A DNA stretch of 27,424 nt. Source: a virus. Positions 1-27,424 of this stretch are shown here, piece by piece (position 1 is the stretch's first letter; every line of letters starts with the position of its first letter). The DNA is taken from the IMG/VR virus record IMGVR_UViG_3300044726_000106, positions 1-27,424 of that record; one strand, 5' to 3'. A model generated the notes under the pieces. It had not been told where the DNA came from. It was given only the letters and a program-made list of their open reading frames with translations, and did not search any database. The position numbers and the translations under genes are program-made.

Positions 1-221
1 TAGCGGGCGTCTATCTGGTGACGCTCGCTGTACTCGTTGAGGTCGGCGAGCCATGCCCTCACCGCGATCAGCGCACGCAGGGCGGCGACCACATCAGCGC
101 ACTCGCTGGAGAACTGGGCATCGCCGAGTGACTTGGAAAGCACCTCGAATGAAGCCGCCAACTCCGCCAACCTCTCAGCCGTCGGCACGGGCGTTGGGTT
201 GGTCATCGGGGCCTTGGTCAT
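1..221 (-). CDS. Hypothetical small protein, C-terminus cut by window edge
   Basis: An open reading frame on the minus strand starts at an ATG at 221-219, one base after the TGA of the gene upstream (TGA at 225-223), and stays open to the window edge for 73 codons. The protein begins MTKAPMTNPTPVPTAERLAE and is a mostly helical, alanine- and leucine-rich small protein. No known domain is recognised. It is the last visible gene of the leftward operon 1-1696, whose members are spaced or overlapped by a few bases, so co-translation is likely. The stop codon lies outside the window. It is called coding because of its operon position and unbroken frame; function unknown. Confidence 0.6.
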   Translation of the reverse strand, partial: MTKAPMTNPTPVPTAERLAELAASFEVLSKSLGDAQFSSECADVVAALRALIAVRAWLADLNEYSERHQIDAR

Positions 222-222
222 T

Positions 223-429
223 TCAACTATCCCAATCTAGATCAGCGGGATCGGTCGCCTGGCTGGTGCTGCCCCGACCGTAGCGAACGAACACGAACTT
301 GTTGTTGAAGGAAGTAATGAAGCCGTATTCGACATCGCACCACTCGCGGCGATAGATGACTTTGCGGCCAATATCGGCTTCGGTCGGCGAGATGCCCTTC
401 GCTTGTCGCATGTTCGTGGTATCAGCCAT
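223..429 (-). CDS. Small conserved-looking phage protein, 68 aa
   Basis: A 68-residue protein whose start overlaps the end of the preceding gene (422-982) by 8 bases. The central part, IGRKVIYRREWCDVEYGFITSF followed by NNKFVFVRYG, has the alternating hydrophobic pattern of a small beta barrel, as in phage accessory proteins of similar size. There is no signal peptide, membrane segment or catalytic motif. It sits in the leftward operon of small unknown genes and is probably an early accessory protein, but no function can be assigned. Coding status is well supported by the overlap and by sensible residue composition. Confidence 0.75.
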   Translation of the reverse strand: MADTTNMRQAKGISPTEADIGRKVIYRREWCDVEYGFITSFNNKFVFVRYGRGSTSQATDPADLDWDS

Positions 430-982
430 CGGGCTTCTCCAGCAGGCCGGCGGCCATCAGTGCGTTGATGTGCTCGCCCCATTTCTGCATCCAGAGTGGA
501 TCGCGCAGCGGTGTGTTGGCGAGCAGCTTGGTCGTTCGCCCAATCTCTCGCACCTGCGCCTCGGTCAGCGTCACGGCAGCGGGCGACTCCTTGGCGGGAG
601 GCGCTGGAGGCTCGCGCCAGTGCGTTACAAATCGCGCTGATATTGTGAGTAAGTGACCGCTGGGCCGGCTAGTGCGCCACTGATCGCAAATAGTGTCGTA
701 GTAGCAGTCGCACCAGCGCGCTCCGGTTCCGTCATCCTTGCCAATCCAAATGTCGATGAGTCGATCCCTCGGCGCCGACCCGATCTCCCGCCAGCCGGCC
801 TGCGCCGACGGTGAGGTGAGGGCGGCGAGGATGGTGGGAAGATTGGCGCGCAGCAGGACGGTCAGCGCGTGATTGGCCTCGGCTTCTTTGCCCGGCATTT
901 TTCCCGGCGTCGCCTTCGCCATCAACGCCCGCAGCCGCGTCGTCAGCGCATCAGCCGGGCGGGGAATATCGTCGGCCATCAC
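422..982 (-). CDS. DUF551-like phage protein, 186 aa
   Basis: The middle of the protein (residues about 63-130) carries the DUF551-type pattern: W-x-EIGSAPRD near the start of the domain, IDIWIG, a WCDCYYD stretch and the closing THWREPPAPP. DUF551 proteins are short phage and prophage proteins of unknown role. The N-terminal 60 residues are helical and the C-terminal 50 residues (from about VTLTEAQVREIGRTT) form a second helical segment not part of DUF551, so this is a longer version of the family. The start overlaps the stop of the upstream gene as ATGA (982-979). It is co-translated with its neighbours in the leftward operon. Function unknown; family call moderately sure. Confidence 0.75.
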   Translation of the reverse strand: MMADDIPRPADALTTRLRALMAKATPGKMPGKEAEANHALTVLLRANLPTILAALTSPSAQAGWREIGSAPRDRLIDIWIGKDDGTGARWCDCYYDTICDQWRTSRPSGHLLTISARFVTHWREPPAPPAKESPAAVTLTEAQVREIGRTTKLLANTPLRDPLWMQKWGEHINALMAAGLLEKPDG

Positions 983-1212
983 TTCAACTCCCTCGCCAGG
1001 GCCATCAGCTTTCCCTCCGCTTCGGCCAGTGCCTGCATCCTCGTGTACGTGCTGTTCTCGACGCCCCCGTGCTGATGGCGTGGAGGATGATCGTCGTCCC
1101 CCGCATCGTCGAAGGCATCACGCGCATCACGCCATGCCTTGAGTGCCTCGAGGATGGGGGTGACGCGCTCGAGCACCGCGGCGGCGCGGGCAATGACAGT
1201 GTCGTCCGTCAT
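979..1212 (-). CDS. Hypothetical helical protein, 77 aa
   Basis: A 77-residue, charged, mainly helical protein (ARAAAVLERVTPILEALKAW, then an acidic linker DDAGDDDHPPRH, then a second helix ending GKLMALARELK). The two helices around a polar linker suggest a helical hairpin. Its start overlaps the stop of the gene upstream (1209-1448) by an ATGA, and its stop overlaps the next start in the same way. No family recognised and no catalytic residues evident. Part of the leftward small-gene operon. Confidence 0.65.
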   Translation of the reverse strand: MTDDTVIARAAAVLERVTPILEALKAWRDARDAFDDAGDDDHPPRHQHGGVENSTYTRMQALAEAEGKLMALARELK

Positions 1213-1448
1213 GGCTCGACCCCGAGAGGCTTCAACGCTTCCACGATCTCCGTCTCCCGCGCCTCGATGAACCCTTCGAGGGACGCCGGACGCAGCAGCA
1301 CGTCGATCGGATCCCCGGCGGCCTGCATCGTCACCAGCACGGACCAGAACACGTGGGGGCCGAGATCGCGCGCCTTGTGCTTGAACCTCTGGATGGCCCT
1401 GAGCTCGGCGACCATCGCCGCTGCCTTCTCGATCTCTGCGTACTTCAT
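1209..1448 (-). CDS. Hypothetical protein, 79 aa
   Basis: A 79-residue protein beginning MKYAEIEKAAAMVAELRAIQ, predicted to be mainly helical, with a hydrophobic middle (PHVFWSVLVTMQAAG) too polar at its edges to be a confident membrane segment. Stop and start codons overlap those of both neighbours as ATGA, the signature of translational coupling seen throughout this operon. No domain recognised; an accessory or host-takeover role is possible but only by position. Confidence 0.65.
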   Translation of the reverse strand: MKYAEIEKAAAMVAELRAIQRFKHKARDLGPHVFWSVLVTMQAAGDPIDVLLRPASLEGFIEARETEIVEALKPLGVEP

Positions 1449-1696
1449 GGCTCGTTCCCCCGGTCGTCGTGGAACTTCATCTCAAACGCCATACGCAGCT
1501 TCCCGACGATGAGCAGTGCGTGGTCGTCGTTGCGGGCGATCTCATTGGCGCTGAATTTCACCCTGACGAAACGACCATCGGAGGGTCGTTCAACCCATAC
1601 GTTGAACGGCTTCTCGATGAAGCGTCCGTTGGCAGGCGCAGAACTCATCGGCGCCCTGAGTTCGGCCATCAATTCTTCCTGCGTCCTGCCCGTCAT
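1445..1696 (-). CDS. Hypothetical protein, first gene of leftward operon, 83 aa
   Basis: The first gene after the leftward promoter at about 1726-1754. The start ATG (1696-1694) is preceded by the strong ribosome binding sequence CTAGGGAGA (minus strand, 1713-1705), also used at 3773, 4051 and 4703. The 83-residue product has a polar N-terminus and a beta-rich core (FNVWVERPSDGRFVRVKFSA) ending in FEMKFHDDRGNEP. No family recognised. Being promoter-proximal with the best RBS of the operon, it should be the most highly made of the six small proteins. Confidence 0.7.
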   Translation of the reverse strand: MTGRTQEELMAELRAPMSSAPANGRFIEKPFNVWVERPSDGRFVRVKFSANEIARNDDHALLIVGKLRMAFEMKFHDDRGNEP

Positions 1697-1725
1697 AGTG
1701 CATGTCTCCCTAGTGACGAGGATAT

Positions 1726-1754
1726 CTTATAGGCGCTTGGGGGAGGGCTGTCAG
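1726..1754 (-). promoter_or_regulatory. Leftward promoter for the 1-1696 operon
   Basis: On the minus strand a -35 element CTGACA (1754-1749) is followed by a 17-base spacer and a -10 element TATAAG (1731-1726). The start codon at 1696 and the RBS at 1713-1705 follow at suitable distance. This matches a sigma-70-type promoter. The palindromic sequence TAACTTGTTA (1755-1764) touches its upstream edge. Confidence 0.6.
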
Positions 1755-1764
1755 TAACTTGTTA
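1755..1764. promoter_or_regulatory. Putative operator TAACTTGTTA (site A)
   Basis: A 10-base dyad with perfect TAAC/GTTA arms around TT. It abuts the -35 box of the leftward promoter. Three near copies lie at other promoters (3749-3758, 5694-5703, 10714-10723), which suggests a shared regulator; see findings. Confidence 0.4.
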
Positions 1765-2002
1765 TTCATTTAGTACTTTTAGGCGGTGCAAAATTTAGGC
1801 GTGAAGGTCCCGGCAACTTGGCCGACGGCGATCGACCCCCGCCGGCGGGGTATGGCCGGCCTGGTAGGGGCCGAGGCGGTGCCTGGTAGGACAGGAGGGC
1901 TGCCACGTAGGGCGAGAAGCCTTCTAAATCAAAGGCTTAACCCTATTTGCCATAATGCACATTCCCCGACAACAGGGCACATTGCCTAGTGGTATCAATG
2001 AC
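1765..2002. other. Non-coding region between TerS gene and leftward operon
   Basis: No convincing gene is seen. The stretch holds a 14-base perfect palindrome CCCCGCCGGCGGGG (1837-1850), a 10-base direct repeat GCCTGGTAGG (1859-1868 and 1881-1890, period 22) and the inverted repeat AAGCCTT/AAGGCTT (1917-1938). Lying just downstream of the small terminase gene it could contain a terminator or packaging-related sequence; that is inference from position only. Confidence 0.5.
1917..1938 (-). terminator. Candidate terminator hairpin after TerS gene
   Basis: Perfect 7-base arms AAGCCTT and AAGGCTT enclose an 8-base loop, about 65 bases beyond the TerS stop codon in the minus direction. There is no long T-run after the stem (only TTCTC-like sequence), so this is a weak intrinsic terminator candidate. 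Confidence 0.3.
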
Positions 2003-2641
2003 TTAGGCTTTAGGGTCTTCCTGGCCTGGCGGCGTTTTAGGTGCTTCGAGCGCCGGTTTAACCGTCCGGCGCATAGCCTTCTCGGCTTCAAGCGTCTGCA
2101 TCATGCCTTCTAAGTCTGACTCGCTCATGTCGGCAATGTTGATAGAGGCACGATCGCTCACAGCACGTTCCCCGAAGCCCTGTGGATCTAGCTTTGCGGC
2201 CAGCCATTTGCCTGCGTCGAGTACTAGGCGCCCCTGGGCAACGCCTTCCATCCCCATAGCCTGCATTGCCGTTTCCATCACAACGTCGGCTATGGTGGCC
2301 GCTTGTCTCCGCCGCGCGAGCGCGTAAGCCCTACCGAAATCAGGATAACGTTCTGTCCATTCGTAAATGGTAGCACTCGAAGGCGTGCCCACCTCTGCAC
2401 AAATCGCCACCAAGGTTTCGCCATTGGTAATTCGGTCACATATCTCCGCACCTAAAGCCGGATCATAGGGATAGCGGGGGCGCCCGCGCATTGCGGTGGC
2501 GTGCTGTTCCCTCACTGCCTGTATGTGATCGCGCGGACCTTGCGGGCTTGGCTCCATATGCGGGTAGAGCTCTACCAGGGAGACGCCGAATTCATCGGCC
2601 ATGCGCTGGGTCTCTGCCTTGCGTAGCGGTCTGCCTGCCAT
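2003..2641 (-). CDS. Small terminase subunit-like protein (TerS), 212 aa
   Basis: The protein contains the arrangement seen in Sf6 gp1-like small terminase subunits: a helix-turn-helix at residues about 65-100 (EICDRITNGETLVAICAEVG, then TPSSATIYEWTERYPDFGRAY), followed by the long helix ALARRRQAATIADVVMETA and the KWLAAKLDPQGFGERA segment typical of phage small terminase-like proteins. TerS binds the packaging site and delivers DNA to the large ATPase/nuclease subunit. The large subunit is not adjacent and not in the window, which is unusual because the pair are normally neighbours. The gene stands alone, flanked by non-coding DNA on both sides. A few such HTH proteins are DNA-binding regulators instead, which is the main alternative. 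Confidence 0.75.
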   Translation of the reverse strand: MAGRPLRKAETQRMADEFGVSLVELYPHMEPSPQGPRDHIQAVREQHATAMRGRPRYPYDPALGAEICDRITNGETLVAICAEVGTPSSATIYEWTERYPDFGRAYALARRRQAATIADVVMETAMQAMGMEGVAQGRLVLDAGKWLAAKLDPQGFGERAVSDRASINIADMSESDLEGMMQTLEAEKAMRRTVKPALEAPKTPPGQEDPKA

Positions 2642-2805
2642 AAACCCCTTTATGCCCCAGCCGACGGCGCGCGGGAAAGCCCTGATCTAAACGCCGTCGC
2701 TCCTAAACCGCCTTGCAGGTCTAAAATGTCCGGTTCCTTCCCTCCCCTCCCTCAAAGGGAGAGGCTTCAGGATCTTGGCCTCTTGAGCATGGACGGTTGC
2801 ATCTT

Positions 2806-2841
2806 GGCTTATCGGATCAGGCGAGACTGATCACATAAGCC
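2806..2841. repeat. Nested symmetric inverted repeat, 36 bases
   Basis: Outer arms GGCTTAT (2806-2812) and ATAAGCC (2835-2841), inner arms GATCAG (2815-2820) and CTGATC (2827-2832), each pair separated by two mismatched bases, around a six-base centre. Thirteen base pairs in perfect register are unlikely by chance in a short region. It could act as a DNA operator dyad or as an RNA hairpin; no T-run follows. Confidence 0.65.
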
Positions 2842-2889
2842 CTATATGCGTGTCCGCGCGTTCACTCACTCCAAGTCTCACCCTACACA

Positions 2890-2953
2890 AAGACTGGCTA
2901 CAGTGTGATACGCGCAACACTATACGTGTTGCGTATCACGTAGCCAACGTCTT
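2890..2953. repeat. Long imperfect inverted repeat, 64 bases
   Basis: Left arm segments AAGAC (2890-2894), GGCTAC (2896-2901), GTGATACGC (2905-2913) and AACAC (2916-2920) pair with GTGTT (2926-2930), GCGTATCAC (2931-2939), GTAGCC (2940-2945) and GTCTT (2949-2953). A five-base centre TATAC separates the arms. The left arm has small insertions (AGT at 2902-2904, GC at 2914-2915). It lies just upstream of the rightward promoter for the 3040 gene, fitting an operator, origin or site-specific recombination site. Confidence 0.65.
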
Positions 2954-2977
2954 GTCTATAACCTCCCCGCTTTTCTC

Positions 2978-3005
2978 TTGAAGCTTAAAGCGCGCGAGGT
3001 AAAAT
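2978..3005 (+). promoter_or_regulatory. Rightward promoter candidate ahead of 3040 gene
   Basis: A -35-like TTGAAG (2978-2983), a 16-base spacer and a -10-like TAAAAT (3000-3005) precede the gene at 3040. A strong Shine-Dalgarno AGGAGG lies at 3029-3034. The match to consensus is fair, not perfect. Confidence 0.45.
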
Positions 3006-3039
3006 CCAAATTGCGCACGTAATACATAGGAGGAAGGCG

Positions 3040-3693
3040 ATGGACACGTTTACATGCGGCCAGTGCGGCCAGGTCCGGGCGCTGACGGTGGATGGCAAGC
3101 GACAGAAGGCGGGAGGGCTTTGCCTGGAATGCCGCGCGGGGGCGATTCGGGAACAAATGATCGAAAGGGGGAGCGTGGCGTTACACGTCGTGACCGACGA
3201 TGACGGCGCGGTGGTTGCCGTAGGCGATTGGGGAAAAGTGCTGCACTTCGAGGCGACGGGCCTGAAGCGCGGCCGGACCAAGAGCGGCCGCAAGGTGCAG
3301 TTGTTCGGCTTTGCGGTGGACGACGTGGCGTGGCGCGGGACTTGGTACATGCCGCGCGAAGGCGCCAAAGCCTCCCGCTACGATCAGATGGCGCAGTGCA
3401 AGCGCGTATGGGGAGAGTCGCAGGCGACGGCAAAGGCAGCATGGCCTAAGCCCGCAGGCGACGGCGTACCGCCACACATTGCCGTGCTGGCCGCAGGCAA
3501 TGATGCCTATGCCTCTTATGTGATCGCAGCCGGCGAGCACAACAGGACGCGCGATGCAGGGACGTGGCCTGTTGCAATGCCCTATTGCCACCCTGACGGC
3601 GCGCCGTTCACCGAGGGGGAAGTGAAGGCGCAAATAGTTGTGTTGGGACGTCGAAAGGCGATGGAAAGCGACGCGGGCGACTTTGGCATATAA
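3040..3693 (+). CDS. Zinc-finger-containing hypothetical protein, first rightward gene, 217 aa
   Basis: The N-terminus has a CxxC...CxxC zinc-ribbon pattern: FTCGQCGQVRALT at residues 5-17 and GGLCLECRAGA at about 25-35. The rest (HVVTDDDGAVVAVGDWGKVLHF, then KSGRKVQLFGFAVDDVAW) is beta-rich and not recognised; the C-terminal part is helix-poor. It starts with ATG behind an almost ideal AGGAGG ribosome binding site, so it should be well translated early in infection. It is the first gene downstream of the divergent control region, a position often used for host-takeover or regulatory proteins; that role is inference. No catalytic motif is visible. Confidence 0.8.
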   Translation: MDTFTCGQCGQVRALTVDGKRQKAGGLCLECRAGAIREQMIERGSVALHVVTDDDGAVVAVGDWGKVLHFEATGLKRGRTKSGRKVQLFGFAVDDVAWRGTWYMPREGAKASRYDQMAQCKRVWGESQATAKAAWPKPAGDGVPPHIAVLAAGNDAYASYVIAAGEHNRTRDAGTWPVAMPYCHPDGAPFTEGEVKAQIVVLGRRKAMESDAGDFGI

Positions 3694-3718
3694 ATCGACG
3701 GCGGGACGATAAAAGTTG

Positions 3719-3746
3719 TTGCAATAGGGATAGGGCGGCGTATATA
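3719..3746 (+). promoter_or_regulatory. Promoter candidate for 3773 gene
   Basis: TTGCAA (3719-3724), a 16-base spacer and TATATA (3741-3746) lie in the 79-base gap before the 3773 gene. The -10 is strong. The near-palindrome GAACAAGTTA (3749-3758) sits just downstream at the expected transcription start. Confidence 0.5.
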
Positions 3747-3748
3747 AG

Positions 3749-3758
3749 GAACAAGTTA
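3749..3758. promoter_or_regulatory. Putative operator GAACAAGTTA (site B)
   Basis: Its reverse complement TAACTTGTTC is identical to the sites at 5694-5703 and 10714-10723. It lies directly after the TATATA -10 box and before the RBS CTAGGGAGA (3759-3767), where a bound protein would block transcription. Confidence 0.4.
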
Positions 3759-3772
3759 CTAGGGAGAAGCGA

Positions 3773-3985
3773 ATGGCCAATATGCGGAGCATGCCGACGG
3801 AGGGACCCGCGCCTTGCGGCTTCGAGAAAGGCGACCGGGTGCAGGCGCACCCTGCAACCAACGCATGGATGCGAGGCGACCGATACGGCACCGTAGAAGC
3901 GGCTTCCAGTCGCAAGGTGCAGGTCCGTATGGATCGCAGCGGCAAGCGGTTGAACTTCGCGCCGCGAGACCTGCAACACGTCTGA
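3773..3985 (+). CDS. Small SH3/KOW-like protein, 70 aa
   Basis: A 70-residue protein with the pattern of a small SH3- or KOW-type beta barrel: FEKGDRVQAHPATNAWMRGD, then RYGTVEAASSRKVQVRMDRSGK and a closing FAPRDLQHV. Such modules bind nucleic acid or protein partners; here the role is unknown. ATG start behind the RBS CTAGGGAGA (3759-3767). The TGA stop is inside the left arm of the stem-loop at 3982-4032, so translation termination and RNA folding are physically linked. Probably transcribed from the promoter at 3719-3746. Confidence 0.75.
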   Translation: MANMRSMPTEGPAPCGFEKGDRVQAHPATNAWMRGDRYGTVEAASSRKVQVRMDRSGKRLNFAPRDLQHV

Positions 3986-4032
3986 CAGTCTCGGCTAGGG
4001 CGCCTGCGTGGCGCCCTAGAACGGACTGTCAG
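3982..4032 (+). other. Perfect two-tier RNA stem-loop between 3773 and 4051 genes
   Basis: CTGACAGTC (3982-3990) pairs with GACTGTCAG (4024-4032), and CTAGGGCGC (3995-4003) pairs with GCGCCCTAG (4011-4019), with a symmetric 4x4 internal loop and a 7-base apical loop. Both 9-base stems are perfect. No T-run follows, and an RBS begins four bases later, so this is unlikely to be a simple terminator. An RNA processing, stability or translation-control element is more likely. Confidence 0.7.
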
Positions 4033-4050
4033 CGACTAGGGAGAAAGCCA

Positions 4051-4311
4051 ATGCTTGCATACTTCGATGGCTTGCGCGGGTTAGTGCCCGTCAAGGTGAT
4101 TTACGCCAAAACCATGCCCGGTGGCCTAACCATCGTTCATGGTCGCGTGACAGTCGACGCCAGCGCCCGCGGCTATCCGCGCGGCGAGGTGATCGAAAGT
4201 ACGGGAGTTCGCATGATCCCGCGCGACAAGGTTCGCCGCTTGCGAAGCCGCACGTCGACGCCGCGGATCCTGCCCTATTCCTGGGCCGGTATCGCGATTG
4301 GGGAGGGCTAA
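4051..4311 (+). CDS. Hypothetical protein, 86 aa
   Basis: The start is set at the ATG at 4051 because CTAGGGAGA (4036-4044) lies six bases upstream; the frame stays open further upstream but that part runs through the stem-loop and the preceding gene. The 86-residue product (MLAYFDGLRGLVPVKVIYAK...) is beta-rich with several basic residues near the C-terminus (RDKVRRLRSRTSTPR). It has no recognised domain. It forms a run of small genes with 4315 and 4703. Confidence 0.7.
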   Translation: MLAYFDGLRGLVPVKVIYAKTMPGGLTIVHGRVTVDASARGYPRGEVIESTGVRMIPRDKVRRLRSRTSTPRILPYSWAGIAIGEG

Positions 4312-4314
4312 GCC

Positions 4315-4671
4315 ATGCTGACCTCGTGCCGTCATCGCATCCTGCCCAACGGCGACTTGTTGCTTACCGCCGGCAACGCGCGCCGCTCCTGCCTCGCCGA
4401 CGATTTGCGCGAGCGGGGATCCATCAGCGCCTGGTACTCGCTGATGGTCGACGACTTCAGCAGCAACGGCCACTTGCATCCGGTAGAGCCGGAAGACGTC
4501 GGTGCCCTGACTGACGCGCCGATCATCACGGACGACATGGAATACGCCGACGACGGCGCGCGGATCGTGCGCGGGCGCGTCTGGTGGTTCCCCGACTACT
4601 GCATCCGCGACCCAATGGAAGAACTGGCCCGCAAGGGGCGCGTCATCTTCCAGGCCGCACCAGCGGACTAG
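4315..4671 (+). CDS. Hypothetical protein, 118 aa
   Basis: A 118-residue acidic protein, three bases downstream of the previous stop, with GGGGAGGGC (4300-4308) serving as RBS. It has a helical N-terminal half (ARRSCLADDLRERGSISAWY) and an aromatic-rich C-terminal half (RVWWFPDYCIRDPMEELARK). No family recognised, no signal peptide or membrane segment. Likely an early accessory protein by position. Confidence 0.7.
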   Translation: MLTSCRHRILPNGDLLLTAGNARRSCLADDLRERGSISAWYSLMVDDFSSNGHLHPVEPEDVGALTDAPIITDDMEYADDGARIVRGRVWWFPDYCIRDPMEELARKGRVIFQAAPAD

Positions 4672-4702
4672 CCTGCAACCGTTCAACTAGGGAGAATGAA
4701 CC

Positions 4703-5050
4703 ATGACCTTTACCCCCGTCCGCCGCACTATCGACGAACAGCGAAAAGCGGCGCCGTCAGTGACGCCGCGCACCATCCGCCACGACCTTAATGGTGGGTA
4801 TCTCGCCGACGCCAAGCGTGTCGGCCATAACCGGGCGCTACTCACCTACAGCGATGGTACGCAAGGCTTCATGCTGCACCTGAGCGTGATCGCCTGGCGC
4901 CGGCCCGATGGCCGGGTCTATGTCGACCATTGCGGCTTCAAGACCTCGACGACGCGTGTGGCGATACTGGACGCCCAGGAGATGTTCGGCGTTGTCGATC
5001 GGCGCAACTACTCAATCAAGTCGTTGCCGCCGGGTGAGTGGGTCAACTGA
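4703..5050 (+). CDS. Hypothetical protein, 115 aa
   Basis: ATG start at 4703 behind CTAGGGAGA (4687-4695). The 115-residue product has a polar N-terminus and a beta-rich core with aromatic residues (GGYLADAKRVGHNRALLTYS, then GFMLHLSVIAWRRPDGRVYV) and a THR/SER-rich turn before the C-terminus. No domain recognised. Its TGA shares one base with the ATG of the next tiny gene (TGATG at 5048-5052). Confidence 0.7.
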   Translation: MTFTPVRRTIDEQRKAAPSVTPRTIRHDLNGGYLADAKRVGHNRALLTYSDGTQGFMLHLSVIAWRRPDGRVYVDHCGFKTSTTRVAILDAQEMFGVVDRRNYSIKSLPPGEWVN

Positions 5051-5142
5051 TGCTGACCCTCCTGCGCGCCGGCCTGGCGCTGTTCTACCTGGCGCTGTTC
5101 TGGGCGTCGTGGAGTAATCGACACAAGAAGGGGAGACGATGA
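5050..5142 (+). CDS. 30-residue single-span membrane peptide
   Basis: The frame starts in a TGATG overlap with the preceding stop and ends in an ATGA overlap with the next start, so it fits the operon exactly. The product has one hydrophobic helix, MLTLLRAGLALFYLALFWAS, followed by a basic tail RHKKGRR. Such peptides insert with the basic end in the cytoplasm. It could be a small membrane modulator, but no family is recognised. Its short length lowers certainty; the double coupling and the clean hydrophobic/basic layout favour a real gene. Confidence 0.55.
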   Translation: MLTLLRAGLALFYLALFWASWSNRHKKGRR

Positions 5143-5327
5143 CCTACAACGAAATGCGCAACACCCGCGCCAGCTTCCTCGCCGTGCTGCTGTCGTCCAT
5201 CCGCATGCCCAAGGTTGGCCTGCCGTGGAAGGCACCGACGCCCGTCGACCCGGCGCGCAAGATGAGTGACCGGGAGGTCGCCATGTACGGCGCGGGTGGT
5301 TGCATGGGAAGGTTCCGCAGTGAGTAG
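5139..5327 (+). CDS. Hypothetical protein, 62 aa
   Basis: A 62-residue protein whose ATG overlaps the preceding stop as ATGA (5139-5142), with GGGGAG (5131-5136) as RBS. The sequence (MTYNEMRNTRASFLAVLLSS, then a proline-rich middle and a glycine-rich end GAGGCMGRFRSE) shows no domain. The 3' end overlaps the start of the HTH gene by eight bases. Function unknown. Confidence 0.65.
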   Translation: MTYNEMRNTRASFLAVLLSSIRMPKVGLPWKAPTPVDPARKMSDREVAMYGAGGCMGRFRSE

Positions 5328-5673
5328 GCGCAGCATCAAGCCCACCGAGCTCCAGCGCCGCCGGGAGATCGTCAAGTTCTCCGAGGATCATCCGGCCATC
5401 CGGCTGCGCGACATCGCCGCGAAGTTCAAGGTCGACTATGACGACCTGCGCGTATGGCGATCGCGCATGCGGGCGGTGCAGCGTGTCAACGATCGCCGTG
5501 GCAATCCCAAGGGCACCGTCTACAGGCGCCGCTTCGACTACGCCGAGGCGGTGGCCCTGGCGATAAAGGAAGGCACCCATGCGGCTGCCCGCGCGCTGGG
5601 CGTGACGCCGGCGGCGGTCTACTACGCCTTCAAGATGAAGGGGTTGAAGTCGCCGGGACGAGTTGCACCTTGA
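5320..5673 (+). CDS. Small double helix-turn-helix DNA-binding protein, 117 aa
   Basis: The start is placed at GTG 5320 because GGAAGG (5309-5314) lies at RBS distance and the frame upstream runs inside the previous gene. The product holds two HTH-like units: residues about 28-47 (RLRDIAAKFKVDYDDLRVWR) and 88-107 (THAAARALGVTPAAVYYAFK), joined by a basic linker. The second is a good match to homeodomain-like or sigma-type HTH helices. It is rich in Arg and Lys, fitting a DNA-binding role. It lies immediately upstream of a promoter carrying the TAACTTGTTC motif, so it is the nearest candidate for the regulator of that motif; that link is inference. Confidence 0.7.
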   Translation: MSRRSIKPTELQRRREIVKFSEDHPAIRLRDIAAKFKVDYDDLRVWRSRMRAVQRVNDRRGNPKGTVYRRRFDYAEAVALAIKEGTHAAARALGVTPAAVYYAFKMKGLKSPGRVAP

Positions 5674-5703
5674 CAGTGCGACGCCGCCTCCAATAACTTG
5701 TTC
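5670..5703 (+). promoter_or_regulatory. Promoter with TAACTTGTTC motif (site C) for 5735 gene
   Basis: A consensus -35 TTGACA (5670-5675) overlaps the stop codon of the HTH gene. A -10-like ATAACT (5693-5698) follows after 17 bases. TAACTTGTTC occupies 5694-5703, overlapping the -10. The start codon at 5735 follows. The layout is nearly the same as at 10691-10723. Confidence 0.6.
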
Positions 5704-5734
5704 CCCACCACCCGCCACCGAGGCTTTCCGCACC

Positions 5735-6769
5735 ATGCTCGACTACCGCGACATCAGCCAGTTCGTGAAGCCCGCCGACGTCAGGGACATCATCTCTTTT
5801 GCCAACGACCCGTTGGCGCCGACGGAGAAGAAACTGCTCGCGGCTTTCGACCATCTCAACGGCATCCTGACACCCGTCATCGAGACAGCGCTGGTGGTCG
5901 AACTGCGCGACGCCATCGAGGAATACGTCGAGGTCATCGGCCCTCGCCCGGAGAAGACAGGCCCCGACCTCGAGGAGTGGCAGCGTGGCTTCGACACGCA
6001 CCTTCGCGCTGCCTTCTCCGCAGAGACACTGGAAGACCTCGGCGAGGGGTGGTGTGACACCTACCTCGTCAACAGCGACCTCGACACCGACGCCGATCTC
6101 GTCAGGCAGGCTGCCCGTGTCGGCGCCGACGCCATTCTCGACGCTGCACTGCGCCGCACGTCGAAGAACAAGATGTTGAGTGCGGTGGACATCGTACCCG
6201 GCCGTTTCGACGAGGCCACAGAGCAGGGAGACTTCGGTACCAATGAAGCAGACCGCTGGCCTGCTTCTGACGCGCCTTTGATGCAGGTCGGCGACATCCT
6301 CGACAACCAGATCGACGGGACGACCGTAGAAGTCGTTGCGGTATGTACCGCTGACGACGTCGAGGATGATTTCGGGATCGAAGCCCCGCCGCCCGTAGCG
6401 ATTGAAGTGGAAGACTTCGGCCTCGACGACACCCCGACTCTTCCACCCGCACCCACTAGGCGCGTGAGGCAGGTAAAGCCCCAAGTGGATCCACACAACC
6501 GGCCAGAGGGCATGCCCTTCATGGCTACCCTGCTCCACACGACCAATCCCGACGCGCTGCGCGTCCTTCTCGCCCTGCGCGAGCATGCCGCCGACAGCGA
6601 CTCCGACCTGGCGCGCGAAATCCTCAAGTGCTCGCGCTCGCAGGTAGGCAACTTCATAAGCGGCAAGATGCCTTTTGCGCCGACGCCAGTGCAGTTGCAG
6701 CAGTTGCGCGATCTCGCCTTCAAGAGGGCGCAGGGGCTGCAGGAGAGCTTGCGGGTGACGGGCCAGTGA
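5735..6769 (+). CDS. Acidic protein with C-terminal HTH-like domain, 344 aa
   Basis: The start is placed at ATG 5735, downstream of the promoter at 5670-5703; an upstream in-frame ATG would overlap that promoter. The first 250 residues are acidic (for example DDVEDDFGIEAPPPVAIEVE) and not recognised. The last 75 residues (ALRVLLALREHAADSDSDLA, then CSRSQVGNFISGKMPFAPTP, QLQQLRDLA) look like a Cro/CI-type HTH: the SRSQVGNFISGK part fits the recognition helix and the loop after it. The same domain makes up almost all of the next protein (6766-7047). This points to a DNA-binding protein with an acidic partner-binding region. Exact role unknown. Confidence 0.75.
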   Translation: MLDYRDISQFVKPADVRDIISFANDPLAPTEKKLLAAFDHLNGILTPVIETALVVELRDAIEEYVEVIGPRPEKTGPDLEEWQRGFDTHLRAAFSAETLEDLGEGWCDTYLVNSDLDTDADLVRQAARVGADAILDAALRRTSKNKMLSAVDIVPGRFDEATEQGDFGTNEADRWPASDAPLMQVGDILDNQIDGTTVEVVAVCTADDVEDDFGIEAPPPVAIEVEDFGLDDTPTLPPAPTRRVRQVKPQVDPHNRPEGMPFMATLLHTTNPDALRVLLALREHAADSDSDLAREILKCSRSQVGNFISGKMPFAPTPVQLQQLRDLAFKRAQGLQESLRVTGQ

Positions 6770-7047
6770 AACCGAGAAGGCGCAGGCGTCCCGGCGGTCC
6801 GGTGATCGTCATGGACGCTCCTACCGATCAACGAGCGCTCAGGCTGCTGCGCGCACTCCGCGCCAATGCGGCTGACAGCGATCAGGTCATAGGGGAGACG
6901 ATCTTCGGATCCTGCCGTTCAACGGTGGGTAACTACGCTATGGGAAGAAATCCTTTCGCGCCTACGCCCGGCCAACTCGAGAAGATGTGCCGCTTGGCAA
7001 CGCGGCGTGCGCTGGCGCTGCTCGCGGCGGTACGAGGGGCAAGCTAG
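6766..7047 (+). CDS. HTH-like protein, paralogue of the upstream C-terminal domain, 93 aa
   Basis: The start is taken as GTG 6766, overlapping the previous TGA as GTGA; ATG 6811 is the alternative. The N-terminus is very basic (KPRRRRRPGGP). The rest, QRALRLLRALRANAADSD followed by CRSTVGNYAMGRNPFAPTP and QLEKMCRLATRRAL, aligns residue by residue with the C-terminal domain of the 5735 gene, sharing ADSD, the S-x-x-V-G-N core and PFAPTP. A tandem partial duplication is the simplest origin. It is probably a small DNA-binding protein able to compete with or pair with its larger neighbour. Confidence 0.7.
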   Translation: MKPRRRRRPGGPVIVMDAPTDQRALRLLRALRANAADSDQVIGETIFGSCRSTVGNYAMGRNPFAPTPGQLEKMCRLATRRALALLAAVRGAS

Positions 7048-7550
7048 TGATCGTCTGCGGCATCGACCCCGGCCTCACCGGCGCCTTCGCCCTCTACGAC
7101 AGCGAGCGCAAAGCGGTGGTCAACATGCTCGACGTGCCCACCGAGAAGGTCACGATCTCGGGGAGCAAACGCACGCGCCTGCTGGAAGACGAGTTGTGGA
7201 TAGGCGCGCTCAACTTCCTGCGCGATGCCGATTGTCGATTGGGCATCATCGAGGGCGTGCAGGGCTACAAGGACCAATCGGCCAGCGCCGCATTTCAGTT
7301 CGGCTATGTCGTCGGTAGCGTGAAGATGGCCGTGCGTCCCTACCTCAACAGGCTGGAGACGGCAGGCAGCGCGGTGTGGAAGGTGCAGTTCCAGGTGCCC
7401 ACCGACGACAAGGGCATCCTCGCCTGCGCCCAGCACCACTTTCCGTCGACACCCGATAGCGTATGGACAGGTCCGCGTGGCGGCGTGAAGCATGATCGCT
7501 GCGAAGCGGCGTTGCTGGCGAAGTATGGTGCGGAGAGGATATTCCGATGA
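7047..7550 (+). CDS. RuvC-like Holliday junction resolvase, 167 aa
   Basis: GTG start at 7047, sharing one base with the previous TAG; GAGGGG at 7034-7039 is the RBS. The protein has the RuvC/RNase H-fold landmarks: first strand VIVCGIDPGLTGAFALYD with the catalytic D7, second acid in IIEGVQ (E69), and the C-terminal KHDRCEAALLAKYG with D150 and E153. RuvC-family enzymes cut four-way junctions using two metal ions held by these acids. Length is close to that of bacterial RuvC (about 170). In the phage it would resolve recombination intermediates or debranch DNA before packaging. It lies in the replication block and overlaps the next gene by ATGA. Confidence 0.85.
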   Translation: MIVCGIDPGLTGAFALYDSERKAVVNMLDVPTEKVTISGSKRTRLLEDELWIGALNFLRDADCRLGIIEGVQGYKDQSASAAFQFGYVVGSVKMAVRPYLNRLETAGSAVWKVQFQVPTDDKGILACAQHHFPSTPDSVWTGPRGGVKHDRCEAALLAKYGAERIFR

Positions 7551-7744
7551 CAATGCTTAACTTCATCCCCGGCGGCGCCTCGGGCGTACCTTCCCTCGCA
7601 GCGGAGCGTTATGCCGAAAAGCTGATCGAGATCATGGAGCCCGCTACACTAGGCTATGTCGATCCCGAGACTTTCGTCGAGGTATTCAAGGCGCACTGGC
7701 AAGAGATCAGCGCCTTAGCCCATGCGCTGCACCTAGCGCGATGA
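7547..7744 (+). CDS. Hypothetical protein, 65 aa
   Basis: A 65-residue protein coupled to both neighbours by ATGA overlaps. The N-terminus is glycine/serine-rich (FIPGGASGVPSLAAERYAEK) and the rest is amphipathic helix (FVEVFKAHWQEISALAHALH). No domain recognised. It sits between the RuvC-like resolvase and the degenerate kinase-like protein. Confidence 0.65.
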   Translation: MTMLNFIPGGASGVPSLAAERYAEKLIEIMEPATLGYVDPETFVEVFKAHWQEISALAHALHLAR

Positions 7745-8100
7745 CTCTCATCGTCGCCGTTGCCGGTCCCGACGCCTCCCACTTCGCCGCCTACTACGTC
7801 GAGAAGTGGCGCAGCGACGGCTCGGCAGTCGTCTCGCCTTTCCTCTCCGACTTCGGTGTCGATCGGGCGGTATGGCGTGCCGACACGCTGACCATGATCG
7901 ACGCCTTCGATGCGAGGGTCGTGGTGGCGCCGCTGTCCGACAGCGATGCGCGCGAGGATCACGACGAAGCGCGACGTCTCGGCGATGAGAACTTTCTGTT
8001 CGTCGAGTTGATGACGCCAGGCGACTTCACGCTGGAGCACTGCCGGACCTCGGCGGCGCTGCGTATCGAGGCTTTCATGCGAAGGGGGGAGACGAAATGA
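7741..8100 (+). CDS. Degenerate P-loop (APS-kinase-like) protein, 119 aa
   Basis: The layout resembles a shortened APS kinase or related P-loop kinase. It opens with a beta strand and loop, LIVAVAGPDASHFAAYYVEK, where a kinase has GxxxxGK(S/T); here the lysine and Ser/Thr are replaced (His-Phe). Later, DARVVVAPLSDSDAREDHDE and ARRLGDENFLFVELMTP resemble the VVVSLISPYREDRD...FIEVFVDTP region of APS kinases. With no intact Walker A lysine it is probably not an active kinase. It may bind a nucleotide or act as a decoy. It is coupled by ATGA to genes on both sides. The family link is from remembered motif order, not a search, so it is tentative; otherwise hypothetical. Confidence 0.6.
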   Translation: MTLIVAVAGPDASHFAAYYVEKWRSDGSAVVSPFLSDFGVDRAVWRADTLTMIDAFDARVVVAPLSDSDAREDHDEARRLGDENFLFVELMTPGDFTLEHCRTSAALRIEAFMRRGETK

Positions 8101-8297
8101 CAAGCAAGGTGAAGTGTGACAACTGCAACGTGACATTCACGGTAGGCAGGCCGGCGTCAAAGGAACAGCAAACCATCTGCAACAACGGTCACTGTCGCCG
8201 GCGTTTCTGGCATGCCTCGCAGCCGTTTGCCCGACAGCACCTTGGCGTCAAGATGGGCGTGTTGCCGGAAGACGTCGACGCCTACGCGCCGGTCTGA
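8097..8297 (+). CDS. Small zinc-finger-like protein, 66 aa
   Basis: A 66-residue protein with four cysteines and two histidines in a compact pattern: KCDNCNVTF at residues 6-14, then ICNNGHCRRRFWH at about 28-40. This fits a small zinc-binding fold of the kind found in DNA-binding or adaptor proteins. ATGA overlap with the previous gene and a TGATG overlap with the SNF2 helicase gene suggest stoichiometric production with the helicase, for which it might be a partner (inference). Confidence 0.7.
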   Translation: MTSKVKCDNCNVTFTVGRPASKEQQTICNNGHCRRRFWHASQPFARQHLGVKMGVLPEDVDAYAPV

Positions 8298-9658
8298 TGG
8301 CACTGCCGCTCTTTCCCTACCAGCGTGCCGCCGCCGAAGTTCTCTCGACCAAGAGCCGCTTTGGCCTGTTCGACGGGATGGGTCTCGGCAAAACTGCCGA
8401 GATCGTCGGCGCGTTGGATATGTCAGGAGGCCGCTACGGGATCGTTGTTTGCCCTGCGTCTGCTCGAGATGCTGGAATATGGTCCGAACATTTTGCCTCC
8501 TTCTCCGACCGAGCTTCACGAGTGTGCGAAGCCTCAAACGTCCATGACCTGGTCGCTTGGATGCGAGGCCGCTTTGACGTCCTGGTGGTCTCCTACGAAC
8601 AGGCAGTCCAGTGGAAGCGCAGGGTCGATGACGAGGCTCTTGTCCTCGACTTCCTTGTCCTCGACGAAGGCGACTACCTGAAGAACACAGGCTCTAAGCG
8701 CACCGAGGCCATTCTCGGTCCTCAGTGCGACGGACATGGTGGCCTGGCGCAGTGGGCGAAGCAGGTCTTCAAGGTGACGGGCACGCCTATGAGCAACGAT
8801 CCCATCGACATCTACCCGTTCTTGCGGATGGTCGATGCGCTGCGCCTCTCCAAGGAACAGTTCAAGCGCCGCTACTTCAGCAGCTTCGAGAGCACCTATG
8901 GCTCACGCAACACGCCACGGCCTGAAACGCTCAACGAGCTCCAGACGCTGATCTACGCCAACTCGATCTTCCGCACCGAGAAGGACGTCGGGATCCAGTT
9001 GCCGCCGATCACCCTGTCGTCGATCGAAATGCAGGGCGACACCGACGACGTGGCAGCCTTGCTGAAGAACCACCCTGGCCTCGAGGGCGCGATCATCAAT
9101 GCGATCGAGCGAGGCGGCCTGTCCTTCCTCGACAGTCAGCACATTGCCACGCTGCGTCGTCTCGTCGGCGAGGCTAAATCCATTCCGTACGCTCACATGC
9201 TCGCCGACGAGATGGCGGGCAACTGGGAGAAGCAGATCGTTTTCTGCGCCCATACCCAGGCGCTGCTCAACGTGCGCGATGCGCTGGCGCGCTCAGGCAT
9301 CAAGTGCGCTCTGGTGCATGGTGCCAGCGGCAAGGCGGAGAGGCGTGACGCTGTACGCGCCTTCCAGACCGATCCCTCGTGCCGGGTGTTTCTGGGCAAC
9401 ATCAGGGCAGCAGGTACGGCGTTGACGCTGACGGCGGGCTGCCGTGTCGACATGCTGGAGAGCATGTGGGCGCCGGGGCCAAATGCCCAAGCGATCAAGA
9501 GAGCACACAGGCACACGCAGACGCGACCCGTGAGAGCGCGTTTCATCACGTTGGCAGACAGCATCGACGTGGCCGTCAACCGTATCGTCATCGGCAAGAC
9601 GAAGGCCATTGGCGCTATCGAAGGATCGTTGATGCCGTCTATCCCGGTAGCTGCGTGA
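8297..9658 (+). CDS. SNF2-type superfamily 2 DNA helicase/translocase, 453 aa
   Basis: Helicase motifs appear in order: Q-like FPYQRAAAEVL at the N-terminus, Walker A DGMGLGKT (residues 26-33), DEGD in place of DEAH (123-126), KVTGTPMSN (motif III, 159-167), the second RecA-like domain with IVFCAHTQALLNVRDAL and LVHGASGKAERRDAV, motif V FLGNIRAAGTALTLTAGC, and motif VI QAIKRAHRHTQT (398-409). These proteins translocate on double-stranded DNA using ATP. At 453 residues it is the short phage form with no accessory domain. Phage SNF2 proteins are commonly linked to replication or recombination. The gene is coupled to a small zinc-finger gene upstream and to a methyltransferase downstream (GTGA, 9655-9658). 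Confidence 0.9.
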   Translation: MALPLFPYQRAAAEVLSTKSRFGLFDGMGLGKTAEIVGALDMSGGRYGIVVCPASARDAGIWSEHFASFSDRASRVCEASNVHDLVAWMRGRFDVLVVSYEQAVQWKRRVDDEALVLDFLVLDEGDYLKNTGSKRTEAILGPQCDGHGGLAQWAKQVFKVTGTPMSNDPIDIYPFLRMVDALRLSKEQFKRRYFSSFESTYGSRNTPRPETLNELQTLIYANSIFRTEKDVGIQLPPITLSSIEMQGDTDDVAALLKNHPGLEGAIINAIERGGLSFLDSQHIATLRRLVGEAKSIPYAHMLADEMAGNWEKQIVFCAHTQALLNVRDALARSGIKCALVHGASGKAERRDAVRAFQTDPSCRVFLGNIRAAGTALTLTAGCRVDMLESMWAPGPNAQAIKRAHRHTQTRPVRARFITLADSIDVAVNRIVIGKTKAIGAIEGSLMPSIPVAA

Positions 9659-10680
9659 TTGATATCCTCACTGGCGACGTGCGCGAGCGGCTGCGGGAGT
9701 TGCCCGATGCGTCCGTGCATTGCTGCGTGACGAGCCCGCCCTACTTCGGTTTAAGGGACTACGGCATGGCCGGACAGCTCGGGCTTGAGCCAACGCCGGA
9801 TGCGTTCGTGGCCGAGCTGGTGGCTGTGTTCCGCGATGTTCGGCGTGTGCTGCGCGAGGATGGCACGCTATGGCTCAATCTCGGGGATAGCTACGGCACG
9901 GGCAGCCGCGGGCAGAACTTCGACCCAGCAAGCGGGGCGACCAACAAGGGCGGCCAAGGCGCGGCGGGTAAGTTTGGGCACCGGAAACAGCCGCCCGTGC
10001 GCGGCATGCACAAGCAACTTCTCGGCATCCCCTGGCGCGTCGCTTTCGCGCTGCAGGCCGATGGCTGGTGGCTGCGGCAGGACATCATCTGGTCGAAGCC
10101 GAACCCGATGCCCGAGAGCGTCACCGACCGCTGCACGAAGGCGCATGAGTATCTGTTCCTGCTGAGCAAGAGCGATCGCTACTACTTCGACGCCAAGGCT
10201 ATAGCCGAGCCAGTCGCGGCATCGACGATTGCCCGACTGTCGCAGTCAACGCTGGATCAGCAACAGGGCAGCGATCGCGTCCCCGGCAAGACGAACGGCA
10301 GGATGAAGGCCAAGCCGCCGCGGTTCGGCGGACATAAGTACGGCGACAACGACGATGAGCAACACCGCACCAAATCCGGCAACGATTATGAAGTGGCGAC
10401 CAGTGAGTTGCGCAACCGGCGCTCCGTCTGGACCGTCACCTCCAAACCTTTTAAGGAGGCGCACTTCGCTACTTTTCCGCCTGACCTCATAGAGCCGTGC
10501 ATACTGGCGGGGGCGCCTGTGGGCGGAACAGTGCTTGATCCTTTCTTCGGCGCAGGGACGACGGGACTGGTGGCCGTCAAGCACGAACGCAACTGTGTCG
10601 GCATCGAACTCAATCCCGCATATGTGGACATCGCGCGGCGTCGTTTAAATATTCCAGACCTCTCGGAGTTTAACCTGTGA
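9655..10680 (+). CDS. Beta-class DNA methyltransferase (N4-cytosine or N6-adenine), 341 aa
   Basis: GTG start at 9655 overlaps the SNF2 stop as GTGA; the longer upstream frame lies wholly within the helicase gene. The product opens VIDILTGDVRERLRELPDAS and has the catalytic TSPPY motif at residues 26-30, followed by the target-recognition region. The AdoMet-binding motif DPFFGAGTTG (295-304) and GIELNPAYVDIARRRL come last. The order (catalytic before AdoMet motif) defines the beta class. The TSPPYFGLRDYG form occurs in both N4-cytosine and N6-adenine enzymes, so the base cannot be decided. No partner endonuclease is seen, so it is an orphan enzyme, most simply protecting phage DNA from host restriction. 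Confidence 0.88.
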   Translation: MIDILTGDVRERLRELPDASVHCCVTSPPYFGLRDYGMAGQLGLEPTPDAFVAELVAVFRDVRRVLREDGTLWLNLGDSYGTGSRGQNFDPASGATNKGGQGAAGKFGHRKQPPVRGMHKQLLGIPWRVAFALQADGWWLRQDIIWSKPNPMPESVTDRCTKAHEYLFLLSKSDRYYFDAKAIAEPVAASTIARLSQSTLDQQQGSDRVPGKTNGRMKAKPPRFGGHKYGDNDDEQHRTKSGNDYEVATSELRNRRSVWTVTSKPFKEAHFATFPPDLIEPCILAGAPVGGTVLDPFFGAGTTGLVAVKHERNCVGIELNPAYVDIARRRLNIPDLSEFNL

Positions 10681-10690
10681 TCTATTCCCG

Positions 10691-10723
10691 TTGACCTTCA
10701 ACCGGCACTCCACTAACTTGTTC
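10691..10723 (+). promoter_or_regulatory. Promoter with TAACTTGTTC motif (site D) for 10752 gene
   Basis: TTGACC (10691-10696), a 17-base spacer and TAACTT (10714-10719) form a promoter in the 71-base gap after the methyltransferase gene. TAACTTGTTC (10714-10723) is identical to site C. The CGGAG/CAGGA RBS and the ATG at 10752 follow. Confidence 0.6.
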
Positions 10724-10751
10724 ACGTCCTCTACACGGAGCTATCAGGAAC

Positions 10752-11192
10752 ATGGGTACGAAGATCACGATCGAGACTGACGATCCCCTCGTTGTGGCGC
10801 GCGTGGCGCAGGCGCTGAGTGTCGGCGACCTGCCGGGAGGGGCCATCATCAAGGCACCGAAGCCGCCGAAGGCCGAGACCGCCGCCCAAGCTCCCTTGAC
10901 TGGTGTCGGTACGACCCTCACACCCGCCTCCCCGTTGGCTCCTTCGACTGCGGCGACCACTGCTGCACCGCCTGCTGCCGAGGATCCCTACGCCCTGCTC
11001 TCGAAGGCGATGGGCGCCCACGCGCAAACGCCCGGCAAGAGCGCGCAGACCCTCGCCGGCATCATGGCGAAGTACACCGATCCGGCGCAGGCCAAGCCGC
11101 AGCCCGACGGCTCGACGAAGCCGTCCGTCAACCGCATGCACGTCCCGCCGGGGCAGATCGCCGCGTGCATCGCCGAACTCAACCTGCGCTGA
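10752..11192 (+). CDS. Hypothetical protein with low-complexity linker, 146 aa
   Basis: The N-terminus (MGTKITIETDDPLVVARVAQ) looks like a short beta-alpha unit. Residues about 38-78 are a Pro/Ala/Thr-rich linker (APSTAATTAAPPAAEDP), and the C-terminal part is helical and ends QIAACIAELNLR. No family recognised. It is the first gene of the transcription unit started by promoter site D and precedes the nuclease, SSB and polymerase genes, so a replication-accessory role is plausible but unproven. Confidence 0.7.
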   Translation: MGTKITIETDDPLVVARVAQALSVGDLPGGAIIKAPKPPKAETAAQAPLTGVGTTLTPASPLAPSTAATTAAPPAAEDPYALLSKAMGAHAQTPGKSAQTLAGIMAKYTDPAQAKPQPDGSTKPSVNRMHVPPGQIAACIAELNLR

Positions 11193-11222
11193 TCCCAGCG
11201 CAGTCAACCGAGGGAGAGCCTG

Positions 11223-11558
11223 ATGAAGCCTACTGCGCACATCTACAATGAACTCAAGAACTACTCCGACAGGGTCGGGGTACACGACCCGCTGTGGTTG
11301 ACGGCGGTGGGCCGCATGTCGGTCGTCTTCGTCGAGAAGTGGGGCATGGTCGCCGCCACTCCCGACGGGGAGGACAGTGCCGGCCGCATGAAGCTGCGAC
11401 TGCTGACCCCGGCCGAGTTGACGCAGCGCGCCGTCGAGACCGCCGAACTCGTCTACGCCGAGGTCCAGAAGCGCGGGCACTTCATCGAACTGCCCAATCC
11501 GTACGTGAAGAAGACCCCGCCGAACGCAAGCACGAGCGACGAGACCGGGAACCAGTGA
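11223..11558 (+). CDS. Hypothetical protein, 111 aa
   Basis: ATG at 11223 behind GAGGGAGA (11210-11217). The 111-residue product is a mixed alpha/beta protein (HIYNELKNYSDRVGVHDPLW, then RMSVVFVEKWGMVAATPDG, RMKLRLLTPAELTQRA) with a polar, probably disordered tail (KKTPPNASTSDETGNQ). No family recognised. Its TGA overlaps the GTG start of the DUF2800 gene as GTGA, so the two are probably translated together. Confidence 0.7.
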   Translation: MKPTAHIYNELKNYSDRVGVHDPLWLTAVGRMSVVFVEKWGMVAATPDGEDSAGRMKLRLLTPAELTQRAVETAELVYAEVQKRGHFIELPNPYVKKTPPNASTSDETGNQ

Positions 11559-12883
11559 CCGACGGTCTCGCCCACTCGCGCTTCGGCGCATCCAGTGCTC
11601 ACCGCTGGATGCGCTGCGCCGGCTCTGTCGTTCTTAATGAGCGCGTGCCGGCGCAGCCTTCCTCGCGTTACGCGCAGGAAGGCACCCACGCCCATGCGCT
11701 TCTCGCTCATTGCCTGAAGACCGGCGAGGACGCATTGGCCTACGTCGGCAAGGCGTATGTCGATCTCCCGGCCGAGACCTACGAAGCCGATATGTGCGAG
11801 GGCGTGCAGACGGCTCTCGACTGGGTGAAGGAACTGCGCGAGGAATTTCCCGACGCTCAAGGCTGGTCGGAACGGTCGTTCGTCCTGCCCACCCAGCACG
11901 CCGCCGGCGAGGTCTACGGCACCTGCGACATCGCGATCTACGTGCCGTCGACGACCACGCTCTACGTGCCTGACTTCAAGTTCGGCTTTCGCGTCGTCGA
12001 TCCCAAGGACAACCCACAGCTGCTGCACTACGGCCTGGGCGCGATGTTCGCGATGGACGTACCGATCTCCCGGCTGATGCTGGGCGTCATCCAGCCGCGC
12101 GCCTTCGGCGTTGCGCCTATTCGCTGGTGGGAGACGGACGTCGTCGGTGAGTGGGATTTTCTCGCCGCGATGGAGACCCGAATCTACGAGGCGCTTGAGG
12201 CAGACGCTGAGTACGGTCGCACTCGACTGACCCTCGTAGACCCTTGGTATAAGACGTGGCTCACACCAGGCGAAGACCAGTGCCAATGGTGCGCCGCCGG
12301 CGCCGCAGGCATCTGTCCTGCTATCGAGCAGAAGGCATTGCAGGTCGTCCAGACGTCGTTCTCCGCCTTCAAGGACGTGCCCACAGGCACCGCACTACCG
12401 AAGCCCGAAACTATCCCTCTCGACAAGGTCGCCTACATCCTCGAGCACAAGCCAATGGTCGAAGCGTGGCTCGACAGCGTGCAGACCTATGCGCGCACCG
12501 AGGCACTGTCAGGTCGACAGGTGCCGGGCCAGAAGATCGTCGAGGCCATCAGTAGGCGGAAGTGGGAGGGCGACCCCGCCAAGATCGCGGCTTCACTGGT
12601 AGAGATCAGCGGCCTGCCTGAAGCCGAGTTCTACGAGCCGAAGCTGAAGGGCATTACCGACGTCGAGAAGAAACTCGTTCGGGCAGCCGTAGAGCGGCGA
12701 GCGTTTCAGATCGCAGCAAAACCCACAAAGGCGGAGAGAGACTCAGTCACCGTCGAAGTGAAGAACCGAATGGCCCTCCTGACCCTCAAGCAAGGCAGTG
12801 GTAGCCTGTCTCTCGTGCCGGTGTCCGATCCGCGCCCTGCGGTGAACCCGGCTGCTGTGAACTTCAAGGGCGTAATCACGTAG
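11555..12883 (+). CDS. DUF2800 Cas4/RecB-like nuclease, 442 aa
   Basis: GTG start at 11555 overlaps the previous stop; the longer upstream frame is inside the previous gene. The protein shows the DUF2800 layout: HRWMRCAGSV near the N-terminus (C21), EGTHAHALLA (residues 42-51), the PD-(D/E)XK nuclease core GTCDIAIYVP (D125) and DFKFGF (D140, K142), and a cysteine cluster CQWCAAGAAGIC (C243, C246, C254). One early and three late cysteines resemble the iron-sulfur arrangement of Cas4 and AddB. Such proteins are thought to be DNA exonucleases. Together with the DUF2815 protein and PolA downstream it forms a recurrent phage replication/recombination set. Confidence 0.85.
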   Translation: MTDGLAHSRFGASSAHRWMRCAGSVVLNERVPAQPSSRYAQEGTHAHALLAHCLKTGEDALAYVGKAYVDLPAETYEADMCEGVQTALDWVKELREEFPDAQGWSERSFVLPTQHAAGEVYGTCDIAIYVPSTTTLYVPDFKFGFRVVDPKDNPQLLHYGLGAMFAMDVPISRLMLGVIQPRAFGVAPIRWWETDVVGEWDFLAAMETRIYEALEADAEYGRTRLTLVDPWYKTWLTPGEDQCQWCAAGAAGICPAIEQKALQVVQTSFSAFKDVPTGTALPKPETIPLDKVAYILEHKPMVEAWLDSVQTYARTEALSGRQVPGQKIVEAISRRKWEGDPAKIAASLVEISGLPEAEFYEPKLKGITDVEKKLVRAAVERRAFQIAAKPTKAERDSVTVEVKNRMALLTLKQGSGSLSLVPVSDPRPAVNPAAVNFKGVIT

Positions 12884-12892
12884 GAGACCCGA

Positions 12893-13084
12893 GTGCAAAT
12901 GTGGTTCTGCCTATTCCTGCCTTGGCATCAGCTGCGCGTGATAGGCAAACCGAGCGAGGACACCGACCACGTCCGTTGCAGTTGTGGCCGGGAATACGGC
13001 ATGCACCACCCGACGAAGTCTTTCGTGGAATGGGACCGAGATATTGCGGACTTCCATCGCGAAGTGAACGATTACCAGCACTAG
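12893..13084 (+). CDS. Small zinc-ribbon-like protein, 63 aa
   Basis: GTG at 12893 is preferred because AGGAG (12882-12886) is six bases upstream; ATG 12899 is the alternative. The product begins MQMWFCLFLPWHQLRVIG and has a second Cys pair in VRCSCGREYGMHH, ending in acidic/aromatic VEWDRDIADFHREV. The Cys/His layout and size recall small phage zinc-ribbon proteins of the DUF1660 kind, but the match is only by pattern. It sits between the nuclease and the ssDNA-binding protein genes. Confidence 0.6.
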   Translation: MQMWFCLFLPWHQLRVIGKPSEDTDHVRCSCGREYGMHHPTKSFVEWDRDIADFHREVNDYQH

Positions 13085-13105
13085 ACCTCAAGCAGGAGAA
13101 ACAGA

Positions 13106-13906
13106 ATGAACACGAAGATGCGCAACTCGCGGGTCAGCGACGAATGGCTGACCCGCATCTGTGCCGAGAACCCGATCCACGCGATCCTCGGCGACAACGG
13201 CCAGCCGAATGGCAACTACTTTACGGGGCCTGTTCGTTTGGCGTGGACGCAGCACCTGTTCACGCCGCGTCCGGCCACGCAGGAGGGTGCCAAGGGCAAG
13301 TACGATTGCTCGATCCTGTTCCCGCCCGGCGTCGACCTCTCGCTGCTGCAGCGCGCCGCGCTGACCATGATCGAAACCAACTTCCAGCGCTTCAAGGACG
13401 GCGCCACCGGCAAGTATGTCGGGCTCGAGCCGATCTTCCATGACCAGGGCATGAAGGCCAACTTCGAGGGCTACACGCCGGGCGGCGTCTATCTCAACGT
13501 CTCGACGAACTTCAAGCCGCAGATCGTCGAGCCCAGCCGCACCGGCGGCAAGGGTATCTTCAACCCCGTCACCGACGAGGCGCGCGTCTATCCCGGCGTG
13601 TGGGCGGTGTGTGCGATCAACCCCTACAGCTACGGCGTCTCGCCGCCGAGGCCCAAGAAGGGCGTCAAGTTCGGCATCCAGGGCATCTGCATCATCCAAG
13701 ACGACCAGTCGTTCGGTGGTGCCGGCGTCGATCCGCGCACGGCCTTCGCGGGCATCAGCGTGACGGCCGATACCAACGTCGCCGGAATGTTTGGCGGCGG
13801 TGCTCCCGGCCAGCCGATTGCCGGCATGGCCGCGCCGCAGCACGCCATGCCCGTGCAGGGCGGGGTGATGTCGGCTGACCAGATGCGGGATCTTGGTCTG
13901 GCGTGA
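13106..13906 (+). CDS. DUF2815 ssDNA-binding protein (T7 gp2.5-like), 266 aa
   Basis: The sequence matches the DUF2815 pattern: NYFTGPVRLAWTQHLFTPRP, then KGKYDCSILFPPGVDLSLLQ, NVSTNFKPQIVE, VYPGVWAVCAINPYSYG and KKGVKFGIQGICIIQDDQSF. DUF2815 proteins have an OB-fold related to T7 gp2.5 and bind single-stranded DNA during phage replication. The C-terminal 60 residues are glycine-, alanine- and methionine-rich (GMFGGGAPGQPIAGMAAPQH), a flexible tail, though it lacks the strongly acidic tip seen in many SSBs. ATG at 13106 with AGGAG upstream. It lies between the DUF2800 nuclease and DNA polymerase, its usual company. Confidence 0.85.
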   Translation: MNTKMRNSRVSDEWLTRICAENPIHAILGDNGQPNGNYFTGPVRLAWTQHLFTPRPATQEGAKGKYDCSILFPPGVDLSLLQRAALTMIETNFQRFKDGATGKYVGLEPIFHDQGMKANFEGYTPGGVYLNVSTNFKPQIVEPSRTGGKGIFNPVTDEARVYPGVWAVCAINPYSYGVSPPRPKKGVKFGIQGICIIQDDQSFGGAGVDPRTAFAGISVTADTNVAGMFGGGAPGQPIAGMAAPQHAMPVQGGVMSADQMRDLGLA

Positions 13907-14214
13907 TGTGGACACAAGAGCAGGCGATTCACCTCTGCCGCCAGATCGAGGTGATCGCCCCGCAGTTCGGCTGCCACGTCGCACTTACTGGAGGAACGCT
14001 CTACAAGATTGGCGAGCGTAAAGACGCCGACATCCTGTTCTATCGCATTCGTCAAGTCCCGCAGATCGACATCGACGGATTGATGAACGCGCTGACGACG
14101 ATCGGCGTTGTCCTCGGCAACATTCACGGGTGGGTGCGCAAGGCCACTTACGAGGGGAGGAATATCGACTTCTTCTTCCCTGAGACTTTGGATAGTGCAG
14201 GCTATCCGGGCTGA
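13906..14214 (+). CDS. Minimal nucleotidyltransferase-like protein, 102 aa
   Basis: ATG at 13906 shares a base with the DUF2815 stop; an in-frame GTG at 13903 is equally possible. The sequence has landmarks of the nucleotidyltransferase (MNT) fold: CHVALTGGTLYKIGERKDAD with Gly-Gly at 29-30 and the acids D40 and D42, and a later third acid in GRNIDFFFPE (D88). This is the hG(G/S)...DxD...D arrangement that binds metal and nucleotide. It is small, with no extra domain. The position between the SSB and polymerase genes, coupled to both, points to a nucleic-acid or nucleotide-modifying role. Substrate unknown; fold assignment is by motif only. Confidence 0.65.
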   Translation: MWTQEQAIHLCRQIEVIAPQFGCHVALTGGTLYKIGERKDADILFYRIRQVPQIDIDGLMNALTTIGVVLGNIHGWVRKATYEGRNIDFFFPETLDSAGYPG

Positions 14215-16445
14215 TGACTTCATTGCATATAGACTTCGAGACACGATCAGCGGCCGACCTGCGAAAGGTCGGCCTCTATCGTTATGCCGAGCACCCGACG
14301 ACGTCGGTCCTGATGATGGGCTACGCCTTCGGCGACGAACAGCGGTGGCTGTGGAAGCCTCGCAGCACCGAGGCCATTCCGTTGCGCGTCATGGCGCATG
14401 TGTCGGCCGGCGGGAAAGTCACTGCTCACAACAGCGCCTTCGAGCTCGCAATCTGGAACACGGTGCTGCGCCGGCAAGTCGCTAACCTCCCCGTCCTGCA
14501 CCGCGAGCAATGTGACTGCACGATGGCGCGCGCCCTCGCCAGTGGTCTCCCCGCTGCTCTCGCCCAACTCGCCGAAGTCACTCGCTCGCCAATCCTCAAG
14601 GACGAGGCCGGCGGCAAAGACATGCTTAAACTGTCGAAGCCGAAAAAGGTCCATCCCGACGGTACGATCGAGTGGCATGAAGACGCGCTGCTGTGGGGCA
14701 ATACCGAACGCTACTGCCTCGACGACGTCGGCGCCGAGAAGGGCGTAGACAAGGTCGTCCCTCATCTCTCCGAACGCGAGCGCCGCGTATGGCTGCTCGA
14801 CCACGAGATCAACGAGCGTGGCGTCCGTCTCGACGTCGAGATGATCCGTCGCGCACAAGCGGTGGCCGAACTGGCGCGCACCGACGCCAACGCCGAGATG
14901 CACCGCCTCACCGAGGGCTTCGTGCCCAAGGTGACGAACAACCAGAAGATCGTTGCCTGGCTGGCCTCACGCGGCATCGAGACCGACAGCATCGCCGGCG
15001 ACAACGCCGAAGACCTCTCGGAGGATATAGCCGCTGTCGGCGACGACCTCGCGCAGGAAGTCATGGATCTGCGCTACGTCGCCATGAAGGCCAGCGTGGC
15101 GAAGTTGAACAAGATGATGGATTGGGTCTGTGACGACGGACGCGTGCGCGGCGCATTGGCCTACCACGGCGCCAACACCGGCCGGTGGGCGGGACGCGGC
15201 CCTCAATTCCAGAACATGGTCAGAATCGACGGCGATCGCGATCTCGATCCCGTCAACCTCACCTTCCGCATCCTCGAGGCGGACCTGACGCCACAGGAGC
15301 GCCACGACCTCATCGAGGGGGCCGTCGGACCCGTCCTCAAGAGCCTGTCGAAATGTTCGCGGGGTATGGTCATCGCCAGCGAAGGGTGTCGCCTCATCGG
15401 CGCCGACAAGAGCAACATCGAGGGACGGGTCAATGCGTGGACCGCCGGCGAGCCGTGGAAGTTGGATGCTTTTCGCGCCTACGACCGCGGCGAGGGCGCA
15501 GACCTTTACAAAGTGGCATACGCGCAGTCGTTCAACATCGACGCCGCCGACGTCAACAACGCCCAGCGGCAGATAGGCAAGGTGCAGGAACTGGCGGGAG
15601 GCTTCCAGGGTTCTGTCGGCGCCTATCTCAAGTTCATTCGCAAGAGTGGCATGAAGCCTGGCGCCTTTGCTGATCTCGCCCTCGCCTCGGCCACCGAGAT
15701 GCAGACAAAAGATGCTCGTCGACAGTGGGATCAGGCACGGCCCAAAGACAAGCACGCTCTCGATGAACGCACATGGATCGGCATCAAGATCGCCGTGAAC
15801 AAGTGGCGAGCCGCACACCCCGCTATCGTGCAGGGGTGGTGGGATCGACAGGATGCGGCCATCGCGGCTGTCCTCAACCCCCGACAGGTCGTGCCCGTCC
15901 TCGAAGGACGTATCCGTTACCTCAGTGCAGATGGCTTCCTGTGGACGATGCTGCCCTCGACACGATTACTGGCCTACGCCCTGCCGTGGGTCGATTGGCA
16001 GTCGACGCCGAAGTGGCTCTACACGACGACGGATCCTGACACGCGAGAGCGAGTCCTCGCCGACGACTTCGGTACTGACGAAGTCGCGCTCTATGACGAG
16101 GACGGAAAGTTGGTGAAGGCGGAGGAGCGTTACGAGCGTCGCCGTCGCGTCGTGAAGCACTGGATCAACCAGAAGGGCTGGCGACCGAGAGCGTTGTACG
16201 GCGGACTCCAGTGCGAGAACGACACCCAGGCCATCGCACGTGACACGATGGTCGAGGATATGTTCGCTGCGAGAGATGCCGGCTATCCCATCGTATTGAC
16301 TGTGCATGATGAACTTGTTACTGATGTTCCATTCGGACATGGCAGCGCCGATGAGTTGGCGCAGATCATGTCGCGGGTGCCTGATTGGATACCGGGCCTG
16401 CCGCTGGCAGCGAAGGCGTGGGAAGACAGGAGATACGTGAAATGA
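14214..16445 (+). CDS. Family A DNA polymerase with 3'-5' exonuclease domain, 743 aa
   Basis: The exonuclease domain shows Exo I SLHIDFETRS (D7, E9), Exo II TAHNSAFELAIWN (residues 70-82) and Exo III YCLDDV (D170/D171). The polymerase domain shows motif A GADKSNIEGRVNAW (D398, E403, R405), motif B RQIGKVQELAGGFQG (R452, K456) and motif C VLTVHDELV (H698, D699, E700). All catalytic acids are present. There is no 5'-3' exonuclease domain, as usual in phage enzymes. It copies phage DNA with proofreading. Motif A carries Lys after the catalytic Asp, where Tyr or Phe is more common. The gene is coupled to the small nucleotidyltransferase gene upstream and to 16442 downstream. Confidence 0.95.
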   Translation: MTSLHIDFETRSAADLRKVGLYRYAEHPTTSVLMMGYAFGDEQRWLWKPRSTEAIPLRVMAHVSAGGKVTAHNSAFELAIWNTVLRRQVANLPVLHREQCDCTMARALASGLPAALAQLAEVTRSPILKDEAGGKDMLKLSKPKKVHPDGTIEWHEDALLWGNTERYCLDDVGAEKGVDKVVPHLSERERRVWLLDHEINERGVRLDVEMIRRAQAVAELARTDANAEMHRLTEGFVPKVTNNQKIVAWLASRGIETDSIAGDNAEDLSEDIAAVGDDLAQEVMDLRYVAMKASVAKLNKMMDWVCDDGRVRGALAYHGANTGRWAGRGPQFQNMVRIDGDRDLDPVNLTFRILEADLTPQERHDLIEGAVGPVLKSLSKCSRGMVIASEGCRLIGADKSNIEGRVNAWTAGEPWKLDAFRAYDRGEGADLYKVAYAQSFNIDAADVNNAQRQIGKVQELAGGFQGSVGAYLKFIRKSGMKPGAFADLALASATEMQTKDARRQWDQARPKDKHALDERTWIGIKIAVNKWRAAHPAIVQGWWDRQDAAIAAVLNPRQVVPVLEGRIRYLSADGFLWTMLPSTRLLAYALPWVDWQSTPKWLYTTTDPDTRERVLADDFGTDEVALYDEDGKLVKAEERYERRRRVVKHWINQKGWRPRALYGGLQCENDTQAIARDTMVEDMFAARDAGYPIVLTVHDELVTDVPFGHGSADELAQIMSRVPDWIPGLPLAAKAWEDRRYVK

Positions 16446-16732
16446 CGCAATACCGGAAGAAGCCTGTCGTGATCGACGCGATCCAATGGACGGGCGGCAA
16501 CATCGAAGATGTGCTGCCGTTCTTCGGTGATATGTCGAAGCTGCCGAATACGGGCGGCTACATCAAGCCTGGTATCGGCCATATTCCTCCCGCAGGTGTG
16601 CTGATCATCCCGACGCTGGAAGGCGAAATGACCGCCAGCGCCGGCGACTGGATCATCAAGGGCGTGAAGGGCGAGTTCTACCCGTGCAAGCCCGACATCT
16701 TCGAGGCGACCTACGAGAAGGTCGAACAGTGA
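16442..16732 (+). CDS. Conserved phage protein of the YRKKPVVIDAIQW type, 96 aa
   Basis: ATG at 16442 overlaps the polymerase stop as ATGA. The product starts MTQYRKKPVVIDAIQWTGGN and ends with GDWIIKGVKGEFYPCKPDIF followed by EATYEKVEQ. This beginning and end recur in small proteins of many unrelated phages and prophages; no function is established to my knowledge. The compact beta-rich pattern suggests a small barrel. It is tied to the polymerase gene by position here. Confidence 0.8.
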   Translation: MTQYRKKPVVIDAIQWTGGNIEDVLPFFGDMSKLPNTGGYIKPGIGHIPPAGVLIIPTLEGEMTASAGDWIIKGVKGEFYPCKPDIFEATYEKVEQ

Positions 16733-17025
16733 GCCGGCAGAACGACAAGCTCTCGGAGCGCGATGCCGGTGTCCTGTCGGCGCTGCGCGAGGCCGGCATC
16801 GGCGGCATCTCGATCGAAGACCTCTACGACGTCTACATCGCCCCGCTGGGCGTGAACGTCACCGACGAGCAGGTCAACGCCTCGATGCGCAAGAAGCAGC
16901 AGACCGTCGGCGCCGTGATCTCGCGCATCCACGTCAAGCGGCCTGGCATCCACATCCAGCCCGGCGAGGCGCGTCATACCTACGTGATGCGCCGGCGTCG
17001 CGTGCCGTTGGGGAGGGCAGCATGA
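16729..17025 (+). CDS. Small winged-helix-like protein, 98 aa
   Basis: GTG at 16729 overlaps the previous TGA as GTGA. The 98-residue product has a helical first half (RDAGVLSALREAGIGGISIE, DLYDVYIAP) and a second half, TVGAVISRIHVKRPGIHIQP followed by GEARHTYVMRRRR, that looks like a recognition helix followed by a beta wing. This pattern, with its basic C-terminus, suggests a winged-helix DNA-binding protein. No specific family is recognised. Confidence 0.7.
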   Translation: MSRQNDKLSERDAGVLSALREAGIGGISIEDLYDVYIAPLGVNVTDEQVNASMRKKQQTVGAVISRIHVKRPGIHIQPGEARHTYVMRRRRVPLGRAA

Positions 17026-17204
17026 ATCTCGACGATGAGGTCTCCGACCTTCTCGGTCTGTGGAAGAAACGCCACGACGCCTTAACGCCGGATGCGGAGG
17101 GACTGACCGAAGGCTCAAGCAGTCATCTTCGCACGGTGCGTTTCGTCCTCAATCAGTGCATGGAAGACCTGTCCCGCGCGACAGACGTACCAATTCCGAC
17201 TTAA
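17022..17204 (+). CDS. Hypothetical protein, 60 aa
   Basis: ATG at 17022 overlaps the previous stop as ATGA, with GGGGAGGG (17011-17018) as RBS. The 60-residue product is acidic and helical (MNLDDEVSDLLGLWKKRHDA, then RTVRFVLNQCMEDLSRATD). No family recognised. It directly precedes the primase-helicase gene. Confidence 0.65.
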   Translation: MNLDDEVSDLLGLWKKRHDALTPDAEGLTEGSSSHLRTVRFVLNQCMEDLSRATDVPIPT

Positions 17205-17210
17205 CCTGCT

Positions 17211-17226
17211 GCCCTTCGGGGAGGGC
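17211..17226 (+). promoter_or_regulatory. Hairpin covering the primase-helicase ribosome binding site
   Basis: GCCCT (17211-17215) pairs with AGGGC (17222-17226) around the loop TCGGGG. The Shine-Dalgarno GGGGAGGG (17218-17225) for the ATG at 17232 is within this hairpin. It could lower or regulate translation of the helicase; the stem is short, so this is tentative. Confidence 0.35.
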
Positions 17227-17231
17227 TCTAC

Positions 17232-19247
17232 ATGCCAGGGATGCTGGATGCTGCCCTGGCATGGGCGGCGAGGGGCTTTCGCGTCTTCCCGCTGGCGGCA
17301 GGCACGAAGGACCAGCCTATCGTACCTTTCGTCGAGGCGGCCACCACCGACCCGGCGACCATCAGGGCGTGGTGGTCGGACCCTGTCATGGGCTTCGAGC
17401 GGGACTACAACATCGGGGTGGAGACCTCTGCCCTCAACGTCGTCGACATCGACGTCCGCAACGGCAAGCCCGGCCTGCAGAACTTCCTCGACCTGGTCGG
17501 CGGCTTTGACACCCTGACCGTCAGCACCCCGTCAGGCGGCTACCATTGCTACTTCGTCGGGCCTCCCGCTGCCAACAAGGTCGGCAACGGCAAGAACGGG
17601 TGGCCCCTCGGCGTGGACATCCGGTCACACCACGGTTACGTCGTCGGGCCGGGTTCTTTTACCGTCGCCTCTGAAAACTCCGTGGAGGGCTTCTACAGCG
17701 TCCTCATCGACGGGAGGCCCGAAGATACCCCCGACACCGTGAAGGCCCTTCTACGGCCTCCGTTGCTCCGCCCTGCGACCGTCAGAGCCTCCGAGGAAGA
17801 CACCGCAGGTGCCATCACCGCCGCTACCGCCTATTTGGCAGGTCCGGCCCCTCCCGCGATCGGGGGGCAGGGCGGCGATCACACGACTTATGTGGTCAGT
17901 TGTAGATTGCGGGACTTTGGCCTGTCGGAGGAAATGGCGTATCGGCTATTGCTGCAGGTCTGGAACGGGCGCTGCGACCCTGCGTGGGACGCATACGAGC
18001 TACGCGCCAAAGTGACCAACGCCTACGCCTACGCGACGGGCGATCCGGGGGCCATAGCGCCCGAGAAACTGTTCAACGGCTTCTCCCTGGCCGCCCTCCC
18101 GCCGGCGATCGCCCCCTTCAACAGCGACGGCATTTTCCTGTTCGGCAACGCCACTGAGATTGCAGGCATCGGGCCGCGGCGCTGGCTCTACAACAAGATC
18201 CTCATGCGCGGCGAGGTCACGCTGGTCGGGGCACCCGGCGGCACCGGCAAGTCGTCGCTATCCCTGACGATCGCCGCCCATCTGGCGATGGGCCTGGCCT
18301 TCATGGACTTCAAGCTGCACCTGCGCCCCGGCGAGGACGGTGGCTACTCGGTGATCTACAACGCCGAAGACGACATCATGGAAATGTCGCGCCGGCTGGT
18401 GGCGATCTGCCGGCACTACGGCTTCGACTACAGCAGAGTGAAGTCGCGCATCGCCCTCGTCGACCGGAAGAAGATCAGACTGAAACTGACCCAAGGGCGC
18501 CCAGCCAAGGTCAATGTCGACCACGTCCAGGCGCTGACACGGGCAGCGATGTCGCAAGGTGTGGGCGCGGTGTTTCTCGACCCCCTCGTGTCGCTGCACC
18601 AGAGCGACGAGCTCGACAACACCGAGATGGAGTTCGTGATGGACACGTTGAAGGCGGTGGCCGAAGCCGCCGACGTGGCCGTGATGGCAATTCACCATAC
18701 CAACAAACCGTCAGGGGCCTCGTCGGCGGGCCGCGCCGGCGACATGAACTCGATAAGAGGCGCGACGGCCCTGGTGACGCCTGCTCGAGCCGCTTACACG
18801 CTCTATGCCGCTGCGGAAGCCGACTGCGAGGAATGGGGCATCCCGCCCGACAACCGCGACCTCTACGTCAGGCTCGACAGCGCGAAGGCCAATCTTGCGC
18901 GCCGCGGCGTGACACCTCGCTGGCTGAAGGCTCATAGCGTCAAGGTCGGGGGCGACGACGTCGGTGTCTTTGCGCCTGTCGATCTCACCGCCGAGAGCAA
19001 GGAAGCGTCGATGCTGTTGGCGCGTGCGCTGATCGCCGAGATGACGGCGCGCTCGCAGGGCTGGATGAAGTTGGGCGACGCGGTGAAGTGGATCCGCGAG
19101 ACCGACCCACTCTACGCCAAGGTGCCAGAGAAGGCGCTCAGGAGCAGGCTCGAGACGTGGTTCGCGTTTGGCGTGACCACGGGCGTAGGGACGTTAAGCA
19201 TCAAGCAGGCAGAAGGCGGCACCGGGAAGGTGCTGACGATCGAGTAG
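17232..19247 (+). CDS. PrimPol primase fused to RecA-fold replicative helicase, 671 aa
   Basis: The N-terminal 200 residues are a prim-pol (AEP) domain: WAARGFRVFPLAAGTKDQP, the catalytic VVDIDVRNGK (D72, D74), STPSGGYHCYF (98-108) with the catalytic His, and GVDIRSHHGYVVGPGS. From about residue 290 follows a RepA/AAA_25-like hexameric helicase domain: Walker A GAPGGTGKSS (333-342), VIYNAEDD (Walker A' region), Walker B VFLDPLVSLHQ (D450) and a sensor-like IHHTNKPSG. A short winged C-terminal region ends the protein. It would make primers and unwind the template, the two jobs of T7 gp4 but with an archaeo-eukaryotic-type primase. Last gene of the rightward block. Confidence 0.9.
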   Translation: MPGMLDAALAWAARGFRVFPLAAGTKDQPIVPFVEAATTDPATIRAWWSDPVMGFERDYNIGVETSALNVVDIDVRNGKPGLQNFLDLVGGFDTLTVSTPSGGYHCYFVGPPAANKVGNGKNGWPLGVDIRSHHGYVVGPGSFTVASENSVEGFYSVLIDGRPEDTPDTVKALLRPPLLRPATVRASEEDTAGAITAATAYLAGPAPPAIGGQGGDHTTYVVSCRLRDFGLSEEMAYRLLLQVWNGRCDPAWDAYELRAKVTNAYAYATGDPGAIAPEKLFNGFSLAALPPAIAPFNSDGIFLFGNATEIAGIGPRRWLYNKILMRGEVTLVGAPGGTGKSSLSLTIAAHLAMGLAFMDFKLHLRPGEDGGYSVIYNAEDDIMEMSRRLVAICRHYGFDYSRVKSRIALVDRKKIRLKLTQGRPAKVNVDHVQALTRAAMSQGVGAVFLDPLVSLHQSDELDNTEMEFVMDTLKAVAEAADVAVMAIHHTNKPSGASSAGRAGDMNSIRGATALVTPARAAYTLYAAAEADCEEWGIPPDNRDLYVRLDSAKANLARRGVTPRWLKAHSVKVGGDDVGVFAPVDLTAESKEASMLLARALIAEMTARSQGWMKLGDAVKWIRETDPLYAKVPEKALRSRLETWFAFGVTTGVGTLSIKQAEGGTGKVLTIE

Positions 19248-19400
19248 CTAGTGGTCGCGCGCAAGGAAAGATGCCACGATTTCTTTGCTCATGCTCCAGC
19301 CGAGATCATTGCACCAACGATCTACAAGCCGGTGCCGTGGGCCTAGTGAGCGATACACTTCCCGATAGACGGCCCAAACGGTTGCGCTGACAGGGATCAC
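19248..19400 (-). CDS. Possible small protein at the convergence point, 50 aa
   Basis: On the minus strand a frame from GTG 19400 to 19248 encodes a protein-like sequence (VIPVSATVWAVYREVYRSLG, then RHRLVDRWCNDLGWSMSKEI). The GTG overlaps the stop of the Rz1 gene (19397-19399). No strong RBS is seen. It fills nearly all of the space between the converging primase-helicase and lysis genes, leaving no room for a clear bidirectional terminator. No family recognised; coding status uncertain. Confidence 0.4.
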   Translation of the reverse strand: MIPVSATVWAVYREVYRSLGPRHRLVDRWCNDLGWSMSKEIVASFLARDH

Positions 19401-19678
19401 CTGAAGAAGTCCTGCAGCTTGTCGCTGTTGAGCCGGCAGCGCTCGCCGGCCACCAGTACGCCTGAGACCCACAGGGCCTGCTCCTGTTGCCCGGCGCCGC
19501 GCGGGTAGACGGGAGGCTCGCGCGGGCAGGGAAGCAGCAGTTCCGGCGGCGGCTTGGCCTTCACCAGTTCAACAGTCGGTACCACCTCTTTCGATGCACA
19601 GGCGCCGACGCAGAGCGTCCATAGGAGCATTGGGGCAAGTAAGCTCGATCGCGCGCAGGATGTCCTTGCTTCGGTCAA
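19397..19678 (-). CDS. o-spanin (Rz1-like lipoprotein), 93 aa, nested in Rz gene
   Basis: The start is placed at TTG 19678 because GAGGAG lies seven bases upstream on the minus strand. This gives a lipoprotein signal MTEARTSCARSSLLAPMLLW followed by the lipobox LCVGAC, with the lipidated Cys at about residue 27. The mature part is proline-rich (KAKPPPELLLPCPREPPVYP) and then helical, as in Rz1 proteins. The gene starts inside the Rz gene in another frame and runs past its end, the classic overlapped Rz/Rz1 layout. The o-spanin sits in the outer membrane and fuses it with the inner membrane through Rz. The much longer frame upstream (to 19882) is an antisense-type shadow of Rz and is not used. 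Confidence 0.8.
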   Translation of the reverse strand: MTEARTSCARSSLLAPMLLWTLCVGACASKEVVPTVELVKAKPPPELLLPCPREPPVYPRGAGQQEQALWVSGVLVAGERCRLNSDKLQDFFR

Positions 19679-19916
19679 GATGGAACTCCTCGAGTTGGCG
19701 CATGGCCTCGGCGTTGGCGCGCGACAGTTCGGCGTTTGCGGCTGCCTGCTTCTGCATGTCCTGAAACGCCTTGAGATTCTTCTCGGCGGCGAGTTTGTAG
19801 ACGGCAGCAGCCGCCTTGTGCTCGATCGCCTCGCCCCGTTCGTAGAAGCCCCAGGCAGCGAGGCCAGCGACGAGGGCGCCACCGACGGCGAGGACAGACA
19901 GCGAGGGAAGGGCCAT
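19569..19916 (-). CDS. i-spanin (Rz-like), 115 aa
   Basis: The start is taken at ATG 19916, which shares a base with the endolysin stop (TGATG); the longer frame to 19970 lies inside the endolysin. The N-terminal segment ALPSLSVLAVGGALVAGLAA is a signal-anchor membrane helix. It is followed by a long alanine-rich coiled coil (AAAAVYKLAAEKNLKAFQDM, then ELSRANAEAMRQLEEF), and the end has a Cys-containing tail (TCPNAP, RLCIERGGTDC). This is the topology of inner-membrane spanins. It works with the nested Rz1 gene and the endolysin upstream in the same operon. Confidence 0.8.
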   Translation of the reverse strand: MALPSLSVLAVGGALVAGLAAWGFYERGEAIEHKAAAAVYKLAAEKNLKAFQDMQKQAAANAELSRANAEAMRQLEEFHLDRSKDILRAIELTCPNAPMDALRRRLCIERGGTDC

Positions 19917-20620
19917 CAGACGGTGATGCCGAGACGCTTCTTCGTCTTGTCGCCGACGATGCCATCCCACTCGCCCGGTTCGTTGGGAAAGAGGGCGCGC
20001 TGGGCGGCGATGACGGCGGTTTTGGTCTCCTCGCCAAAACGACCGTCGACCGGCCCGGCGTAGTAGCCGTGCGTCGCGAGCTCGGCCTGCAGCGCACGGA
20101 CGTCGTCACCGTAATCACCGATGAAGATTGTCCGCGGCGCCGGCGGCTTCACCGGCAGGCCGGCAATCTGCTCGACGGCGTGCTGCACGCCCAGCAAGGC
20201 ATTGGCGTAGTTCGGATCGGTGGCGTAGCCGGCCCGCTGCAGCGCCTCGAAGTACTCTTGGTCACTCTTGATGTTGCCGGGATCGAAGACGCCGGCGGCA
20301 GCGTAGCGGCTGTTGACCTTCAGGAAGTTGAAATGGTCGGCAAAGCTGTCGGCCACCGTGTCGTAGTCGCGGAAGCCCTGTCCGTGCTGAATCTCCGACT
20401 GGCCGTTGATGACCTCGCGCGTCGTGATGTACTGGACCTTGCCCTTCCACGACGAGTCGGCCCTGATTCCAAAAATATTATTCCCGATGGCCGCGGCCCC
20501 CCAACCCGTCTCAAGTGCTGCCTGCGCCACGATTGCCGAGGGCGAGCAGCCGATCATTTTCGCCGTGAACTCGGCGGCGGCGAGCCAGTCGTGAACGAGA
20601 CGGACGCGATCAATCGGCAT
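19916..20620 (-). CDS. Endolysin: glucosaminidase (GH73-like) with peptidoglycan-binding domain, 234 aa
   Basis: Residues 1-150 form a FlgJ/GH73-like N-acetylglucosaminidase domain: CSPSAIVAQAALETGWG with the catalytic Glu (E37), then NNIFGIRADSSWKGK, FRDYDTVADSFADHFNFL and an ALQRAGYATDPNYANALL end typical of the family. Residues about 165-234 are a PG_binding_1 domain (GDYGDDVRALQAELATHGYY, DGRFGEETKTAVIAAQRALF). No signal peptide is seen, so a holin should release it; a holin candidate is at 21689-21904. It cuts the glycan strands of peptidoglycan at lysis. It is the first gene of a lysis cassette with Rz and Rz1 downstream. Confidence 0.9.
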   Translation of the reverse strand: MPIDRVRLVHDWLAAAEFTAKMIGCSPSAIVAQAALETGWGAAAIGNNIFGIRADSSWKGKVQYITTREVINGQSEIQHGQGFRDYDTVADSFADHFNFLKVNSRYAAAGVFDPGNIKSDQEYFEALQRAGYATDPNYANALLGVQHAVEQIAGLPVKPPAPRTIFIGDYGDDVRALQAELATHGYYAGPVDGRFGEETKTAVIAAQRALFPNEPGEWDGIVGDKTKKRLGITV

Positions 20621-20644
20621 GGTGCATCCTAAGTAGAAAGCGGA

Positions 20645-20662
20645 AGTACAGTAACATGTACT
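20645..20662. repeat. Small inverted repeat upstream of endolysin gene
   Basis: AGTACA (20645-20650) and TGTACT (20657-20662) around a six-base loop, 25-42 bases upstream of the endolysin start codon on the minus strand. It could be a protein-binding dyad or RNA hairpin in the endolysin leader. Confidence 0.35.
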
Positions 20663-20727
20663 TCAAAGGCTCTCCAGTCTATGCTCGATTACGTGCTGTT
20701 GTCGGTATGACGGCCTTATAACCCGTC

Positions 20728-20748
20728 GTCTCGGCCCCACTCCGAGAC
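20728..20748. repeat. GC-rich hairpin between HNH and endolysin genes
   Basis: GTCTCGG (20728-20734) pairs perfectly with CCGAGAC (20742-20748) around CCCCACT. There is no T-run on either side. It lies in the 162-base gap between the divergent HNH and endolysin genes and may mark the edge of the HNH insertion or act as a weak terminator for the minus-strand structural genes. Confidence 0.4.
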
Positions 20749-20782
20749 CCCGGCAGCAGCACACTTGAAGTGGGAGATACCA

Positions 20783-21295
20783 ATGCTAGGACGTGAATTT
20801 GGCCACTTAATCGTCTGTTTCCGGGAGTGGACATCTTCTTCTCGTCCGGGCTCTCGTCTGTGGCTCTGCGCCTGCGTGTGCAACCAGATGAAGGTAATAG
20901 ACGAGCAGGATCTCGTCCGCAGCCGGGTTATATCTTGTGGTTGCATCCTTATCCGCCCGGCTCCGAGAACCCCTCAAGAGCGCGTATTGTGGCGCACATG
21001 GATGGGGATGATCAGGCGTTGCTACTGGCCGCGCTCGGTATCCTACGGAAACTACGGAGGGCGGGGAATCACGGTCTGTGAGAGATGGATACGTTCATTC
21101 GAGGATTTTAAGACGGATATGGGCCCTAGGCCGTCTGGAAAGACGTTAGACCGGATAAATAATGACGGTAACTATGAGCCCGCCAATTGCAAGTGGTCCA
21201 CTGGTCGGGAACAGAAGCTAAATCAGCGCGTCCCGATTTTCCGTTTCCCGTTCAATTCACGGAGGCCCCGGTATCGTAAATTGCATGCGGATTGA
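20783..21295 (+). CDS. HNH homing-type endonuclease, 170 aa
   Basis: ATG at 20783 is chosen because GGGAG (20772-20776) is six bases upstream; an in-frame TTG at 20765 gives a longer form. The N-terminus has the usual phage HNH lead domain: LGREFGHLIVCFREW, WLCACVCN and VISCGC, a zinc-ribbon-like module. The nuclease part is MIRRCYWPRSVSYGNYGGRG followed by ITVCERW, then LDRINNDGNYEPANCKWS, with the Asn/Asp and Asn-Cys-Lys-Trp positions of this HNH group, and REQKLNQR. The gene is on the plus strand between minus-strand genes and uses noticeably more AT-rich codons than its neighbours, signs of a mobile homing endonuclease gene. It interrupts what would otherwise be a continuous leftward lysis/tail operon. 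Confidence 0.88.
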   Translation: MLGREFGHLIVCFREWTSSSRPGSRLWLCACVCNQMKVIDEQDLVRSRVISCGCILIRPAPRTPQERVLWRTWMGMIRRCYWPRSVSYGNYGGRGITVCERWIRSFEDFKTDMGPRPSGKTLDRINNDGNYEPANCKWSTGREQKLNQRVPIFRFPFNSRRPRYRKLHAD

Positions 21296-21377
21296 AGAAA
21301 CCTTCGTCTGGCTGCTGCTGGTGCTCGCTGCGGCCATTGCAATCCGCAACAACCTCCCGGCCGTGACCTTTCGGTGA
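21285..21377 (+). CDS. Possible 30-residue membrane peptide
   Basis: An ATG overlapping the last bases of the HNH gene opens a 30-codon frame ending at TGA 21375-21377. The product (MRIEETFVWLLLVLAAAIAI, then RNNLPAVTFR) has one clear hydrophobic helix with a basic end. It lacks a strong RBS and may rely on coupling to the HNH gene. It could be a real membrane peptide or a remnant of a gene displaced by the HNH insertion. Confidence 0.4.
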   Translation: MRIEETFVWLLLVLAAAIAIRNNLPAVTFR

Positions 21378-21488
21378 TTGGCGGCGCCCCAGCCCCTTAG
21401 CGGGGGCTAAGAGCACGTGGCCGGGACGCCGCCTGTCAACGCTAGGGAGAGTCGACGGGCGGACAATAACATTGTCACGGAGAAGCGT
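21378..21488. other. Non-coding stretch with hairpins and orphan RBS leader
   Basis: Contains the hairpin AGCCCC/GGGGCT (21391-21408), an orphan copy of the phage leader CTGTCAACG-CTAGGGAGA (21433-21450) and the dyad GACAAT/ATTGTC (21462-21476). No start codon follows the orphan RBS at a usable distance. No gene seen. Confidence 0.5.
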
Positions 21489-21692
21489 CTAGCGCAGTCG
21501 CGGATCGTCCTGCGGAGGCGTCCAGTCGCGCTCGATGCGGATGCTGCTACTGGCGCTGCGCGCCGACCTGATGAGATCGGCGGCCACCTGCGAGTGCTCC
21601 CGCGAGACGCGGTCCATCAATACCTGCCGCTCGATCTTGCAGGGATCGGGCTCAGTGCCGATCTGGCGACGGATCCAGTTGATGACGCTCAT
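21489..21692 (-). CDS. Hypothetical protein, 67 aa
   Basis: A 67-residue helical protein (MSVINWIRRQIGTEPDPCKI, then ERQVLMDRVSREHSQVAADL) with a polar tail rich in Arg and Pro. Its start overlaps the stop of the holin candidate gene (ATGA at 21692-21689). Proteins of this size and charge are common next to phage holins, and a lysis-accessory role is possible, but no family is recognised. Confidence 0.65.
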   Translation of the reverse strand: MSVINWIRRQIGTEPDPCKIERQVLMDRVSREHSQVAADLIRSARSASSSIRIERDWTPPQDDPRLR

Positions 21693-21904
21693 GTGTTGTG
21701 CCCTCGCTTGAATGCCTCGGCGACGGCGATATTGGTCTTGGCGTTCTCCACCATCGCGGAGGCATACCTGTCTGTAACGGTCTCGAGCGACTTTCGTGCC
21801 TCGGTCAATTCGCGACGCTGCTCGCGGATCATCCAGGCCATGCCCAGCATCGCAGCGCCGGGCAGGCCGTAGGTCTTGATGAAGTCGGCGACGAAGGTCT
21901 CCAT
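21689..21904 (-). CDS. Holin candidate, 71 aa
   Basis: The start is placed at ATG 21904; the longer frame to 22018 runs through the DUF3309 gene in another frame. The protein has one hydrophobic N-terminal segment, TYGLPGAAMLGMAWMI, followed by a charged coiled coil (REQRRELTEARKSLETVTDR) to the end. One N-terminal membrane span with a cytoplasmic helical tail matches many small phage holins or holin-like proteins. It is close to the endolysin/spanin genes but separated from them by the HNH island. Role by topology and position only. Confidence 0.6.
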   Translation of the reverse strand: METFVADFIKTYGLPGAAMLGMAWMIREQRRELTEARKSLETVTDRYASAMVENAKTNIAVAEAFKRGHNT

Positions 21905-21915
21905 GTCAATGTGGC

Positions 21916-22083
21916 CTACAAGCGCCCCATCAGCGCCAGAATCAAAATAATGACCAACACCAGGCCTAGGCCGCCCGACGGCCAGTAGCCGTAGGAGTGG
22001 GGACCATGAAACGACCAATGCGGCAGCCCGCCGACCAACAGCAGGACGAGGAAGATGAGGAGGACAAGAGCGATAGTGCTCAT
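21916..22083 (-). CDS. DUF3309-like small membrane protein, 55 aa
   Basis: The frame starts at ATG 22083 and ends at TAG 21918-21916. The product MSTIALVLLIFLVLLLVGGL, then PHWSFHGPHSYGYWPSG, then GLGLVLVIILILALMG has the DUF3309 layout: two hydrophobic helices joined by an aromatic Pro-His-Trp...Tyr-Gly-Tyr-Trp-Pro-Ser-Gly-Gly loop. DUF3309 proteins are short membrane proteins, common in Alphaproteobacteria and of unknown function. Here it lies between the holin candidate and tail genes. It may be a captured host gene; it might also help in lysis, by position. Confidence 0.8.
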   Translation of the reverse strand: MSTIALVLLIFLVLLLVGGLPHWSFHGPHSYGYWPSGGLGLVLVIILILALMGRL

Positions 22084-22086
22084 GGG

Positions 22087-22452
22087 TTACGTCCCTTCGC
22101 CGATCGGGTTAAAAGTCACGTAGGCCTCGCCGCTGCGAGTGATGACCGAGACCCAGGTGAACGGATCTTCGTCCTCATCGGGTATCGGCACCCGGAAGAC
22201 TTCCTTGCAGCCCATTGGGACCGGCGTACTGGTCAAGGTGGCGCGCACGCTCGAAGCGCTGCCGAACAGGAACCACACGGCCACCACACCATCGTTGTAG
22301 ACCGTCAGATTGGTGCCGGGCGCCACCGGCAGTTGCTGGGCGGTACTGGCACTGGTCGTGGCAGTGAACGCGATGCCATTGCCGCCGCCGATCAATTCGG
22401 CAGGGAACTGCGCTGTCATCACCAGCGATAGAGGGTTGCGCGATCGGCTCAT
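22087..22452 (-). CDS. Hypothetical virion-associated protein, 121 aa
   Basis: ATG at 22452 overlaps the previous stop as ATGA; the longer frame upstream covers other genes. The product is beta-rich (MSRSRNPLSLVMTAQFPAEL, VAPGTNLTVYNDGVVAVWFL, FRVPIPDEDEDPFTWVSVIT) without signal peptide or membrane segment. The pattern is like small virion decoration or tail-associated proteins, and the gene lies directly downstream of fibre-like genes. No family recognised. Confidence 0.65.
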   Translation of the reverse strand: MSRSRNPLSLVMTAQFPAELIGGGNGIAFTATTSASTAQQLPVAPGTNLTVYNDGVVAVWFLFGSASSVRATLTSTPVPMGCKEVFRVPIPDEDEDPFTWVSVITRSGEAYVTFNPIGEGT

Positions 22453-22631
22453 GGCTGCGGCGCATCCGGCAGTTCCAGCCGCGCGAGATTTCCGCCCCCT
22501 TCCCTCGCCAGCTTCTGCAAATCGCCGAGCCGGTTGACGACCGCTATGAACGACGGCGCCTCCTGCCCCTGCAACTGCGTGCGCGCGAGGAATTGCAGCG
22601 CGGCGCCAAAGATCTGTTCGTCCGTTGGCAT
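22449..22631 (-). CDS. Hypothetical protein, 60 aa
   Basis: A 60-residue helical protein (MPTDEQIFGAALQFLARTQL, then EAPSFIAVVNRLGDLQKLAR) in the tail gene cluster. Its stop overlaps the next start as ATGA. No family recognised; it could be a small structural or assembly protein. Confidence 0.6.
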   Translation of the reverse strand: MPTDEQIFGAALQFLARTQLQGQEAPSFIAVVNRLGDLQKLAREGGGNLARLELPDAPQP

Positions 22632-22640
22632 GGTTCGATC

Positions 22641-23870
22641 CTATGAAATAACAGCCAGCTTGCGCAGCGTGCCGCCGACATCCTTGATGGTGATGTATCC
22701 GCTGATTACTTCGGCGGCCCACGCACTGTGTGTGCCGAAGCGCAAGACGCCGGAGCCCTTTGGAAGGAAGCCGATGTCGATGCTTGAATCCGAGCCCGAG
22801 GTGAGGAAGATGGGGCAATTGCCGGCACCCGCGATGCCGCCACTCACTCCCATGTAGTTGACGGCAGAGGCGGTCTCATGGACGCGGAACTGCTCGCCGC
22901 CGCCCGTGGAGAATGAATGCGCACCGCCGCCAATGGCGATGTATGCCATGCTGACGCTGGTCGCCCCTGTGGCGCTTCGCGCCCGGAAGGTGGGCGTGTT
23001 GTTGCAATCCAGGGAGATGAAATTCTGCTGCGAACCGGACCCATCGGCGCGGAACACCGGAAGCCCACCGGCCTCCAGGTAGACGAAGCCGCCCACGGTC
23101 GGCGCCTGCAGCCTGACGTGCGCGGTAGTCGTGCCAATTGCGCCAGCAACGAGCACAAGATCCTGCGCCTCGTGGGTGGCGATCGCCCCGCCGGTCGGCG
23201 CCTCGCGGAAGAATAGGCCGTACGTCGTGCCGGCGGTGGCATTCATGCCCTGCGGGTAATAATAGCTATACCAGCGCGTCGTCGTGCCCGTGCCTACGGG
23301 GTAGGGGCCAATCGGGGCGAAGCTGTAGCTTTCGAGGATGGTCACGCCGTCATGCGGCACAGGAGCGCGGGCGCGCAGGGCGCCCGTGATGTTGACGGTG
23401 GCCGCCACCCCGGACGACAGCACATAGTCGAGCTTGTCGATCTCGACCGCCGCGTGGCTTGTCGTATAGGTCGTGGTGCCGGGAATGTTGAGCTGCCACG
23501 CGCCGATGTTGAAGCCGACCGGCGTTGACGAAGCGCCCGCCAGCGCCGCGGTGCGCACGCCCAGCGTGGCAGCGTAGGTGTCGACGCCGACGTTCGGGAT
23601 CGTCTGTCCGCTGCCAAAGCTGAACCACGCATTGTCGCCACCGCTCGCGTCGATGCGCGACGTTCCCGTCAGCAGCAGCACGCCGGCCTGTGCCCAGCCC
23701 ATGACACGGCCCTGGTTCGGGCTGCGGCTTGAGCTGCCGGTCTCCTTGTCGAAGAAGCCGGTCGTGGGGTCGGCCGCGAACGCCAGACCCGGCAGCACGA
23801 CGGAGCCGGCGGGAATGCCTATCGGGACGCGAACATCACCGCCGATAAATGGCGCGGCGCCCCTGATCAT
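22641..23870 (-). CDS. Tail fibre/appendage-like protein, 409 aa
   Basis: The protein is rich in Gly, Ser, Thr and Ala with repeated short beta strands, typical of phage fibres or receptor-binding appendages. The N-terminus has PGLAFAADPTTGFFDKETGS (a segment found in many phage fibre proteins), and the C-terminus ends with FGTHSAWAAEVISGYITIKD followed by GGTLRKLAVIS, a closing motif seen in many phage side proteins. No enzyme domain is visible. It probably forms a trimeric adsorption structure. The start overlaps the stop of the 23867 gene by 4 bases. Confidence 0.75.
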   Translation of the reverse strand: MIRGAAPFIGGDVRVPIGIPAGSVVLPGLAFAADPTTGFFDKETGSSSRSPNQGRVMGWAQAGVLLLTGTSRIDASGGDNAWFSFGSGQTIPNVGVDTYAATLGVRTAALAGASSTPVGFNIGAWQLNIPGTTTYTTSHAAVEIDKLDYVLSSGVAATVNITGALRARAPVPHDGVTILESYSFAPIGPYPVGTGTTTRWYSYYYPQGMNATAGTTYGLFFREAPTGGAIATHEAQDLVLVAGAIGTTTAHVRLQAPTVGGFVYLEAGGLPVFRADGSGSQQNFISLDCNNTPTFRARSATGATSVSMAYIAIGGGAHSFSTGGGEQFRVHETASAVNYMGVSGGIAGAGNCPIFLTSGSDSSIDIGFLPKGSGVLRFGTHSAWAAEVISGYITIKDVGGTLRKLAVIS

Positions 23871-24649
23871 GGCACGCCCACCGAGGTCATGTAGTAGCGC
23901 ATCGCGTTATAGAAAGCCGCGATCTCCCCTGACGTCATGCCCTTGCCCATCCATGCCGCGCCGGCTTGCGCATTGCCAAAGCCGTCGACATAGAAAGCGC
24001 GGTTGATGACCGAAGCCGACGCCGTCGCCGCCGTGCCCACCGAGGCGCCGTTGATATACAGGGCGATCGCATTCGACGCCGTCCGCTGGGCATGGAACAT
24101 GCCGGTCGTCACGCCGCCGTTGTCGACGCTCGCCGCGCCCGCCGAGGCGTTGATCTGATAGCGCGAAAAGGTTCCGCTGCCGTTGTGGTTCGTCATAATG
24201 AAAGTCTCGACCGCACCGCCTGTGTAATTGCCCACATCCACGCCGGCAGTGACGGACGACGCCGTAACGGCCCACAAACCAAACGAGGCATCGTTCAGGG
24301 CGAATTTCGGCGACGTGGCGGTCGTGGGATTGAAGTCGAAGTCAACAAAGCTGGACGAGCCATTGCCCTGCCAGCCCCTGTCAGCCGTGAACGTCGGACT
24401 GCTGGTCGCCGTCCCCGTACCCCGCGCAACCAGATCAATCAAAGACGATTGCGTATTTGCGGCGGCGAGCAACCAGAGCCGATCGAGCTTTGCCCAGACG
24501 CCGGCCGCCTTCAGATCGCGGGCAACTCGCGAGACCTGAAACAGTCGCGGCCCCGCTACGGCGCCACCGGCGGCAAGCACGGCGGCTCGCCATGCCAGGG
24601 CGTCGGCGTCCGGCGCCGAGCGTATGATGCGGCCGATAGTGGGCGTCAT
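23867..24649 (-). CDS. LamG/concanavalin-like virion protein, 260 aa
   Basis: ATG at 24649 shares a base with the previous stop (TGATG); the longer frame to 24922 overlaps that gene and is rejected. The first 80 residues are helical (RLFQVSRVARDLKAAGVWAK, DRLWLLAAANTQSSLIDLVA). The rest is a jelly-roll-like region: FVDFDFNPTTATSPKFALND, then FGLWAVTASSVTAG, NAIALYINGASVGTA and the end GEIAAFYNAMRYYMTSVGV, which recalls laminin-G/concanavalin-like domains that bind sugars. Likely a tail or fibre protein recognising a surface glycan. Confidence 0.7.
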   Translation of the reverse strand: MTPTIGRIIRSAPDADALAWRAAVLAAGGAVAGPRLFQVSRVARDLKAAGVWAKLDRLWLLAAANTQSSLIDLVARGTGTATSSPTFTADRGWQGNGSSSFVDFDFNPTTATSPKFALNDASFGLWAVTASSVTAGVDVGNYTGGAVETFIMTNHNGSGTFSRYQINASAGAASVDNGGVTTGMFHAQRTASNAIALYINGASVGTAATASASVINRAFYVDGFGNAQAGAAWMGKGMTSGEIAAFYNAMRYYMTSVGVP

Positions 24650-25533
24650 CAGAGCTGTCCCGCCTTGAGCCTGACGGTGTGCGCCACGGCAGCCGGCGTC
24701 AGCGTCGTCAGGTTGACGAGGTAGCCGAAGACGCCCGTGCCGGCGAGCTTGACCGGCTTGTTGACGAAATGTGTCTCGACCCACTGCGTCGTGCCAAGGT
24801 CGACCGCCGTGCCGAGGTCGACATAGCCGAGGAACGACGCCTGGTCGCCGGTGCCCAGATCGAAGGCGCCGTCGTCCGCGATCGCCGAGGGCGGTGTCAC
24901 GTCGTAGAGGTACAGGCGCCACGCCGTCGCTTCCGCCGTGGCGCTATTGATCAGCAACTCAGCGCTCAGGATCATCACGCGGCTGGCGCTGATGGCGCCG
25001 AGCGCGAAGGTGCCGGCAGCGCCGTTGCAGTCGTTGGCGGTGTGCGAGTTGGCGGCCGGGGTGAAGGTTGCGGAGGCGGTCAGGCCGGGTTGGACGAGGA
25101 GGCTGTCGGTTGCCTCGATAACTCTGGCCGCACCTGTAGAAGTACCTGCACCTGTCGTGGTCGGGACGGTGGTCACTGTTGCGCCGAGATCGCTACCCGC
25201 CGATACCGGGGCCCCCGCCATATCGGTACGCAACGGCGTGAGGACCACGGTCAGTGCTGAAATAGTGTCCACCGCGCCGATCACGCGCAGATAGCATTCG
25301 GGCAGGTTGATGTTGCGCATGCCGTTGGCAGTGAACGTCGCGCTGCTGCCGAAGGACAGGGCGGTCGACGAACCATCGGCGCCCTTCTTCTGCAGAGTCA
25401 GCGTAGCGCTGGCGGCAAAGGTGCCGACGACCTCGAGCAGACCGGAACCACCGGGCCACTTCACCCACGCAGAGGCCGCCGCAGCGGCCACGCTGCCGTC
25501 CTTGACGAGGATGACGGGAGTGTAGACAGCCAT
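24649..25533 (-). CDS. Virion-associated beta-rich protein, 294 aa
   Basis: A 294-residue protein with a beta-rich N-terminal half (MAVYTPVILVKDGSVAAAAA, TLTLQKKGADGSSTALSFGS), a threonine/valine linker (VTTVPTTTGAGTSTGAARVI) and a second beta-rich half (RVMILSAELLINSATAEATA, then DQASFLGYVDLGTAVDLG). No enzymatic motif. The pattern and location between the fibre-like genes and the large 25538 protein suggest a structural tail or capsid-associated protein. Similar repeat-poor beta proteins occur in many alphaproteobacterial phages. Confidence 0.7.
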   Translation of the reverse strand: MAVYTPVILVKDGSVAAAAASAWVKWPGGSGLLEVVGTFAASATLTLQKKGADGSSTALSFGSSATFTANGMRNINLPECYLRVIGAVDTISALTVVLTPLRTDMAGAPVSAGSDLGATVTTVPTTTGAGTSTGAARVIEATDSLLVQPGLTASATFTPAANSHTANDCNGAAGTFALGAISASRVMILSAELLINSATAEATAWRLYLYDVTPPSAIADDGAFDLGTGDQASFLGYVDLGTAVDLGTTQWVETHFVNKPVKLAGTGVFGYLVNLTTLTPAAVAHTVRLKAGQL

Positions 25534-25537
25534 GTGC

Positions 25538-27424
25538 CTATTCCTTCTTGTCGGCGTCGGAGTTGACCGTCAGCAGGTAGCTGTGCAGACGGCGGAAGGC
25601 TTCAGGCTTCATGCGGCCTGCGGTTACATCGGCCACGTCTTCACGGAGGCGTCCATCCCAAAGCATCTGACGCCGCATCGCATCGGCCTTGGTGCTCGTG
25701 CTGTGGGCAAGATACCGGGAGAACAACATAGGGACTTCAGACGAAGCGCCGGTACGACCGCGCAGCATGCTGGTGCCTGACGCAAACAACGTGCGCACGC
25801 TCATTCCTGCATTCTGCTCGAAGGCCGAGAGGACGCCCTTGTCGAGGTCTTCGGCCTTGCCACCGGGACGGCTGACGCGGCCTTGCACCTGCACCGCATC
25901 ACGGATGGCCTTGAGGTCGGCCACCGCTTTCGGCGACAGCGCCAGGCGCAGCGCGGCGGCGGATTTCTCGTTGTCGAGGATTTCCGACATTCTCTGGAAG
26001 TTGGGTAGTTCGTCGCCCGTGCCGGCAACACGACGCCACGCCAGTTGCGCCAGCGCGCCCTCTGCATCTCGATCGCCGCGCACGCTGCGACGCAGGAGGC
26101 GCATGGCGCGCGGATCCTCGATGGCGGTGTCCATTGTCTTCTCGGGATCGCCGAGGCGCTTGATGAGGTCGTTCTTTGCTAATTGCTCGCGACGAGCCTG
26201 CGACTTCGCGATGGCGGCCTCGAAACTAGCCAGGTCGAGAGCGTCGACTGCCTTCTTGACGTCAGGCATCTTGTTGAGGACCGGACTGTTCTTGGCCTTC
26301 CACTGGTCAATATGGGCCTGGGTCAACTGGCCTTTGGCACTGTCCCGGATCTCGGCCAGCGCGTGATCGGTCATTACCTGGACCGATCGCGGATCGCCAC
26401 CGAGGGTGCGCTGGAAATTCTCGGCTTCACGGATGCTACCGAAGAACTTCTTCGGGATGTTCTCGTCCGCCAGTCGATCAGCACCCGTCTTGTCGACGCG
26501 ACCCATCTCTCCGGGAACGCCCTGTTTGTAGCGCGGCACAAAGTCGTCGCGGAACTCATCACTCACGGCGCGGAAACGCTTCGCCAGTTCGGGGTCGGTC
26601 TTGTCGGCCCACTCGAGGAACGACTCGTCGAGCCGCTGGCGGGCAGCCTTCAGGATGCCGAGTTGTTCGGTCGTGACCTTCTTCGGATTAGCGATGGACT
26701 CGGCATCGCGGATGTCGCTGAGCAGTCCGGCTCGATGACGCTGGAAGTCCTCGAAGGTCGCGAACCTCTGTGCAGGCGCGCCGTCGGCCCCCAGTATCGG
26801 CGATGGCTCGCCCTGCAGCATCTTGTCTACCCGCTGCGGCACTTCGGCTCTGCCCGTGAAGGCATTGCCCCGTTCATCCACGTCGGCTTGCACACGCGCC
26901 CGCTGGTCTTCAACCGGCATGGTGAAACGTTTCTGCGGATCGACCTGCGCGTAACGCTCTCTGAAGTACTGCTGGTCAAGAGCCTCGAGCGCGGTGCTCT
27001 GTCCTCGCAGCGTGTCGCCGCCCTGCGCGGGATCGTAGGTAGGACCGGGCTTGTCGGAGGCTCGCGTCGGAAGACCTACCTCAACAGTGTCGATCTGACC
27101 CTTGGCCGCAACGCCAGGCGCCGCACGCTTGGCGTCGATACCCGACACGAAGTCGGTGAACTTCGACGCCATCTGCTCGGGCGACGCTTCGTTGCCGACG
27201 CCAGTGTAGGTAGAGGGCTGTGCCGGGTTGGGCGGCGAGTCGCCGCGCGCACGGGCGACCTGCTGATACCACTCGTCTGCGGTGCGTGGCTGGCCGGGCT
27301 CGGGGCCAATCCGGCCGGTAGAGTCACCGGGATGGATGCGTAGGTTCTCCGCCTCGAACTCGCCTTTCGGGTCGGTCCAGCGCCGAGGCGGTGGCGGGTA
27401 GGCCGCAGCCTCCCACGGCCCCAT
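25538..27424 (-). CDS. C-terminal part of a large virion/ejection-type protein, at least 628 aa
   Basis: The frame is open at the window edge; the ATG at 27424-27422 gives MGPWEAAAYPPPPRRWTDPK but no RBS is visible, so it may be internal to a longer gene. The first 100 residues are Pro/Gly-rich and disordered. The rest is mostly helical and charged (FATFEDFQRHRAGLLSDIRD, LKAARQRLDESFLEWADKTD, RYKQGVPGEMGRVDK, FFGSIREAENFQRTLGGDPR, IDQWKAKNSPVLNKMPDVKK). This order recurs in the C-terminal regions of very large internal virion or DNA-ejection-type phage proteins. The upstream part may hold an enzymatic domain outside the window. Function by resemblance only. Confidence 0.6.
   Translation of the reverse strand: MGPWEAAAYPPPPRRWTDPKGEFEAENLRIHPGDSTGRIGPEPGQPRTADEWYQQVARARGDSPPNPAQPSTYTGVGNEASPEQMASKFTDFVSGIDAKRAAPGVAAKGQIDTVEVGLPTRASDKPGPTYDPAQGGDTLRGQSTALEALDQQYFRERYAQVDPQKRFTMPVEDQRARVQADVDERGNAFTGRAEVPQRVDKMLQGEPSPILGADGAPAQRFATFEDFQRHRAGLLSDIRDAESIANPKKVTTEQLGILKAARQRLDESFLEWADKTDPELAKRFRAVSDEFRDDFVPRYKQGVPGEMGRVDKTGADRLADENIPKKFFGSIREAENFQRTLGGDPRSVQVMTDHALAEIRDSAKGQLTQAHIDQWKAKNSPVLNKMPDVKKAVDALDLASFEAAIAKSQARREQLAKNDLIKRLGDPEKTMDTAIEDPRAMRLLRRSVRGDRDAEGALAQLAWRRVAGTGDELPNFQRMSEILDNEKSAAALRLALSPKAVADLKAIRDAVQVQGRVSRPGGKAEDLDKGVLSAFEQNAGMSVRTLFASGTSMLRGRTGASSEVPMLFSRYLAHSTSTKADAMRRQMLWDGRLREDVADVTAGRMKPEAFRRLHSYLLTVNSDADKKE

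Follow-up and report, generated by a model that had tools for sequence, protein, structure and literature searches.

A possible operator over one of two predicted divergent promoters in the TerS–E1 gap of a phage record

The 398-bp gap between the terminase small-subunit gene (TerS) and the early-type genes of this phage is most economically read as a divergent promoter pair, in which a 64-base imperfect dyad (dyad 2) would act as operator on the leftward promoter, P_left. Judged from features of the DNA, this reading has about an even chance of being right. The larger dyad is probably an ordinary on/off control site and not something new; the kind is already known, and this instance of it is new. 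If true, the reading names the point at which the phage would choose between early and late transcription, with two promoters and one operator open to test.

Gene layout and the two dyads

The window, meaning the whole stretch of DNA analysed, is IMG/VR record IMGVR_UViG_3300044726_000106 (27,424 nt), which IMG/VR classes as linear, often a fragment. The features in and around the gap are as follows.

2003–2641, minus strand: TerS gene, Sf6-type terminase small subunit (Pfam PF20901, 93 bits against a cutoff of 27; phrog_1482, 3.7e-25)
2642–3039: divergent gap, 398 bp, no called genes (GC 0.53 against 0.63 for the window)
2806–2841: dyad 1, 13 pairs, two mismatched positions, 6-nt loop; marginal against shuffles
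2890–2953: dyad 2, 26 pairs, three bulges, 5-nt loop, from dyad scan, folding and base-by-base pairing; proposed operator
3040–3693, plus strand: E1, first rightward gene, 217 aa, with CxxC...CxxC near the start of its translation

The coding layout is one of divergent units around a non-coding gap. That the space between the leftward TerS and the first rightward gene is non-coding, as the preliminary description of this DNA had claimed, was borne out: no called gene falls in 2642–3039, and only two mechanical ORFs of ≥30 aa (34 and 43 aa) lie wholly inside it. Rightward genes run through 19247 as an early-type operon that includes a Holliday junction resolvase, a helicase, a methyltransferase, an exonuclease, a Gp2.5-like SSB, a DNA polymerase, and a primase/helicase. 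E1 itself gave no family match and no tblastn match in the phage collection. TerS is taken as the first gene of the leftward block. Six small leftward ORFs lie to its left, four of which were searched and gave no Pfam match; none has the length needed for a TerL, the longest called frame being 186 aa. The endolysin gene (19916–20620) is leftward, as are the called genes between 21489 and the end of the window, with a rightward HNH endonuclease gene (20765–21295) amid them. From TerS, the endolysin, and position, we infer that the leftward block is late. Gene calls for the dyad and gap statistics were made with a codon-usage caller of our own and not with a standard program. This caller cut the TerS of the window short, and the bounds of that gene were set by hand. 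It also missed the HNH gene and E7b, a small gene described below, so two of the 11 window "gaps" (6770–7046 and 20621–21488) hold a gene.

Dyad 2 comprises 26 Watson-Crick pairs in four blocks (5+7+8+6) with no mismatches and a TATAC loop. Its bulges are AGT (2902–2904) and CG (2913–2914) in the left arm and AC (2947–2948) in the right arm, which corrects the earlier view that insertions are confined to the left arm. The coordinates first given for both dyads were right, as was the statement that they are unrelated in sequence (no common 7-mer); they are indeed separated, by 48 bases and not the 50 reported. In a bulge-tolerant scan, dyad 2 was the top dyad of the window with a score of 15.4, above all 100 whole-window dinucleotide shuffles (maximum 14.8). 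When each unpaired base was charged in a linear-gap-cost scan, it ranked joint fourth, and 60 whole-window shuffles reached scores of up to 19; the significance of dyad 2 is therefore conditional on allowing bulges. Its single-stranded DNA folding z-score was −6.8, with none of 200 shuffles as good, for a stretch already chosen beforehand. Among the 11 window gaps, only the one with dyad 2 and that at 3986–4050, home of a two-tier hairpin (3982–4032), went beyond their own shuffles (p=0.003 each). The arms of dyad 2 do not recur elsewhere in the window beyond chance, a spaced-pattern search for each dyad in viral_contigs returned no matches, and an Rfam search of 2500–3200 gave two matches far under gathering scores, neither overlapping a dyad.

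Dyad 1 has 15-base arms, of which 13 positions pair (mismatches C2813/C2834 and G2814/A2833), around a GCGAGA loop. It is exactly symmetric and only marginally rare: a dyad at least as good arose in 99 of 1000 gap shuffles, and an ungapped dyad within 40 bp matched it in 19 of 500. On its own, dyad 1 is weak.

The stems of both dyads are stable, as they would be in intrinsic terminators closing both transcription units. That reading is scarcely credible, as the genes flanking the gap point away from it, no terminator-like sites were found in 2600–4300, and neither dyad is followed by a T tract on either strand. The combination of a GC-rich stem and a T run that marks an intrinsic terminator was thus not found at the dyads.

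Promoter-like sites and the proposed operator

Two outward promoters are present in the gap at the level of consensus.

2919–2947, minus strand: P_left, sigma70-like TTGGCT-17-TATAGT, third best site of the window, inside dyad 2
2978–3005, plus strand: P_right, sigma70-like TTGAAG-16-TAAAAT, best site of the window

The matrix and consensus were those of E. coli sigma70 and may not suit the host. In a matrix scan of the whole window on both strands, ranks 1 (P_right) and 3 (P_left) both fell in this 398-bp gap, and rank 2 lay upstream of the early gene E7. A consensus scan of 2600–4300 found P_left and P_right alone, against a shuffle mean of 0.7. The two sites face outward, each toward one of the gene blocks, and their −35 boxes begin 30 bp apart. 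P_left (2947–2919) lies wholly within dyad 2 (2890–2953), and its −10 box (2924–2919) covers the dyad centre, the block centres running from 2920.5 to 2923. From box positions, transcripts would be expected to start near 2912 for P_left and near 3012 for P_right. A control switch had been among the roles first suggested for the region, and this suggestion has gained evidence: of the three top-ranking sigma70-like sites in the window, two stand back to back here, one of them inside dyad 2.

If active, P_right would drive the rightward early operon from E1, and P_left would drive TerS, possibly together with the leftward genes that follow. Dyad 2 would cover P_left from about −41 to +23, centred on the −10 box, so that a twofold-symmetric regulator bound to it as DNA would occlude P_left. 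An effect of such a regulator on P_right is conceivable too, the −35 box of that promoter beginning 25 bp from the dyad edge. Dyad 1 would fall within the leftward transcript's leader and may be a second operator or a leader hairpin. Counting against an operator, the bulges shift the four block centres by up to 2.5 bp; a strict DNA operator needs no bulges, whereas an RNA hairpin tolerates them.

The lambda PR/PRM promoters with OR are an example of a divergent phage promoter–operator region. The proposed arrangement resembles it in its back-to-back promoters, a dyad on one of them, and helix-turn-helix-like early proteins. It differs in that the pair seems to separate early from TerS/late genes, in that dyad 2 is 64 bp with bulges and not a set of short operators, and in that no repressor gene lies directly beside it; the operator role of dyad 2 is putative.

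Cumulative GC, AT, and purine skew all reach their window minima at 2977–2979. This minimum is what divergent transcription would leave, and a replication origin could do so too. GC skew had been proposed beforehand as a check for an origin, and a minimum was found there, but it is ambiguous, since divergent transcription fits equally. An origin, with the dyads as initiator-binding or strand-opening sites and replication starting from 2.9 kb, would also agree with a gap AT-richer than the window and with the ability of dyad 2 to fold as single strands. However, the skew turns where transcription diverges and keeps no steady slope afterwards, and the primase/helicase gene is 14 kb distant. No direct-repeat family in 2300–3400 had more than two copies, and DnaA-box-like sites with one mismatch allowed numbered five in the window, one of them at 2953–2961, against 6.1 expected. 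A phage-specific initiator might use other sites, but with iterons and DnaA boxes not above chance, only the skew minimum remains of the original proposal of a replication origin, which we now consider improbable.

A role as a pac or cos site, to which the adjacent TerS would bind for packaging, is more improbable still. The Sf6-type TerS gene does start only 165 bp left of dyad 1, and in headful phages with an Sf6-type TerS, pac lies within or near the small-subunit gene. Such a pac is not known as a large dyad, and the record is of the linear class, often a fragment. Origin and packaging are both without specific support, and a divergent promoter pair with dyad 2 as operator on P_left is the reading carried forward.

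Divergent gaps and hairpins in related phages

The gap had no DNA relatives in phages (only 25–26-base matches at chance level under a lax limit) and none in plasmids, and single-protein searches with TerS, E7, and E1 in viral_contigs found no relatives. An alignment search with two helicases recovered 31 viral contigs at 43–50% identity (L176–L206); helicase identity to the window was 46% for L091 and 32% for L014. A broader helicase set comprised at least 80 viral loci, and a polymerase set at least 80 loci from genomes. A divergent gap before early genes was seen in eight of 33 mapped loci (L014, L091, L179, L180, L181, L184, L195, and L203), many of the others not reaching far enough to include one. 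These eight gaps span 433–1940 bp, all larger than the 398 bp of the window.

Across the nine gaps, the best dyad reached p<0.05 against its own shuffles in five (the window, L179, L184, L180, and L195). L014 gave 0.053, and three were within chance (L181, 0.136; L203, 0.140; L091, 0.618); the combined p over the eight relatives was ~1e-4. The preliminary description had named related phages that keep the gene order and lack the dyads as evidence against it. That pattern was not seen in these distant relatives, four of the eight having dyads at p<0.05 and one at 0.053. The dyads of relatives have no sequence relation to those of the window, and even for L179 and L184, whose helicases are 77% alike, the gap aligns only in parts. 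In just two of the nine gaps, those of the window and L014, does a dyad overlap any of the five promoter-like sites that score best in the locus.

TerS was located next to the gap in two relatives only: in L014, and in L184, where four small genes intervene and the TerS, of a different family, lies left of the gap. The L014 TerS is of the same family as that of the window and leftward (28% over 97 aa). Between it and the rightward genes lies a 53-bp dyad that overlaps a rightward TTGACA-17-GATTCT (rank 5 in the contig); no relation of the first large rightward L014 protein to E1 was detectable. The L014 gap was set by hand to 2053–2485, the caller having missed TerS, and holds a small called ORF (2151–2312). 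In L195, a single called 35-codon ORF at the contig end defines the left edge of the gap. Minus–plus gaps arising from a single minus ORF in the early region (L192, L201, and a second gap in L014) were left out of the nine, as was L123 (stretch L175), which has a leftward TerS match as well. L024 and L027 were rejected as examples of the same layout, a leftward ORF of 613 or 774 aa, respectively, lying between the leftward TerS and the gap. TerS matches in the MAG that holds L091 were on contigs other than that of L091 and were not used. Sf6/BPP-1-like TerS neighbourhoods (L007, L014) likewise pair a leftward TerS gene with rightward replication genes. In BPP-1, a terminase family gene is next to TerS and a cI/Cro pair lies elsewhere, whereas in the window six small ORFs lie left of TerS. 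Separately, the divergent gaps of L091 (521–569) and L203 (4250–4297), from phages with helicases 76% alike, share a 49-base block that is 86% alike.

Hairpins are frequent in the gaps of this lineage. Among 188 co-directional rightward gaps in 33 relatives, near-duplicates included, 50 held hairpins at a shuffle p≤0.03 where ~5.6 were expected; near-identical contigs (e.g., L176/L177 and L191/L205) were kept separate in this count. At the same threshold, 3 of 12 gaps between divergent genes and 3 of 12 between convergent ones held hairpins, as did 3 of 15 between co-directional leftward genes; divergent gaps are thus no richer in them than other gaps. Gaps whose best dyad scored <7 (188-gap count) or <8 (the wider set used for GU pairs) were scored negative without shuffles. 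Several relatives' hairpins are built of two stems, lower and upper, separated by an internal loop, and some begin at the preceding gene's stop codon. As gap hairpins are a lineage habit, the presence of a dyad does not by itself prove an operator, and their frequency in co-directional gaps makes an RNA role the main rival of the operator reading. Dyad 2, and perhaps dyad 1, would then be an RNA hairpin, for example an RNase III processing site such as T7 early mRNA carries, in a long leader transcribed from a promoter further upstream, which we regard as doubtful.

Several observations favour this rival. Dyad 2 would form an irregular 64-nt hairpin, long, bulged, and without mismatch, and the divergent gaps of all eight relatives (433–1940 bp) are longer and leave room for a leader. 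The window also contains a two-tier hairpin.

3982–4032, plus strand: second strong hairpin of the window, lower stem of 9 bp, internal loop, upper stem of 10 bp (bulge-tolerant scan, folding)

It lies between E2 and E3, begins at the E2 stop codon, has no T tract, and ranked joint second in the bulge-tolerant scan (13.0, tied with 9160–9212). In L181, one two-tier hairpin is repeated after five successive early genes (2270–2329, 3178–3236, 4024–4091, 4669–4729, and 5104–5162), with a conserved inner loop (AGACCTGTA / TTACTAGCCT) and compensatory changes in 6 of 19 stem pairs. In the wider set, GU pairs in 114 hairpins without a T tract favour the transcribed strand by 102 to 71 (p=0.022 against 0.5; p=0.0007 against a composition share of 0.46, itself taken from a smaller set). 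Hairpins of this set start 1–20 bases past the upstream stop codon in 45 cases, against 25 expected under uniform placement. A hand list of 49 hairpins, including three of the window, gave GT:AC strand counts of 48 to 31.

Other observations weigh against it. Neither predicted transcript would hold the whole dyad 2 hairpin, since the sole good rightward site is downstream of the dyad and the expected P_left start falls within it; further left, the best rightward candidate (2700–2727) ranks only 88. Dyad 2 shows no strand preference in folding (−32.5 vs −33.0 kcal/mol), fails to match the L181 hairpin model, and has no Rfam match above threshold. A covariance model (R1) built from the five L181 copies, run over 34 sources, found none in the 33 besides L181; with filters off, it gave no match at dyad 2 and only E=1.3 at 3973–4039. 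The GU excess is modest, with GT:AC strand counts of 99 to 83 at a lower score cutoff, and it is absent at a higher one (66 to 63).

Gap hairpins are habitual in these phages and belong, at least in part, to the RNA level. T7 R1.1-type RNase III hairpins (PMC8708148) are irregular stems of ~50–65 nt with bulges or internal loops. Dyad 2 resembles them in its long, irregular, bulged stem, and it is unlike them in that the predicted promoters place it outside both transcripts. We think it rather unlikely that dyad 2, the 3982–4032 hairpin, and the relatives' hairpins form one lineage-wide two-tier RNA hairpin habit that cuts or shields early mRNA, with upper stems that change fast and an inner loop conserved within one phage, most clearly in L181. 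If this were true, dyad 2 would be the copy in the leader, and its overlap with P_left would set RNA processing in competition with late-promoter control for the same DNA. The abundance of gap hairpins in distant relatives, with compensatory changes in one, could open RNA processing in this group to testing.

Candidate regulators and repeated motifs

With dyad 2 as an operator on P_left, a phage helix-turn-helix protein such as E7 or E7b would be a candidate binder, and no more than a candidate.

5735–6769, plus strand: E7, early protein with a C-terminal helix-turn-helix-like domain, candidate regulator (tblastn, alignment)
6811–7047, plus strand: E7b, small second copy of the E7 domain, 48% over 71 aa (alignment, predicted fold)

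By tblastn, the E7/E7b domain was found in L176, L177, L185, and L206 (E 0.010–0.025); a further match in L009 (E 0.17) looks like chance. The domain of E7 and E7b was aligned with 11 relatives, namely L177, L185, and L206 plus ORF ends from eight further relatives, hand-chosen by similar position. The predicted structure of E7b is all helical (pLDDT 91), and among its top Foldseek matches lambda-repressor-like and other helix-turn-helix proteins predominate; no match reaches significance (best E 0.26), which leaves the fold as a suggestion only. Predicted fold and position make E7 and E7b candidate binders, and no link between either protein and the dyads was found.

The motif TAACTTGTT[CA] has four exact copies in the window (1755, 3749, 5694, and 10714), each in an intergenic stretch close to a promoter-like site; allowing one mismatch gives five, against 0.55 expected. 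It is absent from the divergent gap, and is possibly a shared operator or phage promoter element. Together, the helix-turn-helix-like copies in E7/E7b and this motif make site-specific transcription control likely in this phage. Two further words recur in gaps. ACTAGGGAGA is found in four window gaps (3758, 4035, and 4686, and 1705 on the minus strand) and is probably an extended ribosome-binding site, and AAACGCGTT occurs 12 times in L190 and eight times in L186, in four gaps each, as a possible repeated operator.
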